From the NCBI GenBank assembly GCA_003480425.1, contig QUJA01000011.1:25931-89930 (forward strand): DNA of 64,000 nt, written 5' to 3'. Under the pieces are notes generated by a model. The model made no database searches and was not told where the DNA came from. It saw nothing but the letters and a program-made list of their open reading frames with translations. Origin of the DNA: Firmicutes bacterium AM31-12AC. Its GTDB lineage: Bacteria; Bacillota; Clostridia; Lachnospirales; Lachnospiraceae. Both the position numbers and the translations under genes were made by a program. Below, in pieces: positions 1-64,000 of this stretch. Each line of letters starts with the position of its first letter. Position 1 is the stretch's first letter.

Positions 1-1177
1 TTTTTGGCATCTTTGAAATCACATACTCGGCTATACCTCGACCTGTATAAGTTGTAATTTTCTTTCTTGTAATTGCATATGCATTACTTCCAATTTCTTC
101 TCTGTACGTTTTATCATCTATAAGAAGCTGTAATTTTTCTTGCCACTCATGTATATTCGCACATAAAATACCATCTTGTCCATCCTGAATCATTTCTTCA
201 AAGGCTCCGACCTTACTTGCAATTGTCGGCACATGAACAAGTCCTGCCTCGAGCCATTTATTTTCTGATTTCGCAGCATTGAAAATAGACTCTTCTAATG
301 GTGCCAGATTAATATCTACAGAAGCTATTAACTCCGGTAGTTTTTTCCACTCTACAAATGGTTCCGCAATTACTCGCTCTCGAACACTGTCCAACTCTTT
401 TGGTAAGTCTAATTCACCAACTATCTTAAGATAAACCTGCTCATTCTTTTCCATAATTTCCTTGATTACAGGCATAATCAATTCAAAATCCGCATTATGA
501 GTAATACTTCCACTAAAATATCCCATAATAATTTTATTTTCGTCTTTTACAACATTACTATATGCTCTTTTAGAATATTTCAGCATTTTTTCTGATGCAA
601 CATTTCTATTTATATAAACATCATCAACATAATTACGCAATTCATTAGCCAAGACACTTGTTGTTGTGATTGCACAATCGCATTTCAGTAATGTCTGTTT
701 TGTTCTTTCAACACCATCATCATAAACTTTTTTGTCATTTTCAGACATTGTTTTCAAATACGGAATCATATCTGTATACTTTTTGTCAATCACTAAATCA
801 TCAATATCAAATATAACCGGTTTATTATAATATTTGGCTCTATCAATAAATTCCTCTATTTCTGTCGTAATCGGACATCTAAAAAATACGAATGCACGAT
901 AATATTTCAATATCTCCAAATTGACACGTTCATAAAACATGCTATCTACTGTCAAACCAAAAGCTTGTAACTGCTCTACCTGATGATCCACTCGATATCT
1001 TGACGGATGCGGCAAATAACATCCATTTATAAACAATACATCTTTATAACAATGACGAATAGGGTCTCCTGATACACGCAATTTTATATAATTTTTTCCC
1101 TTTCTATATGCAGTCTTAACCCCCTCTTCTCTGACTATTCTAACTAATTTTTGTTGTAAATTTTCCGTTTTACTCAT
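1..1177 (-). CDS. Glycosyltransferase, C-terminus cut by the window edge
   Basis: The first 392 residues are visible and the frame runs off the left end of the window. The ATG at 1177 starts one base after the stop of the gene upstream, so the two are translationally linked. The protein is clearly related to the N-terminal half of that neighbour: both share DVLFINGC near the start, an RYRV-HQ-EQL stretch, FFRCP, DIDDLVID, GYFSGSITHN and an AAKSENKW-EA segment. The last of these belongs to a GT-B (GT4-like) donor-binding domain. It probably adds sugars to the surface glycan exported by the ABC transporter of this operon. Donor and acceptor cannot be told. What lies beyond residue 392 is unknown; it could carry a second GT domain like its neighbour. 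Confidence 0.8.
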   Translation of the reverse strand, partial: MSKTENLQQKLVRIVREEGVKTAYRKGKNYIKLRVSGDPIRHCYKDVLFINGCYLPHPSRYRVDHQVEQLQAFGLTVDSMFYERVNLEILKYYRAFVFFRCPITTEIEEFIDRAKYYNKPVIFDIDDLVIDKKYTDMIPYLKTMSENDKKVYDDGVERTKQTLLKCDCAITTTSVLANELRNYVDDVYINRNVASEKMLKYSKRAYSNVVKDENKIIMGYFSGSITHNADFELIMPVIKEIMEKNEQVYLKIVGELDLPKELDSVRERVIAEPFVEWKKLPELIASVDINLAPLEESIFNAAKSENKWLEAGLVHVPTIASKVGAFEEMIQDGQDGILCANIHEWQEKLQLLIDDKTYREEIGSNAYAITRKKITTYTGRGIAEYVISKMPK

Positions 1178-1178
1178 C

Positions 1179-3356
1179 TTATGATTCCTCCATATACAGA
1201 CTTTCTATCGCAGACTCTATGTTATTCCAATCTCGTTCTTTTGCAGTCTTTAATCCTTCTATATATAATTTGTGTCTTAATTCTTTCTCTGTGCATAATT
1301 GATTGATTTTAGAAACAGCCTGCTCTATATCACCCTGTTCATATAATAAACAGTTTTTTCCGTCTTCTAAATATTCCACATTGCCACCATTTGGCACAGC
1401 CAACACAAGACCTCCTGTCGCCATCATCTCTAATGGTGGATACGAAAAACTTTCCAAAACACTCGTCTTAATTAAAATATCGCACTCTCTATATATTTGT
1501 GCTACTTTCGCATACGGAACTTTATGAAAAAATTTGTCTACCCGATACCATTCTTTCGGTTGTGCATTATAAGACATGTACCATATCTCAAACTTTTCTT
1601 TTTCTAACTTGTTTACAATTTCAAAACTTTCATCAACATTTTTATAGTAAGATGCACAATCGCCTTCTATTAGTATTCGAATTTTTCCAGATAATGTTCT
1701 CTCTTCCGCAATATCATGAAATCTGTCAAACTCAATTCCGTTCGGTGCGTATTTAGATGTTTTACCAAATTCCGTCTTTAACCACGATTCACACCATTTA
1801 GATATTGTAAGATATTTTATATTTTTATTTTCAGAATACGTTCTATTTGCTTGAATTCTCAATGGGTCACCCGACTGATAAAAATTGGTCTCATAATTTT
1901 GTACTAAATAATATTTATTCTTTATTTTCGAATTTCTATTTAGTATTTGTACTGTCGTCCACATTGTAGCTACCGCAGCATCTATACTTCCTTCTAGCAC
2001 ACCTTCATTTGCATGTAACACCGGTATTTTCTGTGCTTTTACAGTACACCAATTTTCTTTTGCATTCAAATATGCCACTGACACATCGTATCCACGTTTT
2101 TGCATTATAGCAGCATGATTCAATGTAACCATTACCCCGCCACTAATCTCAAGTGATGGTAACACAAAAATAATATTCTTATGGAATTTTTTCTTTAGGA
2201 ACTCTGCTAACTTATATCCTGTCTTATAAGCAAGCCAGCGTTCTCTACACACATACCAAGCGTTCCTTGCAATACGATTTCGCTTATCTGGATTTTCTAT
2301 CAAATCAACAAGTGCTTCTTTCCAGTCTTCTACTGAAGAACATAAAATTCCAGTTTCACCAGATTCTATACATTCTTCAAATGCTCCAAGATTGCTAGCA
2401 ATTGTCGGAACCTGAACCAATGCAGCTTCCATCCATTTGTTTTCTGATTTTGCAGCATTAAATAATGTGTCTGTTAATGGTGCTAGATTTATATCCACCT
2501 GTGCTATTAATTCAGGTAATTTTCTCCAATCAACAAACGGATGCTGTATTATCTGTTCTTTGTATTCATTTAGTTCTCCCGGCAGCTCTAATTCTCCAAC
2601 TATATGCAGCTTCAAATGATGATATGTCTTCATAAGTTCTATTATCACTGGCATAATCATATTAAAATCATCATTATGCGTAATACTGCCGCTAAAATAA
2701 CCGATGTGAATATGATCTAACTCTTTTTTGCTTTGTAAAGCCTTATCAGAAAGCTTTTCCATCTCTTCCGATGCAGTATTACGATTTATCAAAACCTCCG
2801 GAACGTAATGTAGCATTTCTTGTTGTAAATGTGTCGTCGTTGTAATTCCAGCATCACACAATCTGAGTAAATGTCCCATCTCCATTACATTCTGATTATA
2901 AGCTTTCCTATCTTCTGATTTCATTGTATCCAAATATGGAATCATATCCGTATACTTTGTATCAATTACTAAATCATCAATATCATATAAAACAACTTTG
3001 TTCAATTTCTTTGCAAGTTTTATAAATTCTCCTATTTGTTCATTATACGGACACCGAAAAAAAATGAAGCCTCTATATAACCTTACCATATCCATTGATA
3101 AATGTTGATAGAAGACTTCATTACTCGAAATATTATAATAAGTCAACTGTTCTCTCTGATGTGATACCCTATAACGAGCAGGGTGTGGCACTTCTGGTCC
3201 ACACCCATTTATAAACAACACATCCTGGAATACTTGACTTGTTTTCAATTTCTTTTCAATATTTTTTGTTTTTATATAAGAACGTGCCTTTTTTCCAACT
3301 GATGCAATTCCCTCATCTTTTAGTGTCTTTGTAACTTTCCTTAATATTTCCTGCAT
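1179..3356 (-). CDS. Two-domain glycosyltransferase (GT4-like)
   Basis: A 725-residue cytoplasmic protein made of two GT-B-type halves. Residues about 45-385 match the partial gene downstream (FFRCP, DIDDLVID, GYFSGSITHN). Residues about 390-720 are a second GT4-like domain opening with IIFVLPSLEISGGVMVTLNHA and carrying the LESFSYPPLEMMATGG nucleotide-sugar-binding motif near the C-terminus. The ATG at 3356 follows a GAGGG ribosome site. It sits between the small membrane protein gene (15 bp away) and the truncated glycosyltransferase. Two-domain enzymes of this kind often build O-antigen, teichoic acid or rhamnan-like chains. The linkage formed here cannot be inferred. Confidence 0.85.
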   Translation of the reverse strand: MQEILRKVTKTLKDEGIASVGKKARSYIKTKNIEKKLKTSQVFQDVLFINGCGPEVPHPARYRVSHQREQLTYYNISSNEVFYQHLSMDMVRLYRGFIFFRCPYNEQIGEFIKLAKKLNKVVLYDIDDLVIDTKYTDMIPYLDTMKSEDRKAYNQNVMEMGHLLRLCDAGITTTTHLQQEMLHYVPEVLINRNTASEEMEKLSDKALQSKKELDHIHIGYFSGSITHNDDFNMIMPVIIELMKTYHHLKLHIVGELELPGELNEYKEQIIQHPFVDWRKLPELIAQVDINLAPLTDTLFNAAKSENKWMEAALVQVPTIASNLGAFEECIESGETGILCSSVEDWKEALVDLIENPDKRNRIARNAWYVCRERWLAYKTGYKLAEFLKKKFHKNIIFVLPSLEISGGVMVTLNHAAIMQKRGYDVSVAYLNAKENWCTVKAQKIPVLHANEGVLEGSIDAAVATMWTTVQILNRNSKIKNKYYLVQNYETNFYQSGDPLRIQANRTYSENKNIKYLTISKWCESWLKTEFGKTSKYAPNGIEFDRFHDIAEERTLSGKIRILIEGDCASYYKNVDESFEIVNKLEKEKFEIWYMSYNAQPKEWYRVDKFFHKVPYAKVAQIYRECDILIKTSVLESFSYPPLEMMATGGLVLAVPNGGNVEYLEDGKNCLLYEQGDIEQAVSKINQLCTEKELRHKLYIEGLKTAKERDWNNIESAIESLYMEES

Positions 3357-3371
3357 ATTAGATATCCCTCA

Positions 3372-3974
3372 TTATTTAAATAATCTATACAATAATTTCA
3401 TGAATGCAACGATATAAATCACAAATATCATTACTACAAAGAAAGTTTCCAAATCGAATCTATCCGTCAGCGTTTTTAAAATCATCGTTCCGTCTATTTT
3501 TTCCCCATCAACATAAAAAGCTGTATTAGATTCTTCTTGTTTCTCAAACGAGAACTGCACTGCGCTTTCATTATCTTCTGCATTCTGTGTCAAGGATAAG
3601 CGATATTGCTTTCCATTACAATTCTCAATCGTATCAAAAGGTAATTCATAAAATCGACTTTTTAACGCCTTTTTAGCATTTATCTCACCTTTAGCCACAA
3701 CTTCATTTGTATCTACTTCTTCTAATGTATAATTAAGAGACACTTTACTAATATCTCCACTTTCTGCACCCTTTACACGGATTCCATCTAAAGTATCCTC
3801 ATTTACTTCAAATTCCTGTTCTAATATAGCATTCTTACTTTCCGTAACTGTTCCATATGCACTTGGGTCTATTGTTTTATCATAAATCGCATGAGGCTTT
3901 GCTATGTGCGCATATAAAAACACCAGTGCAATCACTACTATACTTTCTAATACTCTTATAACTTTTTTCTTCAT
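3372..3974 (-). CDS. Small membrane protein of unknown function in glycan export operon
   Basis: 200 residues. A membrane segment spans about residues 5-26 (RVLESIVVIALVFLYAHIA). A region of about 140 residues rich in E, N and D follows, probably outside the cell. A second membrane segment lies at about 174-195 (FFVVMIFVIYIVAFMKLLY), ending in a short basic tail. No family is recognised. It lies between the ABC ATPase and a glycosyltransferase with 14-15 bp gaps, so it is co-transcribed with the exporter. It may be a partner of the transporter or a surface-side polymer-handling protein, but this rests on position only. The ATG at 3974 has an AGAGG ribosome site. Confidence 0.7.
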   Translation of the reverse strand: MKKKVIRVLESIVVIALVFLYAHIAKPHAIYDKTIDPSAYGTVTESKNAILEQEFEVNEDTLDGIRVKGAESGDISKVSLNYTLEEVDTNEVVAKGEINAKKALKSRFYELPFDTIENCNGKQYRLSLTQNAEDNESAVQFSFEKQEESNTAFYVDGEKIDGTMILKTLTDRFDLETFFVVMIFVIYIVAFMKLLYRLFK

Positions 3975-3988
3975 CTTTTTACCTCTGA

Positions 3989-4723
3989 TTAAGAATTTCT
4001 ATATTCCTCTGCAATTTCTTTGGCATCACCAAATGCTTTGACAACCCCTTTTTCTAACCACACAATTTTATTACATAACTTTTCTACCTGATTAATATTA
4101 TGCGAAACAAAAAGAATTGTCGTTTCTCCATTCATCATCTTCTGTATACGTTGTTCGCATTTCTCTTGGAATCGAAAGTCCCCAACAGAAAGCACTTCGT
4201 CTACAATAAGAATATCCGGCGTTCCGATTGTTGCAATCGCAAATGCCAATCTTGAAACCATACCAGAAGAGAAATTCTTTACCGGTACATCCATAAAATC
4301 TTTTAACTCCGAAAATTCTACTATATCATCATAATATTCCTGCATCTGTTTACGTGAATATCCTAAAAGCGCTCCATTAAGAAATACATTTTCACGTGCT
4401 GTCAAATCCATATCGAATCCAGCTCCCAATTCAATCAACGGAGCAATTGAGCCATTTACAGTGACACTTCCCTTCGTCGGTTTTAACACTCCGGCAATCG
4501 TTTTCAACATTGTACTTTTTCCACTACCGTTTAAACCGATTAATCCCAATGCATCCCCTTTTCTTAACTCAAACGATACATCTTTTAATGCCCAGAATTC
4601 ATCATATGACACCTGTTTTTTAATACTTTTTATCACGTACTCTTTAAAACTATCAAACTTCTCAGATGACAAACTGAATTTCATATACACATGATCTGCT
4701 TGAATCATTATTGGTTTTTCCAT
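3989..4723 (-). CDS. Polysaccharide/teichoic acid ABC exporter, ATP-binding protein
   Basis: 244 residues of a standard ABC ATPase. The Walker A motif GLNGSGKST is at about residues 63-71, the signature FSSGM at 151-155, and Walker B ILIVDE at 171-176, followed by the switch histidine in FVSHN. The N-terminal stretch before Walker A (about 60 residues) is typical of the Wzt/TagH subfamily. The long C-terminal sugar-binding domain of many Wzt proteins is absent, so export is probably not gated by a terminal cap modification. It would power the permease encoded just upstream. A GGAGAAAAAT ribosome site precedes the ATG at 4723. Confidence 0.9.
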   Translation of the reverse strand: MEKPIMIQADHVYMKFSLSSEKFDSFKEYVIKSIKKQVSYDEFWALKDVSFELRKGDALGLIGLNGSGKSTMLKTIAGVLKPTKGSVTVNGSIAPLIELGAGFDMDLTARENVFLNGALLGYSRKQMQEYYDDIVEFSELKDFMDVPVKNFSSGMVSRLAFAIATIGTPDILIVDEVLSVGDFRFQEKCEQRIQKMMNGETTILFVSHNINQVEKLCNKIVWLEKGVVKAFGDAKEIAEEYRNS

Positions 4724-4738
4724 ATTTTTCTCCTAATA

Positions 4739-5515
4739 TTATATATTTAAAATAAATTGATCCTGATTTTTATAGAATACATATAATCCAATTCCCAATG
4801 CCAGCACAGTTTCAATCAGAGCTATAATAATCCCAGAAATACTTGGCAAATTTCCGTTTAGCATAACATCACGGAACATAATCAATATATTTGTAACTGG
4901 ATTAGCTCTAACAATCGGCGATAACCATTTTGGAAGGATTGACATTGGATAAATAACTGGTGTCAAATACATCAACGCTGTTGTAAATACAGAATACAAA
5001 TGCATGATATCTCTAAATCTTACAGTTATTGCTGCTAATATCAAGCCTATTCCTAATGAAAATGCAACTAAAAACAGCAATGGAATTGGTGATAAAATAA
5101 CTGTCCAATGCATCTCAACACGCATAGCCAGCATTACGAGCATTAATGCAGTAAATGAAGCCATCAAATTAATAAAACTTGAAAAGACTCTTGACAAAAC
5201 AAAAAGATATTTTGGTACATATATCTTCTTTATCAGTGAAGAGTTACTTATAATTGCTCCCATTGATGTTGTTGTCGTATCATTAAAAAAATTAAAAATC
5301 ACCTGTCCACTTAGCAAGTACAACGGAAAATTTTCAATATCAAACTTAAAAAGATTTGAAAAAACTACCGATAATACAATCATCATAAACAATGGGTTTA
5401 ATAGTGTCCACAGAACTCCTAATGCAGAACGTCTGTATTTAATCTTAATATCTCGTGCAACCAACTCTCGTAATAGTGGCTGGAATTTTACAAAATTTTG
5501 TATATATTGAGTCAC
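4739..5515 (-). CDS. Polysaccharide/teichoic acid ABC exporter, permease
   Basis: ABC-2 type membrane protein of the Wzm/TagG family, with about six membrane segments and the conserved N-terminal LVARDIKIKYRRSALGVLWTLLNPL stretch that precedes the first one. The GTG at 5515 is preferred as start because GGAGG (5523-5527) lies seven bases before it. The ATG at 5521 is only one base from that site, and a still longer reading to 5551 has no ribosome site. With its ATPase partner 15 bp downstream it would move a lipid-linked glycan across the membrane. Exact substrate unknown. Confidence 0.88.
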   Translation of the reverse strand: MTQYIQNFVKFQPLLRELVARDIKIKYRRSALGVLWTLLNPLFMMIVLSVVFSNLFKFDIENFPLYLLSGQVIFNFFNDTTTTSMGAIISNSSLIKKIYVPKYLFVLSRVFSSFINLMASFTALMLVMLAMRVEMHWTVILSPIPLLFLVAFSLGIGLILAAITVRFRDIMHLYSVFTTALMYLTPVIYPMSILPKWLSPIVRANPVTNILIMFRDVMLNGNLPSISGIIIALIETVLALGIGLYVFYKNQDQFILNI

Positions 5516-5562
5516 GCTCATACCTCCATCATCCATTATTTTTCTATACATTTTTATACAAG

Positions 5563-5616
5563 AAAAAAGGCGTTATATCACATACATAACAACCATTTGT
5601 AGTATAACACCTTTTT
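5563..5616 (-). terminator. Terminator-like hairpin inside the glycan operon
   Basis: In the transcribed (minus) direction a run of As, GGTGTTATA (5603-5611), a 25-base loop, TATAACGCC (5569-5577) and six Ts form an intrinsic-terminator-like structure between the DUF2304 gene and the permease gene. Because the genes on both sides look like one operon, it may act as partial attenuation, or mark a separate transcription unit for the exporter. The long loop makes its strength uncertain. Confidence 0.55.
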
Positions 5617-5637
5617 CTATATTTGACAAGTTACCCA

Positions 5638-5991
5638 TCATTGTCTTTCATTGTCTTTCATTCTCTTCTCATACAACGCCATCTCCTGAGTTAAATTTTT
5701 AATTCGGATTGACATTCTTGAAACTGCTATTGTCAATACGAAAATAATGATCAACGCAAAGCAAAATCCTAAGAAGAACAACATATTACTCGGAACTTCT
5801 ATTCCCATAAATTTGGCAAGTCCCATCATTACATCTGGGAACAAATCTAAGATCAACGTACCAAATCCTACCAAAAGCCATGCAAGTGCATATCTTAACT
5901 CAAGTGCTTTTTTTCTGATCATATTTATAATCACACACAATGCCAGCACAATCACGATTGCTACAATTACCTGAATTCGAATATTCATCAT
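5638..5991 (-). CDS. DUF2304 domain membrane protein
   Basis: 117 residues with three hydrophobic segments (about residues 3-23, 33-53 and 68-92) and a charged C-terminal helix. The pattern of an early RKKALELRYALAWLL stretch matches the DUF2304 family, which is commonly encoded next to a dolichyl-phosphate-mannose-synthase-like GT2 enzyme, as here. The gene is 8 bp from that enzyme. A likely role is as a membrane partner in polyprenyl-phosphate-sugar synthesis or use; this is inferred from context. Two adjacent ATGs (5991 and 5988) follow an AGAGGTGAG site and either could be the start. Confidence 0.8.
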   Translation of the reverse strand: MMNIRIQVIVAIVIVLALCVIINMIRKKALELRYALAWLLVGFGTLILDLFPDVMMGLAKFMGIEVPSNMLFFLGFCFALIIIFVLTIAVSRMSIRIKNLTQEMALYEKRMKDNERQ

Positions 5992-5999
5992 CTCACCTC

Positions 6000-6689
6000 T
6001 TACTTTCTAATTCGCTCAATTAAAATTGCTAAGGTTACCTTTATCATATAATAAACTGACTTTTTCGGCGATATGGAAGAAACTCCACCTTCACGAGCTT
6101 TCATAATAACAGGAATTTCTTCAACATTCTTTTTCTGTCTCAAAATTGCAACCACACTTTCAGGTTCCGGATAATCTTTCGGGTAATCATATGCAAATAT
6201 TTTCATAACGTCACGATTAACCATTCTCAATCCTGATGTTGGATCTGTAATTTTCTTTCCGGTCAGCAACTGAATAAGCACTGTAAAATATTTGATACCC
6301 ATTCTTCTTGCTCCGGATGACTGAAAGCCTTCTTTATTAATAAAACGAGAACCAATTACCATATCCAGTCCATGTTCTTCAAGATAATCTGCCATTGTTG
6401 CCAAAAACTTTGGATCATGCTGACCATCTCCGTCCACCTGCACAGCCATATCATAGCCTTCTTCATAACCATATCGATAGCCTGTTTGCACGGCCCCGCC
6501 AATTCCCAGATTAATTGGTAAGTCTATATAATTATAACCATTCTTTTCACAAATTTTTTTCGTATCATCCGTAGAACAATCATTTATAATTACATAATCA
6601 AATTCCGGAGCATTTTCCTGAATCATTTTAATTGTTTTTTCAATATTTGCACTTTCATTATATGCCGGTATAATAATTAGCTTTTTCAT
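6000..6689 (-). CDS. GT2 glycosyltransferase, polyprenyl-phosphate sugar synthase type
   Basis: 229 residues. The start MKKLIIIPAYNESANIEKTI and the DCSTDDT and QVDGDGQHDP (DXD-like) motifs mark a GT2 enzyme of the DPM1/GtrB kind. There is no C-terminal membrane domain, consistent with the separate DUF2304 protein supplying one. The expected reaction is transfer of a hexose from a nucleotide sugar to undecaprenyl phosphate on the cytoplasmic face. The sugar is not predictable. An AAGGAG ribosome site is five bases before the ATG. Confidence 0.85.
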   Translation of the reverse strand: MKKLIIIPAYNESANIEKTIKMIQENAPEFDYVIINDCSTDDTKKICEKNGYNYIDLPINLGIGGAVQTGYRYGYEEGYDMAVQVDGDGQHDPKFLATMADYLEEHGLDMVIGSRFINKEGFQSSGARRMGIKYFTVLIQLLTGKKITDPTSGLRMVNRDVMKIFAYDYPKDYPEPESVVAILRQKKNVEEIPVIMKAREGGVSSISPKKSVYYMIKVTLAILIERIRK

Positions 6690-6698
6690 ACATACTCC

Positions 6699-7499
6699 TT
6701 AGTCTATATTATTTGATTGCTGGCTTTTTGAATATAATTTTATCAATATCTTTGCAATCCATTTTGGCCAAAATCTACAATACATCTCATAATCTTCCGT
6801 GCTTCTTGCATTATCTCCTATGATAATTGATGTTTCTGACTCTTCATGAATACGATGCCCCATTTGAATTGTTGCGTCATAAGCAAACGTACCTTTTAAT
6901 CTTGAGAGTCTTTCCCAGGCTTCCCAATCTTCGCAAGAACGGAAATGTACTGTGAAAACAGGATTAGGAAGATTCTCCACTGCAAATGTAACAGATGGAC
7001 AACAAATTCCACATCCAAATGCCAAACTACGTCTTCTGATAAAGCGGCTAGTTTGAAATTTCTTTACTTTTAAAGGTGACAATAACATCCTCTTTACTTT
7101 TAACAATTGATTATTTTCAACCTTTTCCCCATTTCTAATTTCACAGTAATTCGAAAAATAAATCAATGGTTTTTTTGCAGATTCTAACATATTCACAGCA
7201 TGCTCTGCATACTCTGGAAAATACACATCATCTTGATGAGCGATTGTTATATACGGTGTTCTACATTGTGCATATCCAAAATTCCAGTCTTGAACGATTC
7301 CTCCCTCTCCTTCATTCACATTCAATGGTATCTCATATTTTTCTGCGAGTTCTCGAATATAATTATTCGGTGTAGATGTTATCATAATAATATTTGATTT
7401 TACAGTTTGTTGCTTTAATGAAAGAATGCATTCTTCCAAATAAGCACTTTCTTTATATGCACATATTACAAATGTATGCTTCGCACTCATATCTCCCAT
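6699..7499 (-). CDS. GT2 glycosyltransferase
   Basis: 266 residues. The N-terminus HTFVICAYKESAYLEECILSL and the IAHQDDVYFPEY segment (the acidic metal/nucleotide-binding site) are typical of GT2 enzymes. The start at 7499 is chosen because AGAGG lies nine bases upstream; the ATG three codons later is too close to GGGAG. This is the first gene of the glycan operon, directly behind a strong promoter. It probably adds one residue of the repeat unit. Donor and acceptor are unknown. Confidence 0.82.
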   Translation of the reverse strand: MGDMSAKHTFVICAYKESAYLEECILSLKQQTVKSNIIMITSTPNNYIRELAEKYEIPLNVNEGEGGIVQDWNFGYAQCRTPYITIAHQDDVYFPEYAEHAVNMLESAKKPLIYFSNYCEIRNGEKVENNQLLKVKRMLLSPLKVKKFQTSRFIRRRSLAFGCGICCPSVTFAVENLPNPVFTVHFRSCEDWEAWERLSRLKGTFAYDATIQMGHRIHEESETSIIIGDNARSTEDYEMYCRFWPKWIAKILIKLYSKSQQSNNID

Positions 7500-7536
7500 T
7501 TTTCGATTCCTCTTCTAATTATTCTTTATCTATAGT

Positions 7537-7565
7537 AGTATACTTCGTCTTACTTTTTCTGTCAA
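7537..7565 (-). promoter_or_regulatory. SigA-type promoter of the glycan operon
   Basis: Minus strand: TTGACA at 7560-7565, a 17-base spacer, and TATACT at 7537-7542, about 40 bases before the first GT2 gene. Both boxes are near consensus, so strong constitutive expression is expected. Confidence 0.8.
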
Positions 7566-7608
7566 TTATAGCCATTTTTCTATTAATACTATTTTCTTTC
7601 AGAATGTT

Positions 7609-7643
7609 AAAGCGGCATGGCAAAATCTATACCACACCGCTTT
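7609..7643 (-). terminator. Hairpin ending the dlt operon
   Basis: AAAGCGGCATGG (7609-7620) and CCACACCGCTTT (7632-7643) form a 12-base stem with an internal mismatch, 17 bases beyond the dltC stop. The T-run is weak on the minus strand and slightly better on the plus strand. It separates the dlt operon from the glycan operon promoter. Confidence 0.6.
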
Positions 7644-7659
7644 TGTAAAACTTATGTCC

Positions 7660-7884
7660 TTATTTCTGAAGTTTATTAATCAATGCCATAATTGCCTCTG
7701 GCGAATCAAAATTTTCAGGAACAACCTCGCCTACTGGGATTGTCACATCAAATTCATCTGAGATATCCGAAATCAGATTTAAAATTTTAAGTGAATCCAA
7801 ATCTCCACTCTCCACCAAATCTGTTCTTCCTTCAAACTGTACTCCCGGTACTAAATCGCTTAAAATTTCCAATAATGTTTCCAT
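7660..7884 (-). CDS. dltC: D-alanyl carrier protein (DltC-like)
   Basis: 74 residues, the normal size of an acyl carrier protein. The LVESGDLDSLKILNLISDI segment holds the Ser (in DLDSL) that takes the 4'-phosphopantetheine arm. With dltA, dltB and dltD homologues in the same operon it is the D-alanine carrier for esterification of teichoic acid or a related polymer. It is the last gene of the operon, 51 bp after dltD, with a good AAGAAGGAG ribosome site. The family also includes other carrier proteins; the context decides the call. Confidence 0.85.
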   Translation of the reverse strand: METLLEILSDLVPGVQFEGRTDLVESGDLDSLKILNLISDISDEFDVTIPVGEVVPENFDSPEAIMALINKLQK

Positions 7885-7935
7885 AAAATATTTCTTCTCC
7901 TTCTTTTTTAATCTTTTTATTTTGCAGGTTTCTCT

Positions 7936-8916
7936 CTAATTTAATGCTTCGTCACCAAATACAACATCACCAAACACTTTTGAAAATGCTTTGGCACTAT
8001 CACCATTCATGTGCCCATCATAATCTACATAATTTGCTAGTTCATGTCCATAACTCTTATAATATTCTCTGTTGAAGTTATAATATTCTACACCCTTTTC
8101 ACGAAAATACTCTGAAAAATAATCCCATGCATCACGATAACTTTCCTCTTCTTGAACTAGCATTGTTGCTGCTAGGGGCATTGTCGTCGCAATAAACTCA
8201 ATATCATTCTCTTTACATAATCGAATCAACTTATCCAAATATTCCATATTAGTTGCTTTCACTTCATCCTTTGAAAACAAAGTTGGTGAATATGATGGGA
8301 AATTCTCTATCGCCACCGGATATTTCTCAATAAATCCATTTTCATGATATTCCTGTGCTTGTCCTTTCAAATATGATACATCATAATTATTTGTCATTTT
8401 CTGATAAACTGTATCCTTCATTTTAGAAAGCTCATATTGCAATGAATACTCATGAAATGCAAATAAAGGTGAACGGAAATCACAATCTAACATTGTATTT
8501 GCATAATATTCTGCTTTTGTAATAGACATTGGGAATTCATGATAAAATAATAAATAATTATTTCCTTTTTCTTTTTCCGTTGTAAAATATCCCGGAGACA
8601 ATTCAAATATAATTGTTTTAGGGTGTTGTTTTTCAATAACAAGTTTTGTCAAATAGTATGCATCAACTGGATATTCTCCTCCTACACACAAATTATGTCC
8701 TGTCATTTTTGTTCCTTCTAGCATACTATCCGGATCTAAATCCGACATCCCATTCGATGTTCCTAATATAACAACATCTTTCTGCTCATTAGTAACTGTA
8801 TGAATATCATTTCTTACAAAGGTGCATGGATACAACAGGATATCCAATGCTTTTATCACCAATGCACAAATCAGCAGACATATAACTAACTTTATTCCTT
8901 TTTTAAAATTGTGCAT
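7936..8916 (-). CDS. dltD: DltD-like protein, D-alanyl transfer to envelope polymer
   Basis: 326 residues. An N-terminal membrane anchor (about residues 9-27) is followed by an extracytoplasmic SGNH-hydrolase-like domain. The nucleophile Ser sits in VILGTSNGMSDLDPDS, and a His in DYDGHMNGDSA lies near the end. It is shorter than the classic DltD of about 400 residues, so the family match is by motif and operon. The start overlaps the end of dltB by 14 bases, and AGGGGG precedes the ATG. It probably moves D-alanine from the MBOAT/carrier machinery to the final polymer outside the cell. Confidence 0.8.
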   Translation of the reverse strand: MHNFKKGIKLVICLLICALVIKALDILLYPCTFVRNDIHTVTNEQKDVVILGTSNGMSDLDPDSMLEGTKMTGHNLCVGGEYPVDAYYLTKLVIEKQHPKTIIFELSPGYFTTEKEKGNNYLLFYHEFPMSITKAEYYANTMLDCDFRSPLFAFHEYSLQYELSKMKDTVYQKMTNNYDVSYLKGQAQEYHENGFIEKYPVAIENFPSYSPTLFSKDEVKATNMEYLDKLIRLCKENDIEFIATTMPLAATMLVQEEESYRDAWDYFSEYFREKGVEYYNFNREYYKSYGHELANYVDYDGHMNGDSAKAFSKVFGDVVFGDEALN

Positions 8917-10429
8917 AGATGAACCCCCTAGCTACCGACATTGGACTAAACAACGGAATACTGATAAGCAAAAGAATACATATTAAAAACTCTAAAGCAA
9001 TTGGCGTTTTCACTGCTACTTCTTCCATATTTGTACCCTTTTCTTTTAATACACTCACAATAAACCAAATAACACATCCGATAAGTAATGTTAGTAATGC
9101 ATATGGTGTATATTCCACTCCGAGTTTCCCGGATGATATCATTAAAAATTGTGATGGCTGAAAACTCGTAACAGAATATTTCATCATTTTCAACGCTTCT
9201 CCAACCGAGCTAACACAATCGAAATATTGTCCAAGATTAAACAGTATAAACGTCCTGAGTATCATAAACAGATGATATCCCCTGCTTTGATCTTTAATAT
9301 GTAATTTTGTTTTCCATACCTTATATGTATCTGCCATAAATCCACTTGTTGCAATAATGATTCCATTATAAAATCCCCATCCTATATTGTTCCAGCTTGG
9401 GCCATGCCATAAACCAACAAGTACAAATACTATCAAATCTGAAACAGCAATCGTCACGAATCTTCCTTTTTTTCGTCCCCATTTGACTTTCGCCTTTTTT
9501 TGAAGTTTGCACATTGCTTTTGACAAGGTTAGTGGATAAAACACATAATCTTTCATCCATGTTCCAAGTGATATATGCCATCTTCTCCAAAAATCACTAA
9601 TCGAAACAGAAAACAATGGCTGACGGAAGTTTTCATCTAGTCGAATTCCAAACATCGCAGCTACACCTAATACAATATCTATCCCTCCTGCGAAATCACC
9701 ATACAGCTCTATTGTATATAGCAACACACCGAATACCGCAATTCCTGAATATTGCTCTGGATTAGAAAAAATTGCAATCCGATATACTGAAGCCCATTCT
9801 GCCACAATCATCTTTTTGAACAGTCCCCATACAATTCTTTCAGCACCATACTTTATATGATGTAACTCAAATTTATGTGAGCTTGTCAATTGGTCCGCAA
9901 GCCTTCCATATCTTCCTATTGGTCCTTGTACAAGTTGTGGGAAGAATGAAACAAATAATGCATATTTACCCAAATTTGTTTCTGCTTCTGCTCTCCCCCA
10001 ATATACATCTAACAAATATCCCAGCGTTTGGAATGTGTAATAAGAAATTCCAAGTGGTAAAATCATATGAAACAGATTGATATGACCATTTGTTATTGCA
10101 TTAATATTTAGAATCAAAAAATTGGAATATTTCAAAAATGCTAACATTCCTAAGTCCAATACTATTCCAAATATAACAATTCTTTTTTTCTTTTTTACAT
10201 CTACTTTTTCTTCTACTTGAATATTATCAATATGTTTTATCCATAAAGCACAACCATATGTCACAAGAGTTGAAAATAGTAGAAAAAATACTGCCGGTAT
10301 GCTAATTATCATATAATAACAATAACTGCATATTAATAAAACAACCCATTGTAAACGCTTTGGGACTATATAATAAATACATAGTCCCATTGCGGTAAAC
10401 AGGAAAAACAAATTCGATGTTAACGACAT
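8903..10429 (-). CDS. dltB: MBOAT-family acyltransferase (DltB-like)
   Basis: 508-residue polytopic membrane protein with about eleven hydrophobic segments. The MBOAT signature region reads YGDFAGGIDIVLGVA, then SISDFWRRWHISLG, and VLVGLWHGPSWNNIGWG with the invariant catalytic His. Among MBOATs it could be AlgI-like (O-acetylation) or DltB-like. The dltA, dltC and dltD homologues in the same operon favour DltB, which passes D-alanine across the membrane. The ATG at 10429 follows GAGGGG. Confidence 0.85.
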   Translation of the reverse strand: MSLTSNLFFLFTAMGLCIYYIVPKRLQWVVLLICSYCYYMIISIPAVFFLLFSTLVTYGCALWIKHIDNIQVEEKVDVKKKKRIVIFGIVLDLGMLAFLKYSNFLILNINAITNGHINLFHMILPLGISYYTFQTLGYLLDVYWGRAEAETNLGKYALFVSFFPQLVQGPIGRYGRLADQLTSSHKFELHHIKYGAERIVWGLFKKMIVAEWASVYRIAIFSNPEQYSGIAVFGVLLYTIELYGDFAGGIDIVLGVAAMFGIRLDENFRQPLFSVSISDFWRRWHISLGTWMKDYVFYPLTLSKAMCKLQKKAKVKWGRKKGRFVTIAVSDLIVFVLVGLWHGPSWNNIGWGFYNGIIIATSGFMADTYKVWKTKLHIKDQSRGYHLFMILRTFILFNLGQYFDCVSSVGEALKMMKYSVTSFQPSQFLMISSGKLGVEYTPYALLTLLIGCVIWFIVSVLKEKGTNMEEVAVKTPIALEFLICILLLISIPLFSPMSVARGFIYAQF

Positions 10430-10448
10430 TTTTCCATTCCCCTCTTAT

Positions 10449-11249
10449 TTAATATGTCAATCCATCTCCAATGCAGCCGTCATCAGAAGATGATGTGTCT
10501 GCTGATGGTGTTGGTGCTGGTGTCGGTTCTGTATATGTTTGTGAACCCCAATCTGATGATTCTGTATATGTTGATTGATTCGTTTGCTCCTGAGCTGCAG
10601 CAGCCTCTGCCTGTGCTGCGGCTTCTGCTTGAGCCTGTGCTGCGGCCTCTGCCTGTGCCTGTGCTGCGGCTTCTGCTTCCGCTTTTGCTTTTTCATCTTG
10701 CTCTTTTTGAGCTTTTGTAGCCAATTCGGCATCTAATGTACTAACCTCTGCTCCATCTTTCTCATATGTCAGATAAGCCACACCATCCTGAATTTTAATT
10801 TCTCCTTTTTCCATATCATCAAATGGAAATGCATGCAATTCAACAATTGTCTTATCTGCCAATGTTAATTGTATAGTATATTCTACCGGCAATGCTTTTC
10901 CACTTTCTGTCGCGGTTTCCTTAGCAGCTTCTTCTGATGGCTTATAATACAAAACTCTTGTCTCATCTTTCTTGTAAGTATCTGCCTCTTTTAAAAAACT
11001 ATCTGGATAATTTTCCTCTGAAGAAGATTTTACACTAACAGAAACAATATCCTGACCTGTTTCATTTTTAAGAGTTACTTTATAAGCATCTTTATCCTCT
11101 TCTCCTATTGTTTTGTATTCTTCTTTTTCTGTTTTTGTTGTAGCAGTTGTCTCTTTTTTCGTATCTGTTGTATTTTTATTTCCACATCCTGTAACTGCTG
11201 TAATTGCTAACATTCCTACTAAAAATATTGTTAATACTTTACGTTTCAT
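10449..11249 (-). CDS. Lipoprotein with Ala/Gln-rich tail inside the dlt operon
   Basis: 266 residues. A type II signal peptide ends at the lipobox AVTGC (Cys at about 22). A Thr/Lys-rich linker follows, then a globular domain (about 50-180), then a low-complexity stretch of alternating A, Q and E (about 180-225) and a short C-terminus ending CIGDGLTY. The DNA under the A/Q/E stretch is imperfectly repeated (gctgcggc-type units, about 10585-10690), so its length may vary between strains. Function is unknown. Its place between the ChW/transglutaminase gene and dltB suggests a role tied to envelope modification. Confidence 0.75.
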   Translation of the reverse strand: MKRKVLTIFLVGMLAITAVTGCGNKNTTDTKKETTATTKTEKEEYKTIGEEDKDAYKVTLKNETGQDIVSVSVKSSSEENYPDSFLKEADTYKKDETRVLYYKPSEEAAKETATESGKALPVEYTIQLTLADKTIVELHAFPFDDMEKGEIKIQDGVAYLTYEKDGAEVSTLDAELATKAQKEQDEKAKAEAEAAAQAQAEAAAQAQAEAAAQAEAAAAQEQTNQSTYTESSDWGSQTYTEPTPAPTPSADTSSSDDGCIGDGLTY

Positions 11250-11280
11250 TTGTATCTTTCCCTCTGTTTTCTTCTATTTT

Positions 11281-13905
11281 TTAACTTTCATAGTGATAAT
11301 TTGTGTATACCCATGTACCGGAAGTCCTGTATCTGAACTGATATCCATTACGCCTCGTCTCATACTGAAAATCTGTATCATATACATAGGTTACTCCATT
11401 GATATCAATTTCTACCCATGCATGATCAACCATTCCACCTCCAGCTCTTGGAACATAACCATATACATATCTTGCATTATAGCCCAGTCCCTTTGCTAAC
11501 TGATAAAAAGTTGCTGCATAAGTACGACAATCTCCTATTTGCTGCTCTAATCCATACAGGGCAAACCACTGTGGATTTGTATAACCAGTTCCTGGATTAT
11601 CTCCAAGTGTACGATATTTGATATTGTTAACACACCACATAAAACAACTATACAAATTTCGTCCTGCCTGATTATATACATTTTGGATTCCATTATTAAT
11701 ACGCATCTGTTGTGGTGTCATCGTTATATAATAATTACTATTACTTCCTGGTACCATTGCTCCCTTCGGAACAATTTTCACTTGAATAGCCTGCAATTTG
11801 TTTCCAAGTTTTGTAGTTCCGGCTTCCTGACCATTCTTTGCCCAGCCAAGCCATCCATAATTTGACACATGAGTGCGGTAATAGATATCTGCATATTGTG
11901 CCAACTCACCCGTCAAACGAATTTGAACCGCTTCTGCCTGATTTTTTCCGTCTCCAGCTATTTCTCCATTATTTTTCCAGTCCATCCAGCCAACATTACT
12001 TACATGCAAACGATATTCAATTGTTCCATTAAATACATTTTTTCCCGTAGAATCAGATGTACTCATAGTCAGCTGCTGAATTGCTTTGTTTTCTCCTGTT
12101 GTTCCTGCAATCTGCCCATTTGTTTTGGTCGTCTGCCAGCCAGATTTTTCAACATTTGCCGCAAAATTAATTTCACCTATATTTTCTGTTGCCAGATAGC
12201 TCCTTGCTGTTGTATCTGGTACGTTTGTATCATTTTTTTCATAAAGTTTGATTTCAATAGCCTCTACTCCCGCATTGTAGCCGACAGTTCCAGCTGTCTC
12301 TCCATTTTTCGTCCAGCCAAGCCAGCCAAATCTTGCACTATGAACGCGATAATAGATATCATATTTTTCTTCCAGTTCACCTGACAAACGAACTTTTATG
12401 GCCTCGACTTTTTTGTTTTTCCCTGTTGTTCCGGATGTCTCTCCATCCGCAACTTCATCCTGCCAGCCAATATCCTGTACATGTGTCTGATAAATAACAG
12501 ACCCATTCAGCCCATTTTGTCTTCCCCAGTCAGTAACTTTAATGTTCAGAGCTTCTACACTCAAATTTCTTCCTGTCGTTCCGGCTGTTTTTCCATCATA
12601 CACATTTGATTGCCAACCAATATTTTGTACATGGGCTTTATAAAGAATTGCCCCTAAATTATCTTGCGAAATATAACTTCTGCTGCTTTGTTCTGGTTTA
12701 TCTGTTGCATCTTTTGCATATAATTTTACTTCAATTGCCTGTGCTCCCAAGTTAAGTCCTATAGTACCTGCCTGTTCACCATTTTTGGCCCAGCCTAACC
12801 AACCATACTCTGCTGAATGAACACGATAATAGATATCATATGCTTGTGCCAACTCTCCTGTCAGGCTTATTTTTAACGCTTCTATTTTCTTATTTCTTCC
12901 TGTTGTTCCGGCTGTACCCCAATCAGAAACTGCATTCTGCCAACCAATATCCTGTACATGGGCTTCGTAACTAATAGAGCCTGACATATTTTTTCTTCCG
13001 GCATTTGTCACTTTTAACTGAAGTGCTTCCAAATTCAGGTTTCTCCCAGTTGTCCCGGCTGTTGCTCCATCATAAACTTTATCTTGCCAACCAATGTTTT
13101 GTACATGAGTCTTATACATTAACAAACCACGTGTCTCTTCTGACAAAAAGCTGCATTCTGTCTGCGCCGGCTTGTCCTCTGCAGTTTTATTATATAATTT
13201 AATTTCAATTGCCTGTACAGCATATGCATATCCAGCAGTTCCGGCGTCTTCACCATTCTTCGCCCAGCCAAGCCAACCAACATTTGTAGCATGAACACGA
13301 TAATATATGTCATACTGTTCTTTTAAATCTCCTGTAAGATTCATTCTAATTGCTTCTATCGGAAGATTCTTTTCTTCAATACCAGCTGTTTCTCCATCTT
13401 TTACTGCGTCCTGCCAGCCAATATTTTGCACATGCGCACTGTACTCAATTCCGCCTGTTACATTTGTTTGATTATCTATTTTTATCTGCAGTGCTCTCAT
13501 TGCACGATTCTGCCCTGTCGTTCCGGCCATTTCTCCATTTTGTTTTTCTTCCTGCCAGAATCCACCATGTAAATATGCACGATATTTTAATTGAACCTGC
13601 TCGCCATTTTCTGCAACAGCCTCTGGTTCTTTCTGTATATCCTGAACAGTTGTTGGTGCTACGTTTTCTTGTACATCCTCCTGCTCTAATGTTTCCTGTT
13701 GTTTTTCCTCTTTAATTGTACTGTCTTCACTACTATTTTCAGAAGCTTGTGACTCACTTTCTCCATTATTTTCAGTCTGATCAAAAGAACCATTTTCTTG
13801 TGTTTGTACAATTTCGTTTTCCTCTGCAAGCACTGTTAATGGGCTTGACATCAACATAATAGAACTGAGTAGAAGTACTCCCACACTTTTTATATTTTTC
13901 TTCAT
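11281..13905 (-). CDS. Secreted ChW-repeat protein with C-terminal transglutaminase-like domain
   Basis: 874 residues. A signal peptide covers about residues 1-27 and an acidic, disordered stretch about 28-95. Then come twelve ChW repeats (core GW-x(3)-NG-x-x-AGT-x-G), arranged as four groups of three; the third of each group starts (D)IYYRVH and contains GWLGW. The C-terminus, from about residue 735, is a transglutaminase/protease-like fold with Cys in IGDCRTYAATF, His in DHAWVEI and Asp in YDTDF, a complete Cys-His-Asp triad. ChW repeats are thought to bind cell wall or host ligands. The enzyme may cross-link or cleave peptides at the surface. It lies 40 bp downstream of dltA, so it is expressed from the same promoter. 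Confidence 0.85.
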   Translation of the reverse strand: MKKNIKSVGVLLLSSIMLMSSPLTVLAEENEIVQTQENGSFDQTENNGESESQASENSSEDSTIKEEKQQETLEQEDVQENVAPTTVQDIQKEPEAVAENGEQVQLKYRAYLHGGFWQEEKQNGEMAGTTGQNRAMRALQIKIDNQTNVTGGIEYSAHVQNIGWQDAVKDGETAGIEEKNLPIEAIRMNLTGDLKEQYDIYYRVHATNVGWLGWAKNGEDAGTAGYAYAVQAIEIKLYNKTAEDKPAQTECSFLSEETRGLLMYKTHVQNIGWQDKVYDGATAGTTGRNLNLEALQLKVTNAGRKNMSGSISYEAHVQDIGWQNAVSDWGTAGTTGRNKKIEALKISLTGELAQAYDIYYRVHSAEYGWLGWAKNGEQAGTIGLNLGAQAIEVKLYAKDATDKPEQSSRSYISQDNLGAILYKAHVQNIGWQSNVYDGKTAGTTGRNLSVEALNIKVTDWGRQNGLNGSVIYQTHVQDIGWQDEVADGETSGTTGKNKKVEAIKVRLSGELEEKYDIYYRVHSARFGWLGWTKNGETAGTVGYNAGVEAIEIKLYEKNDTNVPDTTARSYLATENIGEINFAANVEKSGWQTTKTNGQIAGTTGENKAIQQLTMSTSDSTGKNVFNGTIEYRLHVSNVGWMDWKNNGEIAGDGKNQAEAVQIRLTGELAQYADIYYRTHVSNYGWLGWAKNGQEAGTTKLGNKLQAIQVKIVPKGAMVPGSNSNYYITMTPQQMRINNGIQNVYNQAGRNLYSCFMWCVNNIKYRTLGDNPGTGYTNPQWFALYGLEQQIGDCRTYAATFYQLAKGLGYNARYVYGYVPRAGGGMVDHAWVEIDINGVTYVYDTDFQYETRRNGYQFRYRTSGTWVYTNYHYES

Positions 13906-13944
13906 GTATTTTCCTCTTTCCTCTTAGACACCATTCGCTTTATG

Positions 13945-15480
13945 CTATACTAATTCTTTCAGTTTTGCCCTGTCTATTTTTCCATTCGCATTATGTGGCA
14001 TTACTTTCATATATACAACTTTTCCAGGAATCATATAATGAGGAACTCTGGTTGCCAATGTGTCTGTAATTTTTTTTGTTTCCATTTCTATCCCATCATA
14101 AAAGAATACTATTTTTTTCCTTTTCGTATTATACATACATGCACAATCACGAATTCCTTCTATTGCATTCCCGGCAGATTCAATCTCACCTAACTCAATG
14201 CGGTATCCCATATGTTTAATTTGAAAGTCTTTTCTGGAAATATAAATCAGGTTACCGGTTTCATCATATCGGACTAAATCTCCAGTATGATATATGCGTT
14301 CTGGATAACGTTGATGTAACGGATTCTGCACAAATGCCAACTTTGTTCTTTCTGGATTATTATAGTATCCTAATGCCAGACAAGAGCCTCTCATGCATAA
14401 TTCTCCAACTTCACCATACTCAACTTCTTTACCTTCTTCGCTCAAAAGAAGTGCCTGCGAATTAGCTATTGGAACACCTATTGGTAATGGCTGTCCCTCT
14501 GGCTCATTCCCTTTTCTTATATATGCCGTACACACAAACGTTTCTGTTGGTCCATACAGGTTTGCATACACAGCGTCTGGCAAATATTTGACCCAATAAT
14601 CTAATTGTTTTCTTTGTAATACCTCTCCTGCAAACATAATTTGTTTTAAATATTGAGGAACTACTACATCAAATGTCTGAAGATTTGCAACAATCGCCAT
14701 TGCGGATGGAACCCATAAAAATGTAGATATCCTTTTTTCATTCATATATTCAATTAATCGGACGGGGAATCCAAAAAAACTTTGTGGTATAATAACCATT
14801 TTAGCGCCAAAATAAATTGCCCCATAAATATCATGTATTGATACATCAAAATAAAATGGTGCTTGATTTCCAAAAACTGATGTACTATCAATTTCAAAGT
14901 TCTGCTCTAACCATTGCATATAATTTATTACAACTCTATGATTAAGTAAAACCCCCTTTGGCACACCTGTCGAACCACTTGTAAATAACACATATAACGG
15001 ATCTAGTTCTGTCATATCCATCCTTATACTTCCAAGCATATCTTTATCGATTTCCTGTTCTGATATATCTTCCCAAAGAACAATCTGACTATTTTTAGCA
15101 AAGCTTTCTGCAAGTTCTTTATGTTCTTTATCCGTAACAATAATTTTCGGCAAAAGTACATCCATGATAATTTGTATGCGTTCAATTGGCATTTTCACAT
15201 CCAACGGACAGTAAAAATTGCCACTATATAAAACACCAAAAAAAGACACGATAGCTTTTACTGACTTATCCATAAATACAGCAATAGGCTCTCTATGTCT
15301 TCCAAGTTTCATTGCCAGCGACGTACCAATTCTTTGTGCTGTTTCTTCTACCTGCTTAAATGTCATGCTGACATTTTTATCTTCATACACTTCTTTATCT
15401 GGAAAATATATTGCAGAATTTTCTAAATACTCTAATACGTTACTTGCATTTTTCTTATTTTCAAATCCAACTACTTCCAC
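13945..15480 (-). CDS. dltA: D-alanine--carrier protein ligase (DltA-like adenylating enzyme)
   Basis: An AMP-forming adenylation enzyme of 511 residues from the chosen start. It carries the P-loop LFTSGSTGVPKGV, the NLYGPTE motif, the YHTGDL motif, the core DFQIKHMGYRIE and the C-terminal Lys in NANGKIDR. It activates an amino acid, expected to be D-Ala, and loads it on the DltC-like carrier. The GTG at 15480 is preferred because GGAGG (15491-15495) lies ten bases upstream. The frame stays open to 15618, but that extension would run through the promoter and the poly-G tract, giving an implausible MPGGGYND peptide. Usual DltA length is about 500 residues, which also fits the GTG. Confidence 0.85.
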   Translation of the reverse strand: MEVVGFENKKNASNVLEYLENSAIYFPDKEVYEDKNVSMTFKQVEETAQRIGTSLAMKLGRHREPIAVFMDKSVKAIVSFFGVLYSGNFYCPLDVKMPIERIQIIMDVLLPKIIVTDKEHKELAESFAKNSQIVLWEDISEQEIDKDMLGSIRMDMTELDPLYVLFTSGSTGVPKGVLLNHRVVINYMQWLEQNFEIDSTSVFGNQAPFYFDVSIHDIYGAIYFGAKMVIIPQSFFGFPVRLIEYMNEKRISTFLWVPSAMAIVANLQTFDVVVPQYLKQIMFAGEVLQRKQLDYWVKYLPDAVYANLYGPTETFVCTAYIRKGNEPEGQPLPIGVPIANSQALLLSEEGKEVEYGEVGELCMRGSCLALGYYNNPERTKLAFVQNPLHQRYPERIYHTGDLVRYDETGNLIYISRKDFQIKHMGYRIELGEIESAGNAIEGIRDCACMYNTKRKKIVFFYDGIEMETKKITDTLATRVPHYMIPGKVVYMKVMPHNANGKIDRAKLKELV

Positions 15481-15537
15481 TGAAGTTTTTCCTCCCTCTT
15501 GTAATTTCTTGTATATAAATACAAATATACACATATC

Positions 15538-15569
15538 ATTATACCCCCCCCCCGGCATTTTTTTGTCAA
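15538..15569 (-). promoter_or_regulatory. dlt operon promoter with poly-G tract in the -35/-10 spacer
   Basis: Minus strand: TTGACA at 15564-15569 and TATAAT at 15538-15543, both exact consensus. Between them are 20 bases, of which the ten next to the -10 box are all G (C run at 15544-15553 on the plus strand). The optimal spacer is 17, so the version read here should be weak, and loss of two or three Gs should turn it up. Transcription would start about 50 bases before the GTG of dltA. This layout matches known phase-variable promoters such as Neisseria porA. Confidence 0.8.
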
Positions 15570-15739
15570 TCCCTTCTACATTAGAATTTACACCAGAAAA
15601 TTTTCCTTCTGAAAACAAAATTTAGAATTTTATTGTAAGTTCATTAAAATCTAAGTAGGTTTACTAAATAAATTATTATGTACCTGCTATTTCATGTTAT
15701 AATAAGATTCACTTATTTAATAAAGAACAGGGGTAAATT

Positions 15740-16999
15740 ATGTTTAAGAAATTTTGGTTGATAAAAGAAGATGACATTGGAAAACAAAGTGTATTTTGGA
15801 ACATGATGTCCAGCGGTTTGAACTCTATTGTATCAATGCTATTACTCTGGGTCGTAACTTTGCTGAATGGTGTATCCGATGCTGGGATATTTTCTTTGGG
15901 ATTTTCTACTTCACAGATGATGTTGACAATTGGTAATTATGGAATGCGAAACTATCAGGCAACTGATGTAACAAATAAATATTCCATAAAAGTTTATGAA
16001 GCTTCCCGAATCATAACAAATATCATTATGATGATATCTGTATTAGGCTTTGTATGGTATGAGGGTTATTATTTCGAGAAGGCACTGATTACTATTCTGC
16101 TGTGTTTACTTAAAGTTACAGATGCATTTGATGATGTTTATGGTGGATATTATCAGGTAAAAGGTCGACTGGATATTTCCGGAAAAATCATGAGTATTCG
16201 AATTGGCGCATATGTTCTTGGGTTTATACTTACCCTTATTTTTACACACAGCCTGATTTTAAGTTGTTTGATTTCCATTATAATTTCAAGTATCATATTA
16301 ATTGTACTTATTCATTCAACGAAAATTATTATTCCTTTAGAAAAGCCTTCTTTTCAATGGAATAAAATTTGGAATTTGTTAACAGAATGTTTCCCATTGT
16401 GTATTAGTGCTTTTTTACTTATTTACATGGGTAATGCACCAAAATATGCAATCGATACTTACCTTACTGCAAAAGATCAAGCTTACTACACTTATCTATT
16501 TATGCCTTGCTTTGTGACCAATTTATTTGTAGGTTTTGCTTTGCAGCCTTTATTAGTTCGTTTATCTAAATCCTGGGTTCATAAAGAATATCGCAAATTT
16601 ATAAAATTATGTGGTTTGATTTTTGCTGGAGCGTTGTTCATCTCTGCATTGATTATCATTGCCGGAGCAATCCTTGGATGTCCAATATTATCCATTGTAT
16701 TTGCTGTCTCCTTATCATCCTATACGCAAGTATTGGTGGTATTATTGATTGGCGGTGCTTTCTTTGCTTTTGCAGTTATTGAACAAGTTATATTGACTGT
16801 GATGCGCAGACAAGTATATTTATTAGTCGGATTCGGAATTGCCAGTGCTATCGCAATGCTTATCTCCGGAATTCTCGTTAAGAAATTCGCCTTATTAGGC
16901 GCTGCTTATGCATATACCATTTCTGCCGGAGCACTATTTCTTGTATTAGCATTTATGATTTTTATATTTTTATATCTTGAAAAAAAGAAAAACAAATAA
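15740..16999 (+). CDS. Wzx-like polysaccharide flippase (MATE/MOP superfamily)
   Basis: 419 residues with about twelve membrane segments and a charged LEKKKNK tail. It resembles polysaccharide flippases of the MOP superfamily in size and topology, including an N-terminal FWNMMSSGLNSIVSMLLLW segment. It would flip a lipid-linked oligosaccharide to the outer face. It is the only plus-strand gene of the envelope island and is transcribed divergently from dltA. AGGGG lies before the ATG and TATAAT is seen at about 15700. Since the adjacent operon has an ABC exporter, this flippase may serve a different glycan. Confidence 0.8.
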   Translation: MFKKFWLIKEDDIGKQSVFWNMMSSGLNSIVSMLLLWVVTLLNGVSDAGIFSLGFSTSQMMLTIGNYGMRNYQATDVTNKYSIKVYEASRIITNIIMMISVLGFVWYEGYYFEKALITILLCLLKVTDAFDDVYGGYYQVKGRLDISGKIMSIRIGAYVLGFILTLIFTHSLILSCLISIIISSIILIVLIHSTKIIIPLEKPSFQWNKIWNLLTECFPLCISAFLLIYMGNAPKYAIDTYLTAKDQAYYTYLFMPCFVTNLFVGFALQPLLVRLSKSWVHKEYRKFIKLCGLIFAGALFISALIIIAGAILGCPILSIVFAVSLSSYTQVLVVLLIGGAFFAFAVIEQVILTVMRRQVYLLVGFGIASAIAMLISGILVKKFALLGAAYAYTISAGALFLVLAFMIFIFLYLEKKKNK

Positions 17000-17044
17000 A
17001 AAATATAGCATATGTTTCTTTGTCGAACATATGCTATATTTTTT
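16998..17044. terminator. Bidirectional terminator between flippase and glucosaminidase
   Basis: A perfect stem AAAAATATAGCATATGTT (from 16998) with its complement ending at 17044, a nine-base loop, and A/T runs on both sides. It can stop the flippase transcript and the converging glucosaminidase transcript. Confidence 0.9.
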
Positions 17045-20000
17045 ATTTTTTATAAAACGCTTTTCCGATATCTTCCGGTGCTTTTCCACCTTTTTCTACT
17101 AATTGAATACGAATTGCTTCCATTTGACGTGCATATCCTTCACTTCCTGCTTTTTCTCCATTTTTTGCCCAACCGAGCCAGCCAAACTCACTGGAATGAA
17201 CTTGATAATACACATCATATTTTTCAGCCATTTCTCCCGTAAGCTCAATACAGATTGCTTCCATCTCTTTATTTCTACCTACAGTTCCACTAACAGTACC
17301 ATTTGACACGTAGCTTTGCCAACCGATATCCTGAATATGACTCTTATACTTAATTCCACCCGAATATTCCGGATATTTCAAATCTATCTGGATTGCTTCT
17401 ACTTGTTTATTTTGCCCTGTTGTTCCTGCCAATTCTCCATTCTTAACTGCTGCCTGCCATCCTATATTTTCTACATGTGTGCTATATTCTACTATTGTAT
17501 TTTTCTTTTTAAATGAACTTTGTCCATTTTCTATAGTAGGAGTTCCTTTTGGTACAATTAAAATTTGAATTGCCTCTATCTTAAGAGCATAATTCATCGT
17601 TCCGGCAGTCTCTCCATTTTTTGCCCAACCGAGCCACCCCAAATCCTGCACATGTACCCGATAATATATATCGTAATTATTTTTCTGATTTCCGGTAAGC
17701 GTCATTTCAATTGCTTCCATACGACGATTTTGTCCGGTTGTTCCTGTTATCTCTCCATCCTTATGATAATCCTGCCATCCGATATTCTCTAAATACGAAC
17801 GATATTTCACTCCCAATAAATTAGATTTTACATTCAAAATCATGGCTTCTATTTTTTTGTTCTGTCCGGTTGTTCCCGCTATCTTACTTCCCAGAACCTC
17901 GTTCTGCCATCCGACATCCTGTACATGTGCAGAATATCCAATTTTGACTGTATTAATCTGATATGGAGTCTCTGTTCCACCTGGTGCTGCTGTTCCTTTT
18001 GGCAATAATGCAATCTGAACCGCCTGCAATGCATAATTATATCCTTGTGTTCCGGCTAATTCTCCATTTTTAGCCCAATCCATCCAGCCAATATTCGTCA
18101 CATGCACCCTATAGTAAAGATCATAATTTGATGCAGCATCGCCTGTCAGTTTTAATTTAATTGCCTCTAGATTTTTTGCTTGTCCAACAGTTCCTCCTAC
18201 CTCTCCATTAGACACGCTATCCATCCAACCAATATCCTGTGCATGCACCTGGTATTCAACCCCTAAATTTGCAACACCCGAAATATTTATTTTCATTGCC
18301 TCCATTGGAAGATTTTTCCCTGTGGTTCCCATCATCTGTCCATTTTTAGCGCAATCCATCCAACCAATCTCACGTACATGTGCACTGTATTCTATTGCTC
18401 CTGCCAGTTCCGTTGGTACCGCTATTGCTCCACTACCTAATGAATTATCTGGTTTATTTTCATTTCCACCTGATTCTCCTGAGCCACCTGAATTTCCGGA
18501 ACCTGTTAAGACATTCTTCACGTACCCCGAACTAACATATGCATACATACTAGAAAAATCATAATTTCCTGCATCCGAAACAGTGGTACGATTTGTTGTT
18601 AACGCAGCATCACTTTGTACTTTATAAAAATTGCCTTGGCTTGAATCTAAAATAATAAATGCCTGATTTGAATAATTTTTTGTTGTGTGAATTACAGTAG
18701 ATGAGCCATTCGCCTCTGTCCGAACATTTAAATCTGTATGTTCATTTCCTATCACGTCTTTTATCCCTATGGTATAACGATTACTGTCTTTATTCCCATA
18801 TATTTTATCAATCATCCAGGCAACATTGGCATTCTTTTCTCCCCAGTATGGATCTGACGCATATCTTACATTCATCCCGCTTCCTTTATTACCGAGATAT
18901 CCCCCTGAATATACCCAGTTTTTAGGGTTTAGATATCTTTTTGACATATATGTCTCTGTAAATGTTTTAATACATGCATCAATACTTTCATATGCGTTTG
19001 CACTCTGTCCCGGAGCTGCATCCACAGCATTTAAGCCAAACAGATTGTTTTTCTCCTGTGCAATGCTACTTTTTCCCCACGCACTTTCATTTGCTGCAAT
19101 TCCAACTGCAATTAATGCATTTACTCCGTATGTGTTTTGATAATTTTTAAACATATCCCCTGTATTACTCATTTTATATCCAGCTGCTTTGCTATTTATA
19201 ATTTCATTTAATTGAGCTGCTGAATATACTGTTTTGCTTCGTAAAGGAAGATATTGATAATAATTATAATATGGTGAAGAACTGTTAATCGAATTTGTTC
19301 TTACTCCTGCCTTATAATCATCCAGCATATTTGAAAATCTGTCTCTTGTATAGAAATAATGTCCGTCATAACTATAATATTGTACACCTTCTGACAAATA
19401 CGATGGTGCCGGTCCGTTATCCAATGATGTGATATAATTTCCTTGTGTAATATTTGTCGTAATATTATGTATTAACCGACCTGCACTGACAGCATAATAA
19501 CTGACAGATGATGCACTGTTCACACTTACAACCTGTACATCATTTGCATCAACTAGCCCTGTAACTCCTGATAACAAAAATTTCACTTTTCCATTTTCTG
19601 TCCCAAGATATGCTGCATCAGCACCATATGCCCCACAAGTATACCCGGCGTTACCGGTTCCAACTTCGGTGTATGTTGTTACCACTGCTCCTTTTGTATT
19701 AAAGTTAACTATCTTTCCATCATTACTCAATAAATCAATCTCAAGCAGTCCCGACTCATCCGGTGCTTCCGAAACATTACCTTCTTCATCCATACTCGTT
19801 ATCGTTTCGTCTTCTCGTACTTCAAACTCTGCTGTGTTGGGTTCTCCTGAATTTGTAAATTCACCAGTAATATCTTCTGTTTCTTTTGTTGCCTCGTTTT
19901 CCGTCTTTTCCAAGCTACTATCCTCAGTTGCTTGGATTGATTCTTGATCAAAGTCAACCGCACCAACATCTATTCCACTGGCCATAACAGTTAGTATCAA

Positions 20001-20045
20001 CATACATATGCTCAACATCCAACTTATTCTTCTTTTGTGTTTCAT
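17043..20045 (-). CDS. Secreted GH73-type N-acetylglucosaminidase with nine ChW repeats
   Basis: 1000 residues. The ATG at 20045 follows GGAGGAGG. A signal peptide covers about residues 1-30 and an acidic linker about 31-95. A glucosaminidase (GH73, peptidoglycan hydrolase) domain covers about 265-410, with the catalytic Glu in IGIAANESAWGKSS or close by and NNLFGLNA. An SH3-like stretch follows (about 420-515), then a Gly/Ser linker. Nine ChW repeats (about 550-990) fall into three groups of three like those of the ChW/transglutaminase protein. It probably cleaves peptidoglycan during growth or separation, with the repeats anchoring it to the wall. Confidence 0.87.
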   Translation of the reverse strand: MKHKRRISWMLSICMLILTVMASGIDVGAVDFDQESIQATEDSSLEKTENEATKETEDITGEFTNSGEPNTAEFEVREDETITSMDEEGNVSEAPDESGLLEIDLLSNDGKIVNFNTKGAVVTTYTEVGTGNAGYTCGAYGADAAYLGTENGKVKFLLSGVTGLVDANDVQVVSVNSASSVSYYAVSAGRLIHNITTNITQGNYITSLDNGPAPSYLSEGVQYYSYDGHYFYTRDRFSNMLDDYKAGVRTNSINSSSPYYNYYQYLPLRSKTVYSAAQLNEIINSKAAGYKMSNTGDMFKNYQNTYGVNALIAVGIAANESAWGKSSIAQEKNNLFGLNAVDAAPGQSANAYESIDACIKTFTETYMSKRYLNPKNWVYSGGYLGNKGSGMNVRYASDPYWGEKNANVAWMIDKIYGNKDSNRYTIGIKDVIGNEHTDLNVRTEANGSSTVIHTTKNYSNQAFIILDSSQGNFYKVQSDAALTTNRTTVSDAGNYDFSSMYAYVSSGYVKNVLTGSGNSGGSGESGGNENKPDNSLGSGAIAVPTELAGAIEYSAHVREIGWMDCAKNGQMMGTTGKNLPMEAMKINISGVANLGVEYQVHAQDIGWMDSVSNGEVGGTVGQAKNLEAIKLKLTGDAASNYDLYYRVHVTNIGWMDWAKNGELAGTQGYNYALQAVQIALLPKGTAAPGGTETPYQINTVKIGYSAHVQDVGWQNEVLGSKIAGTTGQNKKIEAMILNVKSNLLGVKYRSYLENIGWQDYHKDGEITGTTGQNRRMEAIEMTLTGNQKNNYDIYYRVHVQDLGWLGWAKNGETAGTMNYALKIEAIQILIVPKGTPTIENGQSSFKKKNTIVEYSTHVENIGWQAAVKNGELAGTTGQNKQVEAIQIDLKYPEYSGGIKYKSHIQDIGWQSYVSNGTVSGTVGRNKEMEAICIELTGEMAEKYDVYYQVHSSEFGWLGWAKNGEKAGSEGYARQMEAIRIQLVEKGGKAPEDIGKAFYKK

Positions 20046-20077
20046 CAACTTCCTCCTCCCACTTTCCTACAATATTT

Positions 20078-20106
20078 ATTCTAATTCCCATCTTAACATA
20101 ATTCAA
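20078..20106 (-). promoter_or_regulatory. Promoter of the ChW glucosaminidase
   Basis: Minus strand TTGAAT (20101-20106), 17 bases, TAGAAT (20078-20083), about 33 bases before the ATG. Each box differs from consensus by one or two bases. Confidence 0.65.
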
Positions 20107-20132
20107 CTTTTTCGTCATCTGTAAAGATAGCA

Positions 20133-20166
20133 AAAAGAACAGTTTCATCATCGAAACTGTTCTTTT
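20133..20166 (-). terminator. Terminator after the LtaS-like gene
   Basis: AAAAGAACAGTTTC (20133-20146), six-base loop, and its perfect complement (20153-20166), just past the stop at 20172. Confidence 0.88.
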
Positions 20167-20171
20167 AAATG

Positions 20172-22016
20172 CTAATTAATAGTTTTTGTCTGCCCAGTAA
20201 CTATGGTTGGGGTTCCCAACTCATCTATTACATATATATGAACATTATAATCTCCTGGATTTTCTCCATAATCTGCCACATACAAATCCGTATAATAACT
20301 TCCATCATCTAGTTGATATAATTCTACCCACTGTAAGTCACTCTGATCTGCTTCTTTCCATACTGCTGCCATAACAGACTGAATATTCCCTGGTACATTA
20401 CTTATATTTGTTACTGATATCGGTAAACTACTATAATTGTAATCATAATCCCCTATCGACAACTCTGCTGACGGAATATTTTCTTCCTGTACTGTCTGCG
20501 TTCCTATATCAGTCTCTACTTCTCGTATATCCCCCAGCTTCTCCATCATTTTTGATTTTTTCTTTAACTCTGACTCCATCTTATCGATTCCAAAACGTTC
20601 TGTTAATGTCTGAGTTGATGAAAATAAATTTGTACCCAGGCCGAGACGATTTCCATCAATTTTAACTCCCAATGCAGCCAACGTTGTCGGGAAATTATCA
20701 AATGTTGTATAACTTCTCTTCTCTGTTGTTTCAAGTTCCGCTACCGGATTAATATATGTAGTATAAACTTTTCTTGTATAATCGTCATCTACATCTTCAC
20801 AAAAATCCTTATCCATTGTTGGATGATCTCCAGCAATAACAATCGTTGTGTTTTCATAAAAATCTTGTTGTTGAATCCAGTCAACCAATTCTTTCACCTG
20901 TCTGCTCGAACATGCCATAACATTTGCATACTGATTGTCTCCAAATTCATCTGTACACAATTCACATGGGTATCCATCTTCAAAATGTGTATCTACCGTC
21001 AACATTGTAAAATTAAATGGGGTGCTTTGCTGTGATAGTTCTGTTAATTTATCTTTTGCAAAGCTAAATAACTTCTCATCTTCATATCCCCACCATACAC
21101 GATAATCCGGTGGAATCAGACCATTTTCACTTGCATAGTTATAATCATAAATATTATAATTTCCATGCTCTGTAAAATATAATCTTCTTCCTCCAAAGGT
21201 TGCATCTGAACCAATCATAAGATTCTGGCAATACCCTGCGCTCTCCAGAATATCACCTAAAGTAACTGCTCCTGCAAAAAAATGTTCCTGTGTATTCATA
21301 TCATTTCCATCAATGGAAATACTCAATGGTATACCTGACGTATGTGCAAACATAGCACCCATTGTCCAGGTTGCGCCTGTCATTGCATAACCACCATTCA
21401 GTTCTTTATCTTCCCCGGAAAAATCTTCGTTTTCCTGTGCTAACTCTGTAAGTTCCGGAATTACGTTCTTATCAAATGCACCACCATTTTCTTTGTCTGC
21501 ATATGTCATTTCCATTGATTCTAAGAAGATATAAATTAAATTTCTCTTTTGCTCTGGAAATGTCAATGCTACATCGGCCGGGTCAACATAATTATCATCA
21601 ATAAACGATGAATATGTGCTTTGTCCATCCACAAAACTTCCAACATCTAATTCATTCCATGCTCCATGCACTGAAACTCCACTTACAATTATCGGAACAA
21701 TGATAGATGCCCCCATAACAACATACCAACGTTTTTTTGTTCTCCATGCAATAAATAAAATTACGACTAATAACAACATCAAAATAGCCGGTACTGCACA
21801 TACATCCAGATATTCCTGAATCATTCCATCATTTGTTCCCTCTAATGGAGCTGTCATATGGTATACTAATTCATCCATTGTTAGATTTGTCCATGTTTTA
21901 AACATCCATTTAATACTAAAATATAACAATGTTCCTATAGTCGATAGTAATGCCCCTAAAACAGCTCCGATTATTAATAATATTTTCTTTACCTTTTCTC
22001 GAATCTCCACTTTCAT
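20172..22016 (-). CDS. LtaS-like phosphoglycerol transferase / membrane sulfatase-fold enzyme
   Basis: 614 residues. Three membrane segments lie in the first 125 residues (about 12-34, 72-88, 93-113), then a large extracellular alkaline-phosphatase-superfamily domain. Metal-site motifs are visible: IFLESMEM, the candidate nucleophile Thr in MTGATWTMGAM, VDTHFEDG, and VIAGDHPTMD. LtaS enzymes polymerise glycerol phosphate from phosphatidylglycerol onto a glycolipid. Classic LtaS has five membrane segments, so this is a relative rather than a strict orthologue. It may decorate a glycan with phosphoglycerol. The polymer it makes could be what the dlt operon D-alanylates. Confidence 0.83.
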   Translation of the reverse strand: MKVEIREKVKKILLIIGAVLGALLSTIGTLLYFSIKWMFKTWTNLTMDELVYHMTAPLEGTNDGMIQEYLDVCAVPAILMLLLVVILFIAWRTKKRWYVVMGASIIVPIIVSGVSVHGAWNELDVGSFVDGQSTYSSFIDDNYVDPADVALTFPEQKRNLIYIFLESMEMTYADKENGGAFDKNVIPELTELAQENEDFSGEDKELNGGYAMTGATWTMGAMFAHTSGIPLSISIDGNDMNTQEHFFAGAVTLGDILESAGYCQNLMIGSDATFGGRRLYFTEHGNYNIYDYNYASENGLIPPDYRVWWGYEDEKLFSFAKDKLTELSQQSTPFNFTMLTVDTHFEDGYPCELCTDEFGDNQYANVMACSSRQVKELVDWIQQQDFYENTTIVIAGDHPTMDKDFCEDVDDDYTRKVYTTYINPVAELETTEKRSYTTFDNFPTTLAALGVKIDGNRLGLGTNLFSSTQTLTERFGIDKMESELKKKSKMMEKLGDIREVETDIGTQTVQEENIPSAELSIGDYDYNYSSLPISVTNISNVPGNIQSVMAAVWKEADQSDLQWVELYQLDDGSYYTDLYVADYGENPGDYNVHIYVIDELGTPTIVTGQTKTIN

Positions 22017-22046
22017 CTTCTGAATTCTTCCCTATCTTTCCCTTTC

Positions 22047-22307
22047 TTACCCAATCTTTATACTCGGTATATTATCCCCCTCCGGAAACATAGACAACTG
22101 CGGACTCACCTTCGCAAATGTAGTCTCTCTGCTTTCCAATGCAGCCTCCTCTGTTCCAAACAGCTCGTGATCTTTAAATCTTAACGCCCCACAGGCACCA
22201 ATCCGCTGAACAATACATTCATCCCCATGACGGCCCATCACTTTGACTTTTGTTGCATATTTATTATCTTCTAATATGTAGCAAATATCTCCTGATACGT
22301 ACTTCAT
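22047..22307 (-). CDS. Small conserved-looking protein, function unknown
   Basis: 86 residues, no signal or membrane segment. The sequence starts MKYVSGDICYILEDN and has VQRIGACGALRFKDHELFGTEEAA in the middle, compatible with a small beta-rich fold. It has a good AGAAAGAGG ribosome site and lies 30 bp before the LtaS-like gene, so the two may be co-transcribed. No family is recognised. Confidence 0.6.
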   Translation of the reverse strand: MKYVSGDICYILEDNKYATKVKVMGRHGDECIVQRIGACGALRFKDHELFGTEEAALESRETTFAKVSPQLSMFPEGDNIPSIKIG

Positions 22308-22417
22308 TATTTCATCCTCTTTCTTGTACTCACATCAAACTCGGTTGTATTATATAAATTTATCCTTCAACCAAATAATTTTACATATTCTTAAATACAA
22401 TATCACATTTTCTTAAA

Positions 22418-22463
22418 AAAAGCAAAAACAGATGTGCTTTTTCACACATCTGTTTTTGCTTTT
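22418..22463 (-). terminator. Terminator of the nadB-nadC-niaR operon
   Basis: A 19-base stem (22418-22436 with 22445-22463) with an eight-base loop and flanking A/T runs. It begins right at the niaR stop codon and is nearly symmetric, so it may work in both directions. Confidence 0.9.
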
Positions 22464-22975
22464 TAATTAGCAGTAACTAAAAAACCTTTTTCCTGTAATG
22501 CTTCTTCAATCATATCTAATGTTTCTTCACTGTCTGCCACAACTTTATGATAATGATAATTTGATGTAATATTTTTCAATGGACTTGACTTACCGCTTTT
22601 TATATCACCAATAAAATCTTTTGCCTTTTTTCTGGAATTAATATTCAGTTCAGCTTCCATTTGTCCATATACTTTATGATTCACTATCACATTTGCCACA
22701 GTCCCACCAAGATCTACAATGGAATACAGTTCTTCTTCTGTCTGTTCATCTGTATGCTGCACCTTAAATACCCTGTTTACACTGATCGGCTCATTTAAAA
22801 GATATCCTCTATGGGTTGATATAATATCATATCCTGCTGCCCGGATAAGTGCGATATCCTGTACAATGACCTGTCTGCTTACTTCAAATTCTTTTGCAAG
22901 CATAGTTCCCGATACCGGTACAGCATTCTTCTTGATCCGTTCAACAATTTGATTTCTACGCTCTGTTCCGCTCAT
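22463..22975 (-). CDS. niaR: NAD biosynthesis transcriptional repressor NiaR
   Basis: 170 residues from the ATG at 22975, which follows GGAGG by five bases; a TTG four codons earlier overlaps that site. An N-terminal winged helix (RRNQIVERIKKNAVPVSGTMLAKEFEVSRQVIVQDIALIRAAG) is followed by a 3H domain of about 100 residues with conserved His residues (HKVYGQ, YHYHKVV) that bind nicotinic acid and metal. NiaR represses NAD synthesis genes when niacin is present. It sits 20 bp behind nadC in the operon it should control, and a matching operator is seen at 25278-25297. Confidence 0.9.
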   Translation of the reverse strand: MSGTERRNQIVERIKKNAVPVSGTMLAKEFEVSRQVIVQDIALIRAAGYDIISTHRGYLLNEPISVNRVFKVQHTDEQTEEELYSIVDLGGTVANVIVNHKVYGQMEAELNINSRKKAKDFIGDIKSGKSSPLKNITSNYHYHKVVADSEETLDMIEEALQEKGFLVTAN

Positions 22976-22995
22976 AACACCCTCCAAGACACTTT

Positions 22996-23853
22996 CTACT
23001 TATTTACAGCATGAAGATTTTTCAGCGAAATATCCATAATTGGTGCTGAGTGTGTCAGTGCACCGCTGGAAATATAATCTACTCCAAGTGCTGTCAAACG
23101 ACCAATGTTTTCTTTTGTCACGTTTCCAGAACACTCTGTCTCCGCTCTTCCGTCAATGATCTTGATTGCTTCCTGCATTTCTTCTGTTGACATGTTGTCT
23201 AACATAATGATATCTGCACCGGCTTCGACAGCCTCTTTTACCATATCAAGATTCTCTACTTCTATTTCAATCTTACGTACAAATGGTGCGTATTCTTTAG
23301 CCATCTCTACTGCTTTTGTAACACTTCCGGCCGCCCCGATATGATTATCTTTTAAAAGTACGCCGTCAGACAAATTGTAACGGTGATTGTATCCGCCACC
23401 TACACGAACTGCATATTTTTCAAAAATACGCATATTCGGTGTTGTTTTTCTTGTATCCAGCAATTTTGTTTTGCTTCCTTTGAGCAAGTCTGCTACAGAA
23501 TGGGTATACGTTGCAATTCCGCTCATTCTCTGCAGATAATTCAATGCAACACGTTCACCTGACAGAAGCACACGAATATCTCCATATACTTTTCCCATCA
23601 GCTGTTTGTTTTTCACTTCGTCTCCATCTTTGCAATAGAATTCAACTCTCACTTTATCATCGAGAAGCTCAAATACTCGTTTAAAAACATCTAATCCCGC
23701 AATCACGCCGTCCTGCTTGCAGATTAAATCCACTTCTCCGTCTACAGCCTCTCTCATAACAGCATTTGTTGTCACATCCTCACTTGATATATCCTCACGT
23801 AATGCCTCCAGAATCAACTGATCTACCTGTAATGTTGTTGTAATCTTATTCAT
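22996..23853 (-). CDS. nadC: Quinolinate phosphoribosyltransferase (nicotinate-nucleotide pyrophosphorylase)
   Basis: 285 residues from the ATG at 23853, preceded by GGAGAAACGAC. A longer reading to 23988 runs into nadB and is rejected. Family motifs: REDISSEDVTT near the start, LNYLQRMSGIAT, LLDTRKTTPNMR, GGGYNHRYNLSDGVLLKDNH and IMLDNM. The enzyme joins quinolinate and PRPP to give nicotinate mononucleotide with loss of CO2. It follows nadB by 62 bp. Confidence 0.95.
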   Translation of the reverse strand: MNKITTTLQVDQLILEALREDISSEDVTTNAVMREAVDGEVDLICKQDGVIAGLDVFKRVFELLDDKVRVEFYCKDGDEVKNKQLMGKVYGDIRVLLSGERVALNYLQRMSGIATYTHSVADLLKGSKTKLLDTRKTTPNMRIFEKYAVRVGGGYNHRYNLSDGVLLKDNHIGAAGSVTKAVEMAKEYAPFVRKIEIEVENLDMVKEAVEAGADIIMLDNMSTEEMQEAIKIIDGRAETECSGNVTKENIGRLTALGVDYISSGALTHSAPIMDISLKNLHAVNK

Positions 23854-23915
23854 GTCGTTTCTCCATTCTATACATAATTTTTCTTTGATTTTACAATCTA
23901 AAACTTCATCAACTT

Positions 23916-25136
23916 TTACGCTCTGATTTTTTCGTCCTCGGATTCTTCTGCTTCCACGTATGGTGTAAATGGATTTTCTCCACCGCAAATCTTCGTTGCT
24001 GCTCTCTGCGCAAATACAAGGCTTTCTAACAAAGAATTGCTTGCGAGACGATTCGCCCCATGAACTCCATTACAGCTTGTCTCTCCAACTGCATACAAAT
24101 GTGGCATGGATGTTCTGCTGTCTGAATCAACCCATACACCGCCCATAAAGTAATGCTGTGCCGGAACAACAGGGATACATTCTTTTGTAACATCGTATCC
24201 TTCTTCCAGACAATGCTGATAAATATTTGGAAAATGATTCAGAATTGTCTCTTTATCGATGTGCTCCATTGATAACCAGACATAATCTGTTCCATCTTTC
24301 TGCATTTGTTCATGAATTGCCTTTGTCACTACGTCTCGAGGAAGCAATTCATTTACAAACCGCTCCATATTCTTGTTATATAATATAGCACCTTCACCTC
24401 GTACAGATTCGGAAATCAAAAATCTTCTTCCCGGCTTTTTGGAATATAATGTAGTCGGATGAATCTGTACATAATCCAAATGTTCCAGACGGATTCCATG
24501 CTTTTTGGATATTTCCAGTGCGTCTCCTGTAAGATGTGGGAAATTTGTAGAATGTTTATATAATCCGCCGATTCCACCACTTGCCCAGATTGTATCCGGT
24601 GCATAGATTTCAATTAAATCTCCGGCTTTCTCTGCTATGATTCCTTTGCATTCACCATCTTCTACCAATATGTCTGTCATAGTCGTATATTCATATATTG
24701 TTACATTATCCAGCTTTTTCACCTGTGCAAGTAATTTGCTCGTAATCTCTTTTCCTGTCACATCCTCATGAAACAGAATACGTGGCTTGGAATGTGCTCC
24801 TTCTCTTGTGTATGCAAACTCTCCGCCTTCCAGGCGTTCAAAGTCTACACCATATTGTACCAGTTCTTCAATGATTTGGCGAGAGCTTCGAATCATAATA
24901 TCAACAGATTCTTTACGATTCTCATAATGTCCTGCCTTCATTGTATCTTCAAAGTAACTGTAATAGTCATCCTTATCATGGAGTACACAAATTCCTCCCT
25001 GTGCTAAAAAAGAATCACTACTCTCCAGATCTGCCTTTGTGATCATAACTATTTTTTTATCTCTTGGCAGATTCAACGCACTGAACAATCCTGCAACTCC
25101 TGTTCCTACGATTACAACATCTGCATCTATTCTCAT
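23916..25136 (-). CDS. nadB: L-aspartate oxidase, short form
   Basis: 406 residues from the ATG at 25136 (AAAGAGG seven bases upstream). It has the FAD dinucleotide-binding motif VVIVGTGVAGLFSALNL at the N-terminus, SSDSFLAQGGI, the FAD-binding-2 core and HGANRLASNSLLE near the end. It oxidises aspartate to iminoaspartate, the first step toward quinolinate. The C-terminal helical domain of the roughly 530-residue E. coli enzyme is missing, as in other short clostridial forms. No nadA (quinolinate synthase) lies in this operon; it must be elsewhere or absent. Confidence 0.92.
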   Translation of the reverse strand: MRIDADVVIVGTGVAGLFSALNLPRDKKIVMITKADLESSDSFLAQGGICVLHDKDDYYSYFEDTMKAGHYENRKESVDIMIRSSRQIIEELVQYGVDFERLEGGEFAYTREGAHSKPRILFHEDVTGKEITSKLLAQVKKLDNVTIYEYTTMTDILVEDGECKGIIAEKAGDLIEIYAPDTIWASGGIGGLYKHSTNFPHLTGDALEISKKHGIRLEHLDYVQIHPTTLYSKKPGRRFLISESVRGEGAILYNKNMERFVNELLPRDVVTKAIHEQMQKDGTDYVWLSMEHIDKETILNHFPNIYQHCLEEGYDVTKECIPVVPAQHYFMGGVWVDSDSRTSMPHLYAVGETSCNGVHGANRLASNSLLESLVFAQRAATKICGGENPFTPYVEAEESEDEKIRA

Positions 25137-25259
25137 TACGAAACCTCTTTCTAATATGCTGAATTTATTGTACAAATTTCCATCTTGGTTTGATTCATTT
25201 CTCTGCACATTTATTGCTGCTTACCTTATCTCTGCTAAGCAGTCACGCATATTGTTGTC

Positions 25260-25297
25260 ATTATAGCATCCGCCTTTACATCTGACAAGACAGATGT
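25260..25297 (-). promoter_or_regulatory. nadB promoter overlapped by NiaR-type operator
   Basis: Minus strand TTGTCA (25283-25288), 17 bases, TATAAT (25260-25265). The -35 box lies in the middle of a palindrome at 25278-25297 with arms ACATCTG and CAGATGT around ACAAGA. This agrees with the Firmicute NiaR box pattern (ACA-rich half sites around TGTC/GACA). A bound repressor would block the -35 contact. Confidence 0.82.
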
Positions 25298-25402
25298 TGT
25301 ACAAATCTTTACAGGTATTTTACACATTCATATTTCATTTTATACAAAATAATCTTTCTATTTTTTAAACTGCGAAACATATACCAAACTCTTATAAATT
25401 GA

Positions 25403-25436
25403 AAAATGAGAATACAGTTTCCTGCATTCTCATTTT
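25403..25436 (-). terminator. Terminator after the small partner of the HipA-like kinase
   Basis: AAAATGAGAAT (25403-25413), a loop of twelve bases, and ATTCTCATTTT (25426-25436). It lies about 20 bases past the stop at 25455. Confidence 0.82.
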
Positions 25437-25454
25437 ATATCTTATTTTTTTATT

Positions 25455-25745
25455 CTACTTTATTTCTCTTGCCGTCGTATTTATTGTCTTTCGATAGTTT
25501 TCAGCTATTTGCAATCCTTCTACAAATCTGCATGCCTGTTCATAATAGTAATTAATTGCCGTACGAAATACATTTTGTCGCTTACCCTCCAGAAGATCTT
25601 TCCCAAATACAATCTCCCGCTGATATGGAACTTTTCTGGAATCATACTTCACATAATTTTGCTGATTATCCAAATTCACAATTAACTGTATATCTTTTCC
25701 TATTGTAAGGATATTTCCATCTCTTGTAACCTGTGCCTCCTGCAT
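25455..25745 (-). CDS. Small protein paired with the HipA-like kinase, unknown function
   Basis: 96 residues, no signal peptide or membrane segment. The N-terminal half looks beta-rich (TRDGNILTIGKDIQLIVNL), the C-terminal half helical (NVFRTAINYYYEQACRFVEGLQIAENYRKT). It starts 9 bp after the kinase stop codon and the pair is closed by a terminator, so the two form a unit. It has no recognisable helix-turn-helix and is not HipB-like. It could be a neutralising partner or a substrate; this is inference from position only. Confidence 0.6.
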   Translation of the reverse strand: MQEAQVTRDGNILTIGKDIQLIVNLDNQQNYVKYDSRKVPYQREIVFGKDLLEGKRQNVFRTAINYYYEQACRFVEGLQIAENYRKTINTTAREIK

Positions 25746-25754
25746 ATAATCACC

Positions 25755-26981
25755 CTACCAGTATTTTTCCTTTTTCCAGATTTTCTTTCCCTGCTGAAAC
25801 AATTTCAGATATTCTATTTTCTGCACAACTGTTTGTTTGATCTCTTCTGCTCTTTTTTCCGGCGTATCCGTATATGTCAGTAACAAACTCTGTACTTTAT
25901 CTGGAAAACCATCTAATTTATCTAAATTCAGGCATTTATTATTTTTCACATATCGAAGCATATCTGCTTCCCTCTTGCAAAATGAATTCACACGAATATC
26001 TAACAGATTTTCTTTTTGAGGAATGATATCTGTAGCATAAAATAATGAATTTCCTGTATCAAAAATCGGAGCCATTGCAACCAGCTTACCAACTTCTGAA
26101 TCATATAAAAATCCAAAATTATTAAAATGTCGGTCTACATTTGTCAAAATGAAGTCTGTCATAATTGTATATTCCAATTGATTCCGCACTTCATTTTCGT
26201 TCATTCCTAATTTTACTGCCTGTTCAATAATCGCCTCATACGAAGACAGTTCATTCGGTATTTTATAGTTTTTTATCAATTGATATGCTGATACAAACTC
26301 ATATCTGGTTGAAGTAAACAACGGATTTAACGAACAAGGGATTTCTTTACCTTCTATTTTTGTTGTCTCAACTTCATACGTAACATAATTCTTCCACCCT
26401 GACTGTTTATGTAGAGTAGTCGCAATTACTTCGTTTACCGCCTGTTGTGCATAATCATTTGCACTTAATTTCATCAGGTATCGGATATCATTTTTTATAA
26501 TCCACTTTTTTTTCATTTCTCCCGTAACCGAAGAGGATGGGGAGAATTTTGAAATGTTGGCATTTATATCTATTTTCTCCGAATCAGTCAAAAGCAATCC
26601 CAATTCGTCTGAGAATGTATTTTCATAAAAATTCAAATTTTTCCAATATAGTTCTTTCCCTAATGGCTGCATCCAATAATGGTCTGTAAGGCTTAATCCA
26701 TACCCCGATAACATCAAGGACAGATTGGACTCCTCATGCAGAAAATTTAACGCCTGCTGTATTCCTCTTCTCGAATCCGGGATTGCTCTTGATTCCCACC
26801 AAGATAATATGCTATTTGGACTATCTTCACTACAGCCAACTGGTAATTCTTTTGGCAAATACGTAGCCAACACGTGTTCTATCTTTCCGGAGGTCAAATC
26901 AATTGCAACCATAGCCACATCCAGATCTTTATGTTTTAACACAAAGAGATTATTCGGAACATTGGATTCTATTGTACTCAT
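25755..26981 (-). CDS. HipA-like serine/threonine kinase
   Basis: 408 residues from the ATG at 26981, which follows GGAGG by eight bases. Motifs of the HipA fold: an N-terminal domain with WWESRAIPDSRRGIQ, a glycine-containing loop SSSVTGEMKKKW followed by the candidate ATP-binding Lys in YLMK, the catalytic loop ILTNVDRHFNNFGF (Asp and Asn present) and the metal-binding Asp in PIFDTGNSL. All the key catalytic residues seem intact. HipA kinases phosphorylate tRNA synthetases or other targets and act as growth-arrest toxins. Here no HipB-like DNA-binding antitoxin is adjacent; the gene follows metG by 10 bp. The substrate is unknown. Confidence 0.75.
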   Translation of the reverse strand: MSTIESNVPNNLFVLKHKDLDVAMVAIDLTSGKIEHVLATYLPKELPVGCSEDSPNSILSWWESRAIPDSRRGIQQALNFLHEESNLSLMLSGYGLSLTDHYWMQPLGKELYWKNLNFYENTFSDELGLLLTDSEKIDINANISKFSPSSSVTGEMKKKWIIKNDIRYLMKLSANDYAQQAVNEVIATTLHKQSGWKNYVTYEVETTKIEGKEIPCSLNPLFTSTRYEFVSAYQLIKNYKIPNELSSYEAIIEQAVKLGMNENEVRNQLEYTIMTDFILTNVDRHFNNFGFLYDSEVGKLVAMAPIFDTGNSLFYATDIIPQKENLLDIRVNSFCKREADMLRYVKNNKCLNLDKLDGFPDKVQSLLLTYTDTPEKRAEEIKQTVVQKIEYLKLFQQGKKIWKKEKYW

Positions 26982-27009
26982 GATTTCCACCTCCGTCATT
27001 TTTAACTAC

Positions 27010-28911
27010 CTAGCAGATTTCTGCTCCTGCCGGCATCTCTTTCTCCGGTACCATAAGTGCCAGATTGCCTTCTGCATCTTCTGCACACAGAAGCATTCCT
27101 TCTGACAGTACGCCTGCCAGTTTTGCAGGTTTCAGATTTACAAGAACCATAACTTTCTTGCCAACCATTTCTTCTGCTGAATAATGTCCTTTGATTCCTG
27201 AAACGATCTGTTTTACTTCGCTTCCGATCTTAACCTGTGAACAAAGCAGTTTTCTTGATTTTTTCACCTCTTCACACGCGATGATCTCGCCAACCTGAAA
27301 CTGCATTGCTCCGAAATCATCAAATGTAATCTCTGGTTTTGCTTCGATATCAATAACTGCCTCTTCTTCTTTTTCTTCTTCAACCGGTGGGTGAAGTTCT
27401 GCAACCTTCTTCATAACCTCTTCTAAATCCAGTCTCTGGAATAAAATCTCCGGCTTGTCTGTTACATTACCATTTCCAAGCTGCTCTAAAATTTTCTTGC
27501 TTGTAGAAGGCATGAAAGACTCCAGAAGTTCTGCTCCTGCTGAAATTCCTTGAATCAGATTCCACAGAACTGTTTCAAGACGATCTTTCTGTGCTTCATC
27601 TTTTGCAAGTACCCAAGGCATTGTTTCATCAATATATTTATTACAACGTTTAAACAGATTGAAGATTTCTGTAATTGCATCTGCTACGCGAAGCTCATTC
27701 ATTTTTGCTTCTACGGCTTTAGGTGTTGCTTCCATAACTGCTTTCAGATCTGCATCTACATCTCCAGATACTCCCTTATCTGTTACAGAACCGCCGAAGT
27801 ATTTGTTTGTCATAGATACTGTACGGTTTACCAGATTTCCAAGTGTATTTGCCAAATCTGAATTCATACGCTCTACCATCAGTTCCCATGAAATAACTCC
27901 GTCATTCTCAAATGGCATCTCATGAAGTACAAAGTAACGAACTGCATCTACGCCAAAGAAATCTACCAGTTCATCAGCGTAAAGTACATTTCCTTTCGAT
28001 TTACTCATCTTGCCATCTCCCTGAAGCAGCCATGGGTGACCAAATACCTGTTTTGGAAGTGGAAGATCAAGTGCCATCAAGAAGATTGGCCAGTAAATTG
28101 TATGGAAACGGATGATATCTTTACCGATCAGATGTAAGTCTGCCGGCCAGTCTTTTTTAAACTGTTCTGTGCTTTCTCCATCACAGTCATATCCGATTCC
28201 TGTGATATAGTTTGTCAAAGCATCCAGCCATACATATACAACATGTTTTGGATCAAACTCTACCGGGATTCCCCATTTAAAGGAAGTTCTTGACACACAC
28301 AAATCTTGAAGTCCCGGAAGAAGGAAGTTATTCATCATCTCATTTTTACGAGATACCGGCTGAATAAATTCTGGGTGTGTATTAATGTGCTCGATCAGTC
28401 TGTCTGCATATTTGCTCATTTTAAAGAAATATGCTTCTTCTTTTGCAGGCTGAACCGGACGTCCGCAGTCTGGACATTTTCCATCTACAAGCTGTGACTC
28501 TGTAAAGAATGACTCACATGGTGTACAGTACATACCTTCATAATGTCCTTTGTAGATATCTCCCTGATCATACAGTTTTTTGAAGATTTTCTGTACCTGC
28601 TTCTCATGGTCTTCATCTGTTGTACGGATAAATTTATCATAAGATGTATCCATCAAATCCCAGATTCTCTTAATCTCACCGGATACGTTATCTACAAATT
28701 CCTTTGGTGAAATTCCGGCTTCTTCTGCCTTCAGTTCAATCTTCTGTCCATGTTCATCAGTTCCTGTCTGGAAAAACACATCGTATCCCTGACTTCTTTT
28801 ATATCTTGCAATTGCATCTGCAAGTACGATCTCATATGTGTTTCCAATATGCGGTTTGCCAGATGTATAGGCAATCGCTGTTGTGATATAATATTTCTGT
28901 TTATCTGCCAT
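27010..28911 (-). CDS. metG: Methionyl-tRNA synthetase
   Basis: 633 residues. The class I signature HIGN is at about residue 21 (TSGKPHIGNTYE) and GDGKMSKSKGN at about 295-305. A CXXC pair of zinc sites (CTPCESFF, CPDCGRP) lies at about 130-150. The C-terminus, from about 525, is an EMAP/Trbp111-like tRNA-binding domain (FQVGEIIACEEV, KQIVSGIKGHY, VLVNLKPAKLAG). It charges tRNA-Met. It follows the amylase gene by 13 bp, with an AAAGGAGAG ribosome site, and is followed by the HipA-like kinase. Confidence 0.97.
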   Translation of the reverse strand: MADKQKYYITTAIAYTSGKPHIGNTYEIVLADAIARYKRSQGYDVFFQTGTDEHGQKIELKAEEAGISPKEFVDNVSGEIKRIWDLMDTSYDKFIRTTDEDHEKQVQKIFKKLYDQGDIYKGHYEGMYCTPCESFFTESQLVDGKCPDCGRPVQPAKEEAYFFKMSKYADRLIEHINTHPEFIQPVSRKNEMMNNFLLPGLQDLCVSRTSFKWGIPVEFDPKHVVYVWLDALTNYITGIGYDCDGESTEQFKKDWPADLHLIGKDIIRFHTIYWPIFLMALDLPLPKQVFGHPWLLQGDGKMSKSKGNVLYADELVDFFGVDAVRYFVLHEMPFENDGVISWELMVERMNSDLANTLGNLVNRTVSMTNKYFGGSVTDKGVSGDVDADLKAVMEATPKAVEAKMNELRVADAITEIFNLFKRCNKYIDETMPWVLAKDEAQKDRLETVLWNLIQGISAGAELLESFMPSTSKKILEQLGNGNVTDKPEILFQRLDLEEVMKKVAELHPPVEEEKEEEAVIDIEAKPEITFDDFGAMQFQVGEIIACEEVKKSRKLLCSQVKIGSEVKQIVSGIKGHYSAEEMVGKKVMVLVNLKPAKLAGVLSEGMLLCAEDAEGNLALMVPEKEMPAGAEIC

Positions 28912-28924
28912 CGTGCTCTCTCCT

Positions 28925-30979
28925 TTATTCTTTCAATGTTTTTAAAATCAGTACGGAATGTCGTCCCATGTTTACAACAACTTCTCCGTCCTGCACAATA
29001 TATTCATCATACTCTGTTGTAAATCCTTCTTCATATGTATACATCAAACGATACATACGGCTATTTTGTGGCACTTCTGCAAGCCACACCGGGACTGTTA
29101 TTTCTTTTAGTTCCTTGCTGTTGTTCAAGATTACAACAATCTGCTCATCATCCTGAAAACGTCCATATGCCAACACGTTATTTGCCCAGGTAAGCATCTT
29201 GATCGAACCTGTTTTAAGGATTTCCTGTTCTTTGTGAATGCGGATCATCTCTTTATGAAAATTCAATAATCGTTGATTTTCATTTCCCCATGGGAATGTA
29301 CGGCGATTATCCGGATCTGTAAATCCGACAACTCCAACCTCATCTCCATAATAGACGGTTGGTGCTCCAACCCAGGTCATCTGTACTGCGACTGCCTCAC
29401 AGAATACAGCCTCATTAATTCCTTCTTCTGCGGCCTTATATCCAAGCTGTTCTACTCGACCGGCAATATGATTTGTTCTTGTGAGAAATCTGGAATGGTC
29501 ATGGTTGGATAATTCGTTCATTGCAACCTGCAAAGATGGTGTCAGCATGCATGCCATAAAATGCTTCATTGAATTCACAAATATCTCTGCATTACCCCAC
29601 AGATCAGTACGGCGCTCATTACTGTGCTTCTCCATACCAGTCAAAAACCAGGTCAGTGGCTCCATAAATGCATCATAGTTCATAACGCTGTCCCACTGAT
29701 CCCCCTGAAGCCATTCTCCCGGATCTCCATAATGCTCTGCAAGAATCAATACATCCGGATTCACATTCTTCACCTGTTTACGGAATTCTTTCCAGAACAT
29801 GTGATTATATTCATTGGAATATCCAAGGTCTGCCGCAACATCCAGACGCCATCCGTCAATATTATACGGCGGAGATACCCATTTTTTACCGATATCCATA
29901 ATATATTGCACTAGTTTTGGTGAATCTTCGTAATTTAATTTTGGAAGTGTGTCATGCCCCCACCAGCCATCATAATTATAATTATATGGCCATGCGCTTT
30001 CCTCTTCCTTAAAGAAATGGAAGAAGCTGCGATACGGACTCTGAGAACTTACAAAAGCACCCTGTTTATCATGATAAGCCGGCTGCTGCTCATAAATTCT
30101 CTCTCGGTCCATCCATTTATTGAAAGAACCACAATGATTGAACACACCGTCCAGTATCACTCGCATGCCTCGCTTATGCATTTCATCTACCAATTTTGCA
30201 AACAATGCATTGCTGGCTTCCAGATTTTCTTTATCGCCTGTGCGGATCTGATATTTCGTAGCATGGGTATTGTCCATATCCCCTTCTGCCAGAACCTCTC
30301 CGCCATCTTTAACAATCTTTCCGTAATGTGGATCAATGTAATCATAATCCTGAATATCATATTTATGGTTTGATGGAGATACAAACAATGGATTGAAATA
30401 GATTACTTCAATTCCCAAATCCTGAAGATAATCTAATTTATCCATAACTCCCTGCAAATCTCCACCGTAGAACCGGCGGATATCCGGTGTTGCCGGCATA
30501 GAGCCCCAATCTTTGACCTGCTCACATGGTGCTCCGATATAAATATATTCCCTGTCTTCCACATCATTTTGCGGATCACCATTATAAAAACGATCCACAA
30601 AAATCTGGTACATTACTGCACCTTTTGCCCAATCTGGTGTGGAAAATCCAGGTACGATCTTGAAATCATAGTAATCGACAATACGATCTGATACCCCGCA
30701 GCGATTATAATAACAGATTTCTCCGCCACGCTGGATTTCAAAACAGTAAACCAATGGAGCCTCATCCAGTGTCCACTGTATTTCCCAAAAATCAAAATTT
30801 TCTATACTATCTACCTTCTGCATCGTATATCTGGCTTTTTCTTCACCAACGAGCAGAATCACATCTGCGACATCATTTTCTGCTGTTCGAAACCGTAGTG
30901 TAACAGTTTCTCCTGCCTTTGGTTCGGCAGGCATCACATAAGACGAAGTCCCATCACAGAACAAAGCGTCTCTTCTCAT
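28925..30979 (-). CDS. GH13 alpha-amylase family enzyme (neopullulanase/cyclomaltodextrinase type)
   Basis: 684 residues from the ATG at 30979 (GAGAGGAG eight bases upstream; the TTG further up overlaps that site). An N-terminal beta-sandwich (about 1-120) precedes the TIM barrel. Four GH13 regions are visible: DGVFNHCG, GWRLDVAAD (nucleophile Asp), ILAEHYGDP (acid/base Glu) and ELSNHDHSR. A C-terminal beta domain closes the protein. No signal peptide, so it acts on maltodextrins taken into the cell. Confidence 0.9.
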   Translation of the reverse strand: MRRDALFCDGTSSYVMPAEPKAGETVTLRFRTAENDVADVILLVGEEKARYTMQKVDSIENFDFWEIQWTLDEAPLVYCFEIQRGGEICYYNRCGVSDRIVDYYDFKIVPGFSTPDWAKGAVMYQIFVDRFYNGDPQNDVEDREYIYIGAPCEQVKDWGSMPATPDIRRFYGGDLQGVMDKLDYLQDLGIEVIYFNPLFVSPSNHKYDIQDYDYIDPHYGKIVKDGGEVLAEGDMDNTHATKYQIRTGDKENLEASNALFAKLVDEMHKRGMRVILDGVFNHCGSFNKWMDRERIYEQQPAYHDKQGAFVSSQSPYRSFFHFFKEEESAWPYNYNYDGWWGHDTLPKLNYEDSPKLVQYIMDIGKKWVSPPYNIDGWRLDVAADLGYSNEYNHMFWKEFRKQVKNVNPDVLILAEHYGDPGEWLQGDQWDSVMNYDAFMEPLTWFLTGMEKHSNERRTDLWGNAEIFVNSMKHFMACMLTPSLQVAMNELSNHDHSRFLTRTNHIAGRVEQLGYKAAEEGINEAVFCEAVAVQMTWVGAPTVYYGDEVGVVGFTDPDNRRTFPWGNENQRLLNFHKEMIRIHKEQEILKTGSIKMLTWANNVLAYGRFQDDEQIVVILNNSKELKEITVPVWLAEVPQNSRMYRLMYTYEEGFTTEYDEYIVQDGEVVVNMGRHSVLILKTLKE

Positions 30980-31009
30980 AACTCTAACTCCTCTCAACTA
31001 CTGTACACA

Positions 31010-32839
31010 TTATTTTTCAAAAAGTGCTTCAAACTCACTTCTTGTAAGCTTTTCTTTTTCTAACAGTAACTGAGCACAGGACTCCAATACTGGATGGTAT
31101 TCGTCTAACAGAGCTTTCGCTTTTTCATAACAGTCATCTATAATGCGTTTTACTTCTTCATCAATTGTTGCTGCAACCTTCTCACCATATCCCCTTGATG
31201 AAGCATGACCGAAATCTCTTCCGATAAATACTTCGTCACTGTCATTATCATAATTAATCAGACCAAGCTTTTCTGACATACCGAATTTCGTGATCATTGA
31301 TTTTGCAATTGCAGTCGCCTGTTTAATATCCTGGGATGCACCTGTTGTGATATCATCAAATATCTGTTCTTCTGCTACACGACCACCCAGTGATACGATA
31401 ATTTCCTGTAACATATGTCCTTTTGTATTGAACATATCATCTTTTTCCGGAAGTGGCATTGTGTAACCACCTGCACCACCTGTCGGTACGATAGATACGC
31501 TGTATACAGGTCCTACATCCGGCAGCACATGGAAGAGAATTGCATGACCTGCTTCATGGTACGCTGTGATCCTGCGTTCCTTCTCAGATACAATACGACT
31601 CTTCTTCTCAGGTCCGATACCGACTTTTACAAATGCATGACGAATATCAGCCTGTTGAATATACATACGGTTTTGCTTTGCTGCGAGAATTGCAGCTTCA
31701 TTTAACAGATTTTCCAGGTCTGCTCCGGTAAATCCTGCTGTTGTCTGGGCAATCTGTTTCAAATCCACGTCATCTCCAAGTGGCTTATTTCTTGCATGAA
31801 CTTTAAGAATCTCTTCACGGCCCCTGACATCCGGACGACCAACAATAACATCTCTGTCAAATCTTCCCGGACGAAGGATTGCAGGATCCAGAATATCTTT
31901 TCTGTTCGTTGCAGCCATTACGATGATTCCTTCATTAACTCCGAAACCATCCATCTCTACAAGCATCTGGTTCAGTGTCTGTTCTCTCTCATCGTGACCG
32001 CCACCGAGACCACTTCCACGTCGTCTTGCCACTGCATCTATCTCGTCGATGAAAATGATACATGGTGCATTTTTCTTTGCATCCTGAAACAAATCTCGCA
32101 CACGTGATGCACCGACACCGACAAACATCTCCACAAAATCAGAACCTGAAATTGTAAAGAATGGTACTCCGGCTTCTCCCGCAACAGCTTTTGCCAACAA
32201 TGTCTTACCTGTTCCCGGAGGTCCCTCAAGCAATACACCTTTCGGAATTCTTGCTCCGACTTGAACATATTTTTTTGGATCTTTCAGGAAATCTACGATT
32301 TCTTCAAGTTCTTCTTTTTCCTCTTTTAATCCGGCAACATCTTCAAATGTTACTTTCTTTTCACCAGGAGCACTCATCTTCGCACGACTCTTCCCAAAAT
32401 TCATGGCTTTTGCGTTCGAACCGCCTCCTGCCTGTCTGTTCATTAACATAAACAAGAACATCACAATTAATGCCGTCAACATAACCGGCAATACTGTTGT
32501 CTCAAAAATTCCTGCTTCCGCTACATCCGGCATCTTATAATCTATATCATATTTACTGAGAAGATCCTGCACCTTATTCACATCTGATACATTCACTTTC
32601 CCTGCTGAGCCACTATTCTTTAACACAAATGACACTGAGCCGGTTGGTACAGTCCGGTTCTGGTTAATTGTTACGTCACTGATGTTGCTATCCTGGACTT
32701 CCTGTACAAATCTTGTGTAAGTCACTTCCTGCCCCTGAGCCTGGATCCGGCTTGCAAACCAAAGTGCAAAAAGCACTGCTATGATGACTACAAAGAATGT
32801 TGCGCCAGTGCCTTTATACTTCTTGCTGTCATTATTCAA
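31010..32839 (-). CDS. ftsH: ATP-dependent membrane zinc protease FtsH
   Basis: 609 residues. Two membrane segments (about 10-29 and 112-133) flank a small external domain. The AAA module has Walker A GPPGTGKT and Walker [11 protein letters not shown], and the pore loop is present. The zinc site HEAGH is in [13 protein letters not shown] at about 428. It degrades misfolded membrane proteins and regulators. It follows hpt by 16 bp, as in Bacillus. Confidence 0.97.
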
Positions 32840-32855
32840 TTTAATATGCTCCTCT

Positions 32856-33383
32856 CTACTCCAGACCTTCCACTACTCCGATGAAAGGCAGGTTTCTATA
32901 TTTCTGTGCGTAGTCCAGACCATATCCTACTACGAACTCATCTGGAATATTAAATCCAACATAATCTACTTTCACGTCTTTCACGCGACGTTCCGGTTTG
33001 TCTAATAATGTACACAAATGAACGCTTTTTGGATTTCTCTTCTTCAAAATATCAATCAGATAGTACAATGTACGTCCGGAATCAATGATATCCTCTACGA
33101 TTAACACATCTTTTCCTTCAATTGCTTCATCCAGATCTTTCACGATTTTTACAACTCCGCTGGATTTTGTGTCATCACCATAACTGCTGACACTCATAAA
33201 ATCCATTGATACAGGCACAGAAATTCTCTTTGCTAATTCACACATGAAGAAAACTCCGCCTTTCAGTACGCAGATCAAATGTACCTGCTTTCCTTCATAA
33301 TCTTTACTAATCTGTTTTCCCAATTCTACGATTCTCTCGTCTACAGCTTTTTCAGATACTAACTCACGAATTGTTTCTGCCAT
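32856..33383 (-). CDS. hpt: Hypoxanthine phosphoribosyltransferase
   Basis: 175 residues from the ATG at 33383, eight bases after GGAGG; six codons further up is an alternative. The PRPP-binding motif reads VLIVEDIIDSGRTL, with the flexible-loop SVSSYGDDTKSSG. It salvages hypoxanthine and guanine. The start lies 20 bases inside the end of tilS, so the two are translationally coupled, as commonly seen in Firmicutes. Confidence 0.95.
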   Translation of the reverse strand: MAETIRELVSEKAVDERIVELGKQISKDYEGKQVHLICVLKGGVFFMCELAKRISVPVSMDFMSVSSYGDDTKSSGVVKIVKDLDEAIEGKDVLIVEDIIDSGRTLYYLIDILKKRNPKSVHLCTLLDKPERRVKDVKVDYVGFNIPDEFVVGYGLDYAQKYRNLPFIGVVEGLE

Positions 33384-34824
33384 TTTCTTTTCCTCCATCA
33401 CTTTTGTATGTTTCTACTTCAATTTGCAGAATCCACTTAGTTGACTGCTTCACCTGATAAGCCTGGCTCATCCGGTGTCCCAAAACCCATAAAATCTCAT
33501 TGTTCTCTGCGAGCAACAATTGACTGTCTCTTACCTCTTTCGGGATTTTTTCATCTACAAACCAGTTCTTTAGTTTTTTTTGATGACCTTTTTCATCAAT
33601 TACAATAGTATCGCCCGCCTGTCTTGTTCTAATATACAGACTGCTCTTTATTATACCATAATCAAACCATTTCGTGTATATTTTTTGTGGTATATCCTTT
33701 ATCGAAAGATTTTTAGGCTTTTCCAGTATTTTACATCGAAGTTTGAGATTCCTGTCTGCAAGTATGGTTTCACCCGGAATGTTCAATTCACTCATGCATT
33801 CCTGCATGATTTCTGCTTTCTTTTCTTCCCCGAACGAATATGTTCTTTGTTTCTCTAACCGGATTCCTTCATAATTTCGTTTTGCATGCATTTCATAAGG
33901 AAGATCCAGTGTCCGTCCTACTTGCTTATTCATTAACTCCATCATCACATCAACATGTTTGTGGCTCAAATCTCTTTTTTTGCCCCCCACTTGTTCCATG
34001 CCTTTCCGGATTACCATTTTCTTTATCAATTCCGGAAATGTTTCAAAGGATTTTTGCTGAATCTGAATCCAACATGCTTTTTCAAAATGTTCCTGTACAC
34101 ATTCTTGATATGCAGCCTCCACTTGTTCCTGCATATATTCCTGGAGCTCCCATATCTGCTCCATTGTTTCATTCATATGCCGGACTACAGCCGAATTGAC
34201 CTGTTCTTCTAAAATCGGAAGTACCAGATGCCGCAATTTATTTCTTGTATAATCTGTCTCTGCATTCGTTTCATCAATACAATAGGATTGCTTTCTCTTG
34301 GCAAGATATTCTTCAATCTCTTTTCTATTCATACATAACAGCGGACGGATAAATTTCCCATTAACCGGACGGATTCCTCCCAGTCCGTCTAACCCGGTTC
34401 CTCGTGACAGATTCCAAAGCAGTGTCTCTGCATTATCATTTTGATGATGTGCTAATGCAATTTTATTTCCTCCGTATTTTTGGCACACACTGTCAAATGC
34501 TTCTCTCCTCACCATTCTTCCGGCTTCCTCCAAAGATTGTTTCCTCTTTTTCGCAATTGATTCCAGATTTACACGGAAAATTTCCAATGGGATTCGATGC
34601 TGCTCGCATAATGCTTCTACAAATTGCTGATCTTGGTCTGCTGCCTCTCCTCTAAGCCCATGATGTACATGCACTGCGATTAAATCAAACCCTATTTTTT
34701 TTCTCAATTCTAAGAGCATCAAAAACAGGCATACCGAATCTGCACCTCCCGATACACCTGCAATCACCCTATCGCCACAGGTGAGCATATGATATTTTTG
34801 GATAAATTTTTCTATTCGTTTCAT
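33364..34824 (-). CDS. tilS: tRNA(Ile)-lysidine synthetase
   Basis: 486 residues. The N-terminal PP-loop VIAGVSGGADSVCL is at about 22-35, with the HVHHGLRG and ALAHHQNDNAET motifs that follow it in this family, and a C-terminal TilS substrate-binding domain (KKLKNWFVDEKIP). It changes the wobble C of the CAU anticodon of one tRNA-Ile to lysidine. No strong ribosome site is visible upstream of the ATG at 34824; the gene may rely on coupling with spoIIE 42 bp upstream. Confidence 0.95.
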   Translation of the reverse strand: MKRIEKFIQKYHMLTCGDRVIAGVSGGADSVCLFLMLLELRKKIGFDLIAVHVHHGLRGEAADQDQQFVEALCEQHRIPLEIFRVNLESIAKKRKQSLEEAGRMVRREAFDSVCQKYGGNKIALAHHQNDNAETLLWNLSRGTGLDGLGGIRPVNGKFIRPLLCMNRKEIEEYLAKRKQSYCIDETNAETDYTRNKLRHLVLPILEEQVNSAVVRHMNETMEQIWELQEYMQEQVEAAYQECVQEHFEKACWIQIQQKSFETFPELIKKMVIRKGMEQVGGKKRDLSHKHVDVMMELMNKQVGRTLDLPYEMHAKRNYEGIRLEKQRTYSFGEEKKAEIMQECMSELNIPGETILADRNLKLRCKILEKPKNLSIKDIPQKIYTKWFDYGIIKSSLYIRTRQAGDTIVIDEKGHQKKLKNWFVDEKIPKEVRDSQLLLAENNEILWVLGHRMSQAYQVKQSTKWILQIEVETYKSDGGKENGRNNS

Positions 34825-34866
34825 AAGTAAACTATACTCAATCTCCCAGAAAAATGCAACAATCCC

Positions 34867-36264
34867 TTAATATTTCCAAATTCCGATAACCAATACGGTC
34901 ATATCATCCTCCGGCGGCTTGCCTGTCCAATTCAATACCTGTTTTAAAATGTGTTGTGCCATTTCTTTCGGATTTATGATTGCAGTTCCTTTTATAATCG
35001 TTTCCAATAACACATCCTGCTCCCCTACCGGCAGCGCATCCATAATTCCATCAGTAACCATAATCACAAAATCACCATCTTCTAATTGTCTTTTTGCGTG
35101 ATCTACGTCCAGCTTATGAACCACCCCTATCGGCAGACTAGTTGAACGCAAATGCTCGATGCTATCTTTCTTTTTAATAAATGTCGACGATGCGCCGGCT
35201 TTTAAAAACTCACATATGCCGCTATACAAATCAAACACACACATATCTATTGTAGAATAATGTATCTCTTCCCGTCCCATTACCAGTGTTGTGTTAATCA
35301 TCTGAATTGCCATTTTCTCAGGAAATCCTGCTTCAAGCAACTCCTCCAATAACTCAATCACCAATGTACTCTCGCGGCATGCCCGCTCTCCCGAACCCAT
35401 TCCGTCTGACAATGCAACTCCCTGCTTTCCTCCCGGAAGATCCAGCATCATAAAATTATCGCCTGATATTTCACAGCTTCCTTTTCCGACTTTTGCAACT
35501 CCCTGCAACGTGTAATATTCCGGTCCTTCCATGCATACTACCGTAATGTATTCCCGACCCATTATTTGTGCCTGTTCCTTTGCGGGAGTTAGTTTTCGTC
35601 TGGCTGCAATCGAAATTTCTTTCACAATCTCACGGACTGTAAAACATTGCTCATACATTGCTCTTGCAGTTACATGGATTTCATATTTTCCTTCCGAATT
35701 CATAAAAAAATTAGTTTTTAACACCCGGACTCCTTTTTTCTTTAGTGCCTCAATAATTCTTTTTTCCAACCATTCATCATGGAAAATACTATCCTCCATT
35801 TCCTTTGCGGTCTGACGTATCATTTCGGCAAATGTGTCCATCTGGATCGCACATCCCTCTCTGCTTAATGCCATCCTGTTTGTCCACATCATGTTCTGCC
35901 GGGCCGCTTGAAATGCCTCTAACATTTCTCTTAGAAATCGCGGAGCACGAATACAGCACTGTTTCAGCTTGCGCTTCGTTTCTACATTCATTTCATCTCC
36001 ATAATTATCTACCGCCGATAATATTTCATACCCCATCTGACATGTGTGTACATAATTTTCTCCCCAGCACCAATCTCTTTTTTCACATTTTGTGCAGACA
36101 TGCTCTTTCACTTGAGCAAACATCGCATCAATCTCATCATTTGTAAAAGATTTTTTCTTGTTTTCCATTTTCAAAAATGTATTCGCCAATTGTGTAAGTG
36201 AATCTGCAAACTTTTCTATCTGTGCCACGTAAGGGCTTGTATGAAGCATCTGTCCTTCTTCCAT
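34867..36264 (-). CDS. spoIIE: SpoIIE-type PP2C phosphatase lacking the membrane domain
   Basis: 465 residues with no membrane segment. The N-terminal 230 residues correspond to the cytoplasmic region before the phosphatase and hold a Cys-rich patch (CTKCEKRDWCW). The C-terminal PP2C-type domain starts near GDNFMMLDLPGGKQGVALSDGMGSGERA and ends with GDFVIMVTDGIMDA and the PPEDDMTVLVIGI motif; metal-binding Asp residues are present. SpoIIE dephosphorylates SpoIIAA to free sigma-F in the forespore. The classic protein is about 800 residues with ten membrane helices. The locus (before tilS-hpt-ftsH) is the spoIIE locus, so this seems to be the orthologue without its anchor. Confidence 0.85.
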   Translation of the reverse strand: MEEGQMLHTSPYVAQIEKFADSLTQLANTFLKMENKKKSFTNDEIDAMFAQVKEHVCTKCEKRDWCWGENYVHTCQMGYEILSAVDNYGDEMNVETKRKLKQCCIRAPRFLREMLEAFQAARQNMMWTNRMALSREGCAIQMDTFAEMIRQTAKEMEDSIFHDEWLEKRIIEALKKKGVRVLKTNFFMNSEGKYEIHVTARAMYEQCFTVREIVKEISIAARRKLTPAKEQAQIMGREYITVVCMEGPEYYTLQGVAKVGKGSCEISGDNFMMLDLPGGKQGVALSDGMGSGERACRESTLVIELLEELLEAGFPEKMAIQMINTTLVMGREEIHYSTIDMCVFDLYSGICEFLKAGASSTFIKKKDSIEHLRSTSLPIGVVHKLDVDHAKRQLEDGDFVIMVTDGIMDALPVGEQDVLLETIIKGTAIINPKEMAQHILKQVLNWTGKPPEDDMTVLVIGIWKY

Positions 36265-36299
36265 TTTATTATGTCACCTCCAAAAAGAATGTGCTTTGC

Positions 36300-36412
36300 A
36301 CATTCAAGCTCCTGCGGCGGCCACTTGCGACATTTGCATTGTACGCCGCAGCAGCGCATCCTCGCAGAGCGTTTATCTCAGTCGGAGATTTGACTCCGAC
36401 TGAGATAAATTT
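36300..36412. repeat. Dispersed two-hairpin intergenic repeat, copy 1
   Basis: Between spoIIE and divIC. A first inverted repeat (TGCGGCG near 36314, CGCCGCA near 36344) is followed by GCGCATCCTCGCAGAGCG and then a long hairpin TTTATCTCAGTCGGAG / CTCCGACTGAGATAAA (about 36371-36409). The last 57 bases recur almost unchanged near 49956-50012, while the first stem differs in sequence but not in form. Confidence 0.7.
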
Positions 36413-36424
36413 TCCTAATGTAAT

Positions 36425-36455
36425 AAAAAACTCCGGAGTTCTCTCCGGAGTTTTT
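36425..36455. terminator. Terminator after divIC
   Basis: AAAAAACTCCGGAG (36425-36438), four-base loop, CTCCGGAGTTTTT (36443-36455). Perfect stem with A and T runs on both sides; it ends the HU-to-divIC group before spoIIE. Confidence 0.93.
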
Positions 36456-36480
36456 CGTTCGTGTTTTTATTTTTCTATAT

Positions 36481-36807
36481 TCAATTCGTCTGCTTGAAAA
36501 GAATCTCATTCGGATCCACTAAGCCCAGTTTATCTTCCGCAACTTCTCTTATGTAATCATCAGTCTTAACATAATCCTGATATTCTTTTATCTCTTTTGA
36601 CCGTTCTTCCTCTTTCTTTATCTGGGCTTCCAATTCAGCTTCCTGCTGTTTATAGTCTTGATTTTTTGAATAAATAGAGATGGAACCTATGCCAAATACT
36701 AATGTTAACACTGCCAATCCTACGCAGATTATCTGTACACTTTTCATATGCGGACGGGCCGTTCTTTTTTTCTTATGGCCCTGCTTTCCTGCTTTTTTAT
36801 TATTCAT
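36481..36807 (-). CDS. divIC: Septum formation initiator (FtsB/DivIC family)
   Basis: 108 residues from the ATG at 36807, behind AAGGTG; a GTG four codons earlier is the alternative. A basic cytoplasmic tail (KKAGKQGHKKKRTARPH), one membrane segment (about 27-46, IICVGLAVLTLVFGIGSISIYS), and a coiled coil rich in E, K and Q, then VREVAEDKLGLVDPNEILF, the typical family ending. DivIC works with FtsL and DivIB at the division site. Position next to yabQ/yabP supports the call. Confidence 0.9.
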   Translation of the reverse strand: MNNKKAGKQGHKKKRTARPHMKSVQIICVGLAVLTLVFGIGSISIYSKNQDYKQQEAELEAQIKKEEERSKEIKEYQDYVKTDDYIREVAEDKLGLVDPNEILFKQTN

Positions 36808-37002
36808 AACTGCACTCACCTTACTTTGCGAACTACATGTTACGTCCCTTCTATTTTTCTATACCTCTGCTTGTGTTTTTATAATATCTGGTTTAATGTT
36901 TATTTTCAAGTAATTTTTACATATTTCTTAATAAATTGTTACATTGACATTACCGTTCACTCCCGTGTCAATCACTACACTGATTGGCACGAAGGATACA
37001 CA

Positions 37003-37284
37003 TCAGAAAACTTTTCGTTTCACAAGCCATGCACTTACACTTCCCAAAATCACTCCCAGAAGGAAAAACCATCGTATCGTTCCATGCGTTGTGCGATACA
37101 TCTGTCTAAACAAATAACCCCCGGTTCCCATCCAGAACAAAAAATCTTCCAAATTTATCATTACAATTGAATGTCGTATTAACTTTCTCATCTGGATCAA
37201 CACTTGATAAACAATAAATAAAATGCAGCCAGACAGCCACGCATAGAAAAAAATAACAGCTTCTGTTCTAATTCCAAGCATCAT
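37003..37284 (-). CDS. yabQ: Spore cortex protein YabQ
   Basis: 93 residues from the ATG at 37284 (AGGAA seven bases upstream). Three to four hydrophobic segments with the YabQ pattern: AVIFFYAWLSGCILFIVYQVLIQMRKLIRHS, then DFLFWMGTGGYLFRQMYRTTHGTIRWFF. YabQ is a forespore outer-membrane protein needed for cortex formation. The start lies 9 bp after yabP. Confidence 0.88.
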   Translation of the reverse strand: MMLGIRTEAVIFFYAWLSGCILFIVYQVLIQMRKLIRHSIVMINLEDFLFWMGTGGYLFRQMYRTTHGTIRWFFLLGVILGSVSAWLVKRKVF

Positions 37285-37293
37285 AGGCATTTC

Positions 37294-37578
37294 CTATTTA
37301 AATAATTTTGTAAACAAATTTTCATTTGGATGCCCTGTTTGATTTGTATCGGAATAAATAATACTGTCTATATTGCCGGCAATATCTATCTCTCCCTTTT
37401 CCACGCTAAGCCTATTTACATGCAGGTCCGTACCTTTGACCAGCAACATACCTTGTTCGGTCTCAAGCACAACTTCATTTAAATCAAAGGATAATACGTC
37501 AAGCACACCAGTCACCATACTTGTCTTTCGATTATTGATGACCAGCTTGTGTGCCTTTGCAATCTGCCTTTCTTCCAC
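37294..37578 (-). CDS. yabP: Sporulation protein YabP
   Basis: 94 residues of the YabP/YqfC family. The start is a GTG at 37578, placed by GGGGGAG a few bases before it. The sequence HKLVINNRKTSMVTGVLDVLSFDLNEVVLETEQGMLLVKGTDLHVNRLSVEKGEIDIAG is typical. It helps spore coat and cortex assembly. The ribosome site contains GAGGGGGAG, a nine-base match to the C-rich loop of the candidate small RNA at 50093. Confidence 0.88.
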   Translation of the reverse strand: MEERQIAKAHKLVINNRKTSMVTGVLDVLSFDLNEVVLETEQGMLLVKGTDLHVNRLSVEKGEIDIAGNIDSIIYSDTNQTGHPNENLFTKLFK

Positions 37579-37718
37579 ACAAACTCCCCCTCTCTCAATA
37601 TCTCCAAAGCATGTTTTCCATGTCTGGATATGTCAGGAGTTTCTCAACCTTTCGAGATTGAAAGTATCTCCATTCAAATATATATGAAAGAGTTTTAAAT
37701 TTTATGTCTTTTTATTTT

Positions 37719-37958
37719 TTACAAATAACGGAACAAATCTTTTGCTTCTTCTTTCTTTGTTGTATCCTGAATATCCAAAACTTCTACTTTAACTGTCTTT
37801 GTTCCAAACTGGATTTCTATAATATCTCCGACCTTTACCTTTACAGAAGCTTTTGCGACAACTCCGTTCACCAGAACTCGTCCCGCGTCGCAGGCTTCAT
37901 TCGCAACTGTTCTTCGTTTGATCAAGCGGGAAACCTTCAAAAACTTATCTAATCTCAT
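37719..37958 (-). CDS. S4-domain RNA-binding protein (RlbA/Hsp15 family)
   Basis: 79 residues consisting of one S4 fold (MRLDKFLKVSRLIKRRTVANEACDAGRVLVNGVVAKASVKVKVGDIIEI). Members bind ribosomal or other RNA; YabO/RlbA is found at this place in the Bacillus cluster. Confidence 0.9.
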   Translation of the reverse strand: MRLDKFLKVSRLIKRRTVANEACDAGRVLVNGVVAKASVKVKVGDIIEIQFGTKTVKVEVLDIQDTTKKEEAKDLFRYL

Positions 37959-37995
37959 CTTATCTTTCCTTTTCTTTAATCCTTTTTTCAGTAGA

Positions 37996-38030
37996 AGAAA
38001 GGCAGAGGATATAACCCTCTGCCTCTTTCT
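37996..38030 (-). terminator. Terminator after HU
   Basis: GGCAGAGG (38001-38008) and CCTCTGCC (38016-38023) with flanking A and T runs. It separates HU from rlbA and the genes beyond. Confidence 0.75.
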
Positions 38031-38078
38031 CCTTTATTCACAAGGCATCCTGCGATGCCTACTTTTCATCTATTCGTC

Positions 38079-38351
38079 TTAGTTTACAGCATCTTTCAGA
38101 GCTTTTCCAGCTTTGAATTTTGGTGCGTTGCAAGCGCTGATTGTCATAGGCTCACCTGTCTGTGGGTTCTTACCTGTTCTTGCTGCTCTCTTGCTTACTT
38201 CAAATGTTCCAAATCCAACTAACTGAACTTTCTCTTCTTTTTTCAGTTCTTCAGTAACAACATCGATAAAAGCCTTTACTGCTTTTTCTGAATCTTTCTT
38301 AGAAATTTCTGCTCTTTCTGCGATTGCTGCGATTAATTCTGTTTTGTTCAT
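38079..38351 (-). CDS. HU-type nucleoid protein
   Basis: 90 residues, the exact size of [30 protein letters not shown] at the start and [27 protein letters not shown] form the arm that bends DNA. A GAGGAGG site precedes the ATG. It compacts DNA and assists replication and repair. Confidence 0.96.
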
Positions 38352-38444
38352 ATGAATATTTCCTCCTCTTTATTATAGTAGAATTCTAATTCTAACCGGG
38401 TAAAGGCTCTTCTTCGCCGTTTCTCGGCTTTGCCCTTAGATACT

Positions 38445-38473
38445 GTTATACAATTTCCACTACTATTTGTCAA
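38445..38473 (-). promoter_or_regulatory. HU promoter with structured leader
   Basis: Minus strand TTGACA (38468-38473), 17 bases, TATAAC (38445-38450). The leader of about 85 bases before the ATG can fold: GCCG/CGGC form an inner hairpin and GGGCAAA/TTTACCC an outer one. It may tune mRNA stability. A second TATAAT close to the ribosome site has no good -35. Confidence 0.75.
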
Positions 38474-38486
38474 GCATTCTACGCTT

Positions 38487-38523
38487 AAAAAACGGCGAAA
38501 ACACGTGGTTTTTGCCGTTTTTT
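38487..38523 (-). terminator. Terminator after cotS
   Basis: AAAACGGC and GCCGTTTT arms with an A-rich/T-rich inner stem, just after the stop at 38531 and followed by Ts on both strands. Confidence 0.85.
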
Positions 38524-38530
38524 CCACCTC

Positions 38531-39538
38531 CTATAACCGAAAGTCAAATATCACTTCTAAAAATCGTAGTTTTTCCTGATTTTGAGCTACTGCAAGCTCA
38601 AGTTTTTCGACATTTTTCTCTGGCATCCACGCCTTATTGGAATGATAATAAGCATTCACGATTTTCCAAAATTTCTCCGGATAAGCTATTTTCAACGCGA
38701 TATATTCTAGTTCTTCTTTCTGCAGTGTCCTCACACTGTTATACCGGCTTAAAATTTCATTTCCAAGTACAACACTCCAATGATATTTTTCCATAACTTT
38801 CCGCAAAAAATAATACAAATCCAACACCTGCACGTCTCTTCTAAAATGTTCAAAATTGGTTGTCACAACCTTTTGAGGAAGCAAGAGCACATTATGATAA
38901 TTGTAATCTCCATGGATTAACAAACCTTCTTCAACACTCGATTTATAAAGCTCATCATATTTGGAATTTGCAAGACGTTCCTCCACCGCTTTTCCCGTCT
39001 CATACATTTGCTCAAAGGATTTTAAATACATTGCTTCAAATGTCCCTTTATTCACGCGTTTCCGCACAAATGCCCTCACCTTTTTCAATTCGCGGTTATG
39101 ACATATCATTTCTTCTTTCAAATGCCTTCCCGCCGGCGGCCGTATCTCTTGTTTTTCCTCTACACTGCATATGTCTCTCCATTTCATATCTAGGTGCAAG
39201 TGTGCCAGATTTTCTGCTGCCATAAGCACATCTGCTTCACGCCGCACCTCACACTCTCTCCCGTCATACCATTTTTTCAGCAGATACCGGCTTCCATCTC
39301 TCGCGGTACTGACCAATTTATTTTCCGAATTCAGTATCGGTGTGTCCACATATTTGCCACTCTCTTCAAGCTGACATAATAGCGTATAAAATAAGAGGGC
39401 ACGTCTGTCAGAGATTTTTGTCTCTTTTAACAGCATCGTTCCCTCTTTCGTGTTGATAAAAAACGCACCCCTGATTTTACGGGTGCTTTCTGCCTCAATT
39501 GGATATTGTTCTAAGATTTCTAATTCACTTTCTCTCAT
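38531..39538 (-). CDS. CotS-family spore coat protein (kinase fold)
   Basis: 335 residues of the aminoglycoside-phosphotransferase-like fold. LLIHGDYNYHNVLLL is the catalytic loop (His-Gly-Asp and Asn present) and VQVLDLYYFLRKVM holds the metal-binding Asp. The N-terminal EILEQYPIEAESTRKIRGAFFI is typical of CotS/CotI proteins. Members are spore coat constituents; some phosphorylate coat proteins. The key catalytic residues look intact. Confidence 0.85.
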   Translation of the reverse strand: MRESELEILEQYPIEAESTRKIRGAFFINTKEGTMLLKETKISDRRALLFYTLLCQLEESGKYVDTPILNSENKLVSTARDGSRYLLKKWYDGRECEVRREADVLMAAENLAHLHLDMKWRDICSVEEKQEIRPPAGRHLKEEMICHNRELKKVRAFVRKRVNKGTFEAMYLKSFEQMYETGKAVEERLANSKYDELYKSSVEEGLLIHGDYNYHNVLLLPQKVVTTNFEHFRRDVQVLDLYYFLRKVMEKYHWSVVLGNEILSRYNSVRTLQKEELEYIALKIAYPEKFWKIVNAYYHSNKAWMPEKNVEKLELAVAQNQEKLRFLEVIFDFRL

Positions 39539-39604
39539 TGCTGCCCCCTACATTACACGATTCATAACTCTTTTTAATCTATGTAAGAGGCAGCCAAAGT
39601 ATTC

Positions 39605-40939
39605 TTAAAGTCCAAGCCTTTCTTTTACATACTCGCAAAGCAGCTCTTTTTTATTACATTGTGGATCATCAATAACCCACTCCAATAGCTCATTCAACAT
39701 GTTGCCAAGTTCTCTTCCCGGCTTCATGCCAATCTCCATAAGATCCTTGCCCGTAACTGCAAGGTCTCTGAGTGTCACACAATGCTCCTTGATCAAAGTA
39801 TCCTGATAAATCTCTCGCATTGCAATGATATTTTCAATCTTTGCACGTCGCTGATATGAGCTTTGTGCTTTCACATCAGCCATACGAACTGCCAGATAAT
39901 ATGGGAATAATTCTACTCCTATACGATTCATGGCACGTCGTACATTCGGTCCTGTCGCCTCAATACGATAATCATGATAACATACCAGTTTTGTTACTTT
40001 TTTGATCGTATCATTATCCATCTTCAGGCGCTGCATGATGGAACGTGCTTTCTCCTCACTGCCGATTGAGTGCTCTTTAAAATGATCTTGTCCGTTTTCA
40101 TCTGTCGTTTTTGCAAATGGTTTTCCCATATCATGGAATAACATCGTCAGACGCAGTATCTTATCCTGCTTTACATTCATGATCGCATGAAGTGTATGCT
40201 CTGCCACATCATACATATGATGCGGTGTGTGCTGCTCCACCCCGACCATACGGTCCCATTCCGGAAGAATCACTCTTGTAATTCCCAACTCGTATGCATC
40301 CTTGAGACGCTCCGGATGATCTGACATAAGCAGCTTTATCAATTCTGCCTGTATTCTTTCTGCACTGATATTTTTCAATGACAGCACCTGTGAACGAATT
40401 GCATCTGCGGTATGTTCTTCAATTGCAAAATCCAACTGTGCGGAAAATCTCACTGCACGCAGGATTCGCAGAGCATCTTCTTCAAAACGTTCCTTCGGAT
40501 CACCTACACAACGGATCAAATGATAATTCAGATCCTTCATTCCTCCAAATGCGTCTACCAGACGAACATCATCATTATATGCCATTGCATTGATCGTAAA
40601 ATCACGACGGCGCAAATCTTCTTCCAACTTATTTGTGAAGATTACTTCCTTTGGATGACGGCTGTCTTCATAAACTCCGTCAATTCGATATGTCGTCACT
40701 TCATACATATCTTTCCCCATAAGAACCGTTACCGTTCCATGTTCAATTCCAGTATCTACTGTTCTCGGAAAAAGTGCTTTTATTTCTTCCGGCTTTGCAG
40801 ACGTAGTGATATCCCAGTCCTGAGGTTCTTTTGCAAGAATTGAATCTCTCACACATCCTCCAACCGCATATGCCTCATATCCATGCATCTGTAAATTTTC
40901 AATAATCTCTGTCACTTTGCCAGGTAACGTAATCTTCAT
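39605..40939 (-). CDS. cca: CCA tRNA nucleotidyltransferase with HD domain
   Basis: 444 residues. The nucleotidyltransferase head has AVGGCVRDSIL, the metal site DWDITT and RRDFTINAMAYN. RILRAVRFSAQL follows, then an HD phosphohydrolase-like domain (LTMLFHDMGKP, YHDY). It adds or repairs the 3' CCA of tRNAs. It lies 24 bp after asnS, so the two may be co-transcribed. Confidence 0.94.
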   Translation of the reverse strand: MKITLPGKVTEIIENLQMHGYEAYAVGGCVRDSILAKEPQDWDITTSAKPEEIKALFPRTVDTGIEHGTVTVLMGKDMYEVTTYRIDGVYEDSRHPKEVIFTNKLEEDLRRRDFTINAMAYNDDVRLVDAFGGMKDLNYHLIRCVGDPKERFEEDALRILRAVRFSAQLDFAIEEHTADAIRSQVLSLKNISAERIQAELIKLLMSDHPERLKDAYELGITRVILPEWDRMVGVEQHTPHHMYDVAEHTLHAIMNVKQDKILRLTMLFHDMGKPFAKTTDENGQDHFKEHSIGSEEKARSIMQRLKMDNDTIKKVTKLVCYHDYRIEATGPNVRRAMNRIGVELFPYYLAVRMADVKAQSSYQRRAKIENIIAMREIYQDTLIKEHCVTLRDLAVTGKDLMEIGMKPGRELGNMLNELLEWVIDDPQCNKKELLCEYVKERLGL

Positions 40940-40963
40940 ATAATTTCTGTTCTCCTCTTAGCC

Positions 40964-42355
40964 TTATAATTCGCAGTTATTTACTGTTCTTGGGAATGGA
41001 ATCACGTCACGAATGTTTGACATACCTGTCAGATACATTACACAACGCTCAAATCCAAGACCAAATCCTGCATGACGTGTAGAACCATATTTTCTAAGAT
41101 CCAAATAGAACTGATAGTCCTTCTCTTCCAGCCCAAGCTCTTTCATTCTTCCAAGGAGCTTGTCATAGTCATCCTCTCTCTGGCTTCCTCCGATAATCTC
41201 ACCAATTCCCGGTACAAGACAGTCTACTGCTGCTACAGTCTTACCATCTTCATTCAGTTTCATATAAAATGCTTTGATTTCCTTTGGATAATCTGTAACA
41301 AATACAGGACGTTTATAAACCTCTTCTGTAAGATAACGTTCATGTTCTGTCTGCAGATCACATCCCCAAGATACTTTATAATCAAATTTATCGTTATTCT
41401 TCTCAAGAATCTCTACCGCTTCTGTATATGTTACTCTTGCGAAATCAGACTCTACAACGTTCTTCAGACGCTCGATCAGTCCTTTATCTACAAATGAGTT
41501 GAAGAAGTTCATCTCTTCCGGAGCCTGTTCCATCACATAATTGATAACATATTTCAACATAGCCTCTGCCAGCTCCATGTCATCTTCCAAATCTGCGAAT
41601 GCGATCTCTGGCTCGATCATCCAGAACTCTGCAGCATGTCTTGTTGTATTAGAATTCTCAGCTCTGAATGTTGGTCCAAATGTATAAATGTTACGGAAAG
41701 CCTGTGCATAAGTCTCACCGTTAAGCTGACCACTTACTGTAAGGCTTGTCTCTTTGCCAAAGAAATCCTGACTGTAATCTACTGTTCCGTCTTCGTTCTT
41801 CGGAAGATTTTCCATATCAAGTGTTGTTACTCTAAACATCTCTCCTGCACCTTCACAGTCACTTCCTGTGATCAACGGAGTGTGTACATATACAAATCCT
41901 CTCTCCTGGAAGAACTGATGAATTGCATATGCTGCCAGAGAACGTACACGAAATACTGCCTGGAATGTATTTGTTCTCGGACGAAGATGCGAAATAGTTC
42001 TAAGATACTCAAAGCTGTGACGCTTTTTCTGCAGTGGATAATCCGGTGCTGAAGCACCCTCTACTGTGATTTCGTCTGCCTGGATCTCAAATGGCTGTTT
42101 TGCCTGTGGTGTTGCAACTAATGTTCCTGTCACTACGATTGCAGCTCCGACATTCTGTTTTGAGATTTCCTGGAAATTCTCCATCTTGTCATGATACACA
42201 ACCTGAAGTGGTTCAAAATATGAACCATCATTTACCACGATAAACCCAAATGTTTTAGAATCACGGATACTTCTGATCCATCCACCAACTGTTACTTTCT
42301 TATCCAGATATTCTTCTCTGTTCTTAAATAACTCTTTTACTGTTATCAAATCCAT
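40964..42355 (-). CDS. asnS: Asparaginyl-tRNA synthetase
   Basis: 463 residues. An N-terminal OB fold ([26 protein letters not shown]) precedes the class II core: motif 2 [21 protein letters not shown] and motif 3 [27 protein letters not shown]. The EFWMIEPE and C-terminal FPRTV stretches favour Asn over Asp specificity. An AAAGGAG site precedes the ATG. Confidence 0.96.
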
Positions 42356-42473
42356 ATCAAAATACTCCTTTTTCTATCTTCAGTTACACAATATCAGTAT
42401 TATAGCACTGCTCGTTTCTAAAGTGCAATGCTTTCAACACATTATTTACTCCAACTATCTTCTTTCGTGTTTC

Positions 42474-44942
42474 TTATTTTACATATCCTATAAATGTATT
42501 TCCGCTTCCTGCCACCATTGCTTCCATTGTCGCAGTATCTACCGTCTTGCCTTCGCCTGTGTCCGGATCAATATAAGTGACATCGTCTGTCGTATATCCA
42601 ACCAGCAGAATCGCGTGACTTGCATCTGTCATAGCAATAACCGGTCTTCCTTTATTGATAATGTAAAGAATCTGGTTTAATGAACATCCTGTCAAATCCA
42701 TTCGCTTTGCATCATACTTCTCCATATAATTTGTACATGCCTCCAATGAAGTCTGATCATCCGCTTTCTTAAATGCCCCTACATCTGTACTGTACACCAG
42801 ATCTCGGTTTCCTTTTTCCCAGACATAAGCCTGTTCCGAAGAAATCACAACACCGGAAACCTGCTCTGCTTTCTGGATTGCATAAGCGGCTTTATCATAA
42901 ATTCCTACCAGCTCGCCCATACCATAAACATAATATTTATCCGAACGTATCTCATCATCAAACGCTATCGTGATCGACTTTGATGATACAACCTGCTTTG
43001 GTCTTAATATCTTCGGTGACATTTCCTCAATTCCATCCGCAAAGGTGAATCTCATCTGTCTTTCTTTTACGTCCGATGAAGTAACCTCCAGTGTGATATT
43101 ATTCTTTTTACGTTCTTCATTACTCGTAATATAATCCTGGGCTGCCGTAGTATAAGTATTCTCATTTCTCGTCAGACGATTTAGCGTTACCATATTAGAA
43201 TCTACCAGTACATCGGAAATATATACACCTTCCTGTGCATATGTCTTCAACACCTGATTTGAAGAATCCCTGATTTCCAACTGATACATCGGCAAAATGT
43301 CCTGCCCCGTAACCGTAGTCCCTTTATCCGATTCACGTATCCTTCCTACAATAAAGTCGCCTGCAACAAACCCAAGCGGACGGACAGCCTCTTCTTCATT
43401 TGCTTCCACTGTATAAGATTTTCCATTTGCCAGGTTCAACACTTCTACCTCTGTAGCTGTATTTACCGAACCATCTTTCTCATATGCGATCAAATGTCCG
43501 TCCTCGGATACCACATACTGTCCTTCGTCCAGATCTTCTGCCAGTTTGGTCTGCTCATAATCTTCCATTGACACTTGATAAAGCGTACCGCCTGCGAGTA
43601 CATAAAGCATCTGTTGCCCTTCGTTAAAATATACCATCTTTCCAAGCTCGTCTTCCGCAATTGCAAATGACTTTGTACTCGGAATAAATGCCTTTTCCTG
43701 GACGGCATTTTTATTATCATCAAAGTAATAAACTGCAACACCAACCTGTCCTTCATATTCTCCACGATTCATATATCCATATACGGCAAATGTTATATTT
43801 CCCTTATTGTCCATTTGAATGATACGTACTGCGTGCTGGTCGTTTCTGGAACGTTCATCCTGCCCTTCCATATTAGCAAAGCTAAACACTTGTGATAATT
43901 CATCTGTATTTTTATTATATAACCACAAATCTCTCTCCTGGACAAATGCTACAATAGTTCCTTTTTTATTTGTCGCATAGGCAACATCTGAATTCGTCAC
44001 GCCCAGCATAATTCCATCTTTATCTATCACCTGCTTGTTTCCGTTGAATATCTGGTTCATCGTTCTTGAATAATCCAGTAGATACATCTGCCCTGCATTA
44101 CAACGCACACGGAAAAACTCTTTTACATTGTAAGTTTCCACTTCGCCGCTGTCTCCGGTACATGTCACCTGATATCTTGCTAATAAAGATGTATATACTG
44201 TATTACATTCTTTGATGCTCCAGTCCACATCTGTTGACACTTGCGGATTTAAGTCTCCCCACTGTAGATGTGAAATATTCGAATGAATATTCACAGTCTG
44301 CAATGTTGTATTATCACTTTCTTCATTTGGCTCAAGATAAGCTTCCAATTCTTCTGCATATTGTTTGTCAAATGTTTTCTCATGGATGCTTTTAGCAAAA
44401 TTCAGACACTCTCTGGCTGAACGATTGAAATTCTGCTCGATTCTTGTGTAATAATAAACATCCTTATCTTCCAACGTTAAAGTTACTTTTAGAACTGCCT
44501 CCTGAATTGAATCATCCACTGCACGACTTAAGTTTAACGTCACTTGCGATGATTCCGTATCCGAATTTCCACCATTCCATTCTTCGACCTTTTCTTTCAG
44601 ATAACAGTCCTTTCCGTCAAGCGAATACGCCTCGTAAGAAATTTTCTGGATCTGCTCTCCATAACCATAAAGATTCAGCTGTAATGTCCTTGTTGCTGCC
44701 ACCGGAGTGATCGTATCACGCATTGCTGTTATGTTCATCTCCGTAGTGTACCCTGGCAATGCATTTACCTCATTGTCATCTACAATGACCGATACCATCG
44801 GCAATGTCGGCTCCCCTAAGCTAATCGTCTGGTCATCGGTTCCCTTATTCATGACCAGACTGCTCACAAGTACTGCTGCTAAAAATATCAGGATGAGAAT
44901 TCCTATTTTCATCCATTTCCTTGAATTTTTTCTTTTCTTCAT
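42474..44942 (-). CDS. Large membrane-anchored protein with C39-like pseudo-peptidase C-terminus
   Basis: 822 residues. A basic N-terminus and one membrane segment (about 11-31) anchor a large extracellular part. The middle (about 290-560) has repeated WLYNKNTDELSQVF-, YFNEGQQMLYVLAG-like strands suggestive of a beta-propeller. The last 130 residues resemble the peptidase C39-like fold, with the His region ASHAILLVGYTTDDVTYIDPDTGE. The upstream Gln/Cys motif (C-G-P) of active C39 enzymes is not visible, so it may bind peptides rather than cut them. Function unknown. Confidence 0.65.
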   Translation of the reverse strand: MKKRKNSRKWMKIGILILIFLAAVLVSSLVMNKGTDDQTISLGEPTLPMVSVIVDDNEVNALPGYTTEMNITAMRDTITPVAATRTLQLNLYGYGEQIQKISYEAYSLDGKDCYLKEKVEEWNGGNSDTESSQVTLNLSRAVDDSIQEAVLKVTLTLEDKDVYYYTRIEQNFNRSARECLNFAKSIHEKTFDKQYAEELEAYLEPNEESDNTTLQTVNIHSNISHLQWGDLNPQVSTDVDWSIKECNTVYTSLLARYQVTCTGDSGEVETYNVKEFFRVRCNAGQMYLLDYSRTMNQIFNGNKQVIDKDGIMLGVTNSDVAYATNKKGTIVAFVQERDLWLYNKNTDELSQVFSFANMEGQDERSRNDQHAVRIIQMDNKGNITFAVYGYMNRGEYEGQVGVAVYYFDDNKNAVQEKAFIPSTKSFAIAEDELGKMVYFNEGQQMLYVLAGGTLYQVSMEDYEQTKLAEDLDEGQYVVSEDGHLIAYEKDGSVNTATEVEVLNLANGKSYTVEANEEEAVRPLGFVAGDFIVGRIRESDKGTTVTGQDILPMYQLEIRDSSNQVLKTYAQEGVYISDVLVDSNMVTLNRLTRNENTYTTAAQDYITSNEERKKNNITLEVTSSDVKERQMRFTFADGIEEMSPKILRPKQVVSSKSITIAFDDEIRSDKYYVYGMGELVGIYDKAAYAIQKAEQVSGVVISSEQAYVWEKGNRDLVYSTDVGAFKKADDQTSLEACTNYMEKYDAKRMDLTGCSLNQILYIINKGRPVIAMTDASHAILLVGYTTDDVTYIDPDTGEGKTVDTATMEAMVAGSGNTFIGYVK

Positions 44943-45006
44943 ATTCAGTTTTGACCCCTTATATTTTAAATTTTGTTTTCATTTGGCTTCACCTGTCCAT
45001 CTCTGC

Positions 45007-46158
45007 CTAATTAAGCAGTCTCCCCAATGTCGGTGACGCATGCAAAAATTCTTCGCATGCCTGAATCTGTTCTTTACATTGTTTTTCTTTCTTTATATGC
45101 TTCTCCTTTGACTTCACCGCTCGAAGTAAAATATTCTTCGGTGTATGTTCCATATCTATAAATTCCAGAACCTGTGTATCATATCCCATACTTTCCAGAT
45201 ATTCTGCTCTCAGACCATCTGTCACAAGTGCTGCAAATCGTTCTTTTAGTAATCCGTATTTCATAATCGGAGCCAGAACCTCATTTTCAATCTGGCTGTT
45301 CAATTCATGCTGACAACAAGGAACTGAAAGTATGACTTTTGCATTCCAGCCAACAGCCTTTGCCAGTGCATAATCTGTTGCCGTGTCACATGCATGCAGT
45401 GTCACGACCATATCAACTTCATTGACACCCTCATAATCTGCAATATCGCCCTCTAAAAATGTCAGTTTTTCATATCCGTATTCCTTGCTCAATGCATTAC
45501 AATGTGCGATAACCTCTGATTTCAAGTCTAATCCGATGATGCGGATATCGTATTGCTTCAATTCATGCAGATAATAATACATTGCAAATGTCAAATAAGA
45601 TTTCCCACATCCAAAGTCCAGAATTGTGATTTCTCTATCCTTATCCAGCTGTGGCAGGATATCCTCAATAAATTCCAAAAAGCGATTTATCTGCCGGAAC
45701 TTATCAAATCGTGTTCTCACAATCTTGCCATCTTGTGTCATAACCCCAAGATCCTGTAAAAATGGTACCTTCATACCTTCCTGTAAAATATATTTTTTGC
45801 TTCGATTATGTGCCTGTATTTTGACGTTCCTGCTTGTTTTTACAGCTCTTTTCTGTATTGTAACCTTTCCCTTTTTGCTGACAAGTACCGTATAATCTGT
45901 ATCTTTGGTTGCCATCTGCATTTGTTTAAATTCTTTCATATAATCAACAATTCTCTCAACCGCTGCATCCGGCTCCAGATTTTCGTGAAATGCTTGTGTC
46001 TTCGAAAAAGATTCTAATTGCAAAAATAACCGGTCTTTCATCATTACCGGTCTGACTTTTACTTTTATAATTCCCTCTTTTGTACGTGGATTACTCAAAA
46101 TAGCCTGTATAAAATCTATATTTAATGTTTCACATAACAATTTTTTTATATTTTCCAT
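45007..46158 (-). CDS. SAM-dependent methyltransferase
   Basis: 383 residues from the ATG at 46158 (GAAAGAG upstream); the reading frame stays open 42 codons further but without a ribosome site. About 170 N-terminal residues precede a class I methyltransferase domain with motif I ILDFGCGKSYLTFAMYYYL, then IIGLDLKSEVI and MVVTLHACDTATDYALA. The HACDTA motif and the CCQHE stretch are typical of a family of uncharacterised RNA- or protein-methylating enzymes. The substrate is unknown. Confidence 0.85.
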   Translation of the reverse strand: MENIKKLLCETLNIDFIQAILSNPRTKEGIIKVKVRPVMMKDRLFLQLESFSKTQAFHENLEPDAAVERIVDYMKEFKQMQMATKDTDYTVLVSKKGKVTIQKRAVKTSRNVKIQAHNRSKKYILQEGMKVPFLQDLGVMTQDGKIVRTRFDKFRQINRFLEFIEDILPQLDKDREITILDFGCGKSYLTFAMYYYLHELKQYDIRIIGLDLKSEVIAHCNALSKEYGYEKLTFLEGDIADYEGVNEVDMVVTLHACDTATDYALAKAVGWNAKVILSVPCCQHELNSQIENEVLAPIMKYGLLKERFAALVTDGLRAEYLESMGYDTQVLEFIDMEHTPKNILLRAVKSKEKHIKKEKQCKEQIQACEEFLHASPTLGRLLN

Positions 46159-46357
46159 ATTTACTCTTTCTATATTTAAATTGTTACTGTTCACAGTACC
46201 TGAAAACAGTAAAATCAAATTTTCTATCGAATATAATTTTTCTACTATCGGGTTTATTTTATCACAGAAGTTTTTTCGGGGCAACCGACAAGAGAGTGAG
46301 TTTATGGCTTTTTTACAAAATGTAAAAAGTCACAAACCCACTCTCTGTTATTTCTTC

Positions 46358-49015
46358 TTATCGACTTTCTTTAAGTGGTAATGTGATCGTCACCTTAAAC
46401 AAATCACCATCCACATATACTTCAAATATTCCACCTTGCATCTCTGTCAATGTACTTGCAATAGAAAGCCCGAGACCGCTTCCTTCTGTACTTCTTGAAA
46501 TATCTCCACGGATAAATCGTTCTGTAAGCTCTTCTGCTTTAATATTCAGCTTCTGAGCGGAAATGTTTTTCAATGTAAATTCTGCCACTTCTTCTTTTAT
46601 TTGCAGATCGGCATATACACGTGTTCCCGGCATTGCATATTTTGCCGCATTATTGAAAATATTTTCCAAAACGCGCCACATCCTGCGTCCATCTACATGA
46701 ACAATAACCGGGGATTCCGGAACAGATGCAATCACTTCCAAATCATTTGCCGACATCTTCTCTTCGATTTCGCCGATTGTCTGATTCAATATTTCCACAA
46801 AATTGACATCCATCATCTGCAGATTTATATTGCCACTGCTCACCTTTGATGCTTCTACCACATCCTCCGTCAATGTCTTTAACCTCTGAGACTTTTCCTC
46901 TAAGACTTTCAAATATCCCTGAATCTTTGGATCATCAATGTCTTCCCGTTTTAACAAATCTACGTAATTAATAATCGATGTCAGAGGTGTTTTAATATCG
47001 TGCGACACATTTGTAATCAAATCCGTCTTCAGTCTTTCACTTTTGATTTTTTCATCTACTGCACGATTCAATCCATTTCCTATATCATTTATCATCTCCG
47101 CAGTATGTTTATATTCGCCCTTTAGTTTTTCTGTCGGTATCTGATATTCCAAATCTCCGGATGCAATTCTTTCAATTCCTTTTCGTACCTTATCCTTTGC
47201 AATTGCATTTCGCACAATATAATATAACCCTACAATTTCCGCTACGAACATAAGGAAAATAAACATTCCGACACCCGAGCTCATACCGAGCCAGTGAATA
47301 CATACAAATCCGATAAATACCAGAACTGCCCGCCAGGTAATACTTCGATTTCTCCAAAAATCTCGGAAAAACCTAACAATTGCACGCAAGACTTTGATAC
47401 ACCATTTTAAAATGAAATATAAAATACTATTTTTCCAGAGGATTCGTCCCTTAATCCTTCTTACCAGACTAAGATATCCCGCAAGGAACAATACCATACT
47501 CAGTCCCATATAAATCGTTACGAGCACATAATTCATTCCTGACAAAGAAAATGTATAATAATACTGTTGAGATGTGTTTCCCCAACCCACAGCATCGTAA
47601 TAGGTTCCTTCCCAGCATTCTCCGACAAACATCGTCAGAAAAATCCATGGCACGATTACAAGTGCGGCTCCCAATTCGCTCTTCCAATAATCAAATGAAT
47701 TCAAATGAAGTTCTTCATCTTCTGAATTTCGCCCTGCTACTGCTGTCAGCCAGACTATAATGATTAAACACAGTGCTGTGCCGACTATAATAAATGCACT
47801 TGCCATATTGATATATGGAGCATATTGCCGGTAATTTTGATTATATGTGTAAAATACGTCCTGAACTGGAAAATCTGTATCGACCGTTGCCACAAAAATA
47901 TAATTATCGGATTCTTTATTGTCTCCTTCTAAAATATGGAAGACTTCTTTCCATTTTCTGGCATCTGTATCTTTTAAGTTCGATTCAAAATCTGCCAACT
48001 TAGGCTTTACTACAACATACTTGCTATGCTCTTGTTTTTTTAATTCTTCTATGTTTTTATCTACATCACTATATTGTGTCCATGCACTATTATTTGTGTA
48101 CACTTTCTTCGCCTGCTGATCCACAAGCAGATACTTGAAATTTGTATTTCCTTCCGAAAAATCTGTGGAATCTTTATATTCGCCATACTGTTCTGCATCA
48201 TAAGCAATATTCTCCAATGAACTGCTCAAATCGTTGTATATCTTATTCAGCTTTCCATTTAACTTTTCATTTTCATTAATGAGTGTTAACAGATTTTTTG
48301 CACCAATCGGTGCAGCCTCTTCTTTTCCTATTGAAGAATCCCAGTTACCGTCATATAGCCAACAATCTGTGTAGAGAGTATTTCCTTTTTCATCTTCAAT
48401 TCGGATGGTATCATAATAATTTGACATTCCCACGCCATAATTATAGGACAAATTATCATAAAATGTTTGCAGCTGACTATTCTCCTCTGCATTTTCCTCC
48501 GGTCGAAGCTGGGCTCCATTTAAAATAACCTTGAGTTTAGCATCATTGATCAAATTTTGGAATTCATTATAATAATAGTAATAGTATTTTCCATCTTTTT
48601 TCTTACAGACAATAATGCGATAATCATCCGCATCCTCACTGCTCGTTTCTTTTGCCTGTCCCCATGCTGCCAGCTCACCTAACTTGTATGCAACTCCGGA
48701 AGTATTCTCCCCGGATATCGTTCTGCTTTTTGCATACTCTGTAATATCTACAATCTTATCCGGATTATATTTGCCATCTGTCTCGAATTCGTCTTGTATA
48801 TGAATCCTCTCCGCCACGTAGATTGCCGTCTGATACATTGTTTGCTCAAATGAATTTGCATTCTCATATTTTTTCTCTGCTCGTAGCTTTGCATCATATA
48901 CTACACCATTCAAGCTTGCCAATAAAATAACACTGATTCCAAGCAATATTGCTGTAACAATCGCAACAAAAACCAATATCGCCTTTGTAATCGGTTTCTT
49001 ATACCATTTCTTCAT
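46358..49015 (-). CDS. Large sensor histidine kinase
   Basis: 885 residues. One N-terminal membrane helix (about 11-35), an extracellular sensor of about 360 residues, then a cluster of further membrane helices (about 400-620), unusual for the family. A HAMP-like stretch (GIERIASGDLEYQI) precedes the phosphoacceptor in NVSHDIKTPLTS (His about 672). The ATPase part has ENIFNNAAKYA (N box) and GSGLGLSIA (G2 box). It pairs with the response regulator 45 bp upstream. The signal is unknown; the sensor size suggests an envelope stimulus. Confidence 0.92.
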   Translation of the reverse strand: MKKWYKKPITKAILVFVAIVTAILLGISVILLASLNGVVYDAKLRAEKKYENANSFEQTMYQTAIYVAERIHIQDEFETDGKYNPDKIVDITEYAKSRTISGENTSGVAYKLGELAAWGQAKETSSEDADDYRIIVCKKKDGKYYYYYYNEFQNLINDAKLKVILNGAQLRPEENAEENSQLQTFYDNLSYNYGVGMSNYYDTIRIEDEKGNTLYTDCWLYDGNWDSSIGKEEAAPIGAKNLLTLINENEKLNGKLNKIYNDLSSSLENIAYDAEQYGEYKDSTDFSEGNTNFKYLLVDQQAKKVYTNNSAWTQYSDVDKNIEELKKQEHSKYVVVKPKLADFESNLKDTDARKWKEVFHILEGDNKESDNYIFVATVDTDFPVQDVFYTYNQNYRQYAPYINMASAFIIVGTALCLIIIVWLTAVAGRNSEDEELHLNSFDYWKSELGAALVIVPWIFLTMFVGECWEGTYYDAVGWGNTSQQYYYTFSLSGMNYVLVTIYMGLSMVLFLAGYLSLVRRIKGRILWKNSILYFILKWCIKVLRAIVRFFRDFWRNRSITWRAVLVFIGFVCIHWLGMSSGVGMFIFLMFVAEIVGLYYIVRNAIAKDKVRKGIERIASGDLEYQIPTEKLKGEYKHTAEMINDIGNGLNRAVDEKIKSERLKTDLITNVSHDIKTPLTSIINYVDLLKREDIDDPKIQGYLKVLEEKSQRLKTLTEDVVEASKVSSGNINLQMMDVNFVEILNQTIGEIEEKMSANDLEVIASVPESPVIVHVDGRRMWRVLENIFNNAAKYAMPGTRVYADLQIKEEVAEFTLKNISAQKLNIKAEELTERFIRGDISRSTEGSGLGLSIASTLTEMQGGIFEVYVDGDLFKVTITLPLKESR

Positions 49016-49060
49016 ATAATCACACCCTTACCTCTTGATTTAGGAAGCTGCATTTTATAT

Positions 49061-49756
49061 TTACAGCTTTTCAATCTTATATCCGACTCCCCACACTACT
49101 TTTAGATAACGTGGTTCTCTCGGATTGATCTCAATTTTTTCCCGGATATGACGAATATGTACCGCCACTGTATTATCAGCTCCGATTGCCTCCTCATTCC
49201 ATATTGATTCATAAATCTGGTTAATTGAAAATACTCTTCCCTGATTTTTCATTAATAATTTTAAAATATTGTATTCAATCGGTGTCAGTTTTACAGATTC
49301 CCCATCTACTGTGACCTGTTTCAAATCATCGTTCATCTGCAGTCCACCGGTCTCATAAATGGTATCCTTCTGTTCTTTTGCATTCCCGCCAAACTGGGTA
49401 TACCTGCGAATCTGTGATTTCACACGTGCGACTAATTCCAACGGATTAAACGGCTTCGTCACATAATCATCTGCACCTACATTTAATCCTAATATCTTAT
49501 CTACGTCCTCTGATTTTGCCGATAAAATAATGATTGGAATACTATGTTTTTCACGAATCTTTAATGTTGCACGGATTCCATCCAGTTTTGGCATCATCAC
49601 ATCCAAAATTAACAAGTGCACTTCCTCTGTCTCCAACAGCTTTAATGCCTGTTCGCCATCATATGCTTTCAAGATATGATAGCCTTCCTGAGTCAAATAA
49701 ATATCTATTGCCTCTACGATTTCTTTATCATCATCACATACTACGATGTTGTACAT
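49061..49756 (-). CDS. OmpR-family response regulator
   Basis: 231 residues. Receiver domain with acidic pocket CDDD (8-10), phosphoacceptor Asp 52 in LLILDVMMPKLDG, and Lys in VTKPFNP. The C-terminal winged helix ends in VRHIREKIEINPREPRYLKVVWGVGYKIE. A GGGAGGTGA site precedes the ATG. OmpR-type proteins bind as dimers to direct repeats of about 11-bp period. Such repeats sit upstream of the two candidate small RNAs that begin about 340 bp away on the opposite strand, making these plausible targets. Confidence 0.93.
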   Translation of the reverse strand: MYNIVVCDDDKEIVEAIDIYLTQEGYHILKAYDGEQALKLLETEEVHLLILDVMMPKLDGIRATLKIREKHSIPIIILSAKSEDVDKILGLNVGADDYVTKPFNPLELVARVKSQIRRYTQFGGNAKEQKDTIYETGGLQMNDDLKQVTVDGESVKLTPIEYNILKLLMKNQGRVFSINQIYESIWNEEAIGADNTVAVHIRHIREKIEINPREPRYLKVVWGVGYKIEKL

Positions 49757-49889
49757 TCTTCATCACCTCCCTTACAGTATACATGATAGAATGAAAAAAT
49801 TAAAAAGGTTTGGGGGAAATCTTATGATTTTATTAATGTTCCATTCACTGTTCCATTCATATGCTATTTTTGCTGCTTTTCTTTCAAGT

Positions 49890-50013
49890 CGAACGTCTGT
49901 GAGACTTGGCGCGTGATTCTGGTCAGCGGAGCTGACATATTCCTATCAGAATCACTGCGCATCCCCGCGGAGCGTTTATCTCAGTCGAGATTGGACTCCG
50001 ACTGAGATAAATT
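49890..50013. repeat. Dispersed two-hairpin intergenic repeat, copy 2
   Basis: The second copy of the element at 36300. First stem GTGATTCTG / CAGAATCAC (about 49922-49953), then GCGCATCCCCGCGGAGCG, then the long TTTATCTCAGTCGAG / CTCCGACTGAGATAAA hairpin (about 49974-50011). The second half is nearly identical to copy 1, with an inserted or deleted G and a few substitutions; the first stem keeps pairing with a different sequence. Confidence 0.7.
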
Positions 50014-50055
50014 TCATATTTTCATAATATTTTTTCGATTTCTTTTATAGTTTTA

Positions 50056-50086
50056 ACATATTTTAGACATATTTTCTGGATATAAT
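50056..50086 (+). promoter_or_regulatory. Direct-repeat operator and -10 box of small RNA 1
   Basis: ACATATTTTAG (50056-50066) and ACATATTTTCT (50067-50077) are tandem 11-base repeats, four bases before TATAAT (50081-50086). No recognisable -35 box exists at the proper distance. This is the layout of a promoter activated by an OmpR-family regulator occupying the -35 region. Confidence 0.65.
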
Positions 50087-50092
50087 AATCTC

Positions 50093-50235
50093 AGATAGTT
50101 GATACAGCAACTATCTCCCCCTCATAAAGTTAAGATATCTTGGACAGATTTCAAGATATCAAACTTTACTCTCATTCCTTTTAGTTAAATAGAAAACACG
50201 AAATCCGTTAGCCATAGTGGTTAACGGATTTTTGT
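50093..50235 (+). ncRNA. Candidate small RNA 1 (C-rich loop, Rho-independent end)
   Basis: Predicted from structure, about 143 nt. A 5' hairpin AGATAGTTG/CAACTATCT (50093-50101, 50108-50116) is followed by an unpaired TCTCCCCCTCAT. A second stem has outer arms AAAGT/ACTTT and inner arms GATATCTTG/CAAGATATC (50134-50142, 50152-50160). Then comes a pyrimidine-rich CTCTCATTCC and a terminator AATCCGTTA/TAACGGATT followed by Ts (50201-50235). No open reading frame with a ribosome site is present. The exposed C run could pair with Shine-Dalgarno sequences, as in streptococcal csRNAs and RsaE-type RNAs. The paralogue at 50348 keeps the stems with different inner bases. Confidence 0.65.
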
Positions 50236-50310
50236 TTGCCCACATATTATTCTTTTTCGGACTTTAGTTTCTAAGTTGTTTATAATTTTTCGATTTCTTT
50301 TATAGATTCA

Positions 50311-50341
50311 ACATATTTTAGACACATTTTCTGGATATAAT
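50311..50341 (+). promoter_or_regulatory. Direct-repeat operator and -10 box of small RNA 2
   Basis: ACATATTTTAG (50311-50321) and ACACATTTTCT (50322-50332), then TATAAT (50336-50341). It is the same arrangement and spacing as upstream of small RNA 1. Confidence 0.65.
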
Positions 50342-50347
50342 AATCTC

Positions 50348-50485
50348 AGATAGTTGATAAAACAACTATCTCCCCCCTCATAAAGTAGACATCGGGCGTA
50401 ACTTCCCGATGTACACTTTACTCTCATTCCTTTAGATAACTATAAAACAACGAAGCCCGTTAGCCCTTGTGGTTAGCGGGTTTTC
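50348..50485 (+). ncRNA. Candidate small RNA 2, 3' end replaced by the mobile element
   Basis: Paralogue of the RNA at 50093. The 5' hairpin AGATAGTTG/CAACTATCT and the CTCATAAAGT joint are conserved, with six Cs (50372-50377) instead of five. The second stem keeps the outer TAAAGT/ACTTTA pairing, but its inner helix is now ACATCGGG/CCCGATGT. This change of both arms supports a conserved RNA fold. The terminator CCCGTTAGCC/GGTTAGCGGG with TTTT (50454-50484) lies beyond the attachment core, so it comes from the integrated element. The presumed native terminator is at 56218-56250. Confidence 0.65.
50423..50447 (+). repeat. Attachment-site core, left copy (attL)
   Basis: A 25-base stretch starting CTCATTCCTTTAG and ending ACTATAAAA that recurs exactly at 56188-56212. 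It lies inside small RNA 2 between its second stem and terminator. The direct repeats flank the integrase-bearing element and define its ends. Confidence 0.8.
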
Positions 50486-50514
50486 GCTGTTCTGTACTTG
50501 TTGCAAAATCCGCT

Positions 50515-50535
50515 TCGGTCAAATCTCGGTCAAAT
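50515..50535 (+). repeat. Integrase arm-type repeats, left end
   Basis: TCGGTCAAAT occurs at 50515-50524 and 50526-50535, an 11-base period, between attL and the integrase gene. The same motif pair is found inside the right end at 56060-56081. This fits accessory binding sites for the integrase N-terminal domain. Confidence 0.55.
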
Positions 50536-50590
50536 AATTTTCTAAAGAAATGTTGCACCTTTTCTATTCTCTTTCTTATTCTTGTTCTGA

Positions 50591-51796
50591 TTATATGATT
50601 TCCTTATACAAATTCTGTAATTTATCCATTTCCGATTTTGCTTTATCATCTGTGACGTGCGTATACAAATCCAGTGTGATTGCTATGGAATAATGTCCGA
50701 GGAATCCTTGTACTACCTTTGCGTCAATCCCGGCTTCAAAACAACGCGTTGCAAAAGTATGACGAAGTGCATGTGGATAAAAATGCGGAATCGGTATAAA
50801 CACTGTCTTGTTTTTCTCTGCCTGCTTTTTTCGTTCCTTATTGATAGATTTTTCTATCCAGTCTAACGTCACTTGAAAGGTGTGTTCTGTAATCGGTTTT
50901 CCGTTCTTTCCAACAAACACAAGATTTTCAAATCCCTCTAATGGTTGCCATTCACTAGCTGACAACTGCATTTCTTTCAACTGAATCCACTGACGTTTTA
51001 AAGCCTTATACACACTGTCCTGCATGGGAATCGTCCGTATACTGTTCTTTGTCTTTGGTGTCTGGTACTTGAATACATACTTCTTTGTTTCCTTATCTTT
51101 GATATACACCAACGTTTTATTTACAGAAATTTCCCGTTTCCGAAAATCTACATCATCCCATGTAAGCCCAAGCAGTTCTCCGCCACGCATTCCCGTTCCG
51201 AGTGCTACCTGTATGAGATTCTCGTGTATTCTCTCCTTTGCGTGTTCCAATACTTCCCGTTGTTCTTTCACAGTCAGTACCCGTATCTGTTTTGTCTTTG
51301 TTTTGGGAACTTCCACTCCTGCACATGGGTTGAATGTAAGAATCCTGTTATGCACTGCATATTTGAACATAGCATTGAGAATATTATACACATCCCGTAT
51401 AGTCTTTGTGCTGTAATCATCATCTGCCATATTCTGAAGCAGACGTTCCAAAATAATCGGATTAAAATCTGCCACACGTTGTTTTCCTATCTGCTTCTTT
51501 ATGTAACGTCTGTAAAAATCATCATAACGTACTTGTGTACTCTCCTTGATAGTCCGCTTCTTATGGGTATTCAGCCAGATATCAAACCATGTATCCAGAG
51601 TGATATTATCGCCCTTTCCTTTCAACCCATGCTTGACTTCATAGCGTAAATCTTCCATTTCTTGAACTAACTTTTTTAAGTCCGCATTATCTTTTGTATA
51701 CGTTTCTCCTTTGTAATAAAACCGCCCTCTGTAAATTCCGCTTTTTCTCTGCATAATTCCCGGCGGTAATGGATTTCCTTTTAAGTCCTTGCCCAA
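50591..51796 (-). CDS. int: Tyrosine integrase (Tn916 Int-like)
   Basis: 401 residues, close to the size of Tn916 Int. An N-terminal arm-binding domain (about 1-60), a SAM-like core-binding domain (about 65-165) and the catalytic domain. The catalytic residues are all visible: Arg in GTGMRGGELLGL, HALRH (His-x-x-Arg), His in FLGHYSI and the Tyr nucleophile in TLDLYTHV. Its 3' end faces attL, 140 bp away. It integrates and excises the element. Confidence 0.94.
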   Translation of the reverse strand: MGKDLKGNPLPPGIMQRKSGIYRGRFYYKGETYTKDNADLKKLVQEMEDLRYEVKHGLKGKGDNITLDTWFDIWLNTHKKRTIKESTQVRYDDFYRRYIKKQIGKQRVADFNPIILERLLQNMADDDYSTKTIRDVYNILNAMFKYAVHNRILTFNPCAGVEVPKTKTKQIRVLTVKEQREVLEHAKERIHENLIQVALGTGMRGGELLGLTWDDVDFRKREISVNKTLVYIKDKETKKYVFKYQTPKTKNSIRTIPMQDSVYKALKRQWIQLKEMQLSASEWQPLEGFENLVFVGKNGKPITEHTFQVTLDWIEKSINKERKKQAEKNKTVFIPIPHFYPHALRHTFATRCFEAGIDAKVVQGFLGHYSIAITLDLYTHVTDDKAKSEMDKLQNLYKEII

Positions 51797-51863
51797 TCTG
51801 CACGCTCCTTTCCGTGCAAGGACTATCAGAACTGGTCTGACAGTATTATATGCTTATTTGTGT

Positions 51864-52097
51864 TTATACTGCAATTACTTCATATTTATTTTTCAGATTA
51901 TGCCCTTCGTTTTTCTTCAAAAACTGGTCTAAAACCTCAGAGCGTATAAGAATCTTATTTCCAATCCTTATGACCGGAATCTTCTGCCATGTAATCAGCT
52001 TTCGCAGATTATTTCTTCCAATTCCCGTATACTCTGACGCTTCATTCACTGTAAGGGCTTTCTTTGTCTGTATCGTGTTCTGTGTATGTTCTGTCAA
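51864..52097 (-). CDS. xis: Excisionase with helix-turn-helix
   Basis: 77 residues. The start is a TTG at 52097, supported by AAAGGAG just before it. The helix-turn-helix of the MerR/Xis kind reads TVNEASEYTGIGRNNLRKLITWQKIPVIRIGNKILI. It overlaps the end of the relaxase gene by 56 bases and precedes int by 67 bp, the Tn916-like order. It directs the integrase toward excision. Confidence 0.85.
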   Translation of the reverse strand: MTEHTQNTIQTKKALTVNEASEYTGIGRNNLRKLITWQKIPVIRIGNKILIRSEVLDQFLKKNEGHNLKNKYEVIAV

Positions 52098-53103
52098 AGA
52101 TTCTCCTTTCTTCTTCCCTCAAAAGGAAAGATTTTTTATAGTCCTCATATATGCGTTGTTGTTCTTCGTTCATCTGCCCCCGTTCTATTAGCTGGCGGAT
52201 ATAATCTCTGTTATCCAGTTTTCCGATTTTATCCATTAGCTTTAAAGAGGGCGAAACTGCTACGTTCAGCCACTGCCATGTTCGTTCCAGTGTCTTTTTC
52301 TCTGGATTCATGGTCAACTTTATCTTCCCTACATCCTGCATGAGTTCTTCCCACGGGGGATAAGTAGGATAAAGCCGTTTTCTTGTAACCGTGCTGTTTT
52401 CCGGCTTCTGTAAAAACCGCACTTTCTCGTTTAATACAGACAACGCAATCCGTGCCACATCCCTGTCTTTCAGAAGTTCTTCTACTAATCTGACCGCTTT
52501 TTTGTGCCGGAATCGAAGTTCATATCTGTTCCAGTCCGGGTTGAGTTCTTTTCCGAACTTTTCTGCCTGTTCATATCCCTTTTCATAGAATGTAATCCGA
52601 AAATCACTGTGTTTACTGCCGAGATATAGTGTTTTTCCCTGCGCTTCTATTTCATCCTCTTTCAGTCTATCAGAACGATTCTCTGCTGTATCACGCAACT
52701 GACTAGATATCAGCCCCTCGTTTTTCAGACGAATCAATTCCGGGATAGACAGATAAGGCTTTGTATCGTCGATTGCCAAGTCTATCCTCGGAAAATTCAC
52801 CGGGTATCTGCAAACTCTTTCCAGAAAATCAAACCATGTTTCCTTATTCATCATAAGGAAATTTTCATAATTCCTGCACCCCGAACCACTCATAAGAATC
52901 TGAAATCCCTCATACTGTGCATTTCCTGTCGGTTTCAGAATCTTGATATTGTCAAATCTTGCTATCAGTTCGTGTCCAGCAATTCCTTTTTCCTTACCAT
53001 GCAGTTCCATAAAACTCAGTGGAATCCGCAAGATATCTTCTATGATTATGAACACGTCTACACCTTTGACAGTAATCTGACACCAGTCAATCAGTGCTGT
53101 CAA
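52042..53103 (-). CDS. mobT: MobT-family relaxase / replication initiator (Rep_trans)
   Basis: 353 residues from the first in-frame start, a TTG at 53103. The family pattern is clear: LIDWCQITVKGVDV near the start, RFDNIKILKPTGNAQYEGFQILMSGSGCRNYE, FPRIDLAIDD, and RITFYEKGYEQ with the catalytic-type Tyr, then WNRYELRFRHKKA. Relatives (Tn916 Orf20, ICEBs1 NicK) nick oriT and start rolling-circle replication and transfer. The coding frame stays open further upstream through the oriT (peptide YTNRGVTRQKED) until a TGA, so the natural start is unclear. Confidence 0.88.
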   Translation of the reverse strand: MTALIDWCQITVKGVDVFIIIEDILRIPLSFMELHGKEKGIAGHELIARFDNIKILKPTGNAQYEGFQILMSGSGCRNYENFLMMNKETWFDFLERVCRYPVNFPRIDLAIDDTKPYLSIPELIRLKNEGLISSQLRDTAENRSDRLKEDEIEAQGKTLYLGSKHSDFRITFYEKGYEQAEKFGKELNPDWNRYELRFRHKKAVRLVEELLKDRDVARIALSVLNEKVRFLQKPENSTVTRKRLYPTYPPWEELMQDVGKIKLTMNPEKKTLERTWQWLNVAVSPSLKLMDKIGKLDNRDYIRQLIERGQMNEEQQRIYEDYKKSFLLREEERRIFDRTYTEHDTDKESPYSE

Positions 53104-53122
53104 ATCTTCTTTCTGACGAGTT

Positions 53123-53144
53123 ACCCCCCTGTTAGTATAGGGGT
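53123..53144 (-). other. Origin of transfer (oriT) of the MobT class
   Basis: The minus strand reads an inverted repeat ACCCC... with CTAACAGGGGGGT on the right. The half CTAACAGGGGGGT is, from memory, the conserved half of the ICEBs1 and Tn916 oriTs. It lies just before the relaxase gene, as in those elements. The nick is expected near the centre, at CTAAC. Confidence 0.8.
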
Positions 53145-53211
53145 TCTGAAATTTTCATTACCTCTGTTATCATCATCCCTGCCTTTCGTAGTATGCCGTG
53201 GCTTTCGCCAC

Positions 53212-53285
53212 GTTCCCGGAACTTCCTCTACTCCCTTTGCTCCTTTCACGCTGTACGGAGCAGTCCGCAGAGAATTTCCGGGAAC
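53212..53285. repeat. Inverted repeat with long loop, possible single-strand origin
   Basis: GTTCCCGGAA (53212-53221) and TTCCGGGAAC (53276-53285) can close a 54-base loop, next to a short GTGGC/GCCAC hairpin (about 53198-53211). No gene covers it. Rolling-circle elements need a structured single-strand origin; a link is only suggested by position. Confidence 0.4.
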
Positions 53286-53290
53286 AGTCT

Positions 53291-53623
53291 CTACACGTTT
53301 CCTTTTCCGGTAACAACACGGATACCCTTGCAGGAGATTCTGTCCACCAATACTGGGAAGTTTCCTCTCTGCACATAAGGGGCATATACCGCTTCTTCTA
53401 GTTCTACCACTGTGTAAGGCTCTACCTTTGGAAGTTCTGTTGCTTCCAGACGGATATCTACGCTGTTTCCAAGTTTCATGCTTCCGAGGTGAAGTTTCAA
53501 TGCTTCCACTTCCTCGGTTTTCTTCCGGGTTTCCTTATCATACTTATAGCAGTAGTCTGCTCCCATGTAACGGAGTTCCCCGAACGCTTCTCTGACCTGT
53601 TCTTTTGTCAATGTAATCTGCAT
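53291..53623 (-). CDS. DUF961 / HelP-like helicase processivity protein
   Basis: 110 residues from the ATG at 53623 (AAAGGAG upstream). The layout FGELRYMGADYCYKYDKETRKK...VEALKLHLGSMKLGNSVDIRL resembles the DUF961 family (YdcP/HelP of ICEBs1, Orf22/23 of Tn916), which helps the host helicase PcrA during rolling-circle replication. The similarity is by pattern, so moderate. Confidence 0.55.
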   Translation of the reverse strand: MQITLTKEQVREAFGELRYMGADYCYKYDKETRKKTEEVEALKLHLGSMKLGNSVDIRLEATELPKVEPYTVVELEEAVYAPYVQRGNFPVLVDRISCKGIRVVTGKGNV

Positions 53624-53906
53624 GCTACATTTCTCCTTTTTTGAAATCATGGTGAATGAGTGTCTGGTAAGTGTGACAAGTCCTTTTCATATCCACGTCT
53701 ATATTTATTTCATTACTTTTCTCCTTACCTCTTAACCTCATCATAGACCTGTTTTTTCTTCTTGTCAACAATTATTTTACTTTTTCCCTTACTTTTTATT
53801 TTTGTATTTCAAACGCTTAACTATATCTTTTTATAACTTATTATAATTTTACCCTTACATTTATCCTTATCTTGTGTTATGATGAAAACAGAAACGAGGT
53901 GTGCAT

Positions 53907-54746
53907 ATGTTTGTGAATAAAGAAGCAGTAGGAAAACGAATTTTACAGATACGCAAGAAATACGGTTACAGTATGCAGAAGTTTGGGGAAATCATAGATA
54001 ATGCCCCGAAAGGCTCTGTAAACAGTTGGGAAAAGGGTGTGAATCTTCCCAATGAGAAACGCTTGAAGCAGATTGCCACGTTGGGCAATATGACGCTGAA
54101 TGAACTTCTGTATGGTTCATTTAAAGAATATGTAGATATGCTTATCACAGAAAAACTGGGGATTGAACTGCCGGAAGAATTTACCAGAACTTTCTATTCT
54201 CTTTTAGAGCAGAACGGATTTACCTACGGGGATGATATCGAAATTGTCCGGCTTGTAAACGGCTTTCTGACTTATCATAACCTTACAACAAAAGAAACCG
54301 CCATTTTCTATCAGCCAACTGCATACTCCGGCGATTATTTTGACGGTATCATACAAAAAGCGGATTCTTCCGTTCTGGTCTGCCGGGCATATGCAGATAA
54401 GGCAAACAACACCTTACATATCATTCCGGCTTTTGAGAATGGACAGACTGAGGAAGTAGCAGACTTCTTTCATGCACTGAAAAGCATAACCGCTCCACAC
54501 AACAACAATTATTTCACTTCCGGCTTTCTGACACTCGGACTGGCATTGAGAGATTCCAAAGTAATTATCTATGGAATTGATGAAAAACAGGGAACAGCAC
54601 AGGTAATCCCTTACGAATATGATTGCGAATCAGACGCTTATATCCAGAATGAACATCTGGCATATACCAGACAGGATAGCTTTTTCCGAGAAGCCACGAA
54701 AGAAGCGGTCTATCGGAAAATGCAATCCGACAGAAGTAACCCATAA
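53907..54746 (+). CDS. XRE-family transcriptional regulator of the element
   Basis: 279 residues from the ATG at 53907 (GAGG seven bases before). The N-terminal helix-turn-helix (RILQIRKKYGYSMQKFGEIIDNAPKGSVNSWEKGVNLPNEKRLKQIATL) is followed by about 200 residues with no recognised domain. It is the only plus-strand gene in the element, read away from the HelP/relaxase genes, which suggests control of the transfer/excision genes through the shared 280-bp region upstream. Confidence 0.82.
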   Translation: MFVNKEAVGKRILQIRKKYGYSMQKFGEIIDNAPKGSVNSWEKGVNLPNEKRLKQIATLGNMTLNELLYGSFKEYVDMLITEKLGIELPEEFTRTFYSLLEQNGFTYGDDIEIVRLVNGFLTYHNLTTKETAIFYQPTAYSGDYFDGIIQKADSSVLVCRAYADKANNTLHIIPAFENGQTEEVADFFHALKSITAPHNNNYFTSGFLTLGLALRDSKVIIYGIDEKQGTAQVIPYEYDCESDAYIQNEHLAYTRQDSFFREATKEAVYRKMQSDRSNP

Positions 54747-54753
54747 GATAAAC

Positions 54754-54792
54754 AAGAGGACTTGCAAGGTTTGTGACCTTTCAAGTCCTCTT
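54754..54792 (+). terminator. Terminator after the XRE regulator
   Basis: AAGAGGACTTG (54754-54764) and CAAGTCCTCTT (54782-54792), with an inner AAGGT/ACCTT pairing. Starts eight bases past the stop codon. Confidence 0.88.
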
Positions 54793-54916
54793 ATGTATCA
54801 TGATGGTATTGGCTGTGTCCGTTCCGTAAAGGACTGCCCTACGGCGTCTCGGCTTCGCCTTGTTCCTTTACCTCACTAATAATAATGTTCTGATAGCAGA
54901 ACTCTTACTTATACTT

Positions 54917-55285
54917 TTATCTTACTATTCTTTCAATTTTTACCGTTTCACCATCAATATTATACTTAAAAAAATAAAATTTAATAACATTTCCTTCTGA
55001 TACTTGTTCTAGATCACCTTTACACTTAGTACAATCTAAACTAACTTTTGTCGTATCAAAAAATAGACTACTTTCTTCCTTCTCATTTAGTTCTATTAAA
55101 AGTGTATCAAAAGTTTTCTCTACAACAACCCCACTCAAATGAAACCAATGAGAATTATCATCTCCACTAGAACGCAACTCCATATTTTGACGATTCTCCT
55201 TAAAAACATTTCCTTTTACGCCAAGCACAATTAATACTATTGCAAGCAAAAGTATGATTAACAAAATCAATCGTTTCTTATCCAT
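54917..55285 (-). CDS. Small membrane-anchored protein, cargo of the element
   Basis: 122 residues from an ATG at 55285. A basic start and one membrane segment (DKKRLILLIILLLAIVLIVLGV) precede a soluble domain with a CTKC pair. No family recognised. It follows the cysteine-protease remnant; the two may once have formed a unit (exported enzyme and partner). Confidence 0.5.
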   Translation of the reverse strand: MDKKRLILLIILLLAIVLIVLGVKGNVFKENRQNMELRSSGDDNSHWFHLSGVVVEKTFDTLLIELNEKEESSLFFDTTKVSLDCTKCKGDLEQVSEGNVIKFYFFKYNIDGETVKIERIVR

Positions 55286-55330
55286 TAAATGTAGTCCCCG
55301 ATATGTCTGTCCAACTATCAAAATCAAAAT

Positions 55331-55918
55331 TCAAATAACGTACTGTATCCCCCATCCATCAAATACCATCAATGTATGTACTGTATTTCCAGAATTATAT
55401 GCTCGCAAAGTTGCATATCCCTCTGCTGCCATTGAATGCCCCGCACGTTCTCCAGTATCACTGCTAATTATACCACAATGGACAACTGCTATATCTCCTC
55501 TATCAATGCAATTAGTGAAAAAATTATAATTGGGACTATAGTCAGTATTTTGTGTTACAGAAACATTCTTTCCAGCACAAAAGTCCACAAATCCAGGTCC
55601 AATATTGCCAATAGTTGTTGAACCATATGTTATTCCTCCACTCTCCGATGAAACTGTCGTTCCTGTTGAATCCCAAATATCCATATAATCACCTGCAATA
55701 TCTGTATAATCAACAGCATTATAATATGCACCACATGCTAATAATGCACTAACTGCACATGCATAATGTCCTGTTACACTTTCTATATACGGCTCATTAA
55801 AGGAAATAAATTCTTGAAGATGATTTGTTGAAACAAGCGTGTAGTTTTCATAAACTTCAGCAACATCTAGCAAAACCTCATCCCAAGTAGCTGGGTCTTT
55901 TCCCCTACTCTCATTCAA
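55331..55918 (-). pseudogene. Papain/C39-like cysteine peptidase, 5'-truncated
   Basis: 195 residues if read from a TTG at 55918. The candidate catalytic Cys is in YACAVSALLACG, His in AGHSMAAEGY and Asp in LMVFDGWG, so the core of a papain-like fold is complete. There is no signal peptide, propeptide or ribosome site; the frame closes at a TAA nine codons before the TTG. A full gene would be expected to have a secretion signal, so this is most likely a remnant or one that lost its 5' end. An intact cytoplasmic protein cannot be ruled out. Confidence 0.55.
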
Positions 55919-56187
55919 TGACAGTACTGTTTTTTCTAATGTTTACTTTAATAATATATCTTATTTCCTATTTTGTCTATATTTTTTATGTTTATTTCAA
56001 ATATTTCATTCTATTTTATTTTTATCAAACTATTTTCAAACAAATCCAAACAAAGAATCTCGGGGCAAATTTCGGTCAAATCAGGATAAATAAATATAAC
56101 ACTTTATATGTAAGTCAATTTTAAAAAAGCCTGTAATTCCGGGCTTTACAACACTTTGTAACACAATATAAACCAGTTCGATAATCC
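55919..56187. other. Right end of the element, AT-rich, no gene
   Basis: AT-rich sequence without a supported gene between the peptidase remnant and attR. It holds arm-type motifs TCGGGGCAAAT (56060-56070) and TCGGTCAAAT (56072-56081), matching the left-end pair at 50515-50535 in sequence, orientation and spacing. Confidence 0.5.
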
Positions 56188-56212
56188 CTCATTCCTTTAG
56201 ATAACTATAAAA
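56188..56212 (+). repeat. Attachment-site core, right copy (attR)
   Basis: Exact second copy of the 25-base core at 50423-50447. It is followed by AACACCAAAATCCG, closer to the equivalent part of small RNA 1 (AACACGAAATCCG) than the sequence now behind attL. Confidence 0.8.
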
Positions 56213-56217
56213 ACACC

Positions 56218-56250
56218 AAAATCCGCTAGTCCTTGTGATTAGCGGGTTTT
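56218..56250 (+). terminator. Displaced native terminator of small RNA 2
   Basis: AATCCGCTAGTC / GATTAGCGGGTT with TTTT, a terminator of the same family as those of the two small RNAs. It has no gene in front of it now. Before integration it would have ended small RNA 2. Confidence 0.7.
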
Positions 56251-56282
56251 GCGTTGTATATATTATGTATATATCTCAAATC

Positions 56283-57209
56283 CTATATTCTATTTTCCAT
56301 CCATGCCAGAATATCCTGATAAACTTGATCTCGGTCTGTCTCATTTAACAACTCATGCCGGTCTCCTGCATACAACTGTAATGTAACATCCCTGATTCCT
56401 GACTCTTTATACTTTTCATAAACCTTACGGACACCCTTTCCGCACTTTCCGGCCGGATCTTCTACTCCTGCAGCCATAAGGATTGGAAGATGTTTCGGAA
56501 TCATAAATACATTCTCTTTCTTTTCCATTCGTGTCATGCCTTCTAGCATATTGCCGTATGCATTAACTGTAAAGTGGAAAGAACAAAGAGGATCATTGAC
56601 ATATTCCTGGAGCTTCTCATCATCACTGGTAACCCAGTCAGCTCTTGTCTTCGGATGTTTGAATTTCTTATTAAACGTTCCGATTACCATGTCCTCAACT
56701 AATTTACTTCTATAATGGTCGCCTTTTACTACTGCAATACCTTTACACAATACCTTTCCAAAATTCAATACCGGTATCGGACGTTCCGCAACAACTCCAA
56801 TTAATATTGCACCTGCAAGTCCATTGCCGTACATCTGGATATATTGGCGCAAAAGGATTGAACCCATACTATGTCCTAACATAAAGTATGGAACATCCGG
56901 ATATTTCTTTGTAGTCTTTGTTCGAAGCATATGCATGTCTGCAAGCAGACACGCATTGCCATATTCTTTTTGAAAATATCCATATTCTAGCTTACTCTGA
57001 ACAGATTTACCATGTCCTAGATGATCGTTACCAACTACATAAATACCTTGTTCACTTAAAAACTGGGCGAATTCATCATAGCGATCTACATATTCTATCA
57101 TTCCATGACAAATCTGCAGTACTGCTTTTATTTCCCCTTCTGGTTTCCATTCAATTGTATGGATTTCAGTATTACCATCTTTTGATGGAAAATAAAATTC
57201 ATCTTTCAT
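56283..57209 (-). CDS. Alpha/beta hydrolase (monoglyceride lipase / lysophospholipase type)
   Basis: 308 residues. The nucleophile elbow is GHSMGS (PYFMLGHSMGSILLRQYI), the early motif QICHGMIEY is present, and the catalytic His is in YAGDRHELLNE with the Asp in AAGVEDPAGK. The cap region is of the serine-aminopeptidase S33/Hydrolase-4 type. No signal peptide, so it acts inside the cell on monoacylglycerols or lysolipids; the exact substrate is not known. It lies 8 bp after citrate synthase. Confidence 0.85.
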   Translation of the reverse strand: MKDEFYFPSKDGNTEIHTIEWKPEGEIKAVLQICHGMIEYVDRYDEFAQFLSEQGIYVVGNDHLGHGKSVQSKLEYGYFQKEYGNACLLADMHMLRTKTTKKYPDVPYFMLGHSMGSILLRQYIQMYGNGLAGAILIGVVAERPIPVLNFGKVLCKGIAVVKGDHYRSKLVEDMVIGTFNKKFKHPKTRADWVTSDDEKLQEYVNDPLCSFHFTVNAYGNMLEGMTRMEKKENVFMIPKHLPILMAAGVEDPAGKCGKGVRKVYEKYKESGIRDVTLQLYAGDRHELLNETDRDQVYQDILAWMENRI

Positions 57210-57217
57210 GTTAACCT

Positions 57218-58585
57218 CTACCTGTCATCTAATTTAATATAATCTCGATATGGTGCAAGCGGTTTGTATGCCGGTCGAATAATTTTATCTACATTCTTCA
57301 GCTCTTCGAGACGATGTGCACTCCATCCAACGATACGTGCAGCTGCAAAAATTGGTGTATATAATGCTGGTGGAAGATCTAACATGCTATATACCAGGCC
57401 ACTGTAAAAATCAACGTTGGCATTAACACCCTTATACATCTTACGTTTTTGTGCAATTACTTCCGGTGCCATCTTCTCTACTTTCTCGTATAATGCATAC
57501 TCTTTCTCGCAGCCTTTTTCAATTGCAAGCTCTTTTACAAACTTCTTAAATATCTCAGCACGTGGGTCTGATACAGAATAAATCGCATGTCCCATTCCAT
57601 AAATCAGTCCTTTGCGGTCAAATACTTCTTTATTCAGCAGCGCTTCCAGATAACCTCTGACCTCATCATCATCTGTCCAATCTTTCACACAGAACTTCAT
57701 ATCTTCAAACATCTGCGTTACCTTAATATTCGCACCGCCATGCTTTGGTCCTTTTAAAGAAGCCATTGCTGCAGAAATAGTAGAATATGTATCTGTTCCC
57801 GAAGAAGTAACCACATGGGTTGTAAACGTTGAGTTGTTACCACCGCCATGGTCCATATGCAGAACCAGGGCCATATCCAGAATCTCTGCTTCCAGTGCGG
57901 TATACTGTCGATTTTCACGAAGCATCATCAAAATATTCTCTGCAGTTGATAATGACGGATCTGGTGCATAAATATATAAATCCTGACCTCTTCGATAGTT
58001 ATACGCATGATACCCATATACCATCAGCATCGGAAACTGTGCGATCAAATTCAGACACTGACGTAAAACATTAGGAATATCTGTATCGTCTGCCTTCACA
58101 TCATAAGAATATAATTGTAAAATACAGCGTGAAATATTATTCATCATATCTCTGCTCGGTGCTTTCATAATTACATCTCGAACAAAGTTCGGCGGAAGCA
58201 TCCTGCGCTGTGCTAACATCTGCTGAAAATCTTTTAATTCTGTCACGTTCGGCAATTCACCAAAAAGGAGCAAATATGCGATCTCTTCAAATCCTGAATG
58301 CTTGGCATCCAAAAATCCTTTTACCAAATCTTTGATGTTATATCCGCGATAATAGAGATTACCTGCACACGGCACTTCTTCTCCGTCCACAATCTTCTTT
58401 GCACAAACATCTGATATATTTGTCAGTCCTGCTAATACACCTTTACCATTCAAGTCACGCAATCCACGTTTTACCTCATACTTTTCATATAAGTCTCTGT
58501 CGATTGCATTATTCTCCTCACACTTACGTGCTAATTGCTGGATTGCAGGAGTGTTGTTAAATAAAATGTCGTCTACATCTCTCAT
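57218..58585 (-). CDS. Citrate synthase
   Basis: 455 residues of the citrate/2-methylcitrate synthase family. Active-site segments LVLHMDHGGGNNSTF, SLKGPKHGGAN and MGHAIYSVSDPRAEIF hold the expected His and Asp. It condenses oxaloacetate and acetyl-CoA, giving glutamate precursors in an anaerobe with a partial TCA cycle. It could prefer propionyl-CoA; sequence reading does not decide. GGAGG precedes the ATG. Confidence 0.92.
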   Translation of the reverse strand: MRDVDDILFNNTPAIQQLARKCEENNAIDRDLYEKYEVKRGLRDLNGKGVLAGLTNISDVCAKKIVDGEEVPCAGNLYYRGYNIKDLVKGFLDAKHSGFEEIAYLLLFGELPNVTELKDFQQMLAQRRMLPPNFVRDVIMKAPSRDMMNNISRCILQLYSYDVKADDTDIPNVLRQCLNLIAQFPMLMVYGYHAYNYRRGQDLYIYAPDPSLSTAENILMMLRENRQYTALEAEILDMALVLHMDHGGGNNSTFTTHVVTSSGTDTYSTISAAMASLKGPKHGGANIKVTQMFEDMKFCVKDWTDDDEVRGYLEALLNKEVFDRKGLIYGMGHAIYSVSDPRAEIFKKFVKELAIEKGCEKEYALYEKVEKMAPEVIAQKRKMYKGVNANVDFYSGLVYSMLDLPPALYTPIFAAARIVGWSAHRLEELKNVDKIIRPAYKPLAPYRDYIKLDDR

Positions 58586-58616
58586 TGTTGCTCCTCCTTC
58601 ACGTCGTATTCATTTC

Positions 58617-58655
58617 ATTATACTAAAACTTTACCTATTATACAATGAATTGTAT
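58617..58655 (-). promoter_or_regulatory. Citrate synthase promoter with palindrome over the -35 box
   Basis: Minus strand TTGTAT (58640-58645), 17 bases, TATAAT (58617-58622). A perfect palindrome ATACAAT-GA-ATTGTAT (58640-58655) covers the -35, as expected for a repressor operator. Confidence 0.65.
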
Positions 58656-58693
58656 ATTAAATTTTACACTAACAGGTTATAAAGTTTTTATAT

Positions 58694-59572
58694 TTATTGC
58701 TCTGCACTCGATAAAATATTACTCAATCTTGCGAATTCCTCTAGAGTCAAAGCTTCACCTCGCACACTTGCTCCCTTGCCAAGAGTTTCAATTGCAGCTT
58801 CAATTTCTTCTTTGCTAAATTGAATTTCGGGTGAGTTTTTCAAACCATTCACAAGCGTTTTTCGTCTCTGATTAAATGAGGCACGAATAATCCGGAACAT
58901 CAATTTTTCATCTGCAACCTGTACCGGTGGTTCCTCATATCTCTCAAGACGGATTACCGCAGACCCGACTTTCGGACGAGGCATAAAACAGTTTGGCGGT
59001 ACATTTGCCACTATATATGGTTTTGCGTAATACTGTACTGCAAGCGACAATGCTCCATAATCTTTTGTTCCCGGTCCGACCTGCATACGGTCTGCTACTT
59101 CCTTCTGTACCATAACCGTAATGCTCTTCAGGGGAACATGATTCTCAAATAATCCCATAATAATCGGTGTTGTAATATAATATGGCAGGTTCGCTACCAC
59201 TTTGATCGGCTTTCCGCCATTTTCCTCTTCTGCTAATTTTGCAAGATTCACCTTCAAAACATCCTGGTTTATAATCTGAACATTGTCATATTCTGACAAT
59301 GTATCTTCCAGAATCGGAATCAATGTCTTATCAATCTCTACTGCAACTACTTTCCCCGCTGCACATGCCAGATACTGTGTCATAGTCCCAATCCCTGGTC
59401 CAATCTCTAATACCATATCATCCTTTGTAATTTCTGCCGAAGCAATAATTTTATCTAATACGTGTGTATCAATCAAAAAATTCTGTCCAAATTTTTTCTG
59501 AAATGAAAAATTATATTTTTGTAATACAGCAATTGTATTTTGCGGATTCCCTAATGTAGGTTCTTTCATCAA
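58694..59572 (-). CDS. rsmA: 16S rRNA dimethyladenosine transferase RsmA (KsgA)
   Basis: 292 residues. KFGQNFLIDTHVLDKI, SAM motif VLEIGPGIGTMTQYLA, and NLPYYITTP, the adenine-methylating NLPY motif. It dimethylates two adjacent adenines near the 3' end of 16S rRNA. Next to tatD as in other Firmicutes; the M5 RNase gene often found between them is missing here. Confidence 0.96.
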   Translation of the reverse strand: MMKEPTLGNPQNTIAVLQKYNFSFQKKFGQNFLIDTHVLDKIIASAEITKDDMVLEIGPGIGTMTQYLACAAGKVVAVEIDKTLIPILEDTLSEYDNVQIINQDVLKVNLAKLAEEENGGKPIKVVANLPYYITTPIIMGLFENHVPLKSITVMVQKEVADRMQVGPGTKDYGALSLAVQYYAKPYIVANVPPNCFMPRPKVGSAVIRLERYEEPPVQVADEKLMFRIIRASFNQRRKTLVNGLKNSPEIQFSKEEIEAAIETLGKGASVRGEALTLEEFARLSNILSSAEQ

Positions 59573-59629
59573 ATTTCTCCTCTTTTATATCCCCTGCTCT
59601 ATACATCTAAGTTCTCACAGGATTTACTT

Positions 59630-60397
59630 TTATCTATCTAAGCCATAAAATTTTCTTGCATTCTCTTCTGTCACAGCAATCACTTCTTCCGTAGTAGTTC
59701 CTTTCAACTGTGCAATTGTCTGTGCCACATAAATCAGATTCGAAGATGCATTTCTCTTTCCACGATTCGGTTCCGGTGCAAGATATGGACAATCTGTTTC
59801 CAAAACAATATGCGACAATGGTACTGCTTTTACAACTTCCTTTAACTTTTTTGCGTTCTTAAATGTCACAACGCCGCCAATACCTAACAGATAACCCATT
59901 TTGACGTATTCTTCTGCCATCTCTTTTGAATACGAATAACAATGAATAATCGCCTTCATATCAGCTGCATGTTCTTTCATAATCTCCATTGTATCCTGAG
60001 CAGCTTCTCTGCTATGAATGTTAACCGGCATATTTAGCTTTCTCGCCAGCTGTAGTTGACATATAAACCATTCTTTCTGAATTTCATGCTGCTCTTTATC
60101 CCAATAATAATCCAGTCCAATCTCTCCTACTGCCACGATTTTCTCTTCATGAAGTAATTGTTCCATCCGTGCAAAATTCTCTTCATTCAAATCACCCACT
60201 TCATCCGGATGTACCCCAATCATCCCATATACGAATGAGTATCTTCTCGTCAATTCGAGTACACGCTCCCAGGAATCTACCGTAGCACTTGCATCAACGA
60301 TTGTTCCAACGCCTTGTTCCTGCATAGAACTTAATATCTGGTCTCTGTCCTCATCAAATTGTTTATCATCATAATGTGCATGTGTATCAAATATCAT
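59630..60397 (-). CDS. tatD: TatD-family metal-dependent DNase
   Basis: 255 residues from the ATG at 60397, one base after the stop of the sigma-like gene upstream (AAGGATAA). Metal ligands: DTHAHYDD (His-x-His), EIGLDYYW, NIHSREA, HCYSYS and ETDCPYLAPEPNRGKRN. A longer reading to 60472 lies inside the upstream gene and is rejected. Confidence 0.95.
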   Translation of the reverse strand: MIFDTHAHYDDKQFDEDRDQILSSMQEQGVGTIVDASATVDSWERVLELTRRYSFVYGMIGVHPDEVGDLNEENFARMEQLLHEEKIVAVGEIGLDYYWDKEQHEIQKEWFICQLQLARKLNMPVNIHSREAAQDTMEIMKEHAADMKAIIHCYSYSKEMAEEYVKMGYLLGIGGVVTFKNAKKLKEVVKAVPLSHIVLETDCPYLAPEPNRGKRNASSNLIYVAQTIAQLKGTTTEEVIAVTEENARKFYGLDR

Positions 60398-60398
60398 G

Positions 60399-61157
60399 TT
60401 AGTTATCCTTATATTCTTTAAACTTATCGTACATCTCTTCACCTGCCAGTTTAATGATATCCAAAATTTCATCCTCAGATATCTTCATATGTTCTGCAAG
60501 CTCACTCATCGTAATTCCACGGCCTTTTTCATCTGCCATTTTATGCAATGTCTCATCCAGATTGTTAACCTGGTTTTCCATCTTTTTATCACGGCGTTTT
60601 AATTCTTTATGCTCTTCCATCATCGCCAGAATTCCCTGTCTGATTTCCTGCTGAATAAATGCATCTGCATCATCTTCCGGAAGCATATCTAACGCTAAGA
60701 TCAAACTGACATTTCCTTCCTGCACACAATCGCCAAGACAAATTCCTTCCTCATGAAGTTCTTTCGCAATCTCTACTACCTGTGGAAGATAAAGCTCTAT
60801 CAATCTGCTCTTTGCAAGCGCATCCTGTGCAACTGCCTTCTTTAAAAGTTCTGCTCTCTCGCCCTCCTGCTCTTGCTTCATAGCTTTCAAATCTTCTGTA
60901 TACTCCGCCAAATACTGCTTTTCTTCATCTGAAAATTTGTTCTCATCTATCTGTTCTGTTGTTTGCTGTTTATAATATCCTGACACAACAATCTTCTGCG
61001 ACATCAAAAAATCATATACTAACAGCATCTGTTCCTCTGTCAGCCCATCCTCTGCAAAAAATTCTTTAATCTGTTCATTTGTCAAACGTTTATCCTGTAC
61101 ATCTGCCTGTTCCAGCAGCTCTTCTAATTTCTTACGAAACTGTGATTGCTCAATCAT
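60399..61157 (-). CDS. Sigma-70-like protein without region 4
   Basis: 252 residues. The N-terminal 60 residues resemble sigma region 1.1 (KLEELLEQADVQDKRLTNEQIKEFF...LTEEQMLLVYDFL). Then LAKSRLIELYLPQVVEIAKELHEEGICLGDCVQEGNVSLILALDML is a region 2.1-2.2-like core-binding helix. The next part, QEIRQGILAMMEEHKELK, aligns only loosely with 2.3-2.4 and lacks its aromatic residues; GITMSELAEHMKISEDEILDII looks like region 3. Region 4 is absent. It could bind RNA polymerase without directing normal promoter recognition. It leads the tatD-rsmA operon. Confidence 0.7.
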   Translation of the reverse strand: MIEQSQFRKKLEELLEQADVQDKRLTNEQIKEFFAEDGLTEEQMLLVYDFLMSQKIVVSGYYKQQTTEQIDENKFSDEEKQYLAEYTEDLKAMKQEQEGERAELLKKAVAQDALAKSRLIELYLPQVVEIAKELHEEGICLGDCVQEGNVSLILALDMLPEDDADAFIQQEIRQGILAMMEEHKELKRRDKKMENQVNNLDETLHKMADEKGRGITMSELAEHMKISEDEILDIIKLAGEEMYDKFKEYKDN

Positions 61158-61177
61158 ATTTTCCTCCCGATAATTTT

Positions 61178-61230
61178 AAATCTATCCGATATAATGTATT
61201 TATTATATCGGATAGATTTGCATTTGACAA
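61178..61230 (-). promoter_or_regulatory. Promoter of the sigma-like gene within an 18-bp perfect inverted repeat
   Basis: Minus strand TTGTCA (61225-61230), 17 bases, TATAAT (61202-61207). The -10 box lies in a perfect inverted repeat with 18-base arms (61178-61195 and 61202-61219) and a six-base centre. It may be an operator, and it may also end the beta-propeller gene whose stop is 27 bases away. Confidence 0.7.
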
Positions 61231-61245
61231 TTCCAGAATCTTACT

Positions 61246-63288
61246 CTATAAAACGATATCGTCTACTTTCTTAAATCCATTTAATTCATATTTTTCGACT
61301 GTATTTCCAGATACGAGATAAAAATATTCCCCTGCATACAGACCTCTTACATTTCCATAACCGGTCATTTCTCTTTCAAATAAACACTTAAAGCCCGATT
61401 CATCATAGGAAAAGATATAATATTTTGTATTCTCCCCATAAGCTACAAAACCAATCATATTTTTTTCGACATCTATCATTGCTGCCTTATACTCATATGT
61501 GACATTGGTCGAATAACAATCTTCCATTACATACTTCTGCACTTCCGCTACATCTTCCGGATTCGAAATATCAAACATGGATAATTTCACACCATTCGTA
61601 GTTGTACCTGTGTCATCAACATCCATTCCAATCCCCAGCAGCAACCCATCTCCATACGGATGCAGATATTCGGAAAATCCAGGGATTTTCAACTCCCCGA
61701 TTATCTGTGGATTTTTTGGATCTGACAAATCTATTGAAAACAATGGATCTGTCTGTTTATATGTTACAACATAACCTGTTTTGCCAATAAATCTTGCAGA
61801 ATAAACTTGTTCATCCTTTGCAATATCCTCAATCTTAGATAATTCATTCAATTTCTCATCCAAGATATAAAGATAATTAGTATCTTCTTGTTTCGCAATT
61901 TCTGAATCTGCTGAATCTCCAAACAAAACCAGTGGCATGATTTCTGAATCTCCATTTGAACTCACAGTCGTAACAAGACGAAGATTCCCCTCGTATTCAT
62001 CTAAACTAAATGAATCATTCAATGTTCCGTCAATTCTTGTCTGTCCGACAGCTTTCAATATTCCGTCCTTATAAGAAATTTTTCTAATACATGTCTGAGT
62101 TACATCAGAGTCATCGGAATTATAATACGATTCACATACATAAATATTGTTCTTGCTGACATATACCAACCCAGAACATCCAAAGATTGCTTTGCTGTCC
62201 ACTTTTTCTTCCGGGTTCTTCAACGAGAAAGAACTTACCACTGTATAAGTATCACCCCTTACATACTGTGGCATACAAATATTACTGTCCTCTACTAATT
62301 TACCCTGTACACTCGGAACATATTCCCCAATCGCATCTCGTCCGTTTACAATGGATGCATTAAAATCACTTAATAAATATACATAATCTCCACTTACACG
62401 CATAGTGTTATAGTTCCCACTCTGCGTTACTTTTCCTTTAGATATTGGTTTATCCGGATTGCTGACATCATAAATCTCGGCTGTTGTTACAATGCGATAA
62501 CTATATGAATCTGTTTCGTCCCCATAATAAGACTCTGTATAAACAACGACCAGTTGATCATCTTTAATATAAATTTCCCTAATATCTTGATTCTTCTCAA
62601 GGCGAATCGTAGCAGCCTGCTCCATATTCTGCTTCTCGATATTCACAATCTCTATTCTATTATTGTACATGGTATACAAATTCTTACCATCTGTCTTTAC
62701 GATATCGCCCTCTCCGACTCCATCTTCTCTGACATTCGTATCCGAATAATCTGAGGATACCATACCACTGTCTGCTGCCTGCATGGAAGCTGTATCTGAA
62801 GATGCTACTGCTTTTTCCGATGAACTGTCCATGGGTGCACCTTCAGCACTATATGTTGCAGCACCACCTCTTGCTTGCACTGACTGGCTCTCTTCCTGTG
62901 CTTTAACATAATCATAAACTTCATCATAATCTTTAGCCGATGCAATCTGGGACCCCGCTGCTGCCTTCTCCGTGTTTTTTGATTTTGTTTTTTCCTTCGA
63001 TGATGCCGTATAATTGGAATCTGACTTCTTATCCAACTGTACCCCTACAGCAGTTCCTCCTACTATCACCGCACAACATGCTGCTGCGATTGCTGTATAT
63101 ATCGGCTTCCATCTCTTTACCTTTTGTTCAGTATGTTCCCGCAGCATCAATTCGATCCGCTCCGGTTTTAACTTATCCGGAACTTCTATTTTATCTGCTT
63201 CTTCACGAAGCTCATTCCCTATCTTTCTGTCCTTCTCATCTTCAAACTGTTCTTCTGTAACATGACTTTTCAACTCTTTTCCGCTCAT
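61246..63288 (-). CDS. Membrane beta-propeller protein, partner of the ECF sigma factor
   Basis: 680 residues. About 75 cytoplasmic residues rich in E, K and R (EEQFEDEKDRK...), one membrane segment (about 79-101, YTAIAAACCAVIVGGTAVGVQL), a Ser/Ala-rich linker (about 105-195), then an extracellular beta-propeller of about 450 residues (repeats such as DIVKTDGKNLYTMYNNRIEIVNI, SGDYVYLLSDFNASIV). This is the type of secreted protein with C-terminal propeller found behind ECF sigma genes. The cytoplasmic part may act as an anti-sigma; that is inference from the pairing and topology. Confidence 0.78.
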   Translation of the reverse strand: MSGKELKSHVTEEQFEDEKDRKIGNELREEADKIEVPDKLKPERIELMLREHTEQKVKRWKPIYTAIAAACCAVIVGGTAVGVQLDKKSDSNYTASSKEKTKSKNTEKAAAGSQIASAKDYDEVYDYVKAQEESQSVQARGGAATYSAEGAPMDSSSEKAVASSDTASMQAADSGMVSSDYSDTNVREDGVGEGDIVKTDGKNLYTMYNNRIEIVNIEKQNMEQAATIRLEKNQDIREIYIKDDQLVVVYTESYYGDETDSYSYRIVTTAEIYDVSNPDKPISKGKVTQSGNYNTMRVSGDYVYLLSDFNASIVNGRDAIGEYVPSVQGKLVEDSNICMPQYVRGDTYTVVSSFSLKNPEEKVDSKAIFGCSGLVYVSKNNIYVCESYYNSDDSDVTQTCIRKISYKDGILKAVGQTRIDGTLNDSFSLDEYEGNLRLVTTVSSNGDSEIMPLVLFGDSADSEIAKQEDTNYLYILDEKLNELSKIEDIAKDEQVYSARFIGKTGYVVTYKQTDPLFSIDLSDPKNPQIIGELKIPGFSEYLHPYGDGLLLGIGMDVDDTGTTTNGVKLSMFDISNPEDVAEVQKYVMEDCYSTNVTYEYKAAMIDVEKNMIGFVAYGENTKYYIFSYDESGFKCLFEREMTGYGNVRGLYAGEYFYLVSGNTVEKYELNGFKKVDDIVL

Positions 63289-63303
63289 AATTCCAACTCC
63301 CTT

Positions 63304-63816
63304 CTATGCAAGATTCTTACGAAGCTTCTCCAATGCTCTTGACTTTTTCGAACGCACTGTAGCCGGATTCATAGCCAACATATGTCCTATCTCTTCGCTG
63401 GAATATCCTTCTAAAATAGAACAAGATAAAATCATCCTCTCTTCACCATCTAACATCTGAAATGCTTGTAAAAGATCATAATTCTCTTCCTGCGATACCT
63501 CTTCTGCCGTAATCTCATCCTTTAATTCTTCCGTCTCACTGTTCTGCTTGAAATGCTTTTTACACTGATTCATCAATATCGTAAAAATCCAGCTGCGGAA
63601 AGACTCTTCTTTTTTCAATTTTTTTATGTTCTCATATGCGGCAATAACAGTCTCACTTACAACATCTTCCGCATCCTGGCTATGTTTCATTGTATATAAC
63701 GCAAATTTATAAAGTTCCTGATAAAGTTGTGCATATAACTCGGAAAATGCTTTTATATCTCCTCGCTTTGCCTTATGAATCAACTTTAATTCAGAATTAA
63801 ACTCATAACGACTCAT
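63304..63816 (-). CDS. ECF-type RNA polymerase sigma factor
   Basis: 170 residues. Region 2: FSELYAQLYQELYKFALYTMKHSQDAEDVVSETVIAAYENIKKL...FRSWIFTILMNQCKKHF; region 4: RMILSCSILEGYSSEEIGHMLAMNPATVRSKKSRALEKLRKNL. It lies 15 bp before the beta-propeller gene. The promoter it recognises is unknown. Confidence 0.92.
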   Translation of the reverse strand: MSRYEFNSELKLIHKAKRGDIKAFSELYAQLYQELYKFALYTMKHSQDAEDVVSETVIAAYENIKKLKKEESFRSWIFTILMNQCKKHFKQNSETEELKDEITAEEVSQEENYDLLQAFQMLDGEERMILSCSILEGYSSEEIGHMLAMNPATVRSKKSRALEKLRKNLA

Positions 63817-64000
63817 GCATCCGCCCCCTTTCTTTTTTCTTGTATATCTATTAGAGTTAAAAAATCTGTCTTTTGTTGCATGATTTCTGATCTATAAATG
63901 AGCAAATCCAAAATATTGCACAAAAGAAAGACACCCTCTGTAGAAGGATGTATAATTGAAGTACCAACAAACAACATACTCACTCAAACAAGGGGGTGTC
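63817..64000. other. Window end, possible start of an insertion sequence
   Basis: No gene. GACACCCTC (about 63935) and GGGGGTGTC (63992-64000) are near-inverted and enclose TATAAT. The arrangement is reminiscent of the promoter-bearing left end of an insertion sequence whose transposase gene would begin just beyond the window. This cannot be confirmed here. Confidence 0.3.

Follow-up and report, generated by a model that had tools for sequence, protein, structure and literature searches.

The ten-G homopolymer in the promoter of a dlt-like surface-modification operon is, with a probability of about two in three, a slip-prone spacer that would allow phase variation by slipped-strand mispairing, as in porA, and the same predicted design recurs in other genomes. 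The operon is located on the minus strand of the window, by which we mean the whole 64-kb stretch of DNA that was analysed. The promoter consists of the following elements, all taken directly from the sequence.

15564..15569, minus strand: -35 hexamer TTGACA
15554..15563, minus strand: non-G arm of the spacer, AAAAAATGCC, 10 nt
15544..15553, minus strand: G10 homopolymer tract, adjoining the -10 box
15538..15543, minus strand: -10 hexamer TATAAT

The -35 and -10 boxes are separated by 20 nt, and the last ten bases of this spacer form an unbroken G run against the -10 box on the minus strand. The layout described in the sequence-only reading, with consensus boxes, a 20-nt spacer and ten Gs adjoining the -10 box, was borne out when the sequence was read directly, and the likeness to a slippage promoter of the porA type that had been proposed is supported by the position of the G10 tract between consensus boxes. 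The GTG start at 15480 is preceded by GAGGGAGG and lies 57 nt past the -10 box. The tract is the sole G or C run of at least 7 within the 64-kb window, the next being three runs of 6, and by chance a window would contain about 0.02 plus-strand C runs of at least 10. Because full consensus boxes flank the tract and the layout recurs in other genomes, a chance origin is implausible, and the G10 promoter layout is confirmed as real. A long spacer of the MerR type was also considered and dropped, as the G run yields no palindrome.

The operon could instead be driven by another, intergenic promoter, and slippage would then be real but irrelevant here. Minus-strand promoter-like matches were observed upstream at 15764 and 15700, each at 9/12 (among the matches listed). 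Matches of such quality are common, however, with 75 in a 13-kb region as compared to 56 (sd 7) in shuffles, whereas the poly-G promoter has two full-consensus boxes 57 nt before the start. We regard a second promoter as very unlikely, and the poly-G promoter is the only strong predicted promoter seen upstream of the dlt-like operon.

Six closely spaced minus-strand genes follow the poly-G promoter (first six lines), and no minus-strand terminator-like sites were found between 15480 and 7660. The unit is bordered by a separate promoter and by a divergent gene (last two lines).

13945..15480, minus strand: DltA-like amino-acid adenylation enzyme with a GTG start (AMP-binding, 218.7 bits; TIGR01733 above cut-off)
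11281..13905, minus strand: protein with 12 ChW stretches and a transglutaminase-like domain (Pfam)
10449..11249, minus strand: putative lipoprotein with a lipobox-like VTGC near the N-terminus (from sequence; no Pfam or NCBIfam family)
8903..10429, minus strand: DltB-like MBOAT acyltransferase (MBOAT, 65.5 bits, Pfam)
7936..8916, minus strand: SGNH-like protein in the DltD position (GTSNG and DxxH-like motifs by eye)
7660..7884, minus strand: DltC-like carrier protein of 74 aa with a DSL motif
7537..7565, minus strand: separate consensus-like promoter TTGACA-17-TATACT past the carrier gene (from sequence)
15740..16999, plus strand: divergent protein, hydrophobic by eye, outside the switch unit (no Pfam or NCBIfam family)

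The promoter at 7565-7537 probably belongs to the next transcription unit. The GTG and the divergent gene are separated by an intergenic region of 260 nt. Further along in the window, positions 17043-20048 encode a second large protein with ChW repeats, which also has a glucosaminidase domain (Pfam). Near the dlt-like operon, at 20172-22016, a sulfatase-family protein with a GBS_Bsp-like repeat is found (Pfam), which resembles phosphoglycerol transferases below the NCBIfam cut-offs.

The operon had been called a dlt operon, a name that holds for its gene composition but not for the curated DltA, DltB and DltC cut-offs or for the classical order. With the dlt operon for the D-alanylation of teichoic acids it shares, within one operon, an adenylation enzyme, an MBOAT protein, a carrier protein and an SGNH-like protein; the ChW/transglutaminase and lipoprotein genes are extra. 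The gene order, A-ChW-lipoprotein-B-D-C, differs from the classical dlt order. The adenylation enzyme, for which the domain searches used 13945-15483 as the query, scored below both DltA models (TIGR01734, 304.1 with a cut-off of 559.85; NF003417, 319 with a cut-off of 476), and its top solved relatives were NRPS adenylation domains, with DltA lower in the list. Similarly, the MBOAT protein was below TIGR04091 (161.8, cut-off 375); it aligns with the solved DltB at E 3e-26 with the WHG histidine in register. The carrier protein remained below NF003464 (34.7, cut-off 68) and TIGR01688 (26.3, cut-off 52.35). The SGNH-like protein was below DUF1574 of Pfam (24.1, cut-off 29.1), and no match to a DltD model was found in NCBIfam at E 0.01. 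Since DltA, DltB and DltC stay below the curated cut-offs and a DltD model match was not obtained, the operon is named dlt-like only.

The recurrence of the promoter was examined with the pattern TTGA-N8-16-G7-TATAAT, which requires that the G run adjoins the -10 box and has at least 7 Gs, shorter tracts being invisible to it. The pattern gave 24 matches in 17 of 397 Lachnospiraceae genomes and 29 matches in 21 of 392 Lachnospirales genomes, with 0 and 1 matches, respectively, for the reversed-pattern control. The two genome draws overlap (about 74 of the 392 are also in the first draw), and after removing the 5 common matches 48 distinct poly-G promoter sites were obtained over both. When the -35 requirement was omitted, G7-TATAAT was found at 37 sites in 30 of the 397 Lachnospiraceae genomes (reversed control 1), and TTGA was present at promoter distance in 24 of the 37. 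In a positional control with one locus per genome, TTGA was observed in 17 of 30 sites versus 144 of 2814 displaced windows (5.1%). Some of the 13 sites without TTGA, such as L242, L251 and L252, have weaker -35 boxes and are upstream of signal-bearing proteins.

These controls bear on the explanation that the tract arose by chance mutation, or reflects an error of homopolymer length in the assembly, and has no role. Homopolymer lengths are indeed error-prone in assemblies, and several of the 13 sites lacking TTGA at promoter distance look coding. The near-empty reversed controls and the excess of TTGA at promoter distance argue against it, however, as do homologous promoters on independent contigs that have the tract, and we find this explanation hardly credible. 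The predicted poly-G spacer promoters form a family-wide promoter class in Lachnospirales.

Viral contigs were scanned with the patterns as well, which gave 2 and 63 loci, both of the 2 lying within the 63. A full TTGACA at 14-22 nt was observed only in L135 and L136 of these loci, and a search for variants of L136 matched only L136 itself. The viral contigs L182, L191 and L215 have a common sequence after TATAAT with tracts of 10, 11 and 13 Gs, and L168 and L196 likewise have tracts of 8 and 9 Gs; neither group has a full -35 box.

The tract was also sought at more distant relatives of the adenylation enzyme. In a family search, 158 of 397 genomes had a match at E 1e-100, with at most 50% identity over the full length, and in the genome scan the best identity was 62% among the 80 loci listed. 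None of these 80 loci (at most 62% identity), two of which have less than 300 nt upstream of the match, showed seven or more consecutive Gs or Cs over the 300 nt that precede it; G6 runs were present in two. The tract is therefore not conserved among operons of this type, and its absence there would also fit a chance run. Runs of at least 8 occur six times in the 80 listed loci, all six being G runs when read along the adenylation gene's own strand. Three G8 runs, each followed by TA, are found in one 13.5-kb locus (L049:450, 2862, 7718). A 53% identical adenylation enzyme is encoded on a contig labelled as a Methanofastidiosia archaeon (L005), a label that is likely a binning contamination. 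A plasmid search with the window locus gave no match.

Tract and spacer vary in length over the promoter class. Among the 48 sites, the tract length is 7-11 Gs and the spacer measures 14-20 nt, and the tracts range from 7 to 13 Gs when the sites without the TTGA requirement are included. For vegetative promoters in general, the G10 state with 20 nt is predicted to be weaker than a state of 17-18 nt. The earlier claim that G10 is the low state was not shown by these data: the commonest spacings were 18 and 19 nt and not 17, in a set that the G7 cut-off biases upward. In a small background of about 1.1 Mb, 9 of 24 exact TTGACA/TATAAT pairs were spaced by 17 nt, and this spacing was seen at 5 of the 48 poly-G sites (p 0.01), which is weak evidence because the pattern demands at least 7 Gs.

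The count of the G run in related genomes, which had been named as a check of the slippage proposal, did reveal differences. The closest protein-database relatives of the adenylation enzyme and the ChW protein are 98% and 97% identical, respectively. The former, P0001, which comprises 206 member sequences and whose 98% identity applies to the adenylation enzyme, has a predicted start upstream of the promoter, and its extra N-terminal residues, LTKKCGGGGYND, read through the promoter. The decoded spacer has 7 codons or 21 nt with four Gly codons (about G12), compared to 20 nt and G10 in the window, as read from the protein and assuming that the Leu-Thr codons correspond to the -35 box. The region further upstream of P0001 has diverged from that of the window, and its source may be a sister species. 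The reading frame that spans the promoter was also used as a protein query to find alleles, and only the 71-aa fragment P0241 was returned, which begins at the native GTG start of the adenylation enzyme and does not cover the tract.

Three orthologous promoters of one genus have G11, G9 or GGGAAAGGG before TATAAT, with TTGACA and 9-nt arms in place; this set came from 9 genomes searched, of which 3 had the gene, and one match spans 155 of 272 residues. Two homologous secreted genes (L257 and L259) have a tract of G10 with a spacer of 16 nt and of G12 with 19 nt, respectively; MetG of these genomes is 87 and 88% identical to that of the window, and the matched DNA starts downstream of the promoters. 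Paralogous lipoprotein genes have G9 with 18 nt and G10 with 20 nt. The best MetG identity among nine genomes was 87%, and a closer genus may exist; the MetG proteins of six genomes in the genus of this best match are 85-88% identical to that of the window, and a looser G6 pattern detected sites in 3 of these 6 genomes, one run being broken by a T. Searches within the genera of G278 (3 genomes) and of G113 (1 genome) brought no additional poly-G sites. The observed tract-length differences are between species and not within one clone.

The main rival to the slippage switch treats the G tract as a fixed element of the promoter that sets a low or regulated level, either as a rigid G-rich spacer or as a site contacted by RNA polymerase or by a regulator. 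The length differences between species would then be neutral and no switching would take place within a clone. This would agree with the strand specificity of the tract, as the poly-C form of the promoter was matched once and the poly-G form 20 times in the same 299 genomes, a strong bias that is not predicted from slippage alone. The bias may reflect the G richness of the leading strand, however, given that the six runs of at least 8 at the adenylation loci are all G on the gene's strand. A fixed element would also agree with the equal tracts in two ortholog pairs (L140 and L142, both G9; L148 and L157, both G7) and with the non-G arms, which cluster at 9 nt (22 of 48 sites) and 10 nt (8 of 48). 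Arm and tract length were not significantly anticorrelated (rho -0.16, p 0.30). Three copies in the genome G221 all have G7, and orthologs of L157 were found in 2 of 81 genomes including its own, the other one (L226) being without a poly-G promoter by eye. Tract lengths that range from 7 to 13, an ortholog that retains the promoter though AAA interrupts the tract, and a bias for surface genes as shown by contingency loci all speak against a fixed element, which we consider unlikely.

The surface-gene bias was determined from the first downstream genes, which were obtained for all but three of the 48 sites. A signal-like N-terminus, defined as a hydrophobic stretch that follows a basic residue near the N-terminus, was observed in 31 of 45 first genes; among other genes at these loci it was observed in 15 of 55 (odds ratio 5.9, p 5e-5). 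This count had unequal length limits between the groups, and homologous sites were counted twice. When six homologous or copied sites were removed and a single limit of 120 aa was applied, the numbers were 27 of 38 versus 12 of 47 (p 3e-5). The rule is crude and overlooks at least one obvious signal peptide, L129, which is among the 14 of 45 first genes without a signal-like start by hydrophobicity. A lipobox-like motif was present in 11 of 45 first genes and in 4 of 55 others. The link of poly-G promoters to surface genes is supported across the family, and the connection to surface function suggested by the sequence-only reading is upheld by the operon contents and by these counts.

The Rfam scan of 16 loci showed a c-di-GMP-I riboswitch just past the promoter in three, each directly 3' of the poly-G tract promoter.

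L112:1549-1615: c-di-GMP-I riboswitch (Rfam)
L132:1387-1477: c-di-GMP-I riboswitch (Rfam)
L134:1389-1477: c-di-GMP-I riboswitch (Rfam)

At such loci a stochastic promoter and a signal-sensing riboswitch leader may act in series.

In the slippage switch that we favour, replication slippage would add Gs to the tract or remove them, and the number of Gs would set the -35 to -10 distance and thereby the promoter strength, the output shifting as the distance comes closer to its best value or departs from it. Since slippage would change the promoter strength, the cells of one population would differ in the expression of the operon. This promoter layout also recurs in other Lachnospirales, mostly upstream of genes for secreted proteins and lipoproteins. 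Phase variation of the promoter is likely; we infer that the tract slips within a clone, that transcription responds and that a phenotype results.

In Neisseria meningitidis, van der Ende (1995) reportedly observed a variable spacing between the -10 and -35 boxes of porA, with a homopolymer in the spacer and an effect on expression. The window has in common with porA a homopolymer spacer promoter upstream of a surface function. The effect on expression was shown for porA and is a prediction for the window; the phylum is another one, and porA encodes a single porin while the window has an operon. In the related Lachnospirales sites the tract always adjoins the -10 box, as the pattern demanded. 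For Neisseria opc, Sarkari (1994) is said to have described a promoter homopolymer of varying size in front of a surface protein gene; the opc tract is poly-C, a form with 1 match in 299 Lachnospiraceae genomes. CwpV is switched by DNA inversion, that is by other means than a homopolymer, and is likewise from a gut species of the Clostridia. It is a phase-variable cell-wall protein of Clostridioides difficile (PMC2784873). Promoter-spacer homopolymers that vary expression are described as established for Neisseria porA and opc (PMC5084427). According to a 2025 review, multi-locus phase variation appears restricted to pathogens, maybe due to host selection or to a bias of the genome databases (PMC11868660). 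A non-exhaustive literature search, covering titles and the beginnings of abstracts, showed no report of poly-G spacer promoters in Lachnospiraceae and none of phase variation of a dlt operon. The mechanism is of a kind already described; as far as the literature searched goes, its hosts and targets here appear to be new.

Taken together, we lean towards the view that gut commensals of the Lachnospirales use dispersed poly-G promoters to vary stochastically their surface proteins, lipoproteins and a dlt-like operon, some of them with c-di-GMP riboswitches, which would amount to a promoter-level phasome so far described mainly in pathogens. As the promoter signature is computable and recurring, the question of a restriction to pathogens is directly testable on existing reads of commensals. 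If the operon alters the surface charge, as we infer, one tract would generate mixed populations whose cells differ in their contact with antimicrobial peptides, phages and the host.
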